Below are positions 1 through 64,000 of a DNA stretch of 64,000 nucleotides, piece after piece. The notes under the pieces were generated by a model. The model ran no database searches and was not told where the DNA came from. It saw only the letters and a program-made list of their open reading frames with translations. A program made the position numbers and the translations under genes. Within the stretch, counting starts at the first letter, position 1. Every line of letters starts with the position of its first letter. The stretch is from Methylomicrobium sp. wino1 (lineage in GTDB: Bacteria; Pseudomonadota; Gammaproteobacteria; Methylococcales; Methylomonadaceae), in the NCBI RefSeq assembly GCF_003932755.1, contig NZ_CP024202.1, forward strand, positions 4,774,001-4,838,000. Reading direction: 5' to 3'.

Positions 1-122
1 ACAGCGACGCTCAATCCGACCAGGATAAACGCCAAAACATTGACATGAAGGTTTTTCAAAACGATTGCCGTATTAAATAATTGTTGTTATAGGGTCTCAG
101 ATCAGCAAGAAACGATACCGAA

Positions 123-686
123 TTATTCTTCCAAGATCGGCTCCGGAAAACCAGGGGAGCAAATCATATTTTTTAATTTCTTTGAATGTTTATGCGTGAC
201 GCTAGGATCGACAATGACCTTGTTTTCCAAAAATCGACGACCTAGCAAGACCGGATAAATATAGTTACCACGGTCAGCCAACGTGAACTCCGTTTCGTAA
301 TAATTCGAATTCATGCAAAATCCCAACTCTACAACATAGCGCCTTGCGGAATCCAGTTTATGTCTTTTGATCAGCGTTTCACGAGCAACCGGCAACTCCA
401 CCGTCCTTGCTTGGGCTTTTTTTTCGAGGCCTTTCGGCAATGTAAAACGAACCCAACTTTGCCCGTTCCGCTCAAACTCCTCAACATTTTTAGCATGGAT
501 AGAAGAGGTTCTAGCACCGGTATCAAGTTTTGCTCGAAAACGTATTTGTACCGGAGATAGAATAATATCTTCCACCCATCCTGCGATAATTTTTTTTTGA
601 TCTTCTAAATATGCGCTGGCTCGACTAAACGGACTTGACATGACCAACACAATGAAAAGGCTTATACCAATATCTCGTTTCATCAT
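123..686 (-). CDS. Retropepsin-like ATP-dependent zinc protease family protein (PF05618 type), exported
   Basis: 187 residues. The first 25 or so form a signal peptide (charged start, hydrophobic run, then SRASA), so the protein is probably periplasmic. Residues about 53-65 carry LDTGARTSSIHA, the aspartic-protease-like DTGA motif of the family often named ATP-dependent zinc protease or RimK-associated retropepsin-like protein. The later motif YPVLLGRRFLENKVIVDP is also typical. The ATG lies in an ATG-ATG pair and I kept the first. It stands alone, with 480 bases of repeats before rluB. Family membership is clear from the motif; the substrate is unknown and the zinc-protease name is historical. 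Confidence 0.8.
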   Translation of the reverse strand: MMKRDIGISLFIVLVMSSPFSRASAYLEDQKKIIAGWVEDIILSPVQIRFRAKLDTGARTSSIHAKNVEEFERNGQSWVRFTLPKGLEKKAQARTVELPVARETLIKRHKLDSARRYVVELGFCMNSNYYETEFTLADRGNYIYPVLLGRRFLENKVIVDPSVTHKHSKKLKNMICSPGFPEPILEE

Positions 687-689
687 AGT

Positions 690-1160
690 TTTTACTAATA
701 ATCAGAAAATTAAATCACTCATAAAGAAGCAATGCGCACTTTTAGGTCGTTTTTAGCTTATCAAATAATTCCTACACTTTAATCTAAACACATACCTCAT
801 TCGGATAAGCCAAGCGACTAAAGAATAGTTTGATCTATACTTCGCGCTCGCCTAAAAAACATCTCAAAGGTCAGTATTCAGATCCCCTCCGCCGGTTTCT
901 CAAACTCCGGTTTAGGAAATCCTTCACACAAGCTCTTGCTTACCGGTTTCGAGAAGCTCTTGCCCTGAGCTTTTGTCGAAGGGGGAGCTTCTCATACTGC
1001 ATTCCCAAGCATAGAGCTTGGGAATGCGCGAAAATTGAAGCCCACGCCACCATTCCCTGCTTACCACCTTTTGCGGGACGAAATTGCAAACCTCGTCCTG
1101 CTAAGTTCCCTGCTTATCCCTCACTGCTCATTACTTACCGCTCACTGCTTACCAATAAAA
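690..1160. repeat. Gene-free stretch with short palindromes
   Basis: No convincing gene. At about 950-996 a GAGAAGCTC / GAGCTTCTC pair encloses a CCTGAGCTTTTGTCGAAGGG motif, and at 1000-1030 GCATTCCCAAGC pairs with GCTTGGGAATGC. Both are short dispersed palindromes with relatives elsewhere in the window (9.5, 29.5 kb). The motif AAACCTCGTCCTGC near 1090 recurs at about 2870 and 3000. Confidence 0.5.
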
Positions 1161-1162
1161 AC

Positions 1163-2122
1163 TCACTCCTTGGTTTTTTTATAGAATCCGTGCTTCTTAT
1201 CAACCTGTTTACCGGGCGCTAACGGCTTTTCCTTAGGCAAGCCGACCGATTCGAGCAATACATCCAATGTTTTCGATTCCAGTTCGTGGAAAGCATGAGA
1301 TTTTAATCCTTCCGGCATCATCAGCAAGCCATAGCGTACGCGCATCAAGCGACTGACGGTTACCCCTTGAGATTCCCATAAACGCCTAACCAAACGATTC
1401 CGCCCTTCGCTAACGACGACGTGATACCATTTATTAGCACCCTCCCCGCCGTGAAACTGAATATCGTCGAATTTCGCCAACCCATCGTCAAGTTCAACGC
1501 CTTGTTTCAATCGTTCGAGTACATCATCGGAAACCTCGCCCAAAATCCGCACGGCATATTCTCGATCGACTTGCATCGACGGATGCATCAATCGGTTGGC
1601 CAATTCGCCGTTATTAGTCAACAGCAGCAAGCCTGAAGTATTGATATCGAGACGCCCGACCGAAATCCAGCGACCGACTTGTAACTTAGGTAATTGCGTA
1701 AAAACGACCGGACGGCCTTCCGGATCTTGCCTAGTCACGACCTCACCGACCGGTTTGTGATAAATCAATACTCGGGTAGTTTGGTGCGCAAATTTTTCCC
1801 AATGGACGACTCGGCCATTAAGCTGCAAATGATCGCCGTTTTGGATTCTATCACCGAGTTTCGCCTGCACTCCGTTAAGCCTGACACGCCCTTCTTCTAT
1901 CCAGCGTTCGATTTCGCGCCTCGACCCCATACCGCCCCGCGCCAAGATTTTTTGTATGCGTTCGCCAGCTTCATCCCGAGGCTTGGTCAATATTTTTTTC
2001 ATCGCGACGGGGCTCTCTACTTCATTCTTCCGTATTTTGGACGGAGGTCTCGACTTCTGCTTTGAGTTCGGTTTCCTGCCCTTGTTCGGTGACTTCTGGT
2101 CGGTTGTTTTCTTGCTGTTCAC
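1163..2122 (-). CDS. rluB: 23S rRNA pseudouridine synthase RluB
   Basis: 319 residues. It isomerises a uridine in 23S rRNA helix 80 to pseudouridine (RluB specificity from E. coli family knowledge). A lysine/arginine-rich N-terminal tail of about 45 residues precedes an S4 RNA-binding domain (about 53-110, ERIQKILARGGMGSRREIE). The catalytic Asp lies in GRLDINTSGLLLLT. The start is GTG at 2122, one base after the scpB stop, preceded by AGGA, so translation is probably coupled. RluE and RluF are alternatives, but the S4 domain and the scpAB neighbourhood favour RluB. Confidence 0.9.
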   Translation of the reverse strand: MNSKKTTDQKSPNKGRKPNSKQKSRPPSKIRKNEVESPVAMKKILTKPRDEAGERIQKILARGGMGSRREIERWIEEGRVRLNGVQAKLGDRIQNGDHLQLNGRVVHWEKFAHQTTRVLIYHKPVGEVVTRQDPEGRPVVFTQLPKLQVGRWISVGRLDINTSGLLLLTNNGELANRLMHPSMQVDREYAVRILGEVSDDVLERLKQGVELDDGLAKFDDIQFHGGEGANKWYHVVVSEGRNRLVRRLWESQGVTVSRLMRVRYGLLMMPEGLKSHAFHELESKTLDVLLESVGLPKEKPLAPGKQVDKKHGFYKKTKE

Positions 2123-2123
2123 T

Positions 2124-2681
2124 CTATTCCTGCATTGGTTGCTGATTACTGGCTACCGATAAATCCAATTCTTTGATTTCCCGTAATGTCGGAAGCTCAT
2201 GCAAGGAAGATAAATCGAAATAGTCCAAAAAATGTTTAGTCGTACCATATAGTGCGGGACGTCCCGGCACTTCTTTATGCGCAATGACCCTGATCCATTC
2301 GCGTTCGAGAAGCGTACGAATGATATTCGAACTGACCGCAACACCGCGAATATCTTCGATATCGCCTCTCGTGACCGGCTGACGGTAGGCAATAATCGCC
2401 AACGTCTCCAACAAAGCTCTGGAATATTTAGGCGGTTTTTCCTCGAATAAGCGTCCGACCCAAAATGATAATTCCGGCTTAACCTGAAAACGGTAACCGC
2501 TAGCTACTTTTTTCAAGGCTACTGGGCGCGTTGCGTAATCTTCTACAATCTCGTCAACGGCTTTTTGTAGCCTATCGAGTTCAGGCTGTTCTAGTTCGGG
2601 AAAAGTTTGTTGGAGTTGCTTGACCGTCATCGGTTTATCCGATGCGAATAACAGGGCTTCGACTATGCGTTTGATATCCAC
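2124..2681 (-). CDS. scpB: Segregation and condensation protein ScpB
   Basis: 185 residues. ScpB is the winged-helix subunit that binds the ScpA kleisin and, with SMC, helps chromosome condensation. Visible hallmarks are the N-terminal IVEALLFASDKPMTVKQL and the central LLETLAIIAYRQPVTRGDIE followed by IRGVAVSSNIIRTLLEREW. Length is usual. It is followed directly by rluB. Unusually, its normal partner scpA is separated upstream by about 400 bases of repeat DNA rather than overlapping. Confidence 0.92.
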   Translation of the reverse strand: MDIKRIVEALLFASDKPMTVKQLQQTFPELEQPELDRLQKAVDEIVEDYATRPVALKKVASGYRFQVKPELSFWVGRLFEEKPPKYSRALLETLAIIAYRQPVTRGDIEDIRGVAVSSNIIRTLLEREWIRVIAHKEVPGRPALYGTTKHFLDYFDLSSLHELPTLREIKELDLSVASNQQPMQE

Positions 2682-3080
2682 GTCAGTTGCTAGAAAGTTG
2701 CTTTTATTATGAGACGAAACGTTTTGATAAATTATTTCTCGCGTAGAGGCGCGGGGGGTGACTTTACGAATCGGGACGGGTTATTTACCCCGTCCCCAAC
2801 GTTTCGGCTTGCCCCCAAACATCTCGGTTTACTTTGGCCACGGACGAAACGTTTAGAACGAGGTTATAAACCCCGTTCTGCCAAAATAAACAGCGTAGCG
2901 CAATCCGGGAAGCTCGGAGCCACGCCATTCCCGTATTCCGCTACGCTGCATACGGGCTACGTGCTTTCAGCCGTTTTTAGCTTGATGCGTATGGGTTGCA
3001 AACCCCGTCCTGCCAAAAGTATTATGTATTCTTACGATTCCTCCGCGCCTCTGCGCCTTTGTGCGATAATCTTATTATAA
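2682..3080. repeat. Repeat-filled gap splitting scpA from scpB
   Basis: About 400 bases without a gene between two genes that are normally adjacent. Positions 2885-2965 resemble, in inverted orientation, positions 9697-9775: a CGTAGCCCG-type block built on GCGCAATCCGGG and CGTATTCCGCTACGCTGCAT. GGGACGGGTTATTTACCCCGTCCC at about 2772-2795 is a short palindrome (written here in outline; arms GGGACGGG/CCCGTCCC). The phrase AAACCCCGTCCTGCCAAAA occurs at about 3000 and, diverged, at 2868. Confidence 0.6.
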
Positions 3081-3896
3081 TTAAGCACTTGCAGAAACCG
3101 CTCTGACTACAATTTCAGTTAAAGGTTCGTGTTGAATGATTTCGATCAACCCTTCTTTACTGAGCTCGAGAATCGCTAAAAAAGTCACAACGACGCCATG
3201 ACGACCTTCTTGAGTCAGGAACAATCGACTGAAAATGACCCCCTCCCCGCTCTTGAGTCTTTCCAAGACGCTCGACATGCGCTCCCGAACCGACAAAGGC
3301 TCCTTCACAATCTGATGATGGCTTATTTGGTCGGCACGCTTTAATACGTCCTGCAAAGCCAATAAAATTTCTCGCAATTGGATATCCGGTAACGGGCGTT
3401 CGATTTCATTCATCGATACGTCGACTTTGGCAATGAACAGATCGCGCTCCAGCCTCGACATGCCATCGATGTCCTCAGCCGCCTTTTTAATGACCTCATA
3501 TTCCTGCAATCTACGGATCAATAAGGCTCTCGGGTCTTCATCATCCTCTTCTTCGGCGACCTGCCTAGGCAGCAACATGCGCGATTTAATCTCGGCCAGC
3601 AATGCCGCCATGACCAGATATTCTGCGGCCAACTCGAGCCTAAGCTCGGTCATCATATCGATGTAACCGATGTATTGCCGAGTAATCTGCGCGATCGGAA
3701 TATTCAGAATATCGAGATTCTGTCTCCGGATCAGATAGAGCAACAAATCCAGCGGTCCTTCAAAAGTATCGAGAAAGATTCGCAATGCATCGGGCGGTAT
3801 GTAAAGATCCTCGGGAAACGTCATGAACGGCGCGCCCTGAACAATAGCCAAGACCTCCTCAACCGGAGGTAAAACATCCGCTTGCGCTACTTGCAT
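3081..3896 (-). CDS. scpA: Segregation and condensation protein ScpA (kleisin)
   Basis: About 271 residues. ScpA bridges SMC head domains and binds ScpB. The hallmark FEGPLDLLLYLIRRQNLDILNIPI lies near residues 45-70, followed by YLVMAALLAEIKSRMLLP, both typical of bacterial ScpA. An upstream in-frame TTG exists (3902), but ATG at 3896 is the better initiator with AAGGTGA upstream. It follows the M50 protease gene by about 40 bases on the same strand. Length is usual for the family. Confidence 0.92.
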   Translation of the reverse strand: MQVAQADVLPPVEEVLAIVQGAPFMTFPEDLYIPPDALRIFLDTFEGPLDLLLYLIRRQNLDILNIPIAQITRQYIGYIDMMTELRLELAAEYLVMAALLAEIKSRMLLPRQVAEEEDDEDPRALLIRRLQEYEVIKKAAEDIDGMSRLERDLFIAKVDVSMNEIERPLPDIQLREILLALQDVLKRADQISHHQIVKEPLSVRERMSSVLERLKSGEGVIFSRLFLTQEGRHGVVVTFLAILELSKEGLIEIIQHEPLTEIVVRAVSASA

Positions 3897-3935
3897 CGTC
3901 AATGGATCACCTTAACCGAAAACTATTCAAAAGCC

Positions 3936-4592
3936 TTATCCCAATCCAGCTAATGAAAAAAACATATTTTGCGCCAAAAACATCGGATAACCCAATATGA
4001 CATTCAACGTGCCTGTGAATAACATCAGCAATAATATCAAAAAACCGTAACGCTCTAACTTGTTGTACTGCCAAGCCCATCGGTTCGGCAAAATGCCCGA
4101 TACGACGCGACTCCCGTCCAAAGGCGGTATCGGTATCAGATTAATCAGTGCCAACACCAGATTGATCGATATGCCCGCAATGCCCCAATAGATCATCGGC
4201 AGCGTCATGAACTCGACATTGACCATGACACCCACTCGAGCGATCAATGCCCACCCCACAGCCATCAGTAAATTCGATATCGGACCCGCCAATGCGACGA
4301 TGGCCATATCCTGCCGCGGATTCTTGAAATTTCGCGCATCGACGGGCACCGGCTTGGCCCAGCCGAATATAAAACCGGTTCCGGTCAATAACAATATGCC
4401 GGGCAGAAGAATCGTACCGACCGGATCGATATGCTTCAACGGGTTCAAGGTCAATCGACCGAGCATTTTAGCGGTATTGTCGCCGTATTTTTTGGCGACC
4501 CAACCGTGAGCGGCTTCATGCACGGTAATCGCGAAAATCACCGGAATAATCCAGACGATAATACGCTGGATCAAAGACAATTCGTTCATCAT
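3936..4592 (-). CDS. Site-2 protease family (M50) membrane metalloprotease
   Basis: 218 residues, strongly hydrophobic with about five to six membrane segments. The zinc motif HEAAH sits near residue 25 (AVTVHEAAHGWVA) and the second motif NLIPIPPLDGSRVV carries the usual Asp ligand. There is no PDZ domain, so this is the short, uncharacterised S2P group rather than RseP. It lies between the yciO-family gene and scpA, an arrangement common in gammaproteobacteria. The start is an ATG-ATG pair. Confidence 0.87.
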   Translation of the reverse strand: MMNELSLIQRIIVWIIPVIFAITVHEAAHGWVAKKYGDNTAKMLGRLTLNPLKHIDPVGTILLPGILLLTGTGFIFGWAKPVPVDARNFKNPRQDMAIVALAGPISNLLMAVGWALIARVGVMVNVEFMTLPMIYWGIAGISINLVLALINLIPIPPLDGSRVVSGILPNRWAWQYNKLERYGFLILLLMLFTGTLNVILGYPMFLAQNMFFSLAGLG

Positions 4593-4607
4593 AGAGGGAT
4601 TTCTCGG

Positions 4608-5228
4608 TTAGTCCAACATCGGTGCTTGGCCTTTTCCTTGCCTGATAATTTCGAGATTTTTTCCCGAACATTCAATAATTGTAGTCGGTTCGTCCGGCAC
4701 GATACCGGCATCGATCACGAGATCGAGTTCATGCTCGAGTCGATCGCGAATTTCATAGGGATCGGTTAGAGCCGACGATTCGCCCGGCAAGACCAGAGTC
4801 GAGCTGAACAACGGCTCTCCAATAGTCTCCACTAATAATGAGGCGATCGCGTGATCAGGCACCCGAATTCCTATGGTTTTTTTCTTAGGATGTTGCAAGC
4901 GGCGCGGCACTTCGCGCGTGGCATTCAGGATAAAAGTGAACGGTCCCGGCGTCAATGCCTTGATCAATCGATAGGCGTCGTTATCGATTTTGGCAAAATT
5001 CGACACCTGCGTTAGATCCTGACAGATCAAGGTAAAATTGTGTTTATCGTCCAATTGCCTAATTCTACGAATTTTGTCCAGCGCCTGCTTATCGTCCATT
5101 TGACAGGCAATAGCATAGGACGAGTCGTTCGGATAAGCGATCACTCCACCGTTTTGTAAGATTTCGACGGCCCGGTTGATCAGTCGTTGCTGAGGATTTT
5201 CGGGATGAATTTGAAAAAATTGCGCCAT
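4608..5228 (-). CDS. YciO/Sua5 family protein (threonylcarbamoyl-AMP synthase fold)
   Basis: About 206 residues from the chosen ATG. The family binds ATP, threonine and bicarbonate; Sua5/TsaC makes threonylcarbamoyl-AMP for tRNA t6A, while the role of YciO itself is less clear. MAQFFQIHPENPQQRLINRA matches the conserved YciO N terminus, so I start at 5228 rather than the ATG 10 codons upstream. RRIRQLDDKHNFTLIC and GPFTFIL are family motifs. It lies 40 bases downstream of tsaB, another t6A gene, which fits the pathway. Confidence 0.85.
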   Translation of the reverse strand: MAQFFQIHPENPQQRLINRAVEILQNGGVIAYPNDSSYAIACQMDDKQALDKIRRIRQLDDKHNFTLICQDLTQVSNFAKIDNDAYRLIKALTPGPFTFILNATREVPRRLQHPKKKTIGIRVPDHAIASLLVETIGEPLFSSTLVLPGESSALTDPYEIRDRLEHELDLVIDAGIVPDEPTTIIECSGKNLEIIRQGKGQAPMLD

Positions 5229-5267
5229 AGCATGCGTGTTTGAAATAAATTCGGCCATTATACCCGA

Positions 5268-5951
5268 TTATCGCTCCGATTCTTTTTTTGCGACTTTATC
5301 GCGCAAATATACCGGCATCGCCTGTTCGACCGGCACCGCTTGATTCAAGCTGAAGCTTCGCGCGCCGAGTAGCGCTATCGCCGAGGCTTTCGGCAAAGGC
5401 TTGTCGTCGACACCGACAAGCCAAGCACTCAAACGCTTGTCCAAAACTTCACGGTAGGTTTTCCAACCGCTACCGATGCCGTAGCCTTTCATTTCGGGGA
5501 AGTCGACGCTTTCAGCGGACTCTACCGACTCGGAGCCGAGCAATTCGGCAAAACCCTGGTCGCTTTTACGGTAAGCACCCCAAAACACCTCGCCCATGCG
5601 TGCATCCATACAGGCAAACACCACGCCCCGGTCCGCGTGTTCAAAATAGTCCTGAGCCAACGCCGCCAGCGTCGAAACCGGCACGACCGGCAAGTCTAAA
5701 CCTAATGCGATACCTTGAATCACGCCGGTCGCAATTCTGACACCGGTAAAAGACCCGGGGCCCCGGCCGAACGCGAGTCCGTCCAAATCCTGAGGCTCGA
5801 GTCCCGCCTCGGCCATCAGCGAATCGATCATCGGCAAGATTAATTGCGTATGCGTTCGCGGCGCCAATTCGAAGCGTTCCAAGATTTCGCCATCGATATA
5901 TAAGGCGGCCGAACAGGCTTCGGTCGCGGTATCCACTGCCAATAACTTCAT
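5268..5951 (-). CDS. tsaB: tRNA threonylcarbamoyladenosine biosynthesis protein TsaB
   Basis: 227 residues. TsaB is the inactive paralogue of TsaD and scaffolds the TsaBDE complex that transfers threonylcarbamoyl to A37 of tRNA. Seen: MKLLAVDTATEACSAAL at the start, GRGPGSFTGVRIATG around residues 63-77, and the C-terminal AMPVYLRDKVA. Length is usual. It heads a run tsaB - yciO - M50 - scpA. Immediately upstream (5983 onward) a dispersed repeat end carries TATAAT reading toward this gene. Confidence 0.92.
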   Translation of the reverse strand: MKLLAVDTATEACSAALYIDGEILERFELAPRTHTQLILPMIDSLMAEAGLEPQDLDGLAFGRGPGSFTGVRIATGVIQGIALGLDLPVVPVSTLAALAQDYFEHADRGVVFACMDARMGEVFWGAYRKSDQGFAELLGSESVESAESVDFPEMKGYGIGSGWKTYREVLDKRLSAWLVGVDDKPLPKASAIALLGARSFSLNQAVPVEQAMPVYLRDKVAKKESER

Positions 5952-5982
5952 GCATGTTGCTCGTTGTAACTATTCTGAGTAA

Positions 5983-6160
5983 ATTATACCTTTCGCACTT
6001 CAAATTTCGGCATTGCTTAAGGAGGCGCCGGGGTGTTCGGTCCCTCACCTAACGCTAGGTGAGGGACCAGCATGGATGCTGGCATAGAACCTACATGGAC
6101 GTATTCACGGCGTCCTTTGACGCATATCCCGGTGCCGAATTTTGATATACGGGTATAGAC
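5983..6160. repeat. Dispersed repeat with ATACCTTTCGCACTTC end and internal hairpin
   Basis: The left end, ATTATACCTTTCGCACTTCA, occurs inverted at about 15715-15742 just before the PIN-PhoH gene, and in diverged form at 40066 and 52750. Inside, GGTCCCTCACCTAACG pairs with CTAGGTGAGGGACC. The right part (GGTGCCGAATTTTGATATACG) recurs at about 40530 and 21300. It reads like the two flanks of one element type. Confidence 0.6.
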
Positions 6161-6167
6161 AGGGCGC

Positions 6168-6326
6168 AGGCTATCGATTTATATGGCTGACTGCAACAGG
6201 ACGTTGCAGTCAGAGCTTACAGAGAGGTATTCACCCAGCACCTAAATACCATAATCCACTTGCTAAGATAAACAATTTTGGATTATTTAGGTGCTGGGTT
6301 CACGCGTCCTTAGAAATCGATAGCCT
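6168..6326. repeat. Inverted-repeat element enclosing two hairpins
   Basis: Perfect 13-bp inverted ends AGGCTATCGATTT (6168-6180) and its complement (6314-6326). Inside are a perfect 11-bp hairpin CTGACTGCAAC/GTTGCAGTCAG at about 6187-6213 and one copy of the CCCAGCACCTAAAT hairpin (6234-6298). No coding potential. It is probably a miniature, non-autonomous element made of nested palindromes. Confidence 0.65.
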
Positions 6327-6355
6327 ACGTTAACCCACACACAAATTCGCCGAAG

Positions 6356-8269
6356 TTACTGCTCGTTTTGAAAAAAGGCCCGGACATCCTCGATATCGCG
6401 GGTTCGCCGCATCGGCGGCACGCTGTCGAGAAACATTTGTCCATAGGCGCGCTTTAACAGTCTTGGATCGCAGACCAGCAACACCCCGCGATCGCTGACA
6501 TCGCGAATCAAACGACCGACACCTTGCCTCAACGCGATCACCGCGGCCGGAATCTGATATTCAATAAAGGGATTCAAACCTTGCCGCTCCATCGCGCCGA
6601 GACGGGCTTTCAACACCGGATCGCTCGGCGAGGCGAACGGCAATTTGTCGATAATCACGCACGATAAGGCCTCGCCGCGCACATCGACACCCTCCCAAAA
6701 ACTGGCCGTGCCCAGCAAAATCGCATTACCGGCCCGTTTGAACTCATCCAACAAGATCGCTTTCGGCCGACTGCCCTGCACCAACAACGGATATTTGATT
6801 TTTTGTCTCAATAGCAATTCCGCCTCTTTCAAGGCGCGATGACTCGTAAACAAAAAAAACGCCCGCCCCCGGCTCGCTTCGAGCACCGGCAGCGCGAATT
6901 CGACGATCGTCCGGGTAAAGTTCGGATCGGCCGGTTTCGGCAAGCCTTTCGGATGATAAAATAAGGATTGTTCGGCGTAATCGAACGGGCTTTCCCAACT
7001 AAGCCCCTCGGCATTCGCAAGCCCCAAACTCTTCGCGAAATGCTCGAATTTATTCGCAACACTCAACGTCGCCGAGGTAAATATCCAGGTTGCCTTGTGC
7101 TGCTGCATAAAGGCACGGAATTCGGAGGCAATGTCGATAGGCGTTCGACTGAGCGTGAAGGTCTTTTTATGGGTTTCGTACCAGCGTATCCATTTGCCGT
7201 CGTTCTCTTCGAGAATGGCCCGTAGTTGCTGCCCAAGCTCTTCTGCGCGTTTGAAACAAGATTCCAACCCCTTAGTCTTGACCGACGCCAATTCCAATTG
7301 CACGGTCAAACGTTGAAGTTGTTCCTGCAATTCGGAAAGGCCCGAGGAAATTTTCGGATGGGTCTCGATTTCGCGCCACTCGCCTCTTTTTAGCTCGATA
7401 CCGAATGCCAAGCGCAAATCCTTAATTTGGTGCTCCAGATCGTCGCAGGCGGTGCGTAACTCGGGTAGATCGGTCGCATCCTTGAAATATTCAACCAAGG
7501 CATCTTTCGCCAAATCGCTCAATTGTCGGGCGCCGACCGTAATACCTAAAAAGTTAGAGGCGGTATCGGCCAATTGATGCGCTTCGTCGATGATCACGAT
7601 TTCGGCATCGGGCAACAACTCGCCGAAGCCGATCTCGCGAATCGACCAATCCGCGCACAGCAAATGATGATTGATGACCAGCACATCGGCTTCCTGGGCT
7701 TTTTTACGCGCCTTGACCAGAAAACAGTTCTCGTAGTCGGGACAGTCCTGGCCGAGACAATTATCGGCGGTCGAGGTCGCCTGAAACCACACCGGGTCGC
7801 TTTCCGGCACGTCCGGCATTTCTGCGACATCGCCCGATTTCGTTCGGTTGGACCATGATTTGATTTTAGTCAGCGACGCCGCATCGTCCTTACTGAAACC
7901 CAAGGTCGAGTTGAGTGCGTTGCCGAGCCGATAAATACACAAATAATTGCTACGGCCTTTCAGCAAAGCGACCGCGAACGGCACGCTCATCGCTTTGCGA
8001 ATGACGGGAATGTCGTTGTTGAACAATTGATCCTGGAGATTTTTGGTACCGGTCGATACGATCGCTTTGCGTCCCGACAGGATCGCTGGTACTAGATAAG
8101 CGAAAGTTTTGCCGGTGCCGGTGCCGGCTTCGGCGATCAAATGGCGCTCTTGCTCGATCGCATCCCGAACCGCACAAGCCATTTCAACCTGCGCCGCGCG
8201 CGGCAAATAACCGGGAATAACTTTCGATAGAGGCCCGTCGCTTGCAAAAAACGCTTCCAATTCGCTCAC
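6356..8269 (-). CDS. yoaA: DinG-family ATP-dependent DNA helicase (YoaA type)
   Basis: 637 residues, the size of YoaA-type XPD-like helicases without an exonuclease domain. Walker A is AEAGTGTGKT near residues 43-52, Walker B is IIDEAH, and four cysteines for an iron-sulfur cluster are visible (one in YLCIYRLGN, three in NCLGQDCPDYENC). Later motifs: FTSATL and GVGRLIRD. The start is GTG at 8269. It ends just before a repeat cluster and sits 10 bases downstream of lpxD in the same orientation. Confidence 0.9.
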   Translation of the reverse strand: MSELEAFFASDGPLSKVIPGYLPRAAQVEMACAVRDAIEQERHLIAEAGTGTGKTFAYLVPAILSGRKAIVSTGTKNLQDQLFNNDIPVIRKAMSVPFAVALLKGRSNYLCIYRLGNALNSTLGFSKDDAASLTKIKSWSNRTKSGDVAEMPDVPESDPVWFQATSTADNCLGQDCPDYENCFLVKARKKAQEADVLVINHHLLCADWSIREIGFGELLPDAEIVIIDEAHQLADTASNFLGITVGARQLSDLAKDALVEYFKDATDLPELRTACDDLEHQIKDLRLAFGIELKRGEWREIETHPKISSGLSELQEQLQRLTVQLELASVKTKGLESCFKRAEELGQQLRAILEENDGKWIRWYETHKKTFTLSRTPIDIASEFRAFMQQHKATWIFTSATLSVANKFEHFAKSLGLANAEGLSWESPFDYAEQSLFYHPKGLPKPADPNFTRTIVEFALPVLEASRGRAFFLFTSHRALKEAELLLRQKIKYPLLVQGSRPKAILLDEFKRAGNAILLGTASFWEGVDVRGEALSCVIIDKLPFASPSDPVLKARLGAMERQGLNPFIEYQIPAAVIALRQGVGRLIRDVSDRGVLLVCDPRLLKRAYGQMFLDSVPPMRRTRDIEDVRAFFQNEQ

Positions 8270-8278
8270 AAGCTTGCT

Positions 8279-9313
8279 TTATTGTTCAAGTTTGCCGAGT
8301 CTGATTTCGATATCCTTGATTTTTTTCAGTAATCCCGGCAATTTAGTCAATGCAGCCAGCTCTTTCCAAGCGACTTTTCTCTCTTTCGCGGGACTGCCGA
8401 AGACCTGCGTAGCCGGTGCAATATCGTTCGATACGCCGGAGCGCGCCATCACGACCGCGTGATGACCGATTTTGACATGATCGGCGATACCTGCGCTGCC
8501 GGCCAGAATCGCATTGTCTTCGATCGTGCACGAACCCGAAATACCTGTTTGTCCGCAAATAATCACATTATTGCCGATCGTGTTGTTATGGCCGATTTGC
8601 ACCAGATTATCGATCTTCGACCCCGAACCGATCACGGTGGGACCTAATGTGCCTCGGTCGATACAGGTATTAGCACCAATTTCGACATCGTCCTCGATAA
8701 TGATATTGCCGACATGCGGCACTTTAATATGTTGCTCATTGCGCTGCTTATAACCGAAACCGTCCGCGCCGATCACGGCACCCGCATGGATTACGACATT
8801 ATTACCGATACGGGTATGATCGTAAATTACAGCATTCGGATGAATACGACAATTAATGCCCAGCATGACATCATTGCCGATATAGGCGCCGTTAAGGATC
8901 TCGCAACCTTCGCCAATCAAACAACCTTCGCCGATACTTACGAACGGCGCAATATAGACGTTATGAGCGATCATTGCCGAATCGGCAATGCAGGCATGCT
9001 TTGAAACTTGTTTAGGAAACTCCAATGACGGGTAAAGCAGGTGAATCGCTTTAATGAAACTGATCTCGGGATCCTTGCAAACCAGCAATGCCATTTGCTC
9101 CGGCGGATTTTCGTGAAGTGTTTCGCGTTTGATAAAACAAGCGGCCGCCCGGGAATTCGACAAATATTGTGTATATTTGGGATCGTTCAAGATGGTGATT
9201 TGTCCAGTGGCAGCCGACTTGATATCGGCCGCTGAGGTAATCGAACAATGCTTGTCTCCGCCGACTATTTCCGCATCACAATGCTTGGCCAACTCTTCTA
9301 GGATTAATGTCAT
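8279..9313 (-). CDS. lpxD: UDP-3-O-acylglucosamine N-acyltransferase LpxD
   Basis: 344 residues. LpxD adds the second hydroxyacyl chain in lipid A synthesis, using acyl-ACP in the cytoplasm. The N-terminal uridine-binding domain (1-100) is followed by a left-handed beta-helix of hexapeptide repeats ([14 protein letters not shown] and similar), with GADGFGY and the acceptor-site IGHNN near residue 245. Length is usual. It is not next to lpxA/fabZ here but is paired with yoaA. Some methanotrophs carry extra LpxD copies, so whether this is the main copy is unknown. Confidence 0.92.
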
Positions 9314-9507
9314 AAATAAATGATTAATTGAATAACAAATTTAAGGCTTTTCGCGTTTGATGTTCGGATTATAACCGAAATAATCAGCGCTTCCAGTTTA
9401 TAAGCCTAGGTAAAAAGCCATGCTCAAAATTGTTCACCGGCAAACCGACTTGAATGGAGAATTGCGCCATCGAATCGACACCCCGCTCCTCGTTCCCACC
9501 ACTCCAG

Positions 9508-9666
9508 AGGCTATGAAAGTATTGGTGAGTACATCGTAAAAAAATTTATTAACCATGAAGAACATGACGGCAATGAAGAAAAATACTATAAAATCAACAA
9601 TCTAATTCTTCATGTTACTTCATGCTCTTCATGGTCATTTCGTAATTTTGAATACTTTCACAGCCT
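9508..9666. mobile_element. MITE-like palindromic element with 6-bp target duplication
   Basis: 159 bases bounded by AGGCTATGAAAGTATT and, inverted, AATACTTTCACAGCCT. The body is itself nearly palindromic (ACCATGAAGAACATGA near 9553, its complement near 9625). CTCCAG flanks it on both sides (9502-9507 and 9667-9672). Removing one CTCCAG plus the insert restores a GTTCCCAC...CTCCAGCGTGGGAA palindrome like the one at 29526, which strongly supports insertion. No ORF inside. Confidence 0.75.
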
Positions 9667-9689
9667 CTCCAGCGTGGGAAACAGCATGT

Positions 9690-9780
9690 AATCCGTATGC
9701 AGTGTAGCGGAATACGGGAATGGCGTGGCTTCGAACGCCCCGGATTGCGCTACGCTCCATCCGGGCTACGCTGCTAAGCA
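9690..9780. repeat. CGTAGCCCG-type dispersed repeat
   Basis: A block reading GTGTAGCGGAATACGGGAAT, then GGATTGCGCTACGCTCCATCC and GGGCTACG. The inverted counterpart is at 2885-2965, and a shorter relative lies at about 55505-55555. Such blocks are common extragenic palindromes in gammaproteobacteria. No coding sense. Confidence 0.6.
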
Positions 9781-9839
9781 ACATTTCCCCTTTCACCTTT
9801 CACCATGCTCCTTTCACCTTCCACTTTTTTCCCTTAAGT

Positions 9840-10072
9840 AAATAATTTCATTCTGTGTTTGACATTATTTTAGGTTAGAATAGCCAGTTTTTTGAAACTG
9901 GATGAGAAAAAGACTACGCCGGAACTTTCTGATTCTCATCAGTGCCCGGCCTTCGGCTTGCTGTGATATCCGAATTCCAGCCATTCGTTGCAGGGAAAAG
10001 CCTACTTTCAGGACAATATCTTGGGAGTCCGTCGAAAAAAATTTTTAATGCCTTAACCTTTAGAGTAACAAC
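9840..10072 (+). promoter_or_regulatory. Long leader and probable promoter of the EF-G gene
   Basis: AT-rich sequence with TTGACA at about 9859 and TAGAAT near 9875 precedes a leader of roughly 190 bases. The spacing between those two boxes is too short for one sigma-70 promoter, so the exact promoter is unresolved. CCAGTTTTTTGAAACTGG (about 9884-9901) is a 7-bp hairpin. The leader lacks an obvious ORF; a weak AGAGTAACAAC precedes the ATG. Confidence 0.35.
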
Positions 10073-12157
10073 ATGACAGACCTATCGCATTACAGAAACA
10101 TCGGCATCTTCGCTCACGTCGATGCTGGCAAAACCACGACTACCGAGCGTATTTTAAAACTCACCGGAAAAATCCATAAACTAGGCGAAGTTCACGAAGG
10201 TGAATCGACCATGGACTTCATGGATCAAGAAGCCGAGCGCGGCATTACGATTCAATCCGCGGCAACCACTTGTTTCTGGAAAGACCACCGTTTCAATATC
10301 ATCGATACGCCCGGTCACGTTGACTTCACGATTGAAGTTTACCGCTCACTGAAGGTTCTCGACGGCGGCGTCGGCGTTTTCTGCGGTTCCGGCGGCGTGG
10401 AGCCTCAATCGGAAACCAACTGGCGTTATGCAAATGATTCTAAGGTTGCCCGTGTCATTTATGTCAACAAACTAGACCGTATCGGCGCCGATTTCTACCG
10501 TGTCGTCAAACAGGTTGAAAAAGTTTTAGGTGCAAATCCTATCGTCATGACACTGCCGATCGGAACCGAAGACCAGTTTGTCGGGGTTGTCGACCTGTTG
10601 ACCGAAAAAGCTTGGGTCTGGGATAACTCCGGCGATCCGATGAATTACGAAATTCAAGACATCCCTGCCGGCATGCTCGAAGACGTCAAACAATGGCGTG
10701 CGGAATTGATCGAAAAAGCCGTTGAGCAAGACGATGACGTCATGGAAAAATATCTGGAAGGCGAAGAGCCCGATATCGACACACTGAAACGCTGCATCCG
10801 CAAAGGCACGATCGAACTGAACTTATTCCCGACCTATTGCGGATCGTCGTTCAAAAACAAAGGCGTGCAACTAGTTCTGGATGCAGTTGTCGACTATTTG
10901 CCAAGCCCTACCGAAGTCAATCCACAACCTGAAGTTGACCTGGAAGGCAACGAAACCGGTAATTTTGCTATCGTCGATCCAAACCGTCCTCTGCGCGCAT
11001 TGGCGTTCAAAATCATGGACGACCGATACGGAGCATTGACGTTCATTCGCATTTATTCAGGTCAATTGGGGAAAGGCACGACTGTGCTGAACACTTATAC
11101 CGGAAAAACTGAACGTATCGGCCGTATCGTCGAAATGCATGCCGATTCGCGCGAAGAAGTTGAATCTGCGCAAGCCGGCGATATCGTCGCGGTATTGGGC
11201 ATGAAAAACGTCCAAACCGGACATACCTTGTGCGATCCGAAAGATCCGGCTACATTAGAACCGATGGTATTCCCCGACCCCGTTATCTCGATGGCAGTCG
11301 CACCGAAAGATAAAGGCGCGTCCGAAAAATTGGGCGTCGCGCTGGGCAAAATGATTCAAGAAGATCCTTCATTCCGCGTCGAAACCGATATCGACAGCGG
11401 CGAAACGATCCTGAAAGGTATGGGCGAACTGCATCTCGATATCAAGGTCGACATTCTGCGCAGAACGCACGGCGTCGATGTTATCGTCGGCAAGCCGCAA
11501 GTGGCATACCGAGAAACCATCACGCAACGCGTCGAAGACAGCTACACGCATAAAAAACAATCGGGTGGTTCCGGTCAATACGGGAAAATCGACTATTTCA
11601 TCGAACCGGGCGAACCGGGCAGCGGTTTCGTTTTCGAATCGAAAGTTGTCGGCGGTAACGTACCGAAAGAATACTGGCCTGCTATTCAAAAAGGTTTTGA
11701 ACTGAGCATGGTCAAAGGCGTACTGGCCGGCTACCCTTGCTTGGACTTCAAAGTTACACTGGTCGACGGCGCCTTCCATGCGGTCGACTCATCGGCTATC
11801 GCGTTCGAAATCGCCGCGAAAGCCGCTTATCGTCAATCGATTCCGAAAGCCGGCCCGCAATTAATCGAGCCGATCATGAAAATCGACGTATTTACCCCGG
11901 AAGATCATGTCGGTGACGTCATCGGCGACTTGAACCGCCGTCGCGGCATGATCAAATCTCAAGAAGCCGGCGTAACGGGCGTTCGTATCAAGGCCGAAGC
12001 ACCGTTGAGCGAAATGTTCGGTTATATCGGCGACCTGCGTACAATGACCTCGGGACGCGGTCAATTTTCGATGGAATTCTCCCATTATCTGCCGTGTCCG
12101 AAAAACGTAGCGGACGAAGTCATTAAGGAAACTTTAGAACGCAACGCGAAAAAGTAA
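10073..12157 (+). CDS. fusA: Translation elongation factor G (stand-alone copy)
   Basis: 694 residues, full length. It is the translocation GTPase of the ribosome. G1 is [10 protein letters not shown]3 DTPGHVDF, G4 NKLD; the C-terminal domains carry [15 protein letters not shown]. It is not in a str operon (no rpsL, rpsG or tuf nearby), which suggests a second EF-G paralogue. The N terminus [17 protein letters not shown] and the [15 protein letters not shown] stretch are like EF-G2/FusB of gammaproteobacteria. A strong terminator follows. Whether it acts in translocation, recycling or stress cannot be told here. Confidence 0.9.
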
Positions 12158-12174
12158 GTCTTCTTTATTTGAAT

Positions 12175-12212
12175 GATTGCCGGACGAACCTCTCGTCCGG
12201 CAATTTATTTTT
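12175..12212 (+). terminator. Rho-independent terminator after EF-G
   Basis: ATTGCCGGACGA pairs perfectly with TCGTCCGGCAAT (12 bp, 6-base loop), followed by a T-rich run. It ends the EF-G transcript and separates it from the DUF1704 gene. Confidence 0.85.
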
Positions 12213-12324
12213 ACTCTCTTTTCCTACTATCGCACTCATTTCCGGCAGCTTCCGCCGATAATCTTTTGCTCTTCGATCAGAATATCAGTAAGCTCGGCAT
12301 TATCGCTCTATCAGGAACACAGCC

Positions 12325-13656
12325 GTGGCTCATTCATCCTATCGGGAACGCCTGCTGGCACTTTCCAACCGTCTCATTCAAATTCAAAAACCGATTCAAA
12401 TTCTCGATTCCATAAAATGGCCGCGCGACTTTCGCGAACAATTTTTCGCCGGCGGGTCTAATTTTCTCCCGCCCGCCAACCGGGAGTTCTATCAATATCA
12501 AGCACCGAGTTTCGACGTAGACAGCATATACGCCTCGCTGAAAGAATTAAATCGAGACATTACCAAAAACCTGGGGCGCAACGACTCGCTCGGCTCGATT
12601 CTGCAAAATACTGTTAGCCAATATATGCGCGTGATCGATTTATTGCGTAGTCGCGGCACTCCCGATTTTTTAACCCATAGCCAAGCGTTGTATGGCTCGG
12701 CGCGCGATCATTTGCTTCGCGATAATAAAACACTTCTAGAACTCGGCGAACGATTGTGCGCCATTTTTTCGCTACCCGGCGCCAAACATCTTAACCGCGC
12801 TCACCCGAAAGAAATAAACGCCGAAACAGCAGTAGTGTCGCTCAGGCAACGCTTGTCAAGCCATTTCGACGATGGCGCCTTGAGCGTCGTTTTGAGTGAC
12901 GGCATCGTTTCCGATGCATCGGCCGGCGGGGACAAAATCAAGATTAATAATAACGCTTGGTTTTCCGAGCTCGATTTAAAAGTATTGGAGGTTCATGAAG
13001 GCTGGGTGCATGTCGGCACTACACTGAACGGAAGATTACAACCGTGGGCCACCTGGCTCAGCGTCGGTTCACCGCGCATCACCGCGACACAAGAAGGCTT
13101 GGCCGTATTAATCGAAACCCTAACTTTCAGCTCTTTTCCCGATCGCGCTCGACGCATCAGCGACCGAGTCATTGCGATCGATCTGGCCGAACAAGGCGCC
13201 GATTTCATCGAAGTTTACCGTTACTTCCTGGAACGAGAAGTAAGCCCTCATGACAGTTACACGATCGCTCAGCGCGTGTTTCGCGGCGGTATGGTCGAAG
13301 GTGGCGCGTGTTTCACGAAAGACCTATCCTATGTTCGTGGCTTTATCGAATTAGTTAACTTCATTCGTAGCGCAACGCTGGAAGGCGTGCCGGAAATTCT
13401 GCCTATGCTGTTCGTCGGCAAGGTCACGCTGGACGACATCCCTATTCTTTATGAACACTATTTAGATGGCTTAATTGCAGAACCAAAGTATCTGCCCCCC
13501 ATGTTCAGGGATCTCAACGGACTTTATGTCTGGTTCGGTTTTGCCTCGGGCATCGCTCAAATCAACATCGAAAATGTGCAGGCTCATTTCAGTCAGCTAT
13601 TTCAAAATCTACCGCGAACGCCCGATCAAGCGTCCGAAGATGCCGAAATCGATTAA
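12325..13656 (+). CDS. DUF1704 (QEGLA motif) metallopeptidase-like protein
   Basis: 443 residues. It has the ATQEGLAVL motif that names the family (flavohemoglobin expression-modulating QEGLA motif protein, DUF1704) and an upstream HEGWVHVGTTLNG that resembles a zinc HExxH site with His ligands. Eukaryotic relatives of this fold (MATCAP) are tubulin carboxypeptidases, so a metallopeptidase role is plausible but unproven in bacteria. The start is GTG with AGGA about 9 bases upstream. No signal peptide. It lies alone between EF-G and the MlaC-like gene. Confidence 0.82.
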   Translation: MAHSSYRERLLALSNRLIQIQKPIQILDSIKWPRDFREQFFAGGSNFLPPANREFYQYQAPSFDVDSIYASLKELNRDITKNLGRNDSLGSILQNTVSQYMRVIDLLRSRGTPDFLTHSQALYGSARDHLLRDNKTLLELGERLCAIFSLPGAKHLNRAHPKEINAETAVVSLRQRLSSHFDDGALSVVLSDGIVSDASAGGDKIKINNNAWFSELDLKVLEVHEGWVHVGTTLNGRLQPWATWLSVGSPRITATQEGLAVLIETLTFSSFPDRARRISDRVIAIDLAEQGADFIEVYRYFLEREVSPHDSYTIAQRVFRGGMVEGGACFTKDLSYVRGFIELVNFIRSATLEGVPEILPMLFVGKVTLDDIPILYEHYLDGLIAEPKYLPPMFRDLNGLYVWFGFASGIAQINIENVQAHFSQLFQNLPRTPDQASEDAEID

Positions 13657-13676
13657 CATCGAACGACAACGAAACA

Positions 13677-13742
13677 TCACACCTAAATTCCATAATCTAT
13701 TGGGTAAGATCAATATGCTTCGTTGATTTAAGCGCTGTATTA
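13677..13742. repeat. Decayed copy of the CACCTAAATT hairpin
   Basis: ACCTAAATTCCATAATC resembles the left arm of the window-wide hairpin, and GATTTAAGCGCTGTATTAACGCC its right arm and flank, but with several mismatches. It is an older copy just after the DUF1704 stop. Confidence 0.5.
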
Positions 13743-13927
13743 ACGCCATTCATGGGCTAGCAAAGGGTATATAATACTTCGGTGCTTCTGTGGTTAGATG
13801 CTTTCTTTTGGAATTATCAAAAATCGATGTTTTGATGCAAAATCGTAATAAAATACAGCTAATTTTCCTTGGCTTGTAATTCGTAATACTATAGCGCTTT
13901 AAATTTACTTTTTCCCGGAGACTTTTC

Positions 13928-14545
13928 ATGCACAACAGGCGTTCGCTGTCACTACTCTTTTTTTTGATTTGTTTGGTCACGACTTTGTACCCGCTTAATG
14001 CCGCAGCTAATCTGACCCCGCCTCAACAAATCATTCAAAACAGCTCGGATAGAATCCAACAGACGCTCAGTCAGCCTCTCTATCGCAACGATTTTGCTAG
14101 AGCCACTCAATTTGTCGATGGTGTGGTCGGCGATTTCGTGGACATGGAAAGAGTCGCGATTTTGGTTTTAGGCCGACATATCCGCCAAGCCACCCCAGCT
14201 CAAAGACAACAATTTATAAAAGAATTCAGAACTTTACTGGTAAGAACTTATACTAAGGCATTTCAAGAATATACCGACTGGCAGATTACTTTCTCACCCC
14301 AGGTCAGCGGTGAAGATCCAACTAGAACCATTGTTCGAACCATCGTCGATCAACCAGGTCAGCAACCCATCGATATTAACTATCGAATGATGAAAAACAG
14401 AAGCGGCGATTGGAAAGTTTTCGATATCCTGATCGAGGGCGTCAGCCTCGTCACTAATTACCGATCGACTTTCAACAGGGAAATAACCCAAACGGGATCT
14501 ATCGATGGCGTTATCAAAATGTTGGTCGATCGTAACAGACGCTAA
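13928..14545 (+). CDS. mlaC: MlaC/Ttg2D family phospholipid-binding protein
   Basis: 205 residues with a signal peptide (about 1-26, ending LNAAA). MlaC is the periplasmic lipid carrier of the Mla retrograde phospholipid pathway. Family features seen: FARATQFVDGVVGDFVDMERVAILVLG, then QRQQFIKEFRTLLVRTYTKAF and the C-terminal DWKVFDILIEGVSLVTNYRSTF. Length is usual. No mlaD/E/F neighbours, so it may be a stand-alone paralogue such as the hopanoid-linked HpnM type. Good SD (CCGGAGAC) upstream. Confidence 0.85.
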   Translation: MHNRRSLSLLFFLICLVTTLYPLNAAANLTPPQQIIQNSSDRIQQTLSQPLYRNDFARATQFVDGVVGDFVDMERVAILVLGRHIRQATPAQRQQFIKEFRTLLVRTYTKAFQEYTDWQITFSPQVSGEDPTRTIVRTIVDQPGQQPIDINYRMMKNRSGDWKVFDILIEGVSLVTNYRSTFNREITQTGSIDGVIKMLVDRNRR

Positions 14546-14562
14546 GTCCACTTAAGTAATGA

Positions 14563-14605
14563 GCCGATCAAGAGGAGAGCGAATTCAACGCTCTCCCTAT
14601 TCGGC
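14563..14605 (+). terminator. Strong hairpin after the MlaC-like gene
   Basis: GCCGA and TCGGC close an outer stem and GGAGAGCG pairs with CGCTCTCC inside. The T-run is weak, so it may be a leaky terminator or RNA-stabilising hairpin. Confidence 0.5.
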
Positions 14606-14640
14606 CTTTACTGTCGCGCTGAAAAACAAAAAATAATGCC

Positions 14641-15165
14641 ATGCAACTTGCAATCACCGTACTTGGAAAACGCCAATCTCAATATATCGAGCCTATCCTA
14701 GCCGCCGTTAGCCGGTGTAAGTGTAGTGTCGCTGAAATACGATCGACTGACTTGGCCGAATCTACAGCCGCCTATCTATTAATCGAAGGTAATTGGAACC
14801 ATATTGCCAAACTCGAAAATCTACTCGAAACCCTACAAAAACAACTAAAAATTCACATTCATAAAGCACGGCAAGAAAAAACGGGGACACCCAAATCCGG
14901 CCTACCCTATACTCTCGAAGCAATGAGTCTGGATCAAAACGACATCATTCTATCTATCGTAACCTTTCTGGCTGAACGAAACATCGCGATAGAGGAAATC
15001 AAAGGCTACCGCTACCCCGCTCCCTATATTCAAACACCGGTTTTTTCGACACAACTCATCATTATTATTCCATCGGAACAACGCTTGCTCCAACTTCGAG
15101 AGGATTTTCTCGATTTTTGCGATCAGTTGAATCTCGATGCCATTCTCGAACCCATTAAACGCTAA
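14641..15165 (+). CDS. GcvR-like protein with two ACT domains
   Basis: 174 residues. It resembles the glycine cleavage system transcriptional repressor GcvR: MQLAITVLGKRQSQYIEPI opens the first ACT-like domain and the second begins near residue 98 (DIILSIVTFLAERNIAIEEI). GcvR acts by binding glycine and GcvA. The bcp gene follows 9 bases downstream, the same order as gcvR-bcp in E. coli, which supports the call. Sequence divergence leaves ligand and partner uncertain. Confidence 0.75.
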   Translation: MQLAITVLGKRQSQYIEPILAAVSRCKCSVAEIRSTDLAESTAAYLLIEGNWNHIAKLENLLETLQKQLKIHIHKARQEKTGTPKSGLPYTLEAMSLDQNDIILSIVTFLAERNIAIEEIKGYRYPAPYIQTPVFSTQLIIIIPSEQRLLQLREDFLDFCDQLNLDAILEPIKR

Positions 15166-15174
15166 CTGATTATT

Positions 15175-15648
15175 ATGACAACACTTAGCATAGGCACCTC
15201 CGCGCCCAATTTCGAAGCCGCCGCAACCGGCGATAAAACCATAGCACTCTCCGACTTTTTAGGAAAAAATGTCGTTATCTACTTTTATCCAAAAGATAAC
15301 ACGCCCGGATGTACGCAGGAAGGTATCGCTTTTCGCGACCATATTGACGAATTTAACGCATTCAATACGGCCATTCTCGGCGTTTCGCGAGATTCGGTTA
15401 AAGTTCACGAAGGCTTTAAGTGCAAACAAGCATTCCCGTTCGACTTGCTGTCCGACCCGGATGAAACCCTATGCAACTTGTTTGGCGTAATCAAGATGAA
15501 GAACATGTACGGCAAACAAGTCCGAGGCATCGAACGCAGCACTTTTTTGATTGATGAGCAAGGCATCCTAAGACATGAGTGGCGCGGCGTAAAAGTCAAA
15601 AACCATGTCGCAGAAGTCCTGCAAGAACTCAAAATCTTGACACAATAA
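15175..15648 (+). CDS. bcp: Thioredoxin-dependent thiol peroxidase, Bcp/PrxQ family
   Basis: 157 residues. It reduces hydroperoxides through a peroxidatic Cys in the motif NTPGCTQE near residue 46. The usual resolving Cys five residues later is absent (GI instead), so it would work as a 1-Cys form or use another Cys (FKCKQAF, ETLCNLF). Other family motifs: FYPKDNTPG, FLIDEQGIL. It is the second gene of a probable gcvR-like/bcp operon. Confidence 0.9.
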   Translation: MTTLSIGTSAPNFEAAATGDKTIALSDFLGKNVVIYFYPKDNTPGCTQEGIAFRDHIDEFNAFNTAILGVSRDSVKVHEGFKCKQAFPFDLLSDPDETLCNLFGVIKMKNMYGKQVRGIERSTFLIDEQGILRHEWRGVKVKNHVAEVLQELKILTQ

Positions 15649-15704
15649 TATAATCATCGCATCAAATTCGGTTTTTTGCTTGCCCCCGGTCCTCTCCCGA
15701 GGGA

Positions 15705-15742
15705 ACGAATGCGCCGAAACTTGAAGTGCGAAAGGTATAATT
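15705..15742. repeat. Repeat end abutting the PIN-PhoH gene
   Basis: GCCGAAACTTGAAGTGCGAAAGGTATAATT is the inverted form of the end at 5983 (shown in parts: GAAGTGCGAAAGG then TATAATT). It supplies an AAAGG that could serve as ribosome binding site 9 bases before the ATG at 15744. Confidence 0.55.
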
Positions 15743-15743
15743 A

Positions 15744-17156
15744 ATGAATATTCAAAGCTCACCAAAACTCAAATTGTTCGTACTTGACACTAACGTGCTG
15801 ATGCACGATCCCGCCGCGATTTTCCGTTTTCAGGAACACAACATATTTATTCCTATGGTCGTACTCGAAGAACTCGATCATAGCAAAAGAGGGCTATCTG
15901 AAGTCGCCCGAAACGTCCGCCAGGTCAGCCGTTTTTTGGACGAACTGATTCAGGGTGCGACCTCCGAATCTATTGAAGACGGCTTTCCTCTTTCGCGTAT
16001 CGAACACGCCCCCGATAGCGACATACAGTTCGGACGCCTTTATTTCCAGACTCGTCAACTCACTTCTATGCTGCCCGACTCGATGCCGGGCCATATTGCC
16101 GACAATTCGATTCTGGTCGTCGTGCTAGCTTTAACGCAAAAATATCCCGATACCAATATCACCCTGGTGTCGAAAGACATCAACATGCGCATCAAGGCGG
16201 CGGCGCTCGGATTACATGCCGAGGATTACCATAACGACCAAACACTTGATGATATCGAACTACTGTATCGAGGATCGGCCGTTCTCGAGTCGGATTTCTG
16301 GGATATTCATGGCAGTAAGATGGAGTCTTGGCAGGAGAACGACCGAACATTTTACAAGCTGCAAGGACCTCTCGTTAGCGAATGGTATCCGAATCAGTAT
16401 TTATATATGGATAACGACAGCGACTTCGAAGCCATCGTCAGAAGCTGCGACGGGAAAAGCGCCGTACTCGAACTGGCGCACGACTACCGAACGCCTCATA
16501 ACAATGTATGGGGAATCACTGCCAAAAACCGCGAACAGAATTTCGCCCTCAATGTGCTACTCGACCCGGAGATCGATTTTGTAACGCTTTTAGGCACGGC
16601 GGGCACCGGTAAAACCCTATTGGCATTGGCAGCCGGTCTGGAATTAACTCTGGAAGAAAAAATCTACAACGAAATCATCATGACCCGGGAAACCATTCCG
16701 GTCGGAGAAGACATCGGCTTTTTGCCCGGTACCGAAGAAGAAAAAATGGCGCCGTGGATGGGCGCTTTAATGGACAATCTGGAACTATTAGGCAGCCGCT
16801 CCGGACACAACGAATGGCAACAAGGCGCAACCAGCAACCTAGTCATGAACCGGATCAAAATCAGGTCGCTCAATTTCATGCGCGGACGCACCTTTCTCAG
16901 CCGCTATTTGATCATCGACGAAGCGCAAAACCTGACCTCCAAGCAAATGAAAACACTGATCACCCGAGCCGGTCCCGGCACTAAAATCATTTGCATCGGT
17001 AACCTGGGCCAAATCGATACACCCTATTTAACGGCCACCACATCGGGGCTCACCTATATTGTCGACCGTTTCAAGACCTGGCCGCATGCCGCGCACATCA
17101 CCTTGAAACAAGGCGAAAGATCGCGACTAGCCGATTACGCGTCGGAGATTCTATAA
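15744..17156 (+). CDS. PIN domain - PhoH ATPase fusion (YlaK type)
   Basis: 470 residues. The N-terminal PIN domain (about 9-150) starts VLDTNVLMHDP and includes LEELDHSK, the acidic nuclease residues. A PhoH ATPase domain follows, with Walker A GTAGTGKT near residue 286 and Walker B YLIIDEAQN near 388. The family (PhoH2-like) is thought to act on RNA in an ATP-dependent way. Length is typical. Its ATG directly follows a dispersed-repeat end that carries the presumptive SD. Confidence 0.88.
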   Translation: MNIQSSPKLKLFVLDTNVLMHDPAAIFRFQEHNIFIPMVVLEELDHSKRGLSEVARNVRQVSRFLDELIQGATSESIEDGFPLSRIEHAPDSDIQFGRLYFQTRQLTSMLPDSMPGHIADNSILVVVLALTQKYPDTNITLVSKDINMRIKAAALGLHAEDYHNDQTLDDIELLYRGSAVLESDFWDIHGSKMESWQENDRTFYKLQGPLVSEWYPNQYLYMDNDSDFEAIVRSCDGKSAVLELAHDYRTPHNNVWGITAKNREQNFALNVLLDPEIDFVTLLGTAGTGKTLLALAAGLELTLEEKIYNEIIMTRETIPVGEDIGFLPGTEEEKMAPWMGALMDNLELLGSRSGHNEWQQGATSNLVMNRIKIRSLNFMRGRTFLSRYLIIDEAQNLTSKQMKTLITRAGPGTKIICIGNLGQIDTPYLTATTSGLTYIVDRFKTWPHAAHITLKQGERSRLADYASEIL

Positions 17157-17194
17157 GCCTAACGATCTTAAATATGCATGACGGGCTTTGCAAT

Positions 17195-17626
17195 GGCTAT
17201 GTTCGCGTTAATAGTTGATACTTTTGAACTTAAAGCCAACATGAAGCCCAAGGATACAACTCTGAATAACTTTCCTTTATTCAATATCGCGCTAATGGTT
17301 GTAAGGAGGGTACGGTTGCTCGATTGACAGGTGTCGGCGGCAGGGCAGATTTTTGCTCCTGCAAAATCTGCATTCATGCCATCCTTGGCAATCAGTCGCC
17401 GCCGTCAAGCCTACACGGACGTATTTACCCAGCACCTAAATTATCTATGTAATCAATCATGGCCAATAGACTATGGAATTTAGGTGCTGGGTTTACGGCG
17501 TCCTGTCAAGCGAGTAATCGTACCCTCTTCCACGCTCAGTTTATTGGAAAGCAATCATTGACTATTTCCTAAATGGTTTATCTAGTAGGAAAGAGAACCG
17601 TTTCAACTGCTAACGCGAACATAGCC
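17195..17626. repeat. 432-bp inverted-repeat element with a nested repeat
   Basis: The ends match for about 24 bases: GGCTATGTTCGCGTTAATAG at 17195 and, inverted, the same motif ending at 17626 (CTAACGCGAACATAGCC). It belongs to the same family as the element at 37108 and the lone end at 57177. Nested inside, GGTACGGTTGCTCGATTGAC (about 17309) and its inverted partner near 17525 bound another repeat holding the CCCAGCACCTAAATT hairpin (17428-17491). The right end touches the stop codon of the next gene. No clear target duplication. Confidence 0.65.
17428..17491. repeat. CCCAGCACCTAAATT hairpin copy
   Basis: Perfect 15-base arms enclosing about 34 bases that include ATGGCC. It is flanked by GGACGTATTTA on the left and TTTACGGCGTCC on the right, which themselves pair weakly. 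Part of the nested element around it. Confidence 0.75.
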
Positions 17627-17627
17627 T

Positions 17628-18728
17628 TCAAAAAGCCGTATTCAATCCGCTATCGCCGACTTTAGGCCAAGCTCTAATCACCGCTTTAACCACAGTAGCC
17701 AACGGAATGGCGAAAAATACCCCCCAAAACCCCCACAAGCCGCCGAAAAACAAAATAGCAATGATAATCGCAACCGGATGCAAATTAACCGCCTCGGAAA
17801 ACAGCAAAGGTACCAACACGACTCCATCCAATGTCTGAATGACTGCATATGCAATCAAAACATACATAAACTCATCCGTAGTCAATCCCCATTGAAAAAA
17901 TGCCACGCCTAATACCGGAATAGTGACCAAGGTAGCACCGACATAAGGAATGATCACCGACAGTCCTACCAGAAAGGAAAGCAAGACGGCGTAATTCAGG
18001 TTCATCGATGAAAAAGTAATATAACAAGCCGACATCAAAATAATGATTTCAGCGAGCTTACCTCTTATATAGTTGCCGATCTGGCTGTTCACTTCCATCC
18101 ACACGTTTTGAGTCAACAACCGATCCCGCGGCATAAACTGTCCGATCCAGCCGACTATGATCGATTTGTCCTTCAAAAAAAAGAACACCATCATCGGCAC
18201 CAAAAACAAATAAACAATTGCTGTCATGATCCCGACCAACGATGCGGCCGACATCGTCACCAAATCCTGACCGTAACTCAATAATTTGTCCTGAATAATC
18301 AGCGTGATTTCCTTGACCCTTTCCTTAGACAACAACTGAGGATACAACTCCAGCATTCTAATGATTTCACGCTGAATACTTTTAATGATTTCAGGAAGAT
18401 GATTGACGAACGCAAAAGCTTGCTCCGACAACATCGGTATCAAGATAAAAATCAAAAAACCGAATACGGCTATAAATCCTATAAAAACCATATGCACGGC
18501 AACTAGGCGCGGCATTTTGAGCGATACAGCCTTTTGCACCAGTCCTTCTAATAAATAAGCAATCACTACCGCAGCAAATACCGGCATCAGAAAATCGGAC
18601 AAGGAAACCACCAAAATCAAACTCAATAAAATGATTATTAGCAGCGCCATTGCCTGAGAATTAGGCAGAATGCGTTTTAAACTATTTTTAAGAAAATCGA
18701 AATAAGAAAATTCGGCTTGTGAAGTCAT
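17628..18728 (-). CDS. AI-2E family (PerM-like) membrane transporter
   Basis: 366 residues with about eight hydrophobic segments in the usual AI-2E/PerM layout: three N-terminal segments, a hydrophilic loop (about 95-165, ending SKERVKEITLIIQ), then the C-terminal half with VGLSVIIPYVGATLVTIPV and DGVVLVPLLFSEAVNLHPV, which is the family signature. Substrates are not established for most members. Its stop codon directly abuts the inverted-repeat element at 17195-17626. glgX lies 46 bases upstream on the same strand. Confidence 0.87.
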   Translation of the reverse strand: MTSQAEFSYFDFLKNSLKRILPNSQAMALLIIILLSLILVVSLSDFLMPVFAAVVIAYLLEGLVQKAVSLKMPRLVAVHMVFIGFIAVFGFLIFILIPMLSEQAFAFVNHLPEIIKSIQREIIRMLELYPQLLSKERVKEITLIIQDKLLSYGQDLVTMSAASLVGIMTAIVYLFLVPMMVFFFLKDKSIIVGWIGQFMPRDRLLTQNVWMEVNSQIGNYIRGKLAEIIILMSACYITFSSMNLNYAVLLSFLVGLSVIIPYVGATLVTIPVLGVAFFQWGLTTDEFMYVLIAYAVIQTLDGVVLVPLLFSEAVNLHPVAIIIAILFFGGLWGFWGVFFAIPLATVVKAVIRAWPKVGDSGLNTAF

Positions 18729-18774
18729 TATTTATCTAATAGTTATTATTATTCTCCGGACATTCTACCGGATG

Positions 18775-20895
18775 TCAGCCAAGCTTTGTTATTATACTTC
18801 GCGCCTCAAAAACCATAACACTTCGAGCCTCGACAGCACAAGCCAGACCTACCCAAACGGATTGATCAGACTTCTCGACAGCATCCAAAGGCGACGCTTG
18901 TCCGGTATCGACCGCAAGATGCCAAAATCGGTCGGAAACCGGGGGTAATTGCGCGGCGATTTTATGATCCGACATGTTTAATAAGACATATAAGTCTTCT
19001 TCGTCGACGGTTAAACCCGCCAACATAAAAGCCAAAAACCGGACCTGCTCATCATCCCATGCCGGCTCGCCGAGGTCTGCATCAAACCAAACGATATCCG
19101 GAAGATTGCGCGTCGGAATAATCTCGCCGGTCAAGAAACTGCTACGATTCAGGCTCGCATGACGGCGCCTCAAGGCAATCAATTCTTTGACAAAACGAAG
19201 CATATCGCTATTTTTTTCAACGAGATGCCAATCGAACCAGGAAATTTCGTTATCCTGACACCAAGCATTATTATTGCCGTCTTGAGTACGCAACACTTCA
19301 TCACCGGCGTTTAACATCGGCACCCCTTGACTTAACATCAACAAACTCAACACATTTTTGGCTTGCTGCCGGCGCAACTCTATAATTTTTCGGTTGAACG
19401 TTTCGCCTTCGACACCGCAATTCCAACTCAGGTTATCGTCGGTACCGTCCCGATTTCCCTCGCCATTCGCCTCGTTATGTTTATGCTCGTAAGTTACCCA
19501 ATCATGCAACGTAAAACCGTCATGACAGGTCACAAAATTGATACTGTTTACCGGCAAACGATCGCCGTCCGCATAGAGATCGCTGCTCCCGGCAATGTTG
19601 GTGGCGACAGACCCGATTAAACCCGGATCGCCCCTGACGAAACGGCGAATTACATCACGGTATCGACCGTTCCATTCCGACCAAGTCATTCCGGGAAAGG
19701 CACCGACCTGATAGAGCCCTTCGGCATCCCATGCTTCGGCAATCAAAGGTAATTCGGATAACAGCCTGGACGACTCGATTCGCCATGGCAACGGCGGGTG
19801 ATCCATCGGCACACCGTTGTCTCCGCGCGCAAACACGCTGGCCAAATCGAAGCGAAATCCGTCGACATGCATCTGCTCAACCCAGTATTCCAGACAATGA
19901 ACAATGAATGCCGTCACCATCGGATGGTTACAATTGAGAGAATTTCCGCAGCCGCTGAAATCCAGATACCGCCTCCGGTCGTCAGCATCGAGGTGATAAA
20001 AAATATCGTTCGCCAAACCCTTGAAATTAATTAACGGCCCCTCTTCATCGCCTTCGGCGGTATGATTGAAGACTACGTCGAGAATGACTCCAATACCTGC
20101 CGAATGCATGGCTTTGACCAATGTTTTAAACTCTTCCTCGTGCGTACCCAATTCCGGCGTTATACAAAAGCCGGGATGCGGACTGTAAAAACTATGCGTA
20201 CTGTAACCCCAGTAATTTTTAAGCCCTCTGGCTTGAACCCCAGGCGGCACATGCTGTTCGTCGAATGCCATCACCGGTAACAATTCTACATGCGTTATAC
20301 CCAAAGCCTGTAAATACGGTATTTTTTCGATTAAGGCGGAAAATGTACCCGGATGACTGGTTTTCGAAGATTTATCTTTGGTAAAACCCCCAACATGTAA
20401 CTCATAGATAATTGCCCCTTCGAGCCCGCATTCGATGGACTGCTCACCCTCCCAATCGAATCGGGAGTCGGTAACGACGGCTCGAAACGAATGATGACCA
20501 GCTTCATTCGGGTCGCAAGCTAGTCTTCGATTCCACATCGCGTCGGTTACGGCGCGAGCCCAAGGATCGAGCAGTTCCTTGCGAATATTGAAGCGGCGTC
20601 CGCTCTCGGCGGTATCATTCGCACCATCCGTCCGCCAGGTATAATGTGTTCCCAAAGGAAGTTCCTCGACGAACACATGCCAATAAAAATAAGCACGATG
20701 GGATTTACGGTCGAGCGAAATAATCTGAAACGGTTCGGGACTATCGGCAGACCTATAAAGCAATAATTCAACTCGACTCGCATGACGACTGAAAACAGAA
20801 AAGTTGATACCGCCGGTCATCGGCGTCGCGCCGGGCGGAAAACGAACTCCGGGACGAAAGCGATAGGGTTCGGTTTGTGCAACATTACTGTCCAT
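18775..20895 (-). CDS. glgX: Glycogen debranching enzyme GlgX
   Basis: About 706 residues. GH13 isoamylase-type enzyme that hydrolyses alpha-1,6 branches of limit dextrins in the cytoplasm. N-terminal CBM48 (FRPGVRFPPGATPMTGG...), catalytic domain with nucleophile Asp in GFRFDLASVF, acid Glu in LIAEAWD and the third Asp in FVTCHDGFTLHDWV. I start at ATG 20895 rather than the in-frame TTG three codons upstream. No other glycogen gene is adjacent. Full length for the family. Confidence 0.9.
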   Translation of the reverse strand: MDSNVAQTEPYRFRPGVRFPPGATPMTGGINFSVFSRHASRVELLLYRSADSPEPFQIISLDRKSHRAYFYWHVFVEELPLGTHYTWRTDGANDTAESGRRFNIRKELLDPWARAVTDAMWNRRLACDPNEAGHHSFRAVVTDSRFDWEGEQSIECGLEGAIIYELHVGGFTKDKSSKTSHPGTFSALIEKIPYLQALGITHVELLPVMAFDEQHVPPGVQARGLKNYWGYSTHSFYSPHPGFCITPELGTHEEEFKTLVKAMHSAGIGVILDVVFNHTAEGDEEGPLINFKGLANDIFYHLDADDRRRYLDFSGCGNSLNCNHPMVTAFIVHCLEYWVEQMHVDGFRFDLASVFARGDNGVPMDHPPLPWRIESSRLLSELPLIAEAWDAEGLYQVGAFPGMTWSEWNGRYRDVIRRFVRGDPGLIGSVATNIAGSSDLYADGDRLPVNSINFVTCHDGFTLHDWVTYEHKHNEANGEGNRDGTDDNLSWNCGVEGETFNRKIIELRRQQAKNVLSLLMLSQGVPMLNAGDEVLRTQDGNNNAWCQDNEISWFDWHLVEKNSDMLRFVKELIALRRRHASLNRSSFLTGEIIPTRNLPDIVWFDADLGEPAWDDEQVRFLAFMLAGLTVDEEDLYVLLNMSDHKIAAQLPPVSDRFWHLAVDTGQASPLDAVEKSDQSVWVGLACAVEARSVMVFEARSIITKLG

Positions 20896-20927
20896 ACCAT
20901 TCAACCTGTGCCAACAAAAATTTCATT

Positions 20928-21092
20928 ATATACTTCGCGCGGTCTTGTTTGCGGATTTTATGGCAATGCTGTTTTGTTCGGTAGCAAGGCGCGAAAACAG
21001 GCGCATAGCAAGCTATGTAACTGTTTTCGCTACGCAGCTACCGGACAAAAGAGCGCGTCAGAAAGCCGCCAATGTGGCCGTGCGAAGTATAT
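20928..21092. repeat. MITE-like element with ATATACTTCGCGC ends, copy 1
   Basis: 165 bases bounded by ATATACTTCGCGCGGTC and, inverted, GGCCGTGCGAAGTATAT. The interior has GCGAAAACAGGCGCATAGC and CAAGCTATGTAACTGTTTTCG, an internal palindrome. A second copy with an extra 46 bases lies at 40221-40431. No ORF or transposase. Confidence 0.7.
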
Positions 21093-21381
21093 ACTTGTAT
21101 CCGAAAAGTTTGCGGGGTTTGCAAAGCTTTTTTCTTAAGTAACTGAAACCGGTCTTATTGCTGGAATTTGTGTGTTATTTAACGTACGCTATCGATATCC
21201 GGGAATGCTTAACTCCAGCAATTAAACCCCATGTTTTTTGGGCTACTTTTAATATTCCAGCATAATTTAAGTGGGAGATTAACGGCGTCCGTTAATGCCC
21301 CAGCGCCGAATTTTGATCTACGTATAATTTCGATGAAATCGCATGTGGAACAAAATCAGTTAGCTTTTTGTCACATCGCGC
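21093..21381. other. Leader region of the M48 protease gene
   Basis: No gene. It contains fragments of dispersed repeats (GATTAACGGCGTCC at about 21278, GCGCCGAATTTTGATCTACG at about 21303) that match flanks of the repeats at 6100 and 40520. No clear promoter was picked out. Confidence 0.4.
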
Positions 21382-22836
21382 ATGATTAAAAAACCGGCCT
21401 TATTATTAATTTTAAGTTTGTTTTTACAAGGCAACCGCCCTTTTGCGCCCGATATAACCAAAATCGAATTACCGGATATGGGCGACTCTTCCGGCACGTT
21501 GATATCTCCTGCTCAGGAACAACAATTAGGCGAGGCATTTTACCGAAGCCTGCATTCGCAAATCGTCATTAGCCAGGATGCTGAAATACAGCAATATATC
21601 GAAGGAATCGGTCGGAAACTGGTTGCCAACAGCGACACCCCGGGCAATCCGTTTCATTTTTTCGTGGTCATGGATAACGCGATCAATGCTTTCGCCGGAC
21701 CGGGCGGTTATATCGGCATCAATTCGGGACTGATATTGACATCCGAGGCGGAAAGCGAACTTGCTTCTGTGATGGCACATGAGATCGCTCACGTTACCCA
21801 ACGCCATCTTTACCGTGCGTTCGAAGCCGCCAGCCGTCTGTCCATACCGACCGCAGCGGCGACTTTGGCGGCAATCTTGATCGGCACACAATCACCGGAA
21901 CTCGCTCAAGCAGCGATCATGGCCGTTCAAGCAGGCAGCATACAGTTTCAGATCGATTTTACCCGTGATAACGAACAGGAAGCCGACCGGGTCGGTATGC
22001 AAACGCTTGCGGCATCCAATTTTGACCCGCGTAGCATGCCGATTTTTTTTGAGCGTTTGCAACAATCCAGTCGTTATTATGGACGGGGCGTCCCCGAATT
22101 TTTAAGGACTCACCCGGTAACCTCTTCTCGGATCTCCGACACCCGTGGCCGAGCCGAAAAATATCCCTACCAGCAATATCCCGATTCAATGGGTTATTTG
22201 TTGACACGGGCAAAACTCAGAGTACTTAGCGCCAACGATTACACACCGGTTTTGAATTATTTCAATCCACGACTTAGTCAAGGCACGCAACAACAACGAG
22301 CCGTGGCTCGTTACGGAACGGGCCTTGTCCATCTAAACACAAGAAACTTCCAAGAAGCCGAACGAATTTTCAAGGACTTGACCCAGGAGTTTCCTGAGCA
22401 ACCTCAGTTTGCGACAGCTTACGCTCGATGCGCATTGGAGGCACAAAACTTTTCGAATGCATCATCACGCTATCAAGCCGCAATGCAGCAATTCCCCGGT
22501 AACCAAGCGATCAAGCTCGAGACCCTATCCGCGTTACTGAAAGCCGGCAAACCCGAACAAGCCAGACAAATTTTGCAAATGCTGGACGCGAGTACAAAAC
22601 GGCAACCCATCTATTTTAAATTGCTGGCACAAATCTACAGCGATTTGAAGCAACCGGCCGAATCGCATCGCTATCTGGCTGAATTTTATTATGCAATGGG
22701 CCAAACCGATGCCGCCATCACACAAATCAAACTCGCACAAAAATCACCAGGAATCAATTATTACTTATCGGCAATTCTCAACGAACGATTGGTTTTTTTT
22801 ATACGTGAAGAAGAACAGCGTAAACGCAACCAATAA
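21382..22836 (+). CDS. bepA: BepA/YfgC-like M48 metalloprotease with TPR repeats
   Basis: 484 residues. A hydrophobic N-terminal segment acts as a signal peptide. The zinc site is HEIAH near residue 134 (VMAHEIAHVTQRH), with the third ligand in DNEQEADRVGM. From about residue 310 there are TPR-like helices (ARYGTGLVHLNTRNFQEAERIF and following). This is the BepA layout: a periplasmic protease-chaperone that assists or degrades outer-membrane proteins such as LptD. Usual length. Monocistronic, followed by about 490 bases holding a probable small RNA. Confidence 0.9.
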   Translation: MIKKPALLLILSLFLQGNRPFAPDITKIELPDMGDSSGTLISPAQEQQLGEAFYRSLHSQIVISQDAEIQQYIEGIGRKLVANSDTPGNPFHFFVVMDNAINAFAGPGGYIGINSGLILTSEAESELASVMAHEIAHVTQRHLYRAFEAASRLSIPTAAATLAAILIGTQSPELAQAAIMAVQAGSIQFQIDFTRDNEQEADRVGMQTLAASNFDPRSMPIFFERLQQSSRYYGRGVPEFLRTHPVTSSRISDTRGRAEKYPYQQYPDSMGYLLTRAKLRVLSANDYTPVLNYFNPRLSQGTQQQRAVARYGTGLVHLNTRNFQEAERIFKDLTQEFPEQPQFATAYARCALEAQNFSNASSRYQAAMQQFPGNQAIKLETLSALLKAGKPEQARQILQMLDASTKRQPIYFKLLAQIYSDLKQPAESHRYLAEFYYAMGQTDAAITQIKLAQKSPGINYYLSAILNERLVFFIREEEQRKRNQ

Positions 22837-23010
22837 AACCCAACTCTTTTACTTGGTTAGGAATAAACTGAATGCAACCTGAATAGCTAGTTACAACTGG
22901 CAGACATTGCCGTTCAATTTACCAAATAAGCAATTACTAATCGTTTATATCCTATTGTTTTTAATATATGTTTTCGACCCGAAACTATTTTTTAACTAAA
23001 ATCGTTTTTT

Positions 23011-23042
23011 TTGATAGACATCACTATTTTTAATGATATAAA
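23011..23042 (+). promoter_or_regulatory. Sigma-70-like promoter of the candidate small RNA
   Basis: TAGACA (23015-23020), 16-base spacer, TATAAA (23037-23042). An overlapping TTGATA lies at 23011. The surrounding sequence is AT-rich. Start of transcription expected near 23049. Confidence 0.5.
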
Positions 23043-23048
23043 ATTCTT

Positions 23049-23226
23049 TCCAGCTTACGGAGTGAGCCCGATTAAATAATCGGTAATGAGGAGGACAAGG
23101 CTTCAACGCCTTGAATTATAACAATAACAAACGAGCAAACTGCTTAGTTGTCTTGGCGACAACAACGTTCAAATAAATAATAACAATAACAATCTGAACA
23201 CGCCCGCTTTATGCGGGCTTTTTATT
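23049..23226 (+). ncRNA. Candidate Hfq-binding small RNA with A-rich tracts (CrcZ-like layout)
   Basis: About 178 bases, no ORF, with its own promoter-like boxes and terminator. Order of elements: hairpin CCGATT/AATCGG; GAGGAGGA; hairpin AAGGC/GCCTT; A-rich tract ATAACAATAACAAAC (23118-23132); hairpin GTTGTC/GACAAC; A-rich tract AAATAAATAATAACAATAAC (from 23171); terminator GCCCGC-TTTAT-GCGGGC plus T-run. Repeated AAYAAY triplets alternating with hairpins are the layout of Pseudomonas CrcZ/CrcY and fit the ARN motif bound by the Hfq distal face. Homology is not shown; this is a structural resemblance. Confidence 0.55.
23202..23226 (+). terminator. Rho-independent terminator of the candidate sRNA
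   Basis: GCCCGC and GCGGGC form a 6-bp GC-rich stem with loop TTTAT, followed by TTTTTATT. Confidence 0.85.
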
Positions 23227-23324
23227 GCCTGAAATTTTGTTACGGCATTCGCCTCAACAAAGTTTTGACACATCCCTGTGCCGGAAAATCACGTCTTGTT
23301 ACAGTCGACAAGAACCATCGAACA

Positions 23325-25643
23325 TCACATGCTCAAGCGGACACCTATCCAACCCGCCCTTGGCATCCCCGGAGAGACGAAACGACCATCCTCATAATCG
23401 TCGCCCAATACTTCATCGGCTTCGCCGTAAACGCCAAATGTGTTGTAGTTAGCATCGAAGATATTATCGATACGGCCGAATAATGCAAAATTGTCGGTGA
23501 TTTTAAATTCAGCCCTGCCGTTGAACAGCCAGTAACCGCCTAATTTAGCATGTTGATTGGCTTCGTCCCCCCGGTAATACCGAGCACCGCTATAGACACC
23601 ATCGATACCGAGCATTAATTTTTGCCACAAATCGACGCCAACCGAGGCCTTGAACATGTGCTCCGGGAGCCCCGGAATTCGGCGGCCTTTGTCGACCCAA
23701 ACACCATCCTCGTTATCCTCGTCAACCGGATCTTGAACCCTGAATCCGCTTAAGAACCGTGCATTCAAATACGTGTAATTGGCCGAAAAATACCAATCGT
23801 CTATCGTGCTAAATAGCTGCGGATAAGCGATCGAGGTACCGGCCTCTATCCCGTAACGCCTTGTCTTGCCGATATTGCTGAAAAACCCTTCGCTGATACT
23901 ATCGCCGCCGCGCTGAAAAATGATGTCATCGGAATTGATGGTATGGAAAAAGCCGAGATTCCATTTCAAGTCGCCTTTACCGAGCAATTCGTCCAGATCC
24001 CCCCGAAAGCCGCCTTCCCAAGTTTTCGCAACGACTTGCGCCAACGGCGGATCGGCGACAAACGAGTTCGGTAGTTTACACGGCGCCTCGGGATCGGCGC
24101 AGCTGAGTTCCATCGGCGTCGGCGCCCTGGCCGATTCGCTGTAACTGCCGTACACGGTCAGATTGTCGAAAATGCGGTACGTCAGGCCGGCTGACGGATT
24201 GAGCCGCTCGAACGTATGCGAGCCGTTCAAGTTTTTTTCCGCATCGGTGATATAACCGTCCGACATATTCATATGAATATAGTTATAGCGCCCCGCAACC
24301 GTAGCGGTCAGGTCGTCGGTAATCGAAAAGCTGTCTGACAAAAACACGCCGACCGCCGAAGTGTCGGTATTCAAGCGCACTCTCGACTCGTCGACCAGTA
24401 TACCGCTACGCGTCGTACCGCGCGTTTCGGTCAACGATCCCAATTCGGTATCCGATTGAAAATGCACTTCGGAATAATCGTAGCTGACGCCGACAGTCAG
24501 GTTGTTCTTGTGGCCGAACAAGTCTTGGCCGAAAGCCGTCTGTATCGTGCCGCCGCGGCTGCGCATGTTGGTTTGGCTGAAATTGTTGGTCGCACCTTCC
24601 ACGGCATCGGAGGCGAGTACTTCGTTGCCATTAATATCCATAACGCGCTCTTCCGCTCCCTCATCCTCTTCGCAAAGAAACCCGTTATTTACAATATCTT
24701 CACACCCTACAAAATCGCTATCGTCGCCGTTGAAGGTCTTGATCCGATTCTGTCTGAAATAGGCATTACCGCTAATCACGACATTATCGGTCAAATCGAA
24801 TTGCCCTTCGAGCTCCGAGAAGAACATACGCGTGATAGTACGATCCGGATGAGTAAAAATTGCATTTCGGTCTTCCTTCAGCAATTGCACGGGCACCGCA
24901 CCGTTGCCCAGCAACTTGTTATCGTTCGCGCCGAGCGTCAAATCCAACGACCCCCTATCGCCGTGCCAACTCAACGTGCCGAACACTTGGTCGGCCTTGG
25001 TCGGGGAAAAATCGCGCCAACCTTCTTCCTCGAAATGACGCAGATCGATGAAATAGCCGAACGTGCCGTTGTTCCAACCGCTGGTCAACTCCTCCGAATG
25101 CCTGTCCCAGGAACCGCCATAGACTTCGAGCTCGTGTTTCGGCGATGAAAAACCGGTCTTGGTCTTGATCAAGATAGCGCCACCCAAGCTGTTCAAACCG
25201 TAAACCGGATTCGACGGATACAATGCCATCGACTCGATCGCACCTTCCGGAATCAAATCCCAGTTCACGGTATCGCCGAACGGCTCGTTGAACCTGACGC
25301 CGTTGACATAAGTCGACAAGCCCTGGGGCAGACCCAACAACGGCGAAGCGACGAAACCGCGATAATAAATATCCGGTTGCAGCGGATTGTTTTGCGCTTC
25401 GTTAACATGTACGCTGCCCATATAGCGGTTCAAATAGTCGGCCAACGAGATGCTTTGAGCTTTTTGCAAATCGTCGGCATGCGCCGTCTGAACATGGGAC
25501 GGTATTTGATCGATCGACACTTCGGAGCCTGGAATCGGCGATACACCGACTACCTCGACCTTCTCCAGCTCCATGACATCCTGTTCTGCCTGCGCCGCCG
25601 TAGCGCCCGAAAGGCCAAGGATCGCAATCGCTATTTTTTTCAT
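23325..25643 (-). CDS. TonB-dependent outer-membrane receptor
   Basis: 772 residues. Signal peptide about 1-19 (ending AAQAEQ). The plug domain follows (QTAHADDLQKAQSISLADYL, then VYGLNSLGGAILIKTK), then the 22-strand barrel with a terminal Met preceded by PRAGWIGVRLSM. Such receptors import siderophores, cobalamin, metals or copper-binding compounds using TonB; the ligand cannot be told. SD AGAGGGG before the ATG. No Fur box was recognised. Its neighbours are two putative metal transporters on the opposite strand, so a metal ligand is possible but only by context. Confidence 0.9.
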   Translation of the reverse strand: MKKIAIAILGLSGATAAQAEQDVMELEKVEVVGVSPIPGSEVSIDQIPSHVQTAHADDLQKAQSISLADYLNRYMGSVHVNEAQNNPLQPDIYYRGFVASPLLGLPQGLSTYVNGVRFNEPFGDTVNWDLIPEGAIESMALYPSNPVYGLNSLGGAILIKTKTGFSSPKHELEVYGGSWDRHSEELTSGWNNGTFGYFIDLRHFEEEGWRDFSPTKADQVFGTLSWHGDRGSLDLTLGANDNKLLGNGAVPVQLLKEDRNAIFTHPDRTITRMFFSELEGQFDLTDNVVISGNAYFRQNRIKTFNGDDSDFVGCEDIVNNGFLCEEDEGAEERVMDINGNEVLASDAVEGATNNFSQTNMRSRGGTIQTAFGQDLFGHKNNLTVGVSYDYSEVHFQSDTELGSLTETRGTTRSGILVDESRVRLNTDTSAVGVFLSDSFSITDDLTATVAGRYNYIHMNMSDGYITDAEKNLNGSHTFERLNPSAGLTYRIFDNLTVYGSYSESARAPTPMELSCADPEAPCKLPNSFVADPPLAQVVAKTWEGGFRGDLDELLGKGDLKWNLGFFHTINSDDIIFQRGGDSISEGFFSNIGKTRRYGIEAGTSIAYPQLFSTIDDWYFSANYTYLNARFLSGFRVQDPVDEDNEDGVWVDKGRRIPGLPEHMFKASVGVDLWQKLMLGIDGVYSGARYYRGDEANQHAKLGGYWLFNGRAEFKITDNFALFGRIDNIFDANYNTFGVYGEADEVLGDDYEDGRFVSPGMPRAGWIGVRLSM

Positions 25644-25861
25644 GTTCCCCTCTTGATATTAATTAAGCCGCATATTGTCGACGGTTGGTCAATTAAAAAA
25701 TAGTCGCACCCAATAAAAAGGAAAATTTCCTAAATCGACAATTGCGAATCAATCCGCCCTGCTTGCTCGAAATCTTATCCACGTCTTGTATGTAAAACCC
25801 TTTAAAATAACGCTATTATTCTTACGCTATTTTCAAAAACCACTCTACCCGGGCCGCACTC

Positions 25862-26809
25862 ATGACACAATCCGCATTCTCAACGACCATTCAAGATTAT
25901 TGTTCTCGCCAATGGGAGACCATCACCTCGAGCGACCGCTATCGAAAAATCATGGCATTGCCTCCCGCCCAACGCTGGCTCACATGGATCGGACTTTTTG
26001 CTGCTTCGCAAGTTGTCGTTTTCGGTAGCCTCTATCTGATTTTCGGCGAAATCGTCGTGATCGGCTTCTTGGCAAGCATTCTGGCCGGCCTCGCAACAGG
26101 AGTCGGAGCCCTGCCTGCCCTATTCTTTACCGAAATATCGAAAAACCTATTTAATAGCCTCTTAGGCGCGGCTGCCGGCGTAATGCTTGCCGCTACCGCC
26201 TTTTCTCTGCTAGTGCCGAGCATCGATTACGGCAACCAAATTTGGCCCGGCAACGGGCTTTGGGTGGCCTCCTTGGGCATGATGATCGGTGCTTTATTTC
26301 TCCATTTTGCCGATCGCAAACTGCCTCATATTCATTTCGATAGCATTTCCGATCAACATCTAAACTCCATAAATAAAATTTGGCTCTTTATCATTGCGAT
26401 CACGATCCATAATTTTCCGGAGGGTATGTCGGTCGGCGTGAGTTTCGGCTCGGGCGATATGAAAAACGGCATCGTCCTGGCAACAGCGATTGCCCTGCAA
26501 AACATTCCGGAAGGCCTCGCCGTCGCACTCCCTTTAGTTGGCTTAGGCTATAACAAATGGAAAGCAGTCGGTATCGCAACTTTAACCGGCCTGGTAGAAC
26601 CAGTTGGGGGATTATTAGGCATCACGATGGTTACGATTTTCACGCCGATTTTACCGATTGCTATGGGCTTCGCCGCCGGTGCAATGTTATTCGTCATCAG
26701 TGAGGAAATCATTCCCGAAACCCATTCCGAAGGCAGGTCCAGGCACGCCACATTTGCCTTGATGATCGGTTTCATTATCATGATGATTTTGGACAACTTA
26801 CTCGGCTAA
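25862..26809 (+). CDS. ZIP family metal transporter
   Basis: 315 residues. After a hydrophilic N terminus of about 45 residues there are about eight membrane segments. The metal-site motifs are HNFPEGMSVGVSFGSGD (near 182) and NIPEGLAVALPL (near 212), and ISEEIIPETHSEG, all ZIP hallmarks. ZIP proteins bring Zn, Fe or Mn into the cytoplasm. A TMEM165-type gene follows 49 bases downstream, probably co-transcribed. Confidence 0.88.
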   Translation: MTQSAFSTTIQDYCSRQWETITSSDRYRKIMALPPAQRWLTWIGLFAASQVVVFGSLYLIFGEIVVIGFLASILAGLATGVGALPALFFTEISKNLFNSLLGAAAGVMLAATAFSLLVPSIDYGNQIWPGNGLWVASLGMMIGALFLHFADRKLPHIHFDSISDQHLNSINKIWLFIIAITIHNFPEGMSVGVSFGSGDMKNGIVLATAIALQNIPEGLAVALPLVGLGYNKWKAVGIATLTGLVEPVGGLLGITMVTIFTPILPIAMGFAAGAMLFVISEEIIPETHSEGRSRHATFALMIGFIIMMILDNLLG

Positions 26810-26858
26810 TTTACTATTCACTGCTACCCACATTAAACACCATTAATTTCAAAAAACC

Positions 26859-27518
26859 ATGGATCCTATTCATCTACAGTGGCAACAAATTTCAAGCTTG
26901 CTTTTTTCCGATAATATTGCCGAGTTTTCCACCGCTTCATTGACCTCTTTCGTACTGATTGCAGCCGCCGAAATCGGTGATAAAAGCCAGTTAGTCTGCA
27001 TGACCTTGGCTGCCCGACATCGCGCTTTGCCAATTATTTTAGGCGCAATTGCCGCGTTTGCACTGTTAAACACCTTGGCGGTCATTTTCGGCGCAGCCAT
27101 GGCAAAATGGCTGCCTGAATACCTCGTGGCCGCATCCGTGGCCATATTATTTGCTCTATTCGGAGCGCATGCACTAAGCGTTAACGAGGAAGAAAATACC
27201 GATGAAGTGATCAAAGAAAAAAGTGGACACGGGATTTTCTTCACGACCTTTTTTTTAATTGCCGTTGCGGAATTCGGCGATAAAACACAATTGGCGGTTG
27301 CGGGATTAAGCAGCACCACCCTTCCCGCCGCAATCTGGCTAGGCTCAACTGTCGCGCTGGCCATGACTTCGATACTGGGAGTTTTGGCCGGCCGAACACT
27401 AATGAAAAAAATTCCGTTATCGACGCTCCATAGACTCAGCGGCATTATTTTTATAACACTTTCAATCGTCGCCGCGCATAAAGCCTATACCGCATATACC
27501 GGCACTTTAAATCTCTAG
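26859..27518 (+). CDS. TMEM165/GDT1 (UPF0016) family cation transporter
   Basis: 219 residues, about six membrane segments. The duplicated family motif E-x-G-D-K-[ST] is seen twice: AAEIGDKSQLVCMTL near residue 38 and VAEFGDKTQLAVAGL near 139. Members export Mn or exchange Ca/Mn with protons (MneA, Gdt1). The first of the two halves has an extra N-terminal 20 residues. It follows a ZIP gene, so the pair may balance import and export of a divalent metal. Confidence 0.88.
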   Translation: MDPIHLQWQQISSLLFSDNIAEFSTASLTSFVLIAAAEIGDKSQLVCMTLAARHRALPIILGAIAAFALLNTLAVIFGAAMAKWLPEYLVAASVAILFALFGAHALSVNEEENTDEVIKEKSGHGIFFTTFFLIAVAEFGDKTQLAVAGLSSTTLPAAIWLGSTVALAMTSILGVLAGRTLMKKIPLSTLHRLSGIIFITLSIVAAHKAYTAYTGTLNL

Positions 27519-27561
27519 CGTTTGATTCCCTTACCAAAATAAAAGTTTTTAATAATAGTTT

Positions 27562-27590
27562 TTGACATGTTTCTTCGATCATGTTAAAAA
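27562..27590 (+). promoter_or_regulatory. Promoter of the 64-residue membrane protein
   Basis: Perfect TTGACA (27562-27567), 17-base spacer, TAAAAA (27585-27590). A leader of about 110 bases follows, with hairpin CTCTATAA/TTATAGAG (about 27627-27649) and CCCCCTTT/AAGGGG next to it, before the SD. Confidence 0.65.
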
Positions 27591-27708
27591 TTGTCCCGTC
27601 GTGGAAATTCAATTTCGGCGAACAAGCTCTATAACTGACTTTTATAGAGTCCCCCCTTTGAGGAGAAGGGGATTAATAACACTACTAAAATAACAAGAGG
27701 ATAATAAA

Positions 27709-27903
27709 ATGGCAGAAGCACAAGAAAAAGATACTTTTTGGCTGTGGATAGGCGCACTTATTCTTGGCACAATAATCGGCGTATTCTTGCTGAAAGGCAG
27801 AGAAACTGAGCATCTTGAAAGCAAAGCTGTCGGTCAAAGCGAAGCTCAAGTTCAAGCCGCGGAACAAAGAAGAAAAGCGGCTAAAAACGTTTTCGTAGAA
27901 TAA
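27709..27903 (+). CDS. Small single-span membrane protein
   Basis: 64 residues. One membrane helix (about 10-28, FWLWIGALILGTIIGVFLL) followed by a charged, Glu/Gln/Lys-rich tail likely to be helical. SD GAGG about 8 bases before ATG. It has its own strong promoter, structured leader and terminator, so it is likely abundant. I do not recognise the family; the layout is like small subunits or assembly factors of membrane complexes, but that is only a guess. Confidence 0.75.
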   Translation: MAEAQEKDTFWLWIGALILGTIIGVFLLKGRETEHLESKAVGQSEAQVQAAEQRRKAAKNVFVE

Positions 27904-27908
27904 AACGT

Positions 27909-27947
27909 AAAAAAAGCCCTCCGCCCACAAGGCGGGGGGTTTTTTTA
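27909..27947 (+). terminator. Strong Rho-independent terminator
   Basis: AAAAAGCCCTCCGCC pairs with GGCGGGGGGTTTTTTT across a CACAA loop, directly after the stop of the 64-residue protein. The rest of the gap to 28218 holds nothing recognisable. Confidence 0.88.
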
Positions 27948-28217
27948 TACCTGAAATAAATTACCGCAACACCATACCCGCCCACAAAACACCTACACTG
28001 CTCTAATAAACTCTGCTTATTGTAGCAATCCTCCGCCGCACCACTTTTGCCCATCGCCACCGTTAAGCGCACCATTTCGGAAACAAAGCATTCCGTTTCT
28101 GCGCACCTTTATCGAGAAGCATAAAAACCGCCCACCTAAATAAAGACGGCATAACTATTGCTTGTTTATATTTGGCTTTGCTAAAACCCATTTGCTGCAA
28201 ACCTCATATATTCGGAC

Positions 28218-29390
28218 ATGGACTACAAACAATCTTTATTTCCTTATTTTCAACCCATTCTCGGTGCTGCCAGCGGCAAGATAGTCGGCTACGAAGCCTT
28301 GGCCAGACGCCGCGACGAAAACCGCCGAATTGTGTCCGCCGGAGGGCTTTTTTCCGATCCTGAAATCGCCAACACGGAACGCATCGAATACGACCGCATC
28401 GTCAGACGCCTTGCACTCGAGAAGTTCACTCTTTTACCCGGCAACAGTTATCTTGCCATTAATATTTCAGCGGCATGGCTGGATTTACTCGATAACCTCC
28501 ATGCCATACCCACACTCCGCATGATCAATGAATTAAGAATCAATCAACAGCGTATTATCATTGAGATTACCGAAGCCCAAGGCGATCTACATAAACTCGC
28601 CGAAACTGTGAAAATTTACCGCAAAAACGGCTTAAAAGTTGCCATCGACGATTTCGGCACTGGGTTTTCACAACTCGAAAGAGTCATGGCTATTAAGCCG
28701 GACTTTATTAAACTGGACATGCGCTTATTCAAAATGGCCGTAAAAGGTGGCATCGCCAGCGATGTCGTTCATTTACTATCCAGACTCGGAAAGCTCAACG
28801 GCTGCAAAATTGTTTGCGAAGGCATCGAAACCGACGACGAATTTTTTTTCGGTCTACGTTGCGGTGCTCAATTCATGCAGGGCTTTCTATTTTCAGAGGC
28901 TACGCCAGACTTCGCCCCCACGGAAAAGTACAGTCGCCATATTGCCTCACTACGAAAAAAATTTTTACAAAAAACAGTCGAGACCGAACGCAAAAAGATC
29001 TCTCGGATCAGCTTGATAAAAAACTTAATCTCGCAATTGCAAGACGCACTACAACATGACTTCAACTTAAATGAACTCGCGGAACAACCTTTCGAAAAAA
29101 GCGGCATCCTTCGATTCTATCTATGCGACAATCAAGGTACGCAAATTTCATCAAACTTTAATTTCAAACTCGGAAAATGGTTCGAAGACCCTAAGCAAAT
29201 CGGCTTTAATTGGTCGTGGCGACCTTATTTTTATCAGCTACTGGCCTTAGAACAAGCTGAAACCACCACTCGCCCAGTCGCTTCATCCCGATACAAGGAC
29301 TTTAACAGCGACCAACTATGCAAAACCCTGGCAATCCGGTTAGATAACGATCGCATCTTATTGGTCGACATTACCGCCGACTGGGATTAA
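28218..29390 (+). CDS. EAL-domain protein (c-di-GMP phosphodiesterase type)
   Basis: 390 residues. The EAL domain fills about 6-250: YEALAR, LAINIS, IIEITE, DDFGTGFS, FIKLDM, CEGIET and MQGFLF are all present, so the metal ligands and catalytic residues look intact and hydrolysis of cyclic di-GMP to pGpG is likely. The C-terminal 140 residues, including FNLNELAEQPFEKSGILRFY and NWSWRPYFYQLLA, look like a small sensory domain (resembling those ending many GGDEF/EAL proteins), not identified. Stand-alone gene. Confidence 0.85.
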   Translation: MDYKQSLFPYFQPILGAASGKIVGYEALARRRDENRRIVSAGGLFSDPEIANTERIEYDRIVRRLALEKFTLLPGNSYLAINISAAWLDLLDNLHAIPTLRMINELRINQQRIIIEITEAQGDLHKLAETVKIYRKNGLKVAIDDFGTGFSQLERVMAIKPDFIKLDMRLFKMAVKGGIASDVVHLLSRLGKLNGCKIVCEGIETDDEFFFGLRCGAQFMQGFLFSEATPDFAPTEKYSRHIASLRKKFLQKTVETERKKISRISLIKNLISQLQDALQHDFNLNELAEQPFEKSGILRFYLCDNQGTQISSNFNFKLGKWFEDPKQIGFNWSWRPYFYQLLALEQAETTTRPVASSRYKDFNSDQLCKTLAIRLDNDRILLVDITADWD

Positions 29391-29404
29391 GGGTTTGGAC
29401 GTAA

Positions 29405-29625
29405 ATATAATTTCGGCAGTGCCTGAGGAGACACCAGGGCGTAAGATCCATTAAGTGAGGGAGTATAGAACCAACATGGAAGTATTTACCCAGCACCTAA
29501 ATAAGCCATGATTTTGAATCATTCCTCGTTCCCACCGCTCCAGCGTGGGAATGCATACCGACCCTGCTTCTGCATCAAAGTTATGGGGTCGAACGTTGGA
29601 CCGTGGGAACCAGAAAACCGTCTCC
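29405..29625. repeat. Repeat cluster before gpgP
   Basis: Contains TTTCGGCAGTGCCTGAGGAG (about 29413), as at 52775 and 40080; a half copy of the CCCAGCACCTAAAT hairpin (about 29489-29504); and GTTCCCACCGCTCCAGCGTGGGAA (in outline, arms GTTCCCAC/GTGGGAA) at about 29526. From 29543 to 29625 a block with TGGGAATGCATACCGACC and CGTGGGAACC is repeated at 37337-37413. Confidence 0.55.
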
Positions 29626-29783
29626 CGCCTAGCTCGCATGACCATGGCGAAAGCAGTTATGACAAGAAACACATATCTGTCTTTATAACTTGCATCGATA
29701 ACGCTACGGTTAAAATTATTAATCGACTTTTAACCGATGCCTCATTCTCTCCGACAGGAAATCCATGAAAACCAAGCACCATT

Positions 29784-30608
29784 ATGTATCCTTATCTCAT
29801 CTTTTCAGATCTTGACGGCACCTTATTGGGTCATGACTCCTATTCATTCGCACCATCTAGGGGCATTCTAACAAGAATCGCAACCCATAAAATCCCGCTA
29901 ATCCTAAATTCCAGCAAAACGCTGCCCGAAATCCTCGACATCCGAATAGCGCTCCACAATAACGACCCTTTTGTGGTCGAAAATGGGGCTGCCATCTATA
30001 TTCCGGCTAATTTTTTTAACGAATATACGGCACCACTCACACCGGTCCGCCTAGGCCCCGATTACGATGAAATTTTAGCCGTCCTGAAGAAACTCAAAGC
30101 CGAGCATCACTTTCCATTTACCGGATTTTCCGAGCTAAGCCTCGAAGCCGTCAGCAATCTGACCGGCTTAGCCTTGACCAAAGCGGCTATGGCCAAACAA
30201 AGAACCGGCTCGGAGCCGCTGCTTTGGCAAGGCGACAATGCTGAATTAGCGCTATTCGAACAAGCCCTTGCAGAAAACGGACTAAAACTATTGAAAGGCG
30301 GCCGATTTTTTCATGCACAAGGACAAGATACCGATAAGGCCAAGGCCATGCATCAACTGATTAAGCTCTATCATCGAAACTATAGCATCCACTTTACCAG
30401 TATCGCTCTTGGCGACAGCCAAAATGACAGAGCCATGCTCGAGCAAGCAGACCTGGCAGCGGTCATTCGCACAAAGTCAGGCACATCTCTTGCAGTAAAC
30501 AAACCTGATGCTGAAGTCATCTATACTCGACATCAAGCCCCCGAAGGATGGCGCGAAGCGATGGAGGCTATTTTCAAACGTATCGATGGAGGAACCGACC
30601 ATGAGTGA
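29784..30608 (+). CDS. gpgP: Glucosyl-3-phosphoglycerate / mannosyl-3-phosphoglycerate phosphatase family (HAD)
   Basis: 274 residues. HAD hydrolase of the MPGP class. Motif I FSDLDGTLLGH near residue 7, motif II LNSSKTLPEI, motif IV ALGDSQNDRAML. It removes phosphate from glucosyl-3-phosphoglycerate to give glucosylglycerate, a compatible solute; the specificity is taken from the downstream gpgS. The stop overlaps the start of gpgS by 8 bases, so the two are translationally coupled. Confidence 0.85.
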   Translation: MYPYLIFSDLDGTLLGHDSYSFAPSRGILTRIATHKIPLILNSSKTLPEILDIRIALHNNDPFVVENGAAIYIPANFFNEYTAPLTPVRLGPDYDEILAVLKKLKAEHHFPFTGFSELSLEAVSNLTGLALTKAAMAKQRTGSEPLLWQGDNAELALFEQALAENGLKLLKGGRFFHAQGQDTDKAKAMHQLIKLYHRNYSIHFTSIALGDSQNDRAMLEQADLAAVIRTKSGTSLAVNKPDAEVIYTRHQAPEGWREAMEAIFKRIDGGTDHE

Positions 30609-31815
30609 TTTTTTTCAAAACGGCGCGATTACGACCTTACATCGCCTGCAACATAACCGACTGGCCGAAATGGAGAATGAATTACTGGCCTTTTCCAAAG
30701 AGAGGCCAATGGCGTTAGTATTGCCTTCGCTCTATTCGGAACTACAAGGTCCGGCACTGAATAACATCATCGAGCAAATACGAGAAATTCCTTATTTAAG
30801 CCAGATTGTCATCGGCTTGGACCGTGCCGACCGTAGCGAATTTAACCATGCCCGTGATTTTTTCAGCAAACTGCCGCAACCCCATAAAATTCTTTGGAAC
30901 GACGGACCGAATTTGCAAGCGATCGATCGCTTGCTTGCCGAAGAAGGGCTCGCGCCGATCGAACCCGGCAAAGGGCGCAACGTCTGGTATTGTTACGGTT
31001 ATGTTCTCGCCTCGCGCCAAGCGGAAGCGGTCGCCTTGCACGACTGCGACATATTAACCTATAACCGGGAACTGCCGGCCCGACTGTTTTACCCGGTCGC
31101 CAACCCCAGCTTTAATTATGAATTCTGCAAAGGCTATTATTACCGGGTTGCCGATAATAAACTAAACGGACGGGTCTGCCGCCTATTAGTCTCGCCGTTG
31201 ATCAGAGCGCTAAAACAAGTCATCGGTAATATGGATTATCTCAATTATTTAGACAGCTTTCGCTATGCATTATCCGGGGAGTTCGCAACCCGAGTCGACA
31301 GTCTCAAGGAGATCCGCATACCGAGCGATTGGGGGCTGGAAATCGGCGTACTGTCCGAAATCTACCGGAATCATTCCAGTAATCATATCTGTCAAGTGGA
31401 AATTGCCGATGCTTACGATCACAAGCATCAAGAGCTATCGGAAGAAGATGCCAGTCGCGGACTATCCAGAATGAGCACCGACATCGCTAAGGCGATTTAC
31501 CGCAAACTGGCAACGCAAGGCGTGATTTTTAACAAAGAAACGTTTCGAACCCTAAAAGCAACTTATTACCGAACCGCACTCGACGCGATCGAAGCGTATT
31601 ACAACGATGCTTGCATCAACGGATTGAAGCTGGACCGGCACCAAGAAGAAAAAACCGTCGAATTGTTTACGCGCAATATTATGCGTGCCGGCGATTCTTT
31701 TCTCGACAACCCAATGGAAACCCCATTCATGCCCAGCTGGAACCGAGTCATCAGTGCAGTCCCCGACATCATGCAGCGCCTGGACGAAGCCGTCGAAAAA
31801 GACAATAATCCGTAA
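30601..31815 (+). CDS. gpgS: Glucosyl-3-phosphoglycerate synthase
   Basis: About 404 residues from ATG 30601, which has GGAGGA 8 bases upstream; an in-frame ATG further up lies inside gpgP and is not credible. GT-A fold transferase: ALVLPSLYSEL near the start, and a D-x-D-like HDCDILTYNRELPARL. It couples NDP-glucose to 3-phosphoglycerate. GpgS from Persephonella and Methanococcoides is similar in plan, and the pair GpgS + GpgP makes glucosylglycerate. Suggests osmotic or nitrogen-stress adaptation. Confidence 0.85.
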   Translation: MSDFFQNGAITTLHRLQHNRLAEMENELLAFSKERPMALVLPSLYSELQGPALNNIIEQIREIPYLSQIVIGLDRADRSEFNHARDFFSKLPQPHKILWNDGPNLQAIDRLLAEEGLAPIEPGKGRNVWYCYGYVLASRQAEAVALHDCDILTYNRELPARLFYPVANPSFNYEFCKGYYYRVADNKLNGRVCRLLVSPLIRALKQVIGNMDYLNYLDSFRYALSGEFATRVDSLKEIRIPSDWGLEIGVLSEIYRNHSSNHICQVEIADAYDHKHQELSEEDASRGLSRMSTDIAKAIYRKLATQGVIFNKETFRTLKATYYRTALDAIEAYYNDACINGLKLDRHQEEKTVELFTRNIMRAGDSFLDNPMETPFMPSWNRVISAVPDIMQRLDEAVEKDNNP

Positions 31816-31924
31816 CCAAGCAGCCAGCCGTTTAAACTTCGATGAAGCGGAACGAAATAGCGGCAGAGCCGACTCGGACTCCCCTATCCCACTGCGTTTC
31901 ATCGAAACACCCACCTACCCGGCT

Positions 31925-34105
31925 TCAGATTTTACCATCCGGCAAACTGTCGAGCGGCAAGCCGATATGAAATCCTTGGCCGAAATTGATCCCCATGCTT
32001 TTCAGTAAATCAAAGATTTCTTCGGACTCGACAAACTCGCCGATCGTTAGAATATCGAGCTCCTGACACAAATTCGACAAATTGCGCACCAGCGCCCGGT
32101 CAATCCTGGAATTGACGATATTGCGCACAAAAGCGCCGTCAATCTTGACATATTCGAAACGTAATTCGCGCAAATAATGAAACGAATTATAACCGCTCCC
32201 GAAATCGTCCAAAGCGAATGCAAATCCCTTTTTGCGTAAATTGGTTAGAAATTTCCCCATATGCGTAATATCGCCGATTGCGTCGCGCTCGAGAATTTCG
32301 AACACGATACTGCTCGGCGGCACCTCCAATTGCACACATAACTCCTCCGCATAACCTAAAATACCGCGTCCTTGAATTTCCTGCGCCGATAAATTGATGA
32401 ATAAGCGTTTCGGCTGACCTTGCGCCTGCATGATGGCTTTATTGGCTTCGATGACCTTACGCACCATTATCCGGTCCAACTCACGACCCAAACCGTATTT
32501 TTCGATCGTTTCAATGAATTGACCGGCGGCTGTAATTTCACCATCGGTCTCAATCAAACGAGCAACCGACTCATACGCAAAAACCTCACCGGTTTTGCAA
32601 TCGACAATCGGCTGAAAATAAGGCCGGATGCGTTCTTCGTGTAGCGCTAAACGCAAATCTTCGACAAACGAACGGCTATCGCGCATGATTTGCGTCAAAT
32701 GTGCGGCCGCATCGAATTCGCAAACTTCGTTCTTACCCAAGCCCTTAGCTTTATACAACGCCACATCGACGCCCGACATCAAATCCTCGACAGTCTGCAT
32801 GTCACGCGGGTAACTAATGATACCGACCGATGTCGTAATATGAAAATCCTTTCCGGTCGGCGTTTTGAACGCAATACTTTGCAAATTGGCCCGGATCGAC
32901 TCGGCCGCGACCTTAGCGCCTTCCGGCGATGTTTCCGGCAAGATGATTGCGAATTCATCGCCGCCCATACGGGTTGCAATATCGCCCTTACGCATGTGGG
33001 ATGTAATCGATTCGGCGATTATCTTCAACACCTCATCGCCTAATGGATGCCCGTATGAGTCGTTGATATCCTTAAAATCGTCAAGATCGAGCAACAACAC
33101 CGAAAACTGATGATGGTGTCGTTCCGAACGCCCGATTTCATATTCCAGCATATCGTTGAAATAACGGCGATTATGAATCCCGGTCAAAGGATCATGTATC
33201 GAATAATATTCAAGCTCCGTTAGAGTACGGCTCAATACCTTACTGGACCCGACCACCATCACCATTACCGATAACAAAGAACGAACGATTGCCTGCTCCT
33301 GAGCCGTCAAATTATTAACCGATGCATAGGCAATACCTAAAAGCCCATCCAAACCGTAAGCCTGATCCGGGACCGGCACGGTAATCATCTTGATATCGCA
33401 GACATCGATTAAATTAACCTCGCAGGGAATCTCATACTCTTCGATATCGAGCAGCGCATTGTCCGGCAAACCGAGTTGACAGAGCATGTCTTTGGCAAGG
33501 CGGCCGCGGACTTCTTGTTTTGCCGCATCGGAGTAGTTCCCCATGTAATAAAAATACAAGGACAAGCCATGCTCTTCGGCAAACGCGATAAAAAAGAAAT
33601 TAAACGGAAAAATCTCATGAAAACCGATCAGTATCTCCTGAACGAATTCTTTCCATTGAGACACTTTTTCATGCGAAAAAATAATATTTTCGAGCACTTG
33701 GCTCTGTCGTTCGAGTAGACCCTTTTCAACTAACACCGAAGCCAAATAAGAGGTGGTATCACCCAACTCGTCGACTACCGATTTCAAATATTTTCCGTTT
33801 TTATACCATTGCCGCTGCCTTTCATCGACCAGCTTTTCGAAAGCCATATCAAGGCTCTGGCAATCCGCGATTGCTTTACGGAACATCGCAACGGTCACCG
33901 GATCGTCGATACACGCCAGAACTTGTTCAAAATTTTCTAGAATCTCGCCATGGACACGGCGCACCAAAGCACTGATTGACGATGCGAAACTTCGGGTTCG
34001 CGTTTGACTTTCAAGAAGCGAAAAAAGCTGGTTCATCAAGCGAACACGCAAATCCTCGATATGATCGGGATAAGCAGGCGCGCCTTTACTAGAATTATGA
34101 CGCAC
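31925..34105 (-). CDS. GGDEF-EAL protein coupled to an ODP-like sensor
   Basis: 726 residues. The N-terminal 280 residues include a helical segment and a GAF-like domain (FPFNFFFIAFAEEHGL). GGDEF domain about 310-470: motif RMGGDEFAIILPE intact, and RKGD five residues before it is an inhibitory I-site. EAL domain about 485-720: ESV replaces EAL, but LFINLS, FEILE, DDFGSGYN, VKIDGAF, EFVES and GQGFHIG remain, so phosphodiesterase activity is possible. GTG start with GGAG upstream. It overlaps the upstream di-iron protein gene by 11 bases, so the two likely work together, perhaps in oxygen-controlled cyclic di-GMP turnover. Confidence 0.87.
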   Translation of the reverse strand: MRHNSSKGAPAYPDHIEDLRVRLMNQLFSLLESQTRTRSFASSISALVRRVHGEILENFEQVLACIDDPVTVAMFRKAIADCQSLDMAFEKLVDERQRQWYKNGKYLKSVVDELGDTTSYLASVLVEKGLLERQSQVLENIIFSHEKVSQWKEFVQEILIGFHEIFPFNFFFIAFAEEHGLSLYFYYMGNYSDAAKQEVRGRLAKDMLCQLGLPDNALLDIEEYEIPCEVNLIDVCDIKMITVPVPDQAYGLDGLLGIAYASVNNLTAQEQAIVRSLLSVMVMVVGSSKVLSRTLTELEYYSIHDPLTGIHNRRYFNDMLEYEIGRSERHHHQFSVLLLDLDDFKDINDSYGHPLGDEVLKIIAESITSHMRKGDIATRMGGDEFAIILPETSPEGAKVAAESIRANLQSIAFKTPTGKDFHITTSVGIISYPRDMQTVEDLMSGVDVALYKAKGLGKNEVCEFDAAAHLTQIMRDSRSFVEDLRLALHEERIRPYFQPIVDCKTGEVFAYESVARLIETDGEITAAGQFIETIEKYGLGRELDRIMVRKVIEANKAIMQAQGQPKRLFINLSAQEIQGRGILGYAEELCVQLEVPPSSIVFEILERDAIGDITHMGKFLTNLRKKGFAFALDDFGSGYNSFHYLRELRFEYVKIDGAFVRNIVNSRIDRALVRNLSNLCQELDILTIGEFVESEEIFDLLKSMGINFGQGFHIGLPLDSLPDGKI

Positions 34106-34877
34106 TGCGGCTCTCCATCTCGAAATGCCCGCTTCTGGTCATTAAATCGACACCGCATTGCAGCGTTTTAAACCAATTCAAAAAATCTACCACCGCCCGC
34201 CCTCGATAAACCGGCCCATGCTGAGGAGCCAGCATCTCGATATCCAAGGCTGATACGGCATCGACCCAAAGCCGCGCGGCTTTGTTGGAAACCATATAAC
34301 GGCGGTGAAACCCTTCTATGTAAGGTAAGTGCGCGGCAAAATCGTCGACGAATTCATATTCGACATCGACAGGCAACATTGCCGCACCAATATCGCCGGT
34401 GAACAACACTTTGGCCATGGGGTCGTAAACATTGATCTGCCCCTCTGAATGCAAGAAATGCGCGGGTACCAATTGCAATACAAAATCTTCAGCAAACCGA
34501 CACAGCTTTCCCGCATCGGGAACCCCGACAAATTGAGCCATGCTGGCAATACCATAGTGCGGCAAAAAGCGCAGCCAGATGTTGGATACATAGACAGGTG
34601 CATCGGTCAACTCCAACCAAGTAGACAAGCCCCCGACGATATCGGGGTCTTGATGCGACAAAATGATCGCTTTAATTTGTTCGGTCTTGATGTAGCGCAA
34701 CAATTCGGTGAGCACACTCGGCATCACTCCGAATCCGCCCGGATCGAGCAAAACGCCATTATTGCCATGCACGACGAGATATTGATTGGAACGAATCCCC
34801 TCCTCCTCGCCGGGCTCGCTTTCATTCAGTAACACGAATTTGTGTACACCCGAATCAAACAGTTTAATGTTACGCAT
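34095..34877 (-). CDS. ODP-like di-iron metallo-beta-lactamase-fold protein
   Basis: 260 residues. It matches the oxygen-binding di-iron protein/flavodiiron MBL domain: HQDPDIVGG, HFLHSEGQINVYDP, LFTGDIGA and APQHGPVYRG supply His, Asp and Glu ligands of a two-iron site (HxDxD-like variation in the first motif). No flavodoxin domain. ODP of Treponema senses O2 for chemotaxis. Here the next gene makes or breaks cyclic di-GMP, so an O2-sensing role is inferred. Confidence 0.8.
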   Translation of the reverse strand: MRNIKLFDSGVHKFVLLNESEPGEEEGIRSNQYLVVHGNNGVLLDPGGFGVMPSVLTELLRYIKTEQIKAIILSHQDPDIVGGLSTWLELTDAPVYVSNIWLRFLPHYGIASMAQFVGVPDAGKLCRFAEDFVLQLVPAHFLHSEGQINVYDPMAKVLFTGDIGAAMLPVDVEYEFVDDFAAHLPYIEGFHRRYMVSNKAARLWVDAVSALDIEMLAPQHGPVYRGRAVVDFLNWFKTLQCGVDLMTRSGHFEMESRSAS

Positions 34878-35260
34878 AAACTTTTACTCCAATTTTATAG
34901 TTTACTAATTTCCATTATCACAATCGGTATGCAAAAGGTTTGCATTTTATGACATGACTATAACGACTCCGCGCAGAAACCCGCACACCACTTTTACCGA
35001 CATCAAAACTTTACCTAACAACCTTATGAATAACAAGGACAAAAGCCGAAACATCGAATTTCTCACATAGGCGTTTAATTCAATCCGAATCATTCTATAA
35101 ATAATCCAAACCGGCTAGCGTAATGTATGCTTAACCACGATTGCAATGCGCTGACTTATATTCTGCTTACCGCTTCACTATTTTGCACTTAGACTTCGAG
35201 ACGAGCTCTTTTGCTCGATAGCGGCTCCGCCCTCATGGACGAGAAATATAAAGACATATA
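34878..35260. other. Gene-free upstream region, ends with IS66 target site
   Basis: AT-rich at first, presumably promoter of the ODP-like gene on the minus strand. I saw no repeat or ORF. GACATATA at 35253-35260 is the left target copy of the IS66 element. Confidence 0.4.
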
Positions 35261-36956
35261 GTAACTACTCGCCCCATAAAATAAATCAAAAAAAGCTTGA
35301 CAGGTTTTTAGCGTCTAAAAATAGAAATTGTGCAGACCTGATTTAATTGCGGCCATATTGGTAGTTCAGTGCGCGTAGCGTGGATTTTGCGCATTGCAAG
35401 GAGGTTAGCCTCAAAAATTCGGTTTACAGCGCTCATACGCGGCCAGCGGAGGCCGAAAAAACCCATGATATGATGAGTTTGTCGCAAACTTACCCTATCA
35501 ACGTGGATGGCCAACCTCGATAAAGCCTCGGTTCGATCTGAAGTCAGTCGCTTAAAAGCGGACTTCGAGAAGCTGTGTGCCGAAGGCAAAATCACCTGTG
35601 AAAGCCAGGCTATTATGACTAGCTTGTTCCTGGTGGTTGAGTTGATACTGGCCATTTTTCTGGAACGCACCACGAAGAAGGATACGACTAATTCCAGCAT
35701 ACCTTCGTCGCAAACCGGCAAAGATGAATCGGCTTTAGGGCGGGCTGGCAGTAAAGGCAAAGCCGATAACAAGGCTGCCGCGCAAAATAGGCGTACCGTG
35801 GAAACTGTGACGTTGTCCAAGGCCCTGACCTGTGATGTCTGCGGCGAAGATTTGACCGACGTCCCATGTTCGCACGTTGAAAGGCGCACCAAGATCGATA
35901 TCGTGTTCGAGAAAGTGGTTGAACACGTCGATGCCGAAATTAAGCAATGCCCAACCTGCGAGGCCACGGTTAAAGGCCGGTTTCCTGCCGACCTGCACGG
36001 GCCTTTGCAATATGGCGATGGCTTAAAAGCCTTTGTGATCAATCTACTGGTGTGCCAAATGGTGGCACTGAATCGCGTTCAGAAGCTGGTCACCTCCATG
36101 CTGGAGGTGATGATTGCCGAGGCAACTTTGCTGAAATTCGTACTGCGCTTGCATCAGGCCTTGGAAACCTGGGAAGCGCAAGCGGTCGAACAGCTACTGA
36201 AAGCGTCCGCACTCCATGTGGATGAAACCTCGCTGCGGGTAGAACGGAAAAACCATTGGATACACGTCTATTCGGCCGGCGATATCACGCTGAAATTTTT
36301 GCATCGAAAGCGAGGCAAGGAAGCCATCGAGTCGATTAATCTCATTCCGCGCTATGGTGGCGCCATCATCCATGACTGTTGGTCATCGTATTTCGCCTAT
36401 CAACACTGCGGGCATGGCCTGTGCGGTTCACACTTGCTGCGCGAGCTCACTTTTATTGTGGATGCGCATGGCTATCGCTGGGCAAAAAACATGAAACGCC
36501 TGTTGCAGGAAAGCTGCGTCACCGTCTCAAAAAGCGCCGACAAGAAACTGACAGTCATAGAACTGACCAACCTGCAAAAACGCTACCGGGCCATCCTGAC
36601 CCGCGGCGAAAAAGAGTTGCCCGTTATTCCGCCGAAACCCAGTGGCAAACGCGGCAAGCTGGCCAAATCCGATGCGCACAACTTGTGGGAGCGGTTCAAG
36701 ACTCATGAAGCCGCCATACTCCTATTTGCTAAAGAGCCGCATGTGGCGTTTACCAATAATCGCGCTGAGCAGGATTTACGCATGGCCAAGGTCAAACAAA
36801 AGGTCTCCGGCTGCTTTCGTGCCGAAGAGTATGCCCATGCTTATTGTCGAATATCCAGCTATCTGCAAACCATGGCTAATCGAGGCTATAATCCGCTCAT
36901 CGCGATTCAAATGGCTCTTGCGGGGAACGTTCCGACTACAGGGCGCGAGTAGTTAC
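35261..36956 (+). mobile_element. IS66-family insertion sequence, complete
   Basis: 1696 bases. Ends GTAACTACTCGC (35261) and, inverted, GCGAGTAGTTAC (36956). The 8-bp direct repeat GACATATA stands on both sides (35253-35260, 36957-36964), the target length usual for IS66. One transposase only, without tnpA/tnpB, which is the ISBst12-like subgroup. The intact ends, duplication and ORF mean a recent insertion. Confidence 0.92.
35507..36952 (+). CDS. IS66-family transposase (TnpC type)
   Basis: 481 residues, full length. N-terminal coiled segment (SRLKADFEKLCAEG), a low-complexity stretch, a zinc-finger domain (CDVCGEDLTDVPCSHVE and CPTCEATVKG), then the DDE domain with Asp in HVDETSL, Asp in IIHDCWSS and Glu in NNRAEQDLRMAKVKQKVSG. 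ATG at 35507. It fills the IS nearly to the right end. Base composition is richer in GC than the flanks. Confidence 0.93.
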   Translation: MANLDKASVRSEVSRLKADFEKLCAEGKITCESQAIMTSLFLVVELILAIFLERTTKKDTTNSSIPSSQTGKDESALGRAGSKGKADNKAAAQNRRTVETVTLSKALTCDVCGEDLTDVPCSHVERRTKIDIVFEKVVEHVDAEIKQCPTCEATVKGRFPADLHGPLQYGDGLKAFVINLLVCQMVALNRVQKLVTSMLEVMIAEATLLKFVLRLHQALETWEAQAVEQLLKASALHVDETSLRVERKNHWIHVYSAGDITLKFLHRKRGKEAIESINLIPRYGGAIIHDCWSSYFAYQHCGHGLCGSHLLRELTFIVDAHGYRWAKNMKRLLQESCVTVSKSADKKLTVIELTNLQKRYRAILTRGEKELPVIPPKPSGKRGKLAKSDAHNLWERFKTHEAAILLFAKEPHVAFTNNRAEQDLRMAKVKQKVSGCFRAEEYAHAYCRISSYLQTMANRGYNPLIAIQMALAGNVPTTGRE

Positions 36957-37107
36957 GACATATAAACATCAACGACCGGATTGGCTCGGACGGAAATTGA
37001 ACGCACCAATATGGACAAAAAATAAATTAGCGCGCATCACTTTGGACAATCAACCTCCATATCGATCCCATGCACTGCGTCACGGCCATAATGACTAGTT
37101 TTATGAA

Positions 37108-37311
37108 GGCTATGTTTGCGTTAATAGTTGAAATTAATACTATGCGAATGCCGAAAAGACTGTAGGGTACGCGGTGCGACCCGCCCGTAGCTTAACGTGC
37201 CCTCATGGGTTCCGTTGTGCCGACATTAGGTACGCGCAGCGTACCCTACAATTCGTTTTGAGTTTTTCAGTGTTCCCGGTAACAGGGGCAACTATTGCCT
37301 CATACATAGCC
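37108..37311. mobile_element. 204-bp MITE-like element with 8-bp target duplication
   Basis: Ends GGCTATGTTTGCGTTAATAG and, inverted, CAACTATTGCCTCATACATAGCC (in part CTATTGCC...CATAGCC). TTTATGAA occurs at 37100-37107 and 37312-37319. The family also includes 17195-17626 and a lone end at 57177. It carries GGGTACGCGGTGCGACCCG and GGTACGCGCAGCGTACC palindromes. No ORF. Confidence 0.75.
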
Positions 37312-37319
37312 TTTATGAA

Positions 37320-37619
37320 GGTATGGGGTGTGACTAGCGTGGGAATGCACAACCGATCTTGCTTCGGTGGTCAAGGCATGGGTTCCCACGGAGAACTGCG
37401 GGAACCTGAAAAAAATCGGGAAGTTATTTGTTACATAACCAAGTCGGGACCAAAACTTCATGTGTAAAGGGTGTATTATTGGCCATGTCCAATCTTTGAT
37501 TCGCGAAGACTTTGTTCACCATTCAATTCTGAAACATACCAGGAAAGCACTTCATTTTTTAATCAACTGGCACTTTTTATGCTTATTATTTCTTAGCCCC
37601 TATAAGAAACCGAATTTTT
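37320..37619. repeat. Repeat remnant and leader of the ATP-grasp gene
   Basis: 37337-37413 (GCGTGGGAATGCACAACCGA to GCGGGAACC) parallels 29543-29625. Beyond that the sequence is AT-rich up to the ATG at 37620, with no clear SD (ACCGAATTTTT). Confidence 0.45.
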
Positions 37620-39071
37620 ATGTCTAGCATTTGGGAAAACTACAACACCGAAAACGCATACGACGAACTGATGCATTCGGAATTTCAACCGCGAGCGGTC
37701 AGCTACAATCTCTGCCAGTACTTGAATACGCTAAATAAGGAAGACATCGACAAACGTAAAACCGCCGCCGAGCTGGCAATCATGGAAATGGGCATTACGT
37801 TTACCGTCTATAGCGACGAAGGTAATATCGATAGGGCTTGGCCCTTCGACATCATCCCCAGGATTATCGACGCGAAAGAATGGCACATTATCGAACGTGG
37901 ACTAAAACAGCGTTTAACTGCACTCAATTGCTTCATCAGCGATGTTTATGATAAACAGCTCTTTATCAAGGAAGGCTTGATTCCCGGCGACATTATCAAA
38001 AGCTCGAAAAACTTTCGTAAGGAATGCATCGGAATGAAGCCTAGACATAACGTTTGGGCCAACATTTGCGGCACCGATTTGGTGCGTGACCGCGATGGCA
38101 TGATGTATGTGCTGGAAGACAACCTCAGAGTACCTTCCGGAGTGTCCTACATGCTGGAAAACCGCGTCATCACGAAGCGCGTTTTTCCCGAACTATTGCA
38201 AGACATCAATATCTTGCCGATCGACGACTATCCGACACAACTGCTTGAAATGCTATCGTCGATTGCACCGAGTCAAAACGGACGCCCTCAAATCGCGGTA
38301 TTAACACCCGGCATCTATAATTCGGCTTATTTCGAACACGCGTATTTGGCCCAGCAAATGGGCGCGCAATTGGTCGAAGGCTGCGACCTGATGGTCGATG
38401 ATGACGATTGTGTTTACATGCGCACGATCGAAGGACCGGAAAAAGTCGATGTGATTTACCGGCGCATCGACGACGATTTTCTTGATCCGGAAGTGTTCCG
38501 CAAGGACTCGGTATTGGGTGTGCCCGGCCTGATGCGCGCATGGCAAGCCGGTAATGTCGCACTTGCCAATGCACCGGGAGCCGGGGTTGCCGACGACAAG
38601 GTCGTCTATGCCTACGTGCCGGAAATGATACGCTATTACCTGAACGAAGAACCGATTTTACCCAATGTCGAAACCTATCTCTGCAGCCACAGCGAACATC
38701 TCGATTATGTACTCGCGCATCTGCCCGAACTCGTTGTAAAACCAGCAAACGAGTCCGGCGGTTACGGCATGCTGGTCGGGCCTCATTCAACAACAAAGGA
38801 AGTCGAAGCCTTTAGAAAGGTCATTCTCAAAAACCCGCGCAATTATATCGCCCAACCCACGCTATCCATTTCGACTTCACCGACTTTGTGTAAGGATGTT
38901 TTAGAACCTCGCCATATCGATTTGCGCCCGTTCATACTGCAAGGCGAAAAAACCTTTGTGACCGCCGGTGGACTCACCCGCGTTGCGCTCAAAAAAGGCT
39001 CGCTGGTCGTCAACTCTTCTCAAGGCGGCGGCAGTAAGGATACATGGATTATCAACCGGGAGAACGACTAA
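37620..39071 (+). CDS. Circularly permuted ATP-grasp protein (DUF404/DUF407 type)
   Basis: 483 residues. The family members open with a start like NAYDEL...FQPRAVSYNLCQYLN and contain GTDLVRDRDGMMYVLEDNLRVPSGVSYMLENR (ATP-grasp nucleotide site) and LVVKPANESGGYGML. They are thought to make peptide-type bonds. The stop and the ATG of the alpha-E gene share a base (TAATG), so they form an operon. In other genomes this pair sits with a transglutaminase-like protein and the Anbu peptidase; neither is present here. Confidence 0.88.
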   Translation: MSSIWENYNTENAYDELMHSEFQPRAVSYNLCQYLNTLNKEDIDKRKTAAELAIMEMGITFTVYSDEGNIDRAWPFDIIPRIIDAKEWHIIERGLKQRLTALNCFISDVYDKQLFIKEGLIPGDIIKSSKNFRKECIGMKPRHNVWANICGTDLVRDRDGMMYVLEDNLRVPSGVSYMLENRVITKRVFPELLQDINILPIDDYPTQLLEMLSSIAPSQNGRPQIAVLTPGIYNSAYFEHAYLAQQMGAQLVEGCDLMVDDDDCVYMRTIEGPEKVDVIYRRIDDDFLDPEVFRKDSVLGVPGLMRAWQAGNVALANAPGAGVADDKVVYAYVPEMIRYYLNEEPILPNVETYLCSHSEHLDYVLAHLPELVVKPANESGGYGMLVGPHSTTKEVEAFRKVILKNPRNYIAQPTLSISTSPTLCKDVLEPRHIDLRPFILQGEKTFVTAGGLTRVALKKGSLVVNSSQGGGSKDTWIINREND

Positions 39072-40042
39072 TGCTGTCACGCTCCGCCGAACGCCTCTAT
39101 TGGCTCGCCCGTTATCTGGAGCGCACCGAAAATCTTGCTCGTCTAGTTAGCGTGCACATGAATTTATTAATGGACCTGCCCAAAGGGGTCGAGATGGGCT
39201 GGCAACAATTGATCCATATCAACGGTTGTCAGGAGGCCTTTCATGAACATTACAAACTGGCTCAAGAGCGTAACGTTACACGATTTCTATTAACGGACCC
39301 CGGCCATCGAAATTCTCTTTTTTCATGCTTAAGCTTTGCACGCGAAAATATTCGCACGACACGCGAGTTATTGCCCGACGAAGCTTGGGAACAAGTCAAC
39401 GAGCTTTACCTATACACTAAAAAACATCTGGATTCGGTGTCGAGCCGGCGCATGAGGGTTTTATTTTTGAATGAAATTCTCGAAGGTTGCCAGCGCTTTA
39501 CCGGTCTACTTTCCGGCTATATGAGCCACGACCATCCTTACCATTTCATTTTGCTCGGCAGAAACATCGAACGGGCCGACATGACTAGCCGGATATTGGA
39601 CTTGAGTTCGTTATTACTGTCGGAATCGCGTAGCGATGAAATGCGCCAATATGAAAGCCTGCTGTGGATGAATGTATTGCAGTCCTTGAATGCGCTATTG
39701 ATGTATCGCCGTCATGTGCGTAGCCGAATCAAAGGCGATGACGTATTAAACTATTTGCTGTTGGATAGCGCGTTGCCGCGTTCGATTAATTGCTGCCTTT
39801 ACGAAATGGCCGACGCCATCGGCAAGCTGCCGAATCACGACCAATTGCCCGAAGATGTCGCCGACCTGAAAGACTTTGTGCTATCGATCGACACTCGACA
39901 AACCACTCAATTACAATTACGCAATATCCTCGATCAATTACAAACGAAATTGGCCTTTTTACACGAGCGAATCGCCGTCAATTGGTTTTTAGCCCATCCG
40001 ACTGAAGAAGTCATCATACGGCAAGAACAAAAAGCCAATTGA
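39071..40042 (+). CDS. Alpha-E domain protein (DUF403)
   Basis: About 323 residues from ATG 39071 (GGGAG 7 bases upstream). The family signature MLSRSAERLYWLARYLERTENLARLV is at the very start. All-helical, acidic, no membrane segment. It always accompanies the circularly permuted ATP-grasp protein, with which it shares the TAATG junction here; the two probably form one enzyme system of unknown product. Confidence 0.88.
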   Translation: MLSRSAERLYWLARYLERTENLARLVSVHMNLLMDLPKGVEMGWQQLIHINGCQEAFHEHYKLAQERNVTRFLLTDPGHRNSLFSCLSFARENIRTTRELLPDEAWEQVNELYLYTKKHLDSVSSRRMRVLFLNEILEGCQRFTGLLSGYMSHDHPYHFILLGRNIERADMTSRILDLSSLLLSESRSDEMRQYESLLWMNVLQSLNALLMYRRHVRSRIKGDDVLNYLLLDSALPRSINCCLYEMADAIGKLPNHDQLPEDVADLKDFVLSIDTRQTTQLQLRNILDQLQTKLAFLHERIAVNWFLAHPTEEVIIRQEQKAN

Positions 40043-40065
40043 GTCGAAAACCTTGATATTCTTTT

Positions 40066-40220
40066 TCGCACTTCAAGTTTCGGCAGTGCCCGAGGAGGCG
40101 AAGGGATGCGCGGCCCCTCGCCTAGCATTAGGCGCCACGCCATTAAGTTAAGGAAACCCGTCATTCCGCCAGGGACTGGCGGAATCCAATGCCATGGATG
40201 GCAATGTTTAGCTTCACATT
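40066..40220. repeat. Dispersed repeat remnants after the alpha-E gene
   Basis: CGCACTTCAAGTTTCGGCAG and CCCTCGCCTAGCATTAGG (as at 5990-6060) followed by a hairpin ATTCCGCCAGGGACTGGCGGAAT (arms ATTCCGCC/GGCGGAAT), the last also at 57070-57092. Downstream positions 40510-40560 carry CCGAATTTTAATCTACGAG, the other flank of the same element type. Confidence 0.5.
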
Positions 40221-40431
40221 TATACTTCGCGCGGTCATGTTTGCGGTTTTTTATGACAATGCTATTTTGTTCGGTAGCAAGGCGCGAAAACAGGCGCATA
40301 GCAAGCTATGTAACTGTTTTCGCAAAGCTTCCGCTCCTGCTCACGCCCCTTACCTACATCCATGTAGGTAACGCAGCTACCGGACAAAAGAGCGCGTCAG
40401 CTTTCCAGCAAATGTGGCCGCGCGAAGTATA
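40221..40431. repeat. MITE-like element with TATACTTCGCGC ends, copy 2
   Basis: Same ends and interior as 20928-21092 but with about 46 extra bases, which include TACCTACATCCATGTAGGTA, a short palindrome. It lies between two genes with no ORF of its own. Confidence 0.7.
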
Positions 40432-40605
40432 TGTAACCGGGATATCGACAATCCATGCCGACACGACGAATAAAGCGGAAAATGCGCCATAGGGTAAGCA
40501 CTAATTTGGCGCTTATGCGTCCTTTACCCCCTGTGCCGAATTTTAATCTACGAGGGTATATGCTTTTTTATGACTAGTGCGCCGGTCTTTCACGGCTTCG
40601 TCATA

Positions 40606-43290
40606 TTACATCCTTAAGTCCTTCACGACCCTAACCACTTCACTATCGCCATGAATGGGCTCGATCGTAAAGCCGAGTTTTTTAACCAACGACAACATCG
40701 GTTTGTTAATTGCCAACACTTCGCCTTCAAAAAAGGATATCCCTTTATATTTTGCGGCCTGCATTAGCGTCTTCATGATCCTCGATCCTATCCCCATACC
40801 ATGGCACTCATCGGAGACCACGACGGCAAATTCGACCGAATGCCCGTCCGGATTAGCCATGTAACGGCCGACACCTAACTCATTAGGCTTTCCGTCTTGT
40901 TCTTCAGTCACGGCTATAAACGCCATTTCCCGGTCATAATCGATTTGCGTAAAACGCACCACCATATCCGGCGTCAACTCCTGCAAGGCCTGCATGAAAC
41001 GGAAATATTTCGAGCGCTCCGATAATTTATGCACAAAATCCTTCTCCATCTCGGCGTCCTCGGGACGAATCGGGCGAATACAAATATTCATACCGTTCGG
41101 CAATTGGTAATGCTGAATCATCTCGTGCGGATAGGGATGAATCGTCATATGACTATACGGGCTCAACTGATGCGAGACACACGCCTTGATTCGCGCATCG
41201 ACAGCCATCACACCGCGATCGTCGACTATTAAAGGATTGATATCCAGCTCCACTATTTCCGGTAACTCACTGACCATGCTCGACACGTTCAACAAGGTGT
41301 TGACCAGCGCTTTCATATTGACCGGCGGCAATTGCCGGAAAGCTTGAAGATACTTAGCCGCCTTGGTCTTGGCAATCATTTTCTCGACCATATACTCGTT
41401 CAACGGCGGTAAGCCCACGGCTTTATCGTGCAGAATCTCAACCATCGTTCCGCCTAAACCGAAACTGATCGCAGGACCGAATACCGGATCGCGAATGACG
41501 CCGATCATAAGTTCGCGCCCATTGAAAGACTTATGCATAGGCTCGACAGTCATCATCACTTTGTCGACCTCGGGATATTTTTGCTTGATTAGATTCTCCA
41601 TTTCCTGAAAATGATGCGAAATATCCTTGGCACTCGAGATATTCAGCCGAACGCCGCCAATATCGGATTTATGGCTGAACTCGAACATATTGACTTTCAA
41701 CACGACTGGAAAACCCATCGTCTCAGCCGCGATCATCGCATCCTTTGGACTATCGACTTTAATCGTCTGCGAAACCGGAATCCGGAAAGCGGCTAGGATC
41801 GCTTTGGATTCCTGAGTCGTTAGAACTTCGCGGCTCTCGGCCAAAACTCTCTCAATGATCAAACGGGCACCGTCGATATCTGGCGTCGCCAACTCGTTTT
41901 CCGCACTGGGTATCTGCTTGAGAAGAATTTGGTTTTGTGTATATTGCGCCAGAAAAGAAAATGCATCGACAGCGACTTCGGGCGTACCGAAGTGGGCCAC
42001 CATGCTATTGTCGAACAAAGCCCGCCCTTCTTCGACGCGCTTGCCGCCGGTCCAGGACGCCAACACCGGTTTCCGGGTCGTTTTGGCCGCTTCAACAACC
42101 AGTTCTGCGACCTGCGTCGGATTAGTCATCGCCTGCGGCGTCAAGATACAGAGCACACCGTCGATATTCTCGTCTTTCAAGCAAATATCCAGCGCTTGTT
42201 TATAGCGTTCCGGCGTCGCATCGCCGAGTATATCGATCGGGTTGGCATGAGACCAATGCACCGGCAGCACTTTATTCAAAGCGTCGAGACTGGCCGCACT
42301 CAACCCGGCCATTGCCACCCCCGTTTCCTCCGCACGGTCGGTACTCATCACACCGGGGCCGCCGGCGTTAGTAATGATCGCCAGACGGTTCTGTTTGACG
42401 ATATAATTATTGGCTAGTACCCGCGCCGCCGAAAAAAGCTGTGCGATACTGTAAGCCCTCACCACTCCGGCCCGCTCGATCGCCGCATCGAATACATCAT
42501 CGCCGCCGACCATCGCGCCGGTATGCGACATTGCCGCCTTGCTGCCGCTTTCATGGCGCCCCGATTTAATCAGAATCACCGGTTTCAGGCGAGCCGCTGC
42601 CTTCAAGCCGCTCAAAAAACGCCGCGCTTCACGAATACCCTCGACATACATCAGGATGCCGGTCGTTTTGCTATCGAGCGCTAAATAATCCAATACTTCG
42701 CCAAAATCGACATCGGCAGCCCCCCCCATCGAGACAACCGTTGAAAAGCCGATATCCTGCGACTGCGCCCAATCCAAAATAGCAGTGCAAACCGCTCCCG
42801 ACTGCGAGAGCAGAGCTAGACTACCGTCTTTGATCATCCCGCTGCCGAAGGTCGCATTCAAATGCCCGCTTGGACGAATAATGCCGAGACAATTAGGACC
42901 GACGATGCGTATACCGTAGCGATGGGCAATATCTAGCACTTCCTGTTGTAAACGCTTGCCTTCACTACCCAATTCGCCGAAACCGGCGGTAACGATCACT
43001 ACCGAATCCACACCTTTCTCGCCGCACTGCCGAACGATATCCGGCACGGTCAACGCCGGCGTAGCGATAACGGCCAGCTCAATTTTGTCGGGTACCGCAT
43101 CGATATTGGGATAGGCTTTCAATCCTGAAATTTGCTTCCGTTTGTTATTGACAGGATAGAGGCCACCCTTAAAGCCTGCTTCCTGCATATTGACCAATAT
43201 ACGATGGCCGACACTTTCAATGCGTTCCGAGGCGCCGATGACAGCAACGGTTTTAGGCGTAAAAAATCGACTGAGATAATGAGGACCCAT
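40606..43290 (-). CDS. ADP-forming acetyl-CoA synthetase-like / GNAT protein acetyltransferase (Pat type)
   Basis: 894 residues. Residues about 1-460 are the CoA-binding and ligase part of NDP-forming acyl-CoA synthetases (VAVIGASERIESVGHRIL; GPNCLGIIRPSG; SQSGAVCTAILDWA; SHTGAMVGG), followed by an ATP-grasp domain (about 475-700; VVLKVNMFEFSHKSDIGGV) and a C-terminal GNAT domain (about 740-890; GMGIGSRIMKTLM). This matches the Pat/YfiQ (Pka) lysine acetyltransferases of enteric bacteria in layout. GGAG upstream of ATG. Regulatory domain changes cannot be judged. Confidence 0.87.
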   Translation of the reverse strand: MGPHYLSRFFTPKTVAVIGASERIESVGHRILVNMQEAGFKGGLYPVNNKRKQISGLKAYPNIDAVPDKIELAVIATPALTVPDIVRQCGEKGVDSVVIVTAGFGELGSEGKRLQQEVLDIAHRYGIRIVGPNCLGIIRPSGHLNATFGSGMIKDGSLALLSQSGAVCTAILDWAQSQDIGFSTVVSMGGAADVDFGEVLDYLALDSKTTGILMYVEGIREARRFLSGLKAAARLKPVILIKSGRHESGSKAAMSHTGAMVGGDDVFDAAIERAGVVRAYSIAQLFSAARVLANNYIVKQNRLAIITNAGGPGVMSTDRAEETGVAMAGLSAASLDALNKVLPVHWSHANPIDILGDATPERYKQALDICLKDENIDGVLCILTPQAMTNPTQVAELVVEAAKTTRKPVLASWTGGKRVEEGRALFDNSMVAHFGTPEVAVDAFSFLAQYTQNQILLKQIPSAENELATPDIDGARLIIERVLAESREVLTTQESKAILAAFRIPVSQTIKVDSPKDAMIAAETMGFPVVLKVNMFEFSHKSDIGGVRLNISSAKDISHHFQEMENLIKQKYPEVDKVMMTVEPMHKSFNGRELMIGVIRDPVFGPAISFGLGGTMVEILHDKAVGLPPLNEYMVEKMIAKTKAAKYLQAFRQLPPVNMKALVNTLLNVSSMVSELPEIVELDINPLIVDDRGVMAVDARIKACVSHQLSPYSHMTIHPYPHEMIQHYQLPNGMNICIRPIRPEDAEMEKDFVHKLSERSKYFRFMQALQELTPDMVVRFTQIDYDREMAFIAVTEEQDGKPNELGVGRYMANPDGHSVEFAVVVSDECHGMGIGSRIMKTLMQAAKYKGISFFEGEVLAINKPMLSLVKKLGFTIEPIHGDSEVVRVVKDLRM

Positions 43291-43414
43291 GATTGCTCCG
43301 TAGTCGCATGAGGGATTGGAATGCAGGGTTTAGCTTTAACGCTGTCTTGAAGTTCGATACTTTATGAAAAGGCCAACTATTCACAGTTAACAGCCATTAA
43401 AACTCTAAATACTT

Positions 43415-43773
43415 AGGATTTCGTGAGAAATAACTTCCTGGAACTATGAGCTTTGTAGCGGGTTCGGTAACTCGCTTGACAGGACGCCCGTGAACCCAGA
43501 ACCTAAATTATCCAAGAAAGTTAACCATGGCCAATGGGCTATGGAATTTAGGTGCTGGGTGAATACGTCCGTATAGGCTTGGCGGCGGCGACTGATTGCC
43601 AAGGATGGCATGAATGCAGATTTTGCATTACGCCATGGATGGCGTGTATTAGGGCAATGCAGGAGCAATTGCCGAGGAGCAAAAATCTGCCCTGCCGCCG
43701 ACACCTGTGAATTGAGCAACCGAACCTGCCTACCCTAAATCAAAAACAGGGAAGTTATTTATGACCAAATCCT
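43415..43773. repeat. Nested inverted-repeat element, copy 1
   Basis: Outer ends AGGATTTCGTGAGAAATAAC (left) and, inverted, GTTATTTATGACCAAATCCT (right). A second pair inside reads GGTTCGGTAACTCGCTTGAC and, inverted, GAATTGAGCAACCGAACC. The core is the CCCAG(A/C)ACCTAAATT hairpin (43496-43560). No ORF. Copy 2 lies at 44331-44615 in the same orientation. Confidence 0.7.
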
Positions 43774-43778
43774 TACCA

Positions 43779-44078
43779 TTATTGATCCATAACATTCACC
43801 ATTACCCGGTAACAATATTCCGTGGAATCCTTAGTGCATTGAATCTGGGATAAAATGCCTTTTTCAATCAAACCATCTAAAGATTGCTCGATAACCAATC
43901 GTTCGTAGCTACAAAAACATCCATAAATAAAACGTTTCGGACAGTCGGGACAATCCTTTTCATTTTCAAATAGCGGCCGAATATGCTCATGCCAAGCATC
44001 GATAGCTTTCAGTATTGAAAGCTCTGTATTGGATAAGTCTTCTTTCAATTTATTTCTCCGTCCACTAATAAAAAACAC
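43779..44078 (-). CDS. Hypothetical protein with cysteine pairs
   Basis: 99 residues. Three cysteines lie close together (DCPDCPKRFIYGCFCSYE near residues 42-58), which suggests metal binding. The rest looks like a helical, winged-helix-like segment (SNTELSILKAIDAW; LVIEQSLDGLIEKGIL). I do not recognise the family. It is enclosed by two copies of the same repeat element in direct orientation. Confidence 0.6.
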   Translation of the reverse strand: MFFISGRRNKLKEDLSNTELSILKAIDAWHEHIRPLFENEKDCPDCPKRFIYGCFCSYERLVIEQSLDGLIEKGILSQIQCTKDSTEYCYRVMVNVMDQ

Positions 44079-44330
44079 TCTATCTTATCAAGTAACCGTC
44101 TACTCGGCTGGCACAAAAGCCATTGAATAAATAACACGAAATAGTATGCGACTTTTCAATATGTGCAAAGGTTAATTAATTCTATCCGTTCAAAAAAGCA
44201 TCACAAGCTGAAGGTACGGAGAAATTTTGGCGATGAGGTGACGATGGGAATTTACCATCAAGCTTGCCTGTGTCTAAAGGCTATCAACAACACGAAATCA
44301 TTTACTCCATTTTGATCGAAAAAACCGTCT

Positions 44331-44615
44331 AAGGATTTCGCGAAAAATAACTTCCTGGAGTTATGAGCTTTGTCGAGGGTTCGGTAACTCGCCTGGCAGA
44401 ACGCCGTGAACCCAGCACCTAAATTACCTAAAATAGTTAACCATGGCCAACGAGCTATGGAATTTAGGTGCTGGGTGAATGCGTCCTTGTAGGCTTGACG
44501 GCGGCGACTGATTGCCAAGAATGGCGTGTATTAGGGCACCGACAGTAGGCGCTTTAGGCGATGCAGGGCAGAAAAATGCTCCAAAAATAGGGAAGTTATT
44601 TATGACCAAATCCTA
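44331..44615. repeat. Nested inverted-repeat element, copy 2
   Basis: AAGGATTTCGCGAAAAATAAC at the left and, inverted, GTTATTTATGACCAAATCCT-like at the right. Inside: GGTTCGGTAACTCGCCTGGC and the CCCAGCACCTAAATT hairpin (44411-44475). Shorter than copy 1: the right inner arm is missing. Confidence 0.68.
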
Positions 44616-44988
44616 AGAATAAAAGGTATGGAGTGTGTCTTGCGAGGATCAACCTTGAAAGACCATTAAATTTCGTGAAAGGTTGATGAAAGGAAGTATC
44701 GATACAATACTATCAACCCAAAAGAAACAGCTTCCAAGTTGTTTCGAAACTTAACCCAACTTTAACTTCAACCTTCCATAAACCATTGAATAATAAGTAC
44801 TATCATGGCACTACAATATCGACCCAGCCATTTTTGTAAAAGCTGAGTAATAATTAGCATGACGTTTAACTTATATAATTCAATATCTTATACCATAGGC
44901 ACCACACTTGCTAAAGCAGGGTTCATTTTAAAGCAGTGCGAAAAAACGATATGTATTTTGATTAACTATTTTTTACGGTAAAGCAGAC
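44616..44988. other. Intergenic region with one hairpin
   Basis: ATCAACCTT pairs with AAGGTTGAT at about 44650-44690. The last 120 bases are AT-rich (CTTATATAATTCAATATCTTATACC) and presumably hold the promoter of the next gene. No ORF. Confidence 0.4.
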
Positions 44989-45399
44989 ATGACACTATCG
45001 ACCAATATAAAAATCGCAATTTTTATGTCCGCATTGGCGGCTATCCTGATCATGCCCGGAACTGCTTTTTGGTTACTGGAATCGATTGTTATAGGCTTGT
45101 TTGAAGTGCTTGAATTGGCATTGGATGAAATTGTCGAGCATCTTTTTCATACCAGTAGACACACGACTCAGGTTATCGTGTTTTACATTATGTGGGGTCT
45201 GTTTATTGGCGCCGCTTATTGGTTGTATCGTTACTCAAAACGCTTATATTCCAACGTCAAAGCCGAATTCCCGGATTGGTGGTTTCATACGCGCGAAAAG
45301 GCATCATTAAATTGGCAGGAATTGCCGTTTAGTAAAAAAATTAAAATGATTTCCGGTTGCTCGCTCGGCGCGGCATTTGTTGCCGTAATCGTCTTATAA
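44989..45399 (+). CDS. Hypothetical membrane protein
   Basis: 136 residues. Hydrophobic segments near residues 9-40, 62-82 and a C-terminal one (GCSLGAAFVAVIVL); the intervening parts carry charged residues (SKRLYSNVKAEFPDWWFHTREKA). No recognisable family. Stand-alone, with AT-rich DNA upstream. The weak SD (GGTAAAGCAGAC) leaves the start uncertain, but the reading frame has clear amphipathic composition. Confidence 0.6.
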   Translation: MTLSTNIKIAIFMSALAAILIMPGTAFWLLESIVIGLFEVLELALDEIVEHLFHTSRHTTQVIVFYIMWGLFIGAAYWLYRYSKRLYSNVKAEFPDWWFHTREKASLNWQELPFSKKIKMISGCSLGAAFVAVIVL

Positions 45400-45669
45400 G
45401 TTCTCCCGATTAACAAATGGCTTTAGCTAAAACGTCATACTCGCAATACAAAGCCACGGAAGACAAGCTTGGCCTCAATTAATGGTGCCTAAATCCAGCG
45501 ATATTAGCTGGAACAACGTTTCAAGAATGTGTGTGATGACCCTTTGCAAGCCAAATTTCGGCACTGGCCTCCCCCGTCAATGGTCGTTTTAATACAAACT
45601 TGGGCTTTGACACCCCGGTGCTTTATACGCCAATACCTAAATTTGACGTACGATAAGTATAAATTGATT

Positions 45670-45775
45670 GTGGAGAACATCCCATCAGATTAAGTTCTTG
45701 CCGATAGGAAGCAATTCCCCCTAATGCTTCCGTGCTTTGAGAGTTGGAAAAGAGGATTTTCCAACTCTTTTTTTT
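45670..45775 (+). ncRNA. Candidate small RNA: hairpin plus terminator
   Basis: A stable hairpin GGAAGCA/TGCTTCC (45707-45731) is followed after 9 bases by a perfect terminator. No ORF upstream ends here on the plus strand (the nearest gene stops 270 bases away), so the terminator belongs to a separate short transcript. A TTGACG and TATAAA lie near 45640-45660, but with poor spacing. Low to moderate confidence. Confidence 0.4.
45741..45775 (+). terminator. Rho-independent terminator
   Basis: GAGTTGGAAAA and TTTTCCAACTC form a perfect 11-bp stem with loop GAGGA, followed by a run of nine T. Could act in one direction only (T-run on the plus strand). Confidence 0.88.
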
Positions 45776-45942
45776 GCCTTCCGCCTAGTGAAGGTCGACG
45801 GTAAGGAATATGCACAAAAAAACTTTCCGAAACAGTAAGCTTTCTGGAGTTTCGGTGACTCGTTTGATAGGACGCCGTAAACCCAGCACCTGCCTATCGA
45901 GCAACTGTATCCTATTATGACCGTGTGCTTTCATAGTAATCT

Positions 45943-47445
45943 TTATGATTCCGAGCGAAATCTAAAACGGACCAAGCCCAGCAATCCCGTCAGAAAAAAC
46001 CAGAACCCGGCCGGCACAGGCACAAAAGCGAAAGAAGAGGCACGCCAAGCTAATGCATAATCCCAATGGAAAGCCTCATCGCCCACTGCAACTACTCTCA
46101 ACTCGTAGTCGCGCCCGCCGTCCAAAACTACCCACAAATTCTCTGTGTTATCAATCGTGCTGATTGAACTTGCAAACAGATCCTCGTTACCGTCAGTTAC
46201 ATCGTATAAAAACAAATCCAGGTTATGGAGTGTGGCAGAGGGATTAAAACCGGGACGTCGGTTATCCTCGATATCGATATTCCAAACCAACGAAATCGTC
46301 ATTTGCATGCCATCGGACTCGGTCGTTGCAAAATAATAGGAAGCGATATTGTTGCTGCCCTGTGCACCACCAAAACTCGCATCGTAATCCCAGCCAAGCC
46401 AATCGACGGTAGCAACTCCGCCGTCTTGCATGCTACTTTGTTGACCGGTTTCCATGATTTGATAATTAGTGTAGATATTCAGTTGGCCAGCTCCGAATCG
46501 GCCATCGAGACCGTTTTGGGTTTGGTTTACCGCATCGGTGCGATAGTCTGTAATCTGCGCGGTCGTATGAAAATTTTGTGTAGCTCGGTCGGCACCGGCC
46601 ATCATGATCGCTTTGATCACTTCCGAACGCTCACCGTTATAGATCGTATCTCCATTGCTGATCACGGCAACAGGCCCCTCCGCGATGGTTCGCGCTTGTT
46701 CGATCAGCATCGCTGTAGAACCGGAAACCACGGCAGTCGAACTACTCGTCGTATTGAGCGGAACCACCAGATCGGGACCCGACCTACCCGACATATAAAT
46801 AGAATCCAACTCCATTGTCCCTTGCGCATGATCACCATCGGTACGGCCGATGCTTATCACGTTAAAAGCATTACTGAGAAGTTCCTTTGGGCTAGCACCG
46901 TTATTGACGCCAACGACCTGTATTAACTCGTCTTCCGCGACCAACCAATCAACTCTATGCAATGCAGCCACTGTATCTTGCCAATTATCTAAAGCACCAA
47001 CCCAGCTATGATTAGCGATGCGACTATCGCTAATCGATGGGACTTGAGTAGTGCCCGCTTTCAAAAATCCGCTCTGCAGCCAATTGCTTGCCGAATAGAT
47101 ATCGACCTCAAAGATACCCGGAGCCATCGAACCGGTATTGCCATAGAATAACTGCGCAACACCTGTCGCATGCGAGGATATACCGCTCGAGGAAGGAACC
47201 GACTGATCCGCAATTATTTTCCCTGTGAATTGAGCACTAGTCTTGTTTGGCATCCAAGAGCCGGCATTGTCATCGGTAACTCCTACTGCCGCCTCGACTT
47301 GCGTGACTTTAATGCCGATACCCTTGGGCATGTTTATACCCAATTCCGATTGCAATTGGGTATAACCAATATCGTCACGATAATCGGCTTGAGCTTGGAC
47401 CGTTAATAAGACAAAAGGAATAACCCAAAATTTCAGCTTTTTCAT
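45943..47445 (-). CDS. S8-like secreted protein with VPxPA-type C-terminal sorting signal
   Basis: About 500 residues from ATG 47445 (an in-frame ATG 5 codons upstream is less likely). Signal peptide MKKLKFWVIPFVLLTVQAQA. The peptidase-S8-like part shows SSHATGVAQLFYGNTGSMAPG (the His motif), NHSW (oxyanion Asn region) and STAVVSGSTAML (Ser region), but the Asp motif reads VTQVEAAVG, with Glu where Asp is usual. The C terminus VPVPAGFWFFLTGLLGL then RFRFR is the VPxPA form of the PEP-CTERM export signal. The enzyme activity is uncertain. Confidence 0.75.
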   Translation of the reverse strand: MKKLKFWVIPFVLLTVQAQADYRDDIGYTQLQSELGINMPKGIGIKVTQVEAAVGVTDDNAGSWMPNKTSAQFTGKIIADQSVPSSSGISSHATGVAQLFYGNTGSMAPGIFEVDIYSASNWLQSGFLKAGTTQVPSISDSRIANHSWVGALDNWQDTVAALHRVDWLVAEDELIQVVGVNNGASPKELLSNAFNVISIGRTDGDHAQGTMELDSIYMSGRSGPDLVVPLNTTSSSTAVVSGSTAMLIEQARTIAEGPVAVISNGDTIYNGERSEVIKAIMMAGADRATQNFHTTAQITDYRTDAVNQTQNGLDGRFGAGQLNIYTNYQIMETGQQSSMQDGGVATVDWLGWDYDASFGGAQGSNNIASYYFATTESDGMQMTISLVWNIDIEDNRRPGFNPSATLHNLDLFLYDVTDGNEDLFASSISTIDNTENLWVVLDGGRDYELRVVAVGDEAFHWDYALAWRASSFAFVPVPAGFWFFLTGLLGLVRFRFRSES

Positions 47446-47694
47446 GTTGCTACCGATCATTAAAAAGAGGATTGTTCATTGTGTTTCCGTACTACACCCT
47501 TTTTACATAGTATCTACACAATTTTTTTGATCTCCGGCAAGGATGACCGGAATCCAATCACAAAGACGCGAAACATGCCATCCATGGCGCTGCAACCCGC
47601 TTAGGACCGAGCACGAAATAACTTCTTTAAATGTCGGAAGGAGGTTTGATGGCTTACCTCCCTAGCAATCAACATAACCTCTCGTATCAACACC

Positions 47695-49140
47695 TTACCG
47701 CGCTTGCATACGGTAGAGAGATAGACCAATATTAGCCTGTAGAACAAAATGTTTGAACGCCTTGAGATCATCCTCGGTCAATTCGAGATTGCTGTAGGCG
47801 CGATCGCAATAAATTAGGCCGATAGGTTTATCTCCCGAACACACCGCCATCAATAAACAAGGCTGTTTACCGATCGTCTTAACATCGTTTACGCTATACA
47901 AAGATTCGTTTTCTTTCGGGTTTATCCAATAACCCTCGTGATTGGCAATCGCTTGAAAAAACAAATTAGGCGGAGTCTTGTTTAATTCGAAACGGATCTT
48001 TTGTAAATAACTATCCTTACGCCAACCCAAAGCCACTTTTTCCAACAATGCATTTTTATCTTTTGTTAAAAGAGCGAAAATGGTCCGATCCATGCCGATT
48101 CCGCGTTGAATACCCTCCAATACGGTTTCAAGCAACAAATTGATATCGATTCTTCCGCTCAGTATTGTGGTGATATCTTGCAAAATTTGAAATTGCAAGA
48201 CTTTTCGATCCACACTCAGCGCAGACGTATTCAATTCGGCATTTTGCCGAACATTATGTTGAATTAAATTCGAAGCTTCCGTTGCGCCGAAATGGCAAGC
48301 AATGTTTGCCGCAATGTCGGTATTCTTACGGAGACTCGCCTCAATCGCTTCTTTCGATTGCCCTGTCATGCCCTCGATTTTTTCGACACAGGCGTAATAA
48401 CTTTGCGTACCGACTCCTTCTCGTAACGCTTCGACGGCTTCGCAGCCAACACGAACAAATTTAACCCGCGGATCGACGTCTCTGGTGCTTTTTTTAATTG
48501 CCGCTTCGATTAAGCCTTTTAAATTCCAAGTCTTGCACAATGAAATATCCAAATCCGCCAGTTTGAAACCCAATACTTGCTTTTCAGCGGCGTCGTTGCT
48601 TAGGCCGTTTTTCAGCAACGCTTGAATTCTATCGCCCTGCGTCCCGCAAAAACACCAAAAGGCAATGCTTCCGATATTTTTCAGCAATGCTGCGATAAAA
48701 ACCTCTTCGGGCGAAGGATCTTTCGCCGCGACTGCCAAGGCCTTGGCCTGAACTGCCGCATGAATAGCTTTGGCGATTTCTTCATTGGCGCGTTGCCTGT
48801 TATTCGGCAACAAAATCGCTTCAAAAAGCGAGCAAGCCAGTGTCAGCTCTCGAATGACCTCGATACCGAGAATCACAATAGCCCGAGATACGGTCACCAT
48901 CTGTTTTCGCGAAGGGTTGTAATAGATACTATTACTAAGCTTTAATAGCTTTGCGGTTAAATTAGGATCTTGAAGTATCACAGGAGCCAGTTCCATCGCG
49001 CCTTTCTTTTCGTCCTCTAAAATATAGTTGATACTCTGTACGGTATCGGAAAATACCGGCATTTCCCGATCGCGCAATACTGCTGTCCAATCCTCAAGCG
49101 ACCGAGGCTCACCTTTAATTTCAGCGCCCTGTATTTTCAT
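47695..49140 (-). CDS. HDOD-GAF signalling protein
   Basis: 481 residues. HDOD domain about 27-230 (MPVFSDTVQSINYIL; PNLTAKLLKLSNSIYYNPS; SRAIVILGIEVIREL) and a GAF domain about 320-475 (ITTILSGRIDINLLLETVLEGIQRGIGMDRTIFALL). Such proteins sense small ligands or redox state and bind partners in cyclic di-GMP or motility control. No catalytic domain. Stand-alone on the minus strand. Confidence 0.85.
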   Translation of the reverse strand: MKIQGAEIKGEPRSLEDWTAVLRDREMPVFSDTVQSINYILEDEKKGAMELAPVILQDPNLTAKLLKLSNSIYYNPSRKQMVTVSRAIVILGIEVIRELTLACSLFEAILLPNNRQRANEEIAKAIHAAVQAKALAVAAKDPSPEEVFIAALLKNIGSIAFWCFCGTQGDRIQALLKNGLSNDAAEKQVLGFKLADLDISLCKTWNLKGLIEAAIKKSTRDVDPRVKFVRVGCEAVEALREGVGTQSYYACVEKIEGMTGQSKEAIEASLRKNTDIAANIACHFGATEASNLIQHNVRQNAELNTSALSVDRKVLQFQILQDITTILSGRIDINLLLETVLEGIQRGIGMDRTIFALLTKDKNALLEKVALGWRKDSYLQKIRFELNKTPPNLFFQAIANHEGYWINPKENESLYSVNDVKTIGKQPCLLMAVCSGDKPIGLIYCDRAYSNLELTEDDLKAFKHFVLQANIGLSLYRMQAR

Positions 49141-49486
49141 GCTTAGCTATGTTGTAATTATTTTTTAACTATTTAAGCGCACAATCAGAATATGGCGCGG
49201 TTGCTCGACAGAAAGACATTTTCGCCAAGCACATCCCGCACTCTTTTTTAGCTTCAAATTGGGAATTACTAACCGAACCGGCTACTAAACTCATAGATCA
49301 AGGAAATTTTTTGTCACGAAATGCTTAGCTCAATCACCGCTGAAGCTTAGTGCTCTCCCCTCCTGTATTTAAAAACAAGTTAGAACTTTGGCTATTCCTT
49401 GAAACAGAGGAGATTATTTAAATAACCTCCCCTATCCTCTCTGTTTGGAAGAAGGCACTGAATACTTGCCCGCTGACAACGTATCA
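49141..49486. other. Gene-free region with a repeat end
   Basis: 49217-49270 (TCGCCAAGCACATCCCGCAC, CAAATTGGGAATTACT) is close to 52656-52710. The remainder shows no gene or strong hairpin. GAGGAGATTATTTAAATAACCTCC (arms GAGG.../...CCTC) near 49407 is a weak palindrome. Confidence 0.45.
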
Positions 49487-50095
49487 TTAGCAAATATTTT
49501 TCCCTTTCCTACGCCGTTGTTTGACATGAAAAAACAAATAGCTCCCGATAATTGCCGCTAAAACGAATGCTACGATATTCGCTTGCATGACATATGACAC
49601 GACTACTTTCCCGTAATGATAGTACAGCGAGAAGAATACAACCGTCGAAATCGTGCAAGCCAATAAGTCCGCCAATGCAAACTTGATAAAACTCATCTTA
49701 CCTAGCCCCGCGCACAAAAACAGCCCGTTTCTAACCCCAAAAGGAATAAAGCGCCCTAATATCAGCGTTGCAATACCGTGACTTTCGTAATAGGCATGAA
49801 TCTTTTCGATCCTTTTTGGAGGCACCATTTTAGCAAAAAAACGAATATGTACGATTTTTGGCCCGACAATTCGCCCCAAACTATAGCAGATCAAATCCGA
49901 ACCGTAAGCACCTAGATAGACTGCGGCAAATAAATAAGGCAATTGATCCGGATACTGCCTTGCCAATACCCCTGAAATAAACAGCATCGCATCCTCGGAT
50001 ACCGGAATATTGAGACCCGCCAACAGCAGCGATCCGAAAATAATGAAATGAGCATGTTCAATATGAGCTTGAATGAGAACAATCAGCGTTTCCAT
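49487..50095 (-). CDS. DedA family membrane protein
   Basis: 202 residues. The DedA/SNARE-associated fold: AGLNIPVSEDAMLFISGVLA near the start, GRIVGPKIVHIRFFAKMVPPKR, and the key Arg in LILGRFIPFGVRNGLFLCAGLGKM. About five membrane segments. DedA proteins affect membrane lipid flipping and envelope integrity. Divergent from the SagB-type gene. The family call is sound; the exact subfamily is not. Confidence 0.85.
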   Translation of the reverse strand: METLIVLIQAHIEHAHFIIFGSLLLAGLNIPVSEDAMLFISGVLARQYPDQLPYLFAAVYLGAYGSDLICYSLGRIVGPKIVHIRFFAKMVPPKRIEKIHAYYESHGIATLILGRFIPFGVRNGLFLCAGLGKMSFIKFALADLLACTISTVVFFSLYYHYGKVVVSYVMQANIVAFVLAAIIGSYLFFHVKQRRRKGKNIC

Positions 50096-50150
50096 GGATT
50101 AATCAAGTATAAATAATATTTAAATTTCTTTGCATCGTCATGGCAGAGCC

Positions 50151-51815
50151 ATGCGGACTACTTTACAATTGATTGATCGATCACTCACCCCCGAAACCAG
50201 CATGGCACCGCCTCAACTCAACAGCATACTGGAATATCACCAACGAACCAAACACCATTTGGACCGTTATGCCAAAGGCCCAAACGGACTCGATTGGGCC
50301 GATCAACCGGATCCGTTCAGACGTTTCGAAGGCAGCGAACGATTTCAACTGCCTTTACCCAAAAACGCCCTCTCACCAACCTATAACGAGCTTCGAAATC
50401 CCGATCTAATCCCATCACAGCCATTCAACCGTGATAATCTGGGTATTATGATGGCATTGAGCTTCGGGCTTTCCGCATGGAAACAATACGGCGAGGATCG
50501 GTGGGCTTTGCGCTGCAACCCGTCCAGCGGCAATCTCCATCCGACCGAAGCCTATCTAATCAATACAGTGGACACCGACCTTCCGCCCGGTGTTTATCAC
50601 TATTTAAGTCACGACCATGTCTTGGAAATGCGCGGCAATTGGCGTCAGACGCCGGCATTTAGCGGGCTACTGATCGGCTTGAGCTCTATCCATTGGCGAG
50701 AAGCCTGGAAATACGGCGAACGCGCATATCGCTATTGCCAACATGATATCGGCCATGCGCTCGGCGCGCTACGATATGCTGCTGCCATTCTGGGTTGGTC
50801 GGTCGAACTGCTGGCCGAATGCAGCGACGAAGCGATTGCTCAACTTCTCGGTCTGGACCGTCACGATGAGTTCAATGCCGAAGAACACGAAACCCCCGAT
50901 TTATTATGCCGAATTCACTCAGGTTCTGAGACGTTTTCCAGCGAACCTATCGATCGCTTCTTAGGCGAACTGAGCATCGACAATTGGTTTGGCAAGGCCA
51001 ATCGCTTGAGCCGTTACCACCATTTTCATTGGCCGTTGATCGATGCTGCAGCACAAGCAACCGCCAAACCCGAAACACAAGAATACCACCGGCATTCAAC
51101 GATGACCGTACCGCCCCAGTTAACAAACGCTTCCCCAAGCGCGTTCGAGATTATTCGGCAACGGCGTAGCGCTCAACATTTCGACGGTCAAACGCCGATC
51201 GCGCTGAATCAATTTTATCGCATACTGCAAGCCGTGATGCCTGAAAACTTAATCCCCTTCGACCTTTGGCGTTGGCCTGCCAAAATTCATTTATTTTTAT
51301 TCGCGCATCGCGTCGAAGGTTTGCAACCGGGCCTCTATGCCCTGCCACGAAATCAGGCAAGTCTTGGCATGCTGAAGGACAAAACCCGCCCCGAATTTAC
51401 TTGGCAAAAGGTCGACAGCGCACCCGAAACGCCAATGCTGTACAACCTGCTTAACGCCGATTGCCGACGCGCAGCCAAGACGCTATCTTGCCATCAAGAT
51501 ATCGCCGCCGATAGCGCCTTCAGTTTAGCAATGGTCGCAGAATTCGGCGATGAATTGGCAAGAGAACCGTGGCAATATCGCCGTCGGTTTTGGGAAAGCG
51601 GCTTGGTCGGCCAAACATTATATCTTGAAGCCGAAGCCATCGGAATACGAGGAACCGGCATCGGCTGCTTTTTTGATGATGCGGTGCATGACGTCCTCGG
51701 AATAAACGACACCGGTCTACAAAGCATTTATCATTTTACGATCGGCAAGCCGTTAGAAGACAGCAGGCTTCAAACGCTAGCGCCGTATTTTCATCTACAC
51801 AATGAACCACGTTAA
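50151..51815 (+). CDS. SagB/ThcOx-family oxidoreductase, two nitroreductase domains
   Basis: About 554 residues. The N-terminal half contains YHQRTKHHLDRYAKGPNGLDWADQPDPFR and LRCNPSSGNLHPTEAYLI, the SagB-type FMN-binding region, and the C-terminal half a second nitroreductase domain (PSAFEIIRQRRSAQHFDG; GTGIGCFFDD). Upstream in-frame TTG and ATG at 50151 and 50202 are possible starts; the family usually begins near the last, so up to 17 residues may be extra. SagB-type proteins oxidise azolines in peptide natural products, but no cyclodehydratase is nearby. A DUF4405-type protein follows. Confidence 0.82.
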   Translation: MRTTLQLIDRSLTPETSMAPPQLNSILEYHQRTKHHLDRYAKGPNGLDWADQPDPFRRFEGSERFQLPLPKNALSPTYNELRNPDLIPSQPFNRDNLGIMMALSFGLSAWKQYGEDRWALRCNPSSGNLHPTEAYLINTVDTDLPPGVYHYLSHDHVLEMRGNWRQTPAFSGLLIGLSSIHWREAWKYGERAYRYCQHDIGHALGALRYAAAILGWSVELLAECSDEAIAQLLGLDRHDEFNAEEHETPDLLCRIHSGSETFSSEPIDRFLGELSIDNWFGKANRLSRYHHFHWPLIDAAAQATAKPETQEYHRHSTMTVPPQLTNASPSAFEIIRQRRSAQHFDGQTPIALNQFYRILQAVMPENLIPFDLWRWPAKIHLFLFAHRVEGLQPGLYALPRNQASLGMLKDKTRPEFTWQKVDSAPETPMLYNLLNADCRRAAKTLSCHQDIAADSAFSLAMVAEFGDELAREPWQYRRRFWESGLVGQTLYLEAEAIGIRGTGIGCFFDDAVHDVLGINDTGLQSIYHFTIGKPLEDSRLQTLAPYFHLHNEPR

Positions 51816-51874
51816 GCTTTTTGAAGAGCAAAGCTCAAGCAGTAACCTTTCAAGCATTTGCGGATAAACCGACA

Positions 51875-52456
51875 ATGAAACGTAGCCATTTAAATTTCAT
51901 CATCGATATAGCAGCCTTCGCGGGTTTTGTTTTTCTCACCACAACCGGCGTGCTGCTGCGCTATCTGTTGCCGCCCGGCAGCGGCCGCTTCGCTGCGATT
52001 TTAGGGCTTGACAGGCATCAATGGGGAGCCGTCCATTTTTGGATATCAGTATTTTTTTTCGCGATACTGGCGTTACATTTATTGTTGCATTGGCGTTGGG
52101 TTGTCGGTTTCATTTCAGGACGTGTCACGGAAGGGTCGGGACTACGCTTAGGACTGGGCTTGGTCGGTGTACTGACCTTGATCGCTTTCGCCGCTGCACC
52201 GCTGGTCGCACCGATTGAATTATCCGGCGCATCCGGCAAACAAATACGCATATGGAATAGCGGTTCTATAAAAATACGGGGCAGCATGACCTTAATAGAA
52301 ATAGCGCAGATAACCGGCGTACCGGTCGTTTATTTAATGGAGCGACTGAACTTACCCGAAACAACGAACAAATCGGTAAAACTGGGGCAATTGAGCAGGC
52401 AATACCACTTCACGATCGCCGATGTCAGAAAAGCCGTAATCGACTATCGAGAATAA
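51875..52456 (+). CDS. DUF4405-type cytochrome b-like membrane protein
   Basis: About 193 residues. Three to four membrane helices with His pairs (DRHQWGAVHFWISVFFFAILALHLLLHWRW) that could bind haem b, then a short cytoplasmic or periplasmic tail with a helix-turn-helix-like segment (GSMTLIEIAQITGVPVVYLMERL). ATG 51875 is preferred to the upstream TTG. It lies about 60 bases after the SagB-type gene, which may use it as electron-transfer partner (inference). Confidence 0.78.
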   Translation: MKRSHLNFIIDIAAFAGFVFLTTTGVLLRYLLPPGSGRFAAILGLDRHQWGAVHFWISVFFFAILALHLLLHWRWVVGFISGRVTEGSGLRLGLGLVGVLTLIAFAAAPLVAPIELSGASGKQIRIWNSGSIKIRGSMTLIEIAQITGVPVVYLMERLNLPETTNKSVKLGQLSRQYHFTIADVRKAVIDYRE

Positions 52457-52509
52457 AAGAGGTCTTTCATTGATGCCATCTTTCCAGCAATTCCCAGTTT
52501 GAGCTGTTT

Positions 52510-52712
52510 CGCTGACCTTAGGGTGTGGGGTATGCCTGTCGAGGAACGCCGTAAACCCATCCATGGGGCTTGGCGGCCGCTAAGCCCCATGGATGGCGTG
52601 TATTAGGGCAATGCAGGAGCAATTGCCGAGGAGCAAAAATCTGTCCCGCTGCCGACATCCTCGCCAAGCACACCCCATACCCTTTTTGATCTCCAAATTG
52701 GGAATTGCTGCC
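52510..52712. repeat. Inverted-repeat element with GGTGTGGGGTATGC ends
   Basis: GTGTGGGGTATGCCTGTCGAGG at about 52521 and, inverted, GTCGCCAAGCACACC-like end near 52670. Inside, CCATCCATGGGGCTTGGCGGCC and GGCCGCTAAGCCCCATGGATGG form a long palindrome (about 52557-52598). The section from about 52598 to 52655 matches part of the element at 43600-43700. Confidence 0.6.
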
Positions 52713-52744
52713 ATCTTTCGCCATTTAAGAATTCGAGGGTTTGA

Positions 52745-52998
52745 GGTCATATGCCTTTCGAACTTCAAATTTCGGCAGTGCCTGAGGAGGAACTGGGTTG
52801 CTCGGCAAAGGCTCTATGCCAGCATCGATGCTAGTATAGAGCCTTCAGGGACGTATTCACCCAGCACCTAAATTCCATAACCCATTGGCCATGGTTAATT
52901 GTCTTGGATAATTTAGGTGCTGGGTTCACGGCGCCCTGCCAGGCGAGTTACCAAACCCTCGACAAAGCTCATAACTCCAGGAAGTTATTTTTCGCGAA
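52745..52998. repeat. Composite repeat including the CCCAGCACCTAAATT hairpin
   Basis: Begins ATGCCTTTCGAACTTCAAAT (a diverged form of the 5983 end), holds TCTATGCCAGCATCGATGCTAG then the hairpin (52860-52924), and ends CCAGGAAGTTATTTTTCGCG then AAATCC, as the right end of the 43.4 and 44.3 kb elements. It looks like two element types joined end to end. Confidence 0.65.
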
Positions 52999-53035
52999 AT
53001 CCTTAGCCATTTATAACCATCGCCCGCCCCCCGAA

Positions 53036-53644
53036 TCATTTTTTCAATTCATGAGCCAATATCCGGCGCTTAATCGAAATCGCACCGCGTATTTCGCCGA
53101 CACTATAATTTATTGCGTCGTCATTCGGGTATTCATGCGCCAATATCGTTTTAACCTCATCAGGTATATCTTCCGCTTTACCATGACATTGCAAACACAT
53201 AGGCTGAGTCGGTATGGCTTTCAAATAACGAAACCAAAGCCCATCCGCTTCATCTTCGATTGCGGACATTTCGAGCTCGTCGGTAGGTTCTCCTGACAAG
53301 TGATGCCTATCAAAACCTTCCAACTCGCGCCGCTCCCAGGTATCCGGCACTCCCAACAATTTGTTGCGCGATTTAAGCGAGACCCGTTTCACAATCCACC
53401 CGTCTTTCGAATAATCGGCTGCCAATGCCGGCGCAATTTGTTTGCAAACAATGATCGCATTTTCCGTGTCGCCTGTTTCCAGTAACGATTTCAACTTTCT
53501 ACCCAGCGACTGCATGAACTCCTGCGCTGTTGCACGACTTTGTTCCAGATAATGAATCTGCTCTTTTGGGCTGTCGGCAAAGACCCACGTCGAAACAGCC
53601 GAAGCAATTAAAATCAAAAGACTTTTAGTCATGAATTTTGGCAT
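53036..53644 (-). CDS. Periplasmic monohaem Tll0287-like (DUF3365) protein
   Basis: About 202 residues from ATG 53644, which has a perfect AGGAG 7 bases upstream; a longer ORF up to 53812 is not supported. Signal peptide MTKSLLILIASAVSTWVFA. The single c-type haem motif is PMCLQCHGKAED. DUF3365/Tll0287 domain residues cover the rest (AIIVCKQIAPALAADYSKDGW; RWRLR-like SKNKLLG missing is absent). Such proteins are sensors or electron carriers. Stand-alone. Confidence 0.82.
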   Translation of the reverse strand: MPKFMTKSLLILIASAVSTWVFADSPKEQIHYLEQSRATAQEFMQSLGRKLKSLLETGDTENAIIVCKQIAPALAADYSKDGWIVKRVSLKSRNKLLGVPDTWERRELEGFDRHHLSGEPTDELEMSAIEDEADGLWFRYLKAIPTQPMCLQCHGKAEDIPDEVKTILAHEYPNDDAINYSVGEIRGAISIKRRILAHELKK

Positions 53645-54091
53645 TTTATTCTCCTGATATGGAAAAGTTGAATAAGGATGACTGACTTTAGGCCCCTTAC
53701 TTCGTCTTTTGACAAGAGGAACCATTACGAAAAGAATAACAATATCGTAACAACCGGGACTATCGAGACAACAAAAATTCGAGATAACCCATCTAATCCG
53801 TATCATCTTCATATCCCATAACTAAGCCTAAATCAATATAGCCAGCCATCTAGTCTTTACAAATCAATAAGTTGATATTCTATGCCTTATTTAATAACCT
53901 ATGCCGGCTGAATTGATCAGCGCTATCCAACGAGCCGATTATGGGAAGTTCCCGTCGAAATTTCATTATAGATTTACACAATCCCTCTACAATGTCTAAC
54001 GCGCATTCCTTGCCCGCCACTTTAGCGACAATCTGATTCAGTTTGTTTCCGCTACGGGCAAACGAGTTCGCTAATAACCGGAGACAAAACG
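53645..54091. other. Divergent promoter region
   Basis: Between the haem protein (minus) and mgtE (plus). No repeat of the families seen elsewhere, no ORF, no riboswitch that I could recognise (no M-box). The SD GGAGA lies 8 bases before the mgtE ATG. Confidence 0.4.
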
Positions 54092-55444
54092 ATGCCAATC
54101 GCCATCTTGAACGACTACTTGCGCCGTGCAATTGAGCGCAAAGACTACCAAGCCGTTCGTCAATTTCTAGAAGAGTTTCAAGCCGTCGACCTGGCCGAAC
54201 TGCTGCAAACCGTTCCGGTCGATGCTGCACGCGAACTGTTGATGTACTTACCGGTTGTGCAACGTGCGTCGGTTTTCGGGCACTTACCGGTCGACTGGCA
54301 ATCACAATTAACCACCGCAATGACCGATAAGGAAGTATCGCAGTTGCTACGCCATCTCGACGCCGACGAAGGTGCAGATTTGCTCCATGTTTTGCCTGAA
54401 GACCGTCACGACCGCGTGCTGCGTAAAATCGCTCATGCCGAACGCGAAGCACTCAGACGCCTAGCGAGTTACGAAGAAGGCACAGCCGGTGCGATCATGA
54501 CCAGCGATTATATGACCGTACCTGTCGAAATCACAGTTGGTAAAGCGCTTGACGTCATTCGAAGAAGCGCTCCCAGCGCCGAATTGATATACCAAATTTA
54601 TACCGTCGACGCTCAATATCGTCTAATCGGCACGCTATCGTTACGCGAACTAATCATGAACAAACCGGAAGCGCAAATCAAGGATGTCATGACTACCGAC
54701 ATGGTGAAAACCACACTATCAGCTAAGCAAGAAGATGCCGCCAAATTAATCAGTCGTTACGATTTACTGAGCTTGCCGGTCGTTGACGATGACGGGCGCT
54801 TAGTCGGCATCATTACCTATGACGATGCAATGGACGTTGCCGAGGCAGAGGCGACCGAAGACATGCACAAAGGCGCAACGATCGGCCCGTTGACCGGCAA
54901 CTTTCGCGATGCGAGGTTATTTACGCTTTACCGCAAACGCATTGTCTGGTTGCTGCTCTTGGTCTTCGGCAATTTAGTTTCCGGTGCCGGCATCGCTTAT
55001 TACGAAGATACGATAGCCGCTTATGTCGTACTGGTGTTCTTTTTACCGCTACTCATCGGCAGCGGCGGCAACGCCGGATCGCAAGCCGCGACACTGGTCG
55101 TGCGCGGCATTGCCACCGGCGATGTCACAATCAGCGACTGGGGAAAATTATTACTGAAGGAAATCGCCGTCGCAAGCGGATTGGGCCTAACCATGGCCGC
55201 TACCGTTTCATTGATCGGCGTTTATCGGGGCGGCTTCGACATTGCCTGGATTGTCGCACTGAGCATGATCTGTATCGTAATGATCGGAAGCCTGGTGGGG
55301 CTCTGTCTGCCTTTTATCTTGAACCGATTGGGCTGGGATCCTGCCACCGCTAGCGCGCCCTTAGTCACGACGATCGCCGACGCCTCCGGCGTGCTGATTT
55401 ATTTTTGGATAGCAAATTGGATACTGCATTTGCCGGCGGCTTAA
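54092..55444 (+). CDS. mgtE: Magnesium transporter MgtE
   Basis: 450 residues. N-terminal superhelical domain (about 1-130, LPEDRHDRVLRKI), two CBS domains (about 140-265; YEEGTAGAIMTSDYMTVP; VVDDDGRLVGIITYDDAMDVAEAEATEDM), then five membrane helices with GNAGSQAATLVVRGIATGD and the C-terminal DASGVLIYFWIANWIL. All match the MgtE Mg channel. Length is usual. No M-box leader was recognised. Confidence 0.92.
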   Translation: MPIAILNDYLRRAIERKDYQAVRQFLEEFQAVDLAELLQTVPVDAARELLMYLPVVQRASVFGHLPVDWQSQLTTAMTDKEVSQLLRHLDADEGADLLHVLPEDRHDRVLRKIAHAEREALRRLASYEEGTAGAIMTSDYMTVPVEITVGKALDVIRRSAPSAELIYQIYTVDAQYRLIGTLSLRELIMNKPEAQIKDVMTTDMVKTTLSAKQEDAAKLISRYDLLSLPVVDDDGRLVGIITYDDAMDVAEAEATEDMHKGATIGPLTGNFRDARLFTLYRKRIVWLLLLVFGNLVSGAGIAYYEDTIAAYVVLVFFLPLLIGSGGNAGSQAATLVVRGIATGDVTISDWGKLLLKEIAVASGLGLTMAATVSLIGVYRGGFDIAWIVALSMICIVMIGSLVGLCLPFILNRLGWDPATASAPLVTTIADASGVLIYFWIANWILHLPAA

Positions 55445-55499
55445 CCCATAAGCATCACACTAAAAACGGTCACTCCCCATTCGCTCTTTCCCAAGTTGC

Positions 55500-55560
55500 C
55501 ATTAAAGCACGTAGCCCGTATGCAGCGTAGCGAAATACGTGCTACGCTGTCTATAATCGC
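55500..55560. repeat. CGTAGCCCG-type repeat
   Basis: ACGTAGCCCGTATGCAGCGT and CGAAATACGTGCTACGCTGT, related to the blocks at 2885 and 9697. Confidence 0.5.
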
Positions 55561-55624
55561 CGGAAAAAGGCAATAGTGACGGGGTGTGCGGTAAATGCTT
55601 ACTGGCATAAAACCTACATGGAGG

Positions 55625-55692
55625 TATTCACCCAGCACCTAAATTCTATAACACATTATCTACGACTAACTATCTTAGATAATTTAAGTGCT
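55625..55692. repeat. CCCAGCACCTAAATT hairpin, damaged right arm
   Basis: Left flank GGAGGTATTCACCCAGCAC is intact; the right arm reads AATTTAAGTGCTCGGG, and the repeat runs straight into the SDR gene remnant that begins at about 55693. Confidence 0.6.
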
Positions 55693-55971
55693 CGGGCTGG
55701 GGTCGAAGCACGGATGCCGGCGTAGCGCCCTATTGCGCGTCGAAATGGTCTATCGAAGGACTGACAAGCGCATTGGCACAGGAACTTCCGAAAACCATGG
55801 CTGCGATCCTTGAATCCCGGCATTATCGATACCGATATGCTGAAACTCTGTTTTGGTGATGGGGCCAAGCATTATCCGTCTGCAGAACGTTGGTCCGAAA
55901 CGGCTGTATCTTTTTTGCTTGAGTTGAGTGCCCGCGATAACGGCTCAGCTCTATCTGTGCCTGGTTATTAG
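55693..55971 (+). pseudogene. Short-chain dehydrogenase remnant (5' truncated, frameshifted)
   Basis: Translating from GGCTGGGGTCG gives GWGRSTDAGVAPYCASKWSIEG, with the SDR active-site Y-x-x-x-K (YCASK), then LTSALAQELPKTMAAI. One base out of frame it continues LNPGIIDTDMLKLCFGDGA and ends VPGY then TAG at 55969-55971. So the last third or so of an SDR gene is present, with at least one frameshift near 55803 and no 5' part. The repeat at 55625-55692 abuts the break point. Not functional. Confidence 0.75.
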
Positions 55972-55995
55972 GCGTTAAGTTGGTTTTTATTTCTG

Positions 55996-56475
55996 ATGCA
56001 TTCTATAAACACTCTCGAACAAGCCCCTTTAGTTAATGTCATTATTGAGACGCCTCGCGGCAGTTTTGTGAAGCGGGGTTCCACTGGAAAACTGGACTTC
56101 ATCTCTCCGTTGCCCTGTCCATTCAACTATGGCTCAATTCCGGCTTATATCGGTACGGACGGCGATTTTTTGGATGCGGTCGTGCTGGGGAAGCGCCTTC
56201 CTTTAGGGGCATCGATTTCAATTTATGCGTGGGGAGCCATTGGAATGATCGATGGGGGCATTTATGAAGATAAACTGATATGTGCTCAGAAACCCATCCC
56301 TGTGCGACAACAGCGGCTTATTCTTCTGTTTTTCATGATTTATGCCAAGGCCAAATATCTGCTGAATTTATTCAAGGGGCGCAAGGGGCACAACAGCTGT
56401 GAAGGCTGGCACGATGCTGCAAGTGCATTAGCCAGAGCAATACCCTGTAATCATCAGGACAAGAATGCACTTTAA
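55996..56475 (+). CDS. Inorganic pyrophosphatase-like protein (family I, divergent)
   Basis: 159 residues. Family I PPase features: VNVIIETPRGSFVKR, CPFNYGSIPAYIGTDGDFLDAVVLGKRL (compare DGDPLDVLVL), IGMIDGGIYEDKLIC (compare GV..DEG..DDK). Slightly short, and the Pro after DGD is replaced by Phe. Hydrolysis of pyrophosphate is likely but not certain. It lies just after an SDR remnant and GTTAAGT, in an accessory strip. Confidence 0.72.
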   Translation: MHSINTLEQAPLVNVIIETPRGSFVKRGSTGKLDFISPLPCPFNYGSIPAYIGTDGDFLDAVVLGKRLPLGASISIYAWGAIGMIDGGIYEDKLICAQKPIPVRQQRLILLFFMIYAKAKYLLNLFKGRKGHNSCEGWHDAASALARAIPCNHQDKNAL

Positions 56476-56664
56476 ACGTTGGGCTGACTGTTTGCTAATT
56501 TTTGAATGAACTCTGGCTTTCATCGCTAGTCGTAGTTGCGGAGATAGTAAAACGTCGGTGTGTTTGTAGTGTCATCACGCAGATGCACCGACATTTTTAT
56601 GCTTCAGTTTTTCGCTGCTGTTCCTTTCAATCACCTTCTCAGTATTCCCCCTCGGCTCTGACTC

Positions 56665-56979
56665 ATGTTTAGAATTTACAAACGCACCATTCATATTGGC
56701 ACGACAAACGATCCCCAACGGCGACTTCAATATCACGTCGAACAGAATTCCGATTCTAGCCTTGCCAAAATCCTGGCTATTCCGGCCATGATTGCAGCTG
56801 CTGTCGTCGGCGCGCTAGTCTTGTCCGTGTTTTTTGCCGTATTGTTGATCCCGTTGAGCATTGTTGGCTTCAAAGCGTGGCGACGGATCAAAAGCGCTCA
56901 GCAACAATCGGGTCGGCAACCCGAGCCCGATAGCATTACCGCTGAATACACCGTTGTTTCTGATGACGATAAGTCGTAA
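56665..56979 (+). CDS. Hypothetical membrane protein
   Basis: 104 residues. An N-terminal basic part (FRIYKRTIHIGTTNDPQRRLQYH) is followed by one long or two short membrane segments (about 42-72) and a polar tail (AQQQSGRQPEPDSITAEYTVVSDDDKS). No family recognised. The ATG has no strong SD (TCTGACTC). Kept because the composition and length look coding. Confidence 0.5.
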   Translation: MFRIYKRTIHIGTTNDPQRRLQYHVEQNSDSSLAKILAIPAMIAAAVVGALVLSVFFAVLLIPLSIVGFKAWRRIKSAQQQSGRQPEPDSITAEYTVVSDDDKS

Positions 56980-57064
56980 GTAAAATGAACACTAATCGTA
57001 ACTATTCAGTCCCCGGTAATTATCGTTTCCACGCTTTGCGTCACTGCCAATAAGTTAAGGGAAG

Positions 57065-57115
57065 TCCGTCATTCCGCGAGGGATTAGCGGAATCCAGTGC
57101 CATGGATTGCAAGCT
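57065..57115. repeat. Hairpin repeat ATTCCGC...GCGGAAT
   Basis: GTCATTCCGCGAGGGATTAG then CGGAATCCAGTGCCATGGAT, a close match of 40153-40200. The stem is ATTCCGC/GCGGAAT. Confidence 0.55.
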
Positions 57116-57176
57116 TTTAAGGCACATTAGAAAAATGCACGCAAGAATTACTTTTTTTATGACGGCTTAACTTAAG

Positions 57177-57207
57177 CCTATGTTCGCGTTAATAGTTGAA
57201 ATTAATG
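57177..57207. repeat. Solo end of the GGCTATGTTCGCG element family
   Basis: GCCTATGTTCGCGTTAATAG then TTGAAATTAATG, the same as the ends at 17195 and 37108. No matching inverted end within several hundred bases, so it looks like a decayed or half element. Confidence 0.55.
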
Positions 57208-57291
57208 TAGGCGATCATATTGAACCCGATAGCTCCAACCGATCCACTGATCACGCGCAACACATTTCCAAGCGGCGGCGGAAAAGCTTCG

Positions 57292-57384
57292 GTCCAACAA
57301 AACGCTTAACCGGGGCGCTGCCATTTGGCACTTTATCAATTGTCAAGCTTTGGTGAGCCGCGCCCGGTTAGCTCTACGTTATGA
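57292..57384 (+). other. Integron attC-like site
   Basis: GTCCAAC (57292-57298, matches RYYYAAC) and ACGTTATGA (57376-57384, compare GTTRRRY) bound 93 bases in which ACGCTTAACCGGGGCGC pairs imperfectly with GCGCCCGGTTAGC. That is the R-L / L-R layout and size of proteobacterial attC sites. No integrase gene is in the window. The right core does not obey the consensus fully. Confidence 0.42.
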
Positions 57385-57439
57385 ATGAGCAATTACAGAT
57401 GTAAACCAGCCATTCAAAAGAACGCCTCAACAGGCCGGT

Positions 57440-57475
57440 ATTGGCCGTTATGCAAAGCTTTGCATAACGGCCAAT
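57440..57475. repeat. 36-bp perfect palindrome
   Basis: ATTGGCCGTTATGCAAAG followed directly by its exact complement, with no loop, centre at 57457/57458. Its right arm overlaps the start of the 36-bp inverted repeat that begins at 57466. Confidence 0.85.
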
Positions 57476-57906
57476 ATGTGAAGCTTCCTTTTATGTGCAG
57501 TGGTTTTGCGCAACCATGATGAAAGCTGGCTGTAAAACCTCTATTTCGCTCGCAATCTTTGCATAATTTCCATAATTTAAAACAATCTTTCAAATACATC
57601 AAAAGGAAGCAATATCAACGTTTATTCCAGTCGATGCCATCAGGCCTTTCGAATTATGACTTTTTATCGACATGATAGATAAATTCCGCATGATTATTTT
57701 CTGTTGGGAACTAATTTAAGTAGAAAAAAGCTATCTGTTGTACTGAGGGTTGTTTTCTGAATTGAACAGAAAATCCACTCCTGAATTTTGCAAAAATTAT
57801 AACCAGCTTTTTATCTGGCTGCATTGCTAAATCCGCTTGATCCCTAATGTCAACTATTTGAAACCAAGACACTGTGCATAAAAGGAAACTTCACATAATG
57901 GCCGTT
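57466..57906. repeat. 441-bp non-coding element bounded by 36-bp inverted repeats
   Basis: Left arm 57466-57501 (AACGGCCAATATGTGAAGCT...) and right arm 57871-57906 match at 32 of 36 positions when the right arm is inverted. The interior is AT-rich and without a gene. Short ORFs are not convincing. It is located 180 bases from the last gene of the coenzyme M-type operon. Could be a transposon relic. Confidence 0.6.
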
Positions 57907-58088
57907 CCCTTCCTTTAGAACTTGCAAAACAACGGTCTATATTCTATTAAAATGTAGCATATCTGATTAGGATGTTACTCATTTACGAAAGAATCCTTAC
58001 GCCCCCCATAAAGGCATCCAGATCCTGCGTTTTGTTCCCAGGTATGATATGAACTGATACCATACTTTTTCAATTCTCGGACAGCCTC
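57907..58088. other. Downstream flank of the coenzyme M-type operon
   Basis: AT-rich, no gene. No clear terminator hairpin for the minus-strand operon was found here. Confidence 0.35.
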
Positions 58089-59456
58089 CTAACCAATCAA
58101 ACGTAATTTGGTCAATTTACTGTTTAGGACACCAGCCGCTACGATGATTGGCGATAGAACTGGGCTGAAAGGCGGTGAGTAAGCGAGGTCTGCGTTTTCA
58201 AGATCAGAGCAAGTCAGCTTACCCAGTAATGCAGTAGCGGCAATATCGATCATTTTATCGACACTCTCGAGACCAATCGCTTGAGCGCCCAACAGCCGGC
58301 CATTTTTCCGATCGGCGATGAGTTTTAACGAAAAGCCTTGTTTACCGGGATAGTACCGAGCCCGGTCACTTCCTTCCGTTACAATCGAAATGGGATCAAG
58401 CCCTGATATCAGCGCAGATTGCTCAGATAAGCCGGTCATTGCGACTGTCAATTTAAAGATCTTGAATATTGCTGTTCCAAAAACGCCGGGGAATTGAGCG
58501 TCTCCCCCGGCAACGTTCTCCCCGGCAACACGGCCTTGTAAGTTGGCGATGTCGCCCAAAGGCATCCATGTTGTTGCGCCTGTTATCCGGTTGACGGTTT
58601 CGCAACAATCGCCGGCGGCGTAAACGCCCGGTACGTTGGTTGCCATTCTTGCATCAACCGCGATGGCTCCAGTGTTTCCGAGTCCAATGCCGGCCTCTTT
58701 AGCCAGTTCCACATTAGGTTTCACGCCAATGGCGATGACAACGAGGTCGGCAGGTATTATTTTCCCGAATTCAGTTTCCACGGAAGTTACCCGGCCATTG
58801 TTGCCGTTAAGTTTGGTCAGACCGTCGCCCAATATTATTTCAACCTGGTTTTCCAGCAAATGGTCATGTACGAGTTGAGCCATTTCCGGATCGAATTTCG
58901 GCAAAATACGGCTCGCCTTTTCGATGATGGTGGTTCCGATATTGAGCTCATGAAACGTCTCGGCCAGTTCCAGGCCGATATAACCGGCCCCAATAATGAC
59001 GGCCTTTTGCGGCTGCAATGTCGGTAACAATGCCTTGAATCGGGCCAGATCGGAGATATTGCGCAAGGTCAACACACCTTCCAGCGTTATGCCTTCAATA
59101 TTCGGCACTATCGGACGAGCGCCGGTTGCAATAATCAATCGATCATAGCTAACGGTAAAATCCGTATTGTCTTGCAGGTTCCTTACGGTGAGTAGTTGTT
59201 TGCCGGTATCGATGCCAAGCACGCGGTGCCGGATAAAAACCCGGATACCGTCCTTGGCAAAATCTTCAGGCTGCCTGATGATGACTTTCCGTTCATCGGC
59301 AATCACACCGCTGATGACATAAGGCATTCCGCAAGCGGAGTAGGCCACTTCGGATTCATCCTGGTAAAGGATGATTTCATTATTCGGATCGACCCGATGC
59401 GCTTTTGCGGCTGCTTTTGTGCCTGCTGCGACACCGCCTATGACGATGATTCTCAT
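58089..59456 (-). CDS. CoA-disulfide reductase-like FAD/NAD(P)H oxidoreductase, last gene of the CoM-type operon
   Basis: 455 residues. FAD site MRIIVIGGVAAGTKAA at the start; redox-active single Cys42 in VAYSACGMPYVISG, as in CoA-disulfide reductases, NADH oxidases and peroxidases; NAD site VVIGAGYIGLE-like (KAVIIGAGYIGLELAETF) near 150; FAD motif VYAAGDCCE near 280; C-terminal YSPPFSPVLSPI, with the Tyr typical of CoA-disulfide reductases. Its ATG overlaps the stop of the PLP gene by 4 bases. In this operon it could reduce the disulfide or persulfide product of the thiolation step, or keep CoM reduced. This is inference from position and chemistry. Confidence 0.82.
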   Translation of the reverse strand: MRIIVIGGVAAGTKAAAKAHRVDPNNEIILYQDESEVAYSACGMPYVISGVIADERKVIIRQPEDFAKDGIRVFIRHRVLGIDTGKQLLTVRNLQDNTDFTVSYDRLIIATGARPIVPNIEGITLEGVLTLRNISDLARFKALLPTLQPQKAVIIGAGYIGLELAETFHELNIGTTIIEKASRILPKFDPEMAQLVHDHLLENQVEIILGDGLTKLNGNNGRVTSVETEFGKIIPADLVVIAIGVKPNVELAKEAGIGLGNTGAIAVDARMATNVPGVYAAGDCCETVNRITGATTWMPLGDIANLQGRVAGENVAGGDAQFPGVFGTAIFKIFKLTVAMTGLSEQSALISGLDPISIVTEGSDRARYYPGKQGFSLKLIADRKNGRLLGAQAIGLESVDKMIDIAATALLGKLTCSDLENADLAYSPPFSPVLSPIIVAAGVLNSKLTKLRLIG

Positions 59457-60520
59457 ATATTCCCCTGTTGTTCAATTGCGCTTGGACTGGAATTCAACCA
59501 ATCGCCGTTCCCGGCAAAAAATGCCGGTTCGCCGCCGGTATGCACAAAAATTATTTTTTTGTGTTGTTCAAACTGATCGCTTTGCAGCCCGTGCAGGAAT
59601 CCGGCCATGGCTTTGCCGGTATAGACAGGATCAAGCAAAATGCCTTCGCTACGACCGATTTGCTTGATTGCTTCGGCTGCTTCCGGGCTTGGGATACCGT
59701 AGCCTTGTCCGATAAAGCCGCCAAAGACGGGCGCATCTTCGGCGCAAAAAGTCCAATCCAGTTTCAATAAGGCTGCGGCTTGTGTTGCCAACTCGGCAAC
59801 TTGTTGGCTGACCTGTTCCGGTTCCCTGCTGACGGTGTAGCAGAGCATTTTCCAGGGCAGGTTCAACAACCTGATACCCAGCAGCCAACCCGCATAGGTT
59901 CCGCCGGAACCCACTGCCAGTGTGATCGCATCGGGTTCTACACCTTGACTCAGGCATTGCTGATGAAGCTCGAAAACAGCCAGCACATGTCCTAAAACGC
60001 CCGTGGCGCAAGCGCCGCCGCGTGGGATTTCATAAGGCCGCCCTCCCTGTTCGCGCAATTTAGCCGCAACCCGGTGAATATGGGTATCGACCGACGCCCT
60101 ATCATCGTCACCGGTAAAATGGAATCGGGCATTCAACATGCTGGTGAGGCGATAATTTCCGTCCATCGTCGCAGGCGGCTTCCCCCAATAAACCGCAGTA
60201 CAATGCAGCCCGACATGAGCCGCGGTAGCCGCTGTCGCCCGCACATGATTGGACTGTACACCGGCGCCGGTTACCAGACAATCGGCGTTCAGAGCCAGGG
60301 CCTCGGCCAGCATCACTTCCAATCCGCGTATTTTATTGCCGCCCAAACCGAAACTGATCAGATCGTCACGCTTAAACCAGAGTTCGATATTTCCAAGCGT
60401 TTCCGTCAACCGATTCGCCCGCATCAACGGAGTGGGATAATGGGCGAGAATGTGCCGGGGTATTTGACCGGCAACACGTTCGATAACGACGCGTCGGTCA
60501 AGACGTTGGCGGGTATTCAT
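59453..60520 (-). CDS. PLP enzyme of the D-cysteine desulfhydrase / ACC deaminase family (XcbE-like)
   Basis: About 355 residues from ATG 60520, which has GAAGAG upstream; a longer ORF to 60601 would overlap the lyase gene by 68 bases and is not family-like. Fold-type II PLP motifs: YPTPLMRANRLTETLG, KRDDLISFGLGGNKIRG with the Schiff-base Lys near 63, and GAGVQSNHVRATAA. Other members are D-cysteine desulfhydrases. In Xanthobacter a D-cysteine-desulfhydrase-like protein belongs to the coenzyme M cluster and gives the thiolation type chemistry. Same strand, 13 bases after the lyase. Confidence 0.82.
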   Translation of the reverse strand: MNTRQRLDRRVVIERVAGQIPRHILAHYPTPLMRANRLTETLGNIELWFKRDDLISFGLGGNKIRGLEVMLAEALALNADCLVTGAGVQSNHVRATAATAAHVGLHCTAVYWGKPPATMDGNYRLTSMLNARFHFTGDDDRASVDTHIHRVAAKLREQGGRPYEIPRGGACATGVLGHVLAVFELHQQCLSQGVEPDAITLAVGSGGTYAGWLLGIRLLNLPWKMLCYTVSREPEQVSQQVAELATQAAALLKLDWTFCAEDAPVFGGFIGQGYGIPSPEAAEAIKQIGRSEGILLDPVYTGKAMAGFLHGLQSDQFEQHKKIIFVHTGGEPAFFAGNGDWLNSSPSAIEQQGNI

Positions 60521-60533
60521 GACAATCAGCTCT

Positions 60534-61901
60534 TCAAGGTAAAAATATTCGTGCAATGACTTGCTCAACCATGGCCGCGCAAACTCCAGTGCTTTGTCCA
60601 AGATTGAACAGCGCCTCTATCTCGTCATGAGTCAGGATAGCGCCGATTTGCGGGTTATTGATAAGCGCCTGCTTAAGATGCAGTCCTTCGTCCTGAGCTT
60701 GCATGGTCAGATCGTAAACAAGCCGATGCGCGCTTTGCTTGCCCAGTGTTTTCGCGAGAACCAGCATTACTGCCTCGGCATGGACAAAGCCTTGGGTCGC
60801 CAGGATATTGGCGCGCATCCGCTGTGGATTAACCTGCAAATCCTTGAGCAGCAGCTTGAGCAACGTCAAGGATTTGCCGGCCGCTAGCGTCGCGTCGGGA
60901 ATAATTGCCCATTCGCCTTTCCAAGAACGGCCGTCGCGTTCATGGCTATGTACTAAATTTTCAGCCATATGGGCGGCATGATGCCTGACGACTCTGGACA
61001 AAGTGCCTAAATGTTCCGAAATTTCAGGGTTTCGTTTATGGGGCATGGTAATACTGCCGACGGCTCCGAGGATAAAACCTTCGCTTAACTCGGCTATTTC
61101 AGGACGCTGCAAATTGAATACTTCTTGCCCTATGCGATCACCGGTTGAGGTTATCATTGCCAGAACATTTAACCATTCGGCCAAGCGGTCCCGGCTACTG
61201 GTCCAGGAAATCGCCGGCGCTTTCAGTCCCAACCGTTGCATGAACTCCGATTGTAATTCCAGGGGATTAAATCCTAGCGACGATAAGCTACCGACTCCGC
61301 CGCATAATTGCCCAACGCCCAAGCGACTTTTTAATTCATCCAGCCTTAACCGGTGCCGATCGAATTCATCCAGCCAACCGGCTGCTTTAAATCCAAAGGT
61401 AATAGGCAATCCGGGCTGTCCATGCGTGCGGCCGCACATAGGCGTCAAACGATGCTCAATTGCCAGCGTTTTAAGGAATTTTTCCAATTCCGCGATTTGC
61501 TCGACAAATAATTGCCTAACTGACATCAACACACGGACAATATGCGTATCCGTTATATCTTGTACGGTTGCGCCATAACAAAGCCATTCCCCACCTAACG
61601 GGCCGCACCTTTGTTTTACGGCATTGATGAGCCCTAACAGCGAATGATTGGTCTTGATAAAATCTTCGCCAATTTCTTTTAAAAAGGTCTCATCGACTAA
61701 AAAATGGTTATAAAAGGTTTCAATTTCGAGAGCGGCCTGTTTTGGAATTAAATCGAAATCGGCCTGTACACTGGCTAGTACGGTCATGACTTCCAGCCAG
61801 CCTTTGATCCGGTTTTGCTCTGAAAAAAGACGGCGAAGCTCCGGTGTTGCCCAGGATACGCCGTAAATTTCAGAATCACTGATGTGGACTGAATCACTCA
61901 T
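60534..61901 (-). CDS. Aspartase/fumarase-superfamily lyase, PurB-like (CoM operon)
   Basis: 455 residues. Looks like adenylosuccinate lyase or 3-carboxymuconate cycloisomerase: YGATVQDITDTHIVRVLM, CGRTHGQPGLPITFGF (catalytic T-H retained) and the C3 signature loop GSITMPHKRNPEISE (one Ser of the usual GSS retained). It lacks other PurB context (no purine gene nearby). It is 4 bases overlapped with the ArgH-like gene. By analogy with XcbC1/XcbD1 of Xanthobacter it should eliminate phosphate from phosphosulfolactate or act on the next intermediate. Which of the two steps is undecided. Confidence 0.8.
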   Translation of the reverse strand: MSDSVHISDSEIYGVSWATPELRRLFSEQNRIKGWLEVMTVLASVQADFDLIPKQAALEIETFYNHFLVDETFLKEIGEDFIKTNHSLLGLINAVKQRCGPLGGEWLCYGATVQDITDTHIVRVLMSVRQLFVEQIAELEKFLKTLAIEHRLTPMCGRTHGQPGLPITFGFKAAGWLDEFDRHRLRLDELKSRLGVGQLCGGVGSLSSLGFNPLELQSEFMQRLGLKAPAISWTSSRDRLAEWLNVLAMITSTGDRIGQEVFNLQRPEIAELSEGFILGAVGSITMPHKRNPEISEHLGTLSRVVRHHAAHMAENLVHSHERDGRSWKGEWAIIPDATLAAGKSLTLLKLLLKDLQVNPQRMRANILATQGFVHAEAVMLVLAKTLGKQSAHRLVYDLTMQAQDEGLHLKQALINNPQIGAILTHDEIEALFNLGQSTGVCAAMVEQVIARIFLP

Positions 61902-63403
61902 GTTCTTATGTAACTCTCCGTACGCTGCAATAAACTCTGCCGTTTATGTTCAAAAAAAATTTTATTGGCTTGGTTTTTTTCTCGAAACGCATTGAGCTGC
62001 TGACGGCAATCGGCCAACATATTATCCAGACTGGCACTCGCAGTGCCTCCGGCTTCTTTTCGCTGTTGAATCGCTTCCTCGGGTGTTAATGCCGACTTAA
62101 GTTGAGCACTCGTCAAGGTAATCGATTTACCTAACACCTTTTCGCTCATTCGCATGACCGAGCCGGCATCCATCTTCAAATGACTATCAGCCGGATATTC
62201 CCTGACTAAACTCGCCACTAACTGATGCGCACTGCGAAAATCAAGGTCGCAATACTGCACCAAGGCCTCGGCCAAATCCGTCGCTAAAGCCCATCCCGAA
62301 CCAATCAGGGCATACGCTCTGTCCGACTTGAAACTAAGCCCTTGCAGCATTTCGGACATCAGCGCCGCAGCCTGCTCAACCAGCTGCATACCCTCCGGCA
62401 ATTCCCCATAAATCATCAAACGGTTATCCGGTTGGCCGGAAGGTGTTCTAGCCGACGCGCAAACCGAAGCAGTCAGGCCAATCATCTTATTGGCAATGGC
62501 TCGTATGTGCGTTAAGGCAAACGGATTTTTTTTCTGCGGCATGATTTTACTGGCCCGGGCATGTTGATCGTCCAATTCAACCAACGCAAACTCCTGGGTG
62601 CTGAAAATTTGCAGGTCTTCCGCTAAACGGCTGAGATTCACGATACAAGCCGTCAATAGTGCGGTATTTTCTATGCTTAAGTCAGGTTGCCACATCGCAT
62701 CCCGCGCATGCGTAATAATATCCGCAAAGCCTAATAATTCGGCTAATTGCTCGCGCCCTTGCGGCAAACGCGAACCGTTTGTGCTGCCGCAGCCCAGCGG
62801 ACTGCGATTCACTTTTTCCAGCAGGCAATCAATCCTTGCTAAATCTCTTAATAAAGGATAAGTAAAACCCAATAAGTAGTGCCCGAATGTCGTAGGCTGA
62901 GCGGCTTGCATATAGGTATAATCCGGCATCAGAGTATTCTTATCGCTTTCTGCCCGGTTAATGAACGTTTCAGCCAGCATTATCAGGGTTTCCGACAGCG
63001 TCAGTATTCTTTGCCTGACATCTAAAATGAAAGCGGCGGTAATGGCTTCACGCCGGGCGCGTCCGGCCCCTAGCCATTTTACGGCACCGGTTCTTTCCGC
63101 CAGCCAGGCTTCACGATTGGTATAGATATCGCCGCCTGCGGGTATTGCCTTGAAAGAATCGGGTTTATCTTGCAGAGCCCGTAAAAAACGCAGTAATTCA
63201 ATGCCTTGCTGCCGGGGAATGGTTCCCAGTTCCATCGTACTGATGGTGTGAGCCAGATCCACTATGCCAATAGCTTCAAACAAGTGTTGCTGATGACTCA
63301 ACTCCCAGGTGAAAGCGGATTCGATCAAACAATCCGAAGGGGATGATGTTAATCGTGTGCCTATTTCCAACACTTGTTGCCGGATTGATGCCCCGTCTGA
63401 CAT
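61898..63403 (-). CDS. Aspartase/fumarase-superfamily lyase, ArgH-like (CoM operon)
   Basis: 501 residues. Argininosuccinate-lyase fold: GDIYTNREAWLAERTG, PLGCGSTNG and the loop SKIMPQKKNPFALTHIR. Three key positions differ from ArgH: GRSRNDQ is GRARREA, the catalytic THLQ is TYMQ (His to Tyr), and the GSS before MPxKxNP is ASK. So it is not a housekeeping ArgH. Joined to the ComA-type gene by TAATG and to the next lyase by ATGA. It fits one of the two aspartase/fumarase-type proteins (XcbC/XcbD) of bacterial coenzyme M synthesis. Confidence 0.82.
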   Translation of the reverse strand: MSDGASIRQQVLEIGTRLTSSPSDCLIESAFTWELSHQQHLFEAIGIVDLAHTISTMELGTIPRQQGIELLRFLRALQDKPDSFKAIPAGGDIYTNREAWLAERTGAVKWLGAGRARREAITAAFILDVRQRILTLSETLIMLAETFINRAESDKNTLMPDYTYMQAAQPTTFGHYLLGFTYPLLRDLARIDCLLEKVNRSPLGCGSTNGSRLPQGREQLAELLGFADIITHARDAMWQPDLSIENTALLTACIVNLSRLAEDLQIFSTQEFALVELDDQHARASKIMPQKKNPFALTHIRAIANKMIGLTASVCASARTPSGQPDNRLMIYGELPEGMQLVEQAAALMSEMLQGLSFKSDRAYALIGSGWALATDLAEALVQYCDLDFRSAHQLVASLVREYPADSHLKMDAGSVMRMSEKVLGKSITLTSAQLKSALTPEEAIQQRKEAGGTASASLDNMLADCRQQLNAFREKNQANKIFFEHKRQSLLQRTESYIRT

Positions 63404-64000
63404 TAGATTTTCCTTGCTAACGGGACGGCCGCGATACCGGCAAGCTCCTTGTCGTGCTCAGCTTGATTAGGGTCCCAATCCCCTCTGCGTACCAATTGCG
63501 AACTGACTCGATCCAAGGTATCAAAACGCAAGCCATTGCGCAAAGCTTCTACGGCCAACACCTGATCCGGACAAATATTGCCTAATCCGGTGTTTCCTCC
63601 GAACTTTTCTATTAAGTAAGCTTGTTGATTTTTTAGCGGCGCTTCCCAAATCAACGCGTCGATTTTGGGCCCCATAATGTCAATAATACAGTCAATATAA
63701 GATTCTTCGACTTTTCCGGATGCGTCGAAAATACCGACTCCCTGTCCGCTTTCCCGGCCTTCAACGATGACCCATGCCGCTCCCCACTCCAGATCCTGCA
63801 GTGCTTCTTCGGCAATTTGTTCGGTGGTAGGCTGTCGTTTCGGGTCTTTTTTACCCACTTCGGTAATCGGAATCAGCCCTGCATTCAAAGCGCACTCAAT
63901 AACTTTTTTTCTTCTGAATGCGGGCAGCGGTATGGTACCGTCGGAAATTTCCACAGCGCTGAACCCTAAGGATTTGGCATGCGTCATAAAAACGCGGCAA
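63403..64000 (-). CDS. comA: Phosphosulfolactate synthase (ComA type), 5' end outside the window
   Basis: About 199 codons visible; the frame stays open to the window end (upstream codons Cys-Arg-Val-Phe precede the first Met at 63987), so the start lies beyond position 64000. ComA adds sulfite to phosphoenolpyruvate, the first step of coenzyme M synthesis. Motifs: LGFSAVEISDGTIPLP, ITEVGKKDP, GAAWVIVEGRESGQGVGIFDASG and GLGNICPDQVLAVEALRNGLR, all ComA hallmarks. The last base of its TAA stop is shared with the ATG of the next gene. Confidence 0.88.
   Translation of the reverse strand, partial: CRVFMTHAKSLGFSAVEISDGTIPLPAFRRKKVIECALNAGLIPITEVGKKDPKRQPTTEQIAEEALQDLEWGAAWVIVEGRESGQGVGIFDASGKVEESYIDCIIDIMGPKIDALIWEAPLKNQQAYLIEKFGGNTGLGNICPDQVLAVEALRNGLRFDTLDRVSSQLVRRGDWDPNQAEHDKELAGIAAVPLARKI

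Follow-up and report, generated by a model that had tools for sequence, protein, structure and literature searches.

Genes at the end of the window and beyond it

The window analysed here is a stretch of 64,000 nucleotides (positions 4774001-4838000) of the single-contig genome of Methylomicrobium sp. wino1, of 5,056,496 bases, where pmoA (PF02461) is present in one copy. The organism is, we infer, a gammaproteobacterial methanotroph. An earlier note on this DNA had described, at the end of the window, five minus-strand genes joined by TAATG, ATGA, a 13-base gap and ATGA. All five are open frames forming a block at 58089-64290, and the junctions read as described. The ATG of xcbE, at 60520, lies inside a longer listed frame reaching 60601, and the ComA gene passes the window end to finish at 64290, as seen when the genome contig is read beyond 64 kb. 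From there the cluster continues without strand change to about 75178, making 14 genes in about 17 kb, all on the minus strand, nine of them beyond the window end. In the list below, positions beyond 64000 are window coordinates carried on (L002 position plus 57000), and percentages are identities to the proteins of Xanthobacter autotrophicus Py2.

58089-59456, minus strand: CDR, a CoA-disulfide-reductase-like FAD/NAD(P)H flavoprotein with a single active-site Cys motif (TIGR03385 433 bits, cut-off 578.8)
59453-60520, minus strand: xcbE, PLP enzyme of CoM synthesis (NF052537 548 bits, cut-off 450; 54%)
60534-61901, minus strand: xcbD, aspartase/fumarase-superfamily enzyme of CoM synthesis (NF052536 717 bits, cut-off 600; 48%)
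61898-63403, minus strand: xcbC, aspartase/fumarase superfamily, predicted to eliminate phosphate from phosphosulfolactate (NF052535 724 bits, cut-off 575; 44%)
63403-64290, minus strand (window part 63403-64000): xcbB/comA, phosphosulfolactate synthase (TIGR03849 301 bits for the full frame, cut-off 280; 53%)
64295-65197, minus strand: XcbA/DUF7714 (NF052538 493 bits, cut-off 150; 60%)
65200-66063, minus strand: CoA-transferase subunit (PF01144 22.6 bits, marginally below 23)
66056-66976, minus strand: CoA-transferase second subunit (PF01144 90 bits)
66987-67757, minus strand: SDR1, S-type, start set by inspection
67766-69331, minus strand: 2-KPCC homologue (PDB 1mo9, E 2.8e-207; 56%)
69360-70127, minus strand: SDR2, S-type
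70148-71251, minus strand: EtnE (71% over 365 residues)
71771-73183, minus strand: acylating, SauS-like aldehyde dehydrogenase (NF047625 523 bits, missing the equivalog cut-off of 600)
73265-75178, minus strand: GAF/sigma-54/Fis-type activator

XcbB (at full length), XcbC, XcbD and XcbE exceed their curated NCBIfam cut-offs, far above chance, the last three reaching 724, 717 and 548 bits on the Xcb models versus 269, 429 and 283 on ArgH, PurB-like or CuyA models. A separate ArgH-like match elsewhere in the genome (4646758-4648104) obtains 210.5 bits on the XcbC model versus 723.5 for XcbC, which is thus an additional paralogue. With pmoA present, these scores bear out the earlier view that a methanotroph here carries what looks like a full set of bacterial CoM genes, and the comparison with the Xanthobacter Xcb proteins that had been suggested gave the identities listed, from 44% for XcbC to 54% for XcbE. 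The order xcbA-B-C-D-E is identical here and in the Py2 operon. The DNA past 64 kb, proposed as the place to look for an epoxyalkane:CoM transferase or a 2-ketopropyl-CoM enzyme, holds homologues of both, EtnE and 2-KPCC. EtnE shares with its Py2 counterpart an H-x-C motif and a distant Cys, presumably the zinc ligands. etnE is preceded by a gap of 519 bases, and the cluster genes are presumably co-transcribed.

The 2-KPCC homologue and the S-type dehydrogenases

2-KPCC is an unusual CO2-fixing disulfide oxidoreductase, in which residue 506 probably determines whether carboxylation or protonation follows; His506 is, we assume, part of its Phe-His dyad, and we take Cys82/Cys87, His84, His137, Arg56, Arg365 and Phe501 to be further functional residues. 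The protein was compared within a set of 82 homologues, namely those of the window, Py2, Mycolicibacterium NBB4 and Nocardioides JS614 and of 78 loci obtained by scanning contigs with two peptide patterns, an incomplete sample (the best 80 of 89 matches), to which all counts in this section refer. Position 506 is His in 63, Tyr in 18, the window protein included, and Leu in one. Arg365 and Phe501 are kept in the window protein and in 82/82 rows; Cys82, His84, Cys87, His137 and Arg56 are kept there and in 80/80 rows having the columns. Because His506 is replaced, the window protein is filed as a 2-KPCC homologue and not as a carboxylase, and it is predicted to protonate rather than carboxylate. 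Actinobacterial ethylene users keep His506, which fits the carboxylation included in the route proposed for them in the excerpts of PMC8727900 and PMC6440738.

Other positions follow residue 506, again among the best 80 of 89 matches: Leu419 is found in 18/18 Tyr rows and Met419 in 63/63 His rows, while Gly434 occurs in 18/18 Tyr rows versus 1/63 His rows. Four residues are specific to the gammaproteobacterial Tyr group, those at 419 and 504 being common to Methylocystis and the locus L041; none of the four was found in ten other lineages tried. In a careful tree of 44 rows, from which the group-specific residue columns had been left out, three His/Tyr changes are needed, as they are in a quick tree of 80 rows, and a single origin of Tyr506 is rejected (AU p 0.002). 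Judged from these alignments, Tyr506 arose at least two times.

SDR1 and SDR2 both lack Arg152 and Arg196, which we take to be the marker arginines of R-HPCDH, so both are S-type, and the best match to Py2 R-HPCDH in the window's genome is SDR1 itself (149 bits, 40%). These two observations fit an achiral C2 epoxide. R-type SDRs were seen at 42 of the 63 His loci (best 80 of 89 matches); ten of the 21 where none was seen have more than 4 kb on both sides. Among the Tyr loci from the same matches the count is 0/18, eight of them with shorter flanks. Genome-wide, the 18 Tyr genomes (best 80 of 89 matches), some of them incomplete MAGs, yield no R-type dehydrogenase, the best match to Py2 R-HPCDH staying at or below 165 bits (36-42%). 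As positive controls, five His genomes, picked because their loci already carried an R-type SDR, gave matches of 242-372 bits (51-66%).

The flavoprotein and the movement of the cluster

The ACGMPY motif of CDR lines up with the Cys motif in CoA-disulfide reductases, but the protein scores below the TIGR03385 equivalog cut-off. No counterpart was found in the Py2 operon, the best match being 28% identical, and relatives at 37% identity lie in the NBB4 and JS614 clusters. Among 15 family loci fetched for their architecture, CDR (one copy partial) accompanies XcbE above 300 bits in 11 of 11, and where CDR is missing, at four loci, a full XcbE is missing too. Six of the 15 belong to genomes already among the 82 homologues, all with Tyr, Leu419 and Gly434; the other nine have no 2-KPCC homologue in view, one giving a 67-bit, 30% match. 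Since EtnE and the aldehyde dehydrogenase can both be seen at five of these nine (L128, L138, L139, L140 and L141), the role of the 2-KPCC homologue would be dispensable or different; at the remaining four, EtnE and/or the aldehyde dehydrogenase are missing from view, which makes the absence less telling. In or beside the clusters of L128, L138 and L140 is what by eye resembles a GMC-type oxidoreductase, and these three gave no match to an SDR, which L141 does possess. The constancy of CDR and the frequent want of the 2-KPCC homologue point to CDR as the common reductase of the family clusters. At the Tyr506 locus L041, the 1.7 kb visible beyond XcbE contain no CDR, and the view of two Methylocystis Tyr loci ends before the CDR position. 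According to the main text of Toppings et al. 2024 (PMC11507031), ethylene induced 11 of 13 cluster proteins in Methylohalobius crimeensis; protein 11, one of the two not raised, is probably the CDR equivalent, equated by name alone, and this speaks against CDR as a dedicated cleaving enzyme.

The cluster was apparently acquired horizontally, between genera. Of 201 family genomes, 16 carry an XcbC above the cut-off, as does a single one of six in the sampled genus, the window's own. Going by the 2-KPCC homologue, and within the best 80 of 89 matches, Methylobacter sp. FW305_bin.9 (94%) has the named cluster closest to this one, followed by Ca. Methylobacter oryzae (92%), both of genus g15, the window organism belonging to genus g1. 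Of 11 genes compared at the DNA level with FW305_bin.9, nine are 91-95% identical, xcbD 89% (over 1203 of 1368 bases) and xcbE 81%, versus 75.0% for rpoB, 72.7% for argH and 78.8% for pmoA in the same pair of genomes; rpoB of two same-genus genomes stands at 90.6 and 90.9%. Over the 23 kb compared with L043, what can be aligned is L002 1099-3385, 3663-14338 and 14351-18334, which is the cluster, plus a 238-bp piece. Identity to Ca. M. oryzae is uneven, 68-76% for xcbA-D and 85-90% for xcbE, CDR and five other compared genes, which makes the cluster itself a mosaic. The 2024 paper drew its inference of transfer, in its main text, from patchy occurrence and from composition in two strains (PMC11507031); the present case rests on a sequence test.

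Methanotrophs may have repeatedly turned 2-KPCC into a CO2-independent, proton-adding reductase (His506Tyr with Met419Leu) and lost the R-hydroxyalkyl-CoM dehydrogenase, leaving a C2-only detoxifying pathway that passes, as a unit of some 17 kb, from one methanotroph genus to another. We put this forward tentatively, as possible and on balance doubtful.

A predicted route for epoxyethane

Toppings et al. 2024, in their main text, examine 150 methanotroph genomes, report similar clusters from 14 of them and see in pMMO the source of the epoxide (PMC11507031). Their gene names match ours: etnE, SDR, CoA transferase, phosphosulfolactate synthase, two lyases, a D-cysteine-desulfhydrase-type enzyme, sulfoacetaldehyde dehydrogenase, and sulfur-reductase-type and E3-type flavoproteins. 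Judged by that text, the cluster is the system for epoxyethane detoxification which the 2024 paper described in methanotrophs. It differs in having a sigma-54/GAF regulator, its 14 genes including neither a MEDS regulator nor an acyl-CoA synthetase, and in its two S-type SDRs and same-strand 2-KPCC homologue; '2-ketopropyl' is absent from the main text of PMC11507031. What is new here is the altered Phe-His dyad and the surrounding gene set, the gene cluster itself belonging to the published kind. The NBB4 and JS614 ethylene/vinyl chloride clusters share a CDR relative, CoA transferase, acylating aldehyde dehydrogenase and xcb genes with ours, but keep His506 and an R-type SDR, have annotated MEDS regulators, and are of a type whose proposed route, in the excerpts of PMC8727900, runs via a carboxylase and malonate semialdehyde. 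The propylene/CoM operon of Py2, on pXAUT01, has EaCoMT, 2-KPCC, SDRs and the xcb order in common with the window cluster, but it has His506 and an R-type SDR, and its 33.6-kb stretch shows no counterpart of the CoA transferase, the acylating dehydrogenase or CDR. By this distribution, CDR fits an ethylene-type catabolism.

It is highly probable, in our judgement, that these five genes form the 3' end of a longer cluster (14 genes in 17 kb, all on one strand) of a gammaproteobacterial methanotroph, and that the cluster makes CoM and spends it in disposing of epoxyethane arising from ethylene co-oxidation by pMMO. The XcbA-E pathway leads from phosphoenolpyruvate and sulfite to CoM, and would do so here. 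pMMO would co-oxidise ethylene to epoxyethane, EtnE would open the epoxide with CoM, and an S-type dehydrogenase would yield 2-oxoethyl-CoM. The acylating aldehyde dehydrogenase and/or the CoA transferase would then form the CoA thioester, from which CDR would release acetyl-CoA and CoM by reductive cleavage of the C-S bond. Alternatively, direct cleavage of 2-oxoethyl-CoM might be the work of the 2-KPCC homologue, protonation rather than carboxylation being expected with Tyr for His506. With a true XcbA homologue present and the SauS cut-off missed, the dehydrogenase is best assigned to catabolism. The 2024 paper, in its main text, classes sulfoacetaldehyde dehydrogenase among the CoM-synthesis enzymes, which we count against our explanation, as we count for it the ethylene induction of the similar Methylohalobius cluster (PMC11507031). 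Also counted against it is that neither the aldehyde dehydrogenase nor CDR reaches the cut-off of the named family closest to it.

The earlier note had mapped the five window genes one to one on the five steps of CoM synthesis, with the flavoprotein as final reductase. The genes are indeed contiguous, their junctions overlapping or near, and the five-step bacterial pathway published in 2022 reportedly ends in a reduction. This mapping is not supported: XcbA, outside the window, occurs in 33/33 loci with XcbB, C and D, versus 14/33 for CDR and 17/33 for the aldehyde dehydrogenase (thresholds set by us, some loci truncated), and the Py2 operon lacks anything corresponding to the flavoprotein, so that the remaining CoM gene is XcbA, and we regard the five-gene pathway as very unlikely. 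A product other than CoM, some different sulfonated thiol or sulfonate, might be suspected, given that the genes are linked to CoM by similarity and that a Methylocystis iwaonis plasmid carries a diverged xcb set without etnE nearby; scores well over the CoM-specific models and the adjoining EtnE homologue make it extremely improbable.

Nor do we expect the cluster to serve growth on short alkenes by the carboxylating route of Xanthobacter, in which 2-KPCC leads to acetoacetate. The resemblance of EtnE and the 2-KPCC homologue to the Py2 proteins (71 and 56%) would suit such growth, as would the seven other tested 2-KPCC residues, all kept, but His506 is replaced by Tyr, no R-HPCDH-like protein above 40% identity was found in the genome, and a search of the single contig for a PF02332 monooxygenase gave 0 matches (the same search was positive in 16 of 51 genomes). 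A methanotroph carrying a similar cluster, moreover, did not grow on ethylene, according to the main text of PMC11507031. Growth on alkenes is accordingly an unlikely purpose.

Under the detoxification reading, a toxic epoxide would be the by-product of accidental ethylene oxidation by the methane enzyme, and the cluster is predicted to remove it with CoM. CDR, tied to the C2 route, becomes a candidate for the as yet unproven cleavage of the C-S bond, and with the Tyr506 proteins nature offers variants at the residue that probably decides whether carboxylation or protonation follows, which makes the question testable with natural enzymes. Because ethylene inhibits methane oxidation in soil, as the main text of Toppings et al. 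2024 relates (PMC11507031), a transferable detoxification cluster may bear on which methanotrophs work there.

Family clusters and the adjoining repeat

In three methanotroph clusters for coenzyme M (CoM) and epoxide metabolism, from the same family as the window organism (L128, L138 and L140), a GMC-type FAD oxidoreductase is present, as judged by eye, with neither an SDR nor a 2-KPCC homologue in view. A fourth family locus, L136, is split, and a dispersed repeat lies beside the window's own cluster:

L136:707-11488, split cluster
57042-57175, dispersed repeat separating the cluster from the conserved flank on its left

At L136, an SDR and a CoA transferase are followed by other genes, then xcbA-B-C, then others again; no xcbD, xcbE or CoA-disulfide-reductase-like flavoprotein gene is seen in the 19.5-kb view. 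Genomes from the window organism's genus contain the repeat many times over, the copies being about 78-88% identical.

Residues and fold of XcbA

Across 39 aligned XcbA/DUF7714 sequences (alignment A2, numbered as in locus L043), Cys198, Cys228, Cys249, Cys265, Cys266 and His132 are invariant, and the protein may bind metal. The structure model is confident (pLDDT 93), and the PDB searches run with it found no clear relative.

Relatives outside the family

The 2-KPCC homologue of the betaproteobacterium NC_groundwater_329 (L041) carries Tyr506, the tyrosine for His506 seen in the window organism, and sits on a long branch. The genome, a MAG, has no match to PF02461 (pmoA); this is possibly a third origin of Tyr506, outside methanotrophs.

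A diverged xcb set was recognized by model scores:

L008:11884-17458, diverged xcb set, Methylocystis iwaonis plasmid pSS37A-Re-1

Bits against model cut-offs are 267/280 for ComA (XcbB), 246/150 for XcbA, 504/600 for XcbD, 209/450 for XcbE and 423/575 for XcbC. The 33 kb of L008 gave no match to EtnE. An OsmC-family gene and a ketopantoate-reductase-family gene accompany the set, which may make CoM, or a relative of it, for another purpose.
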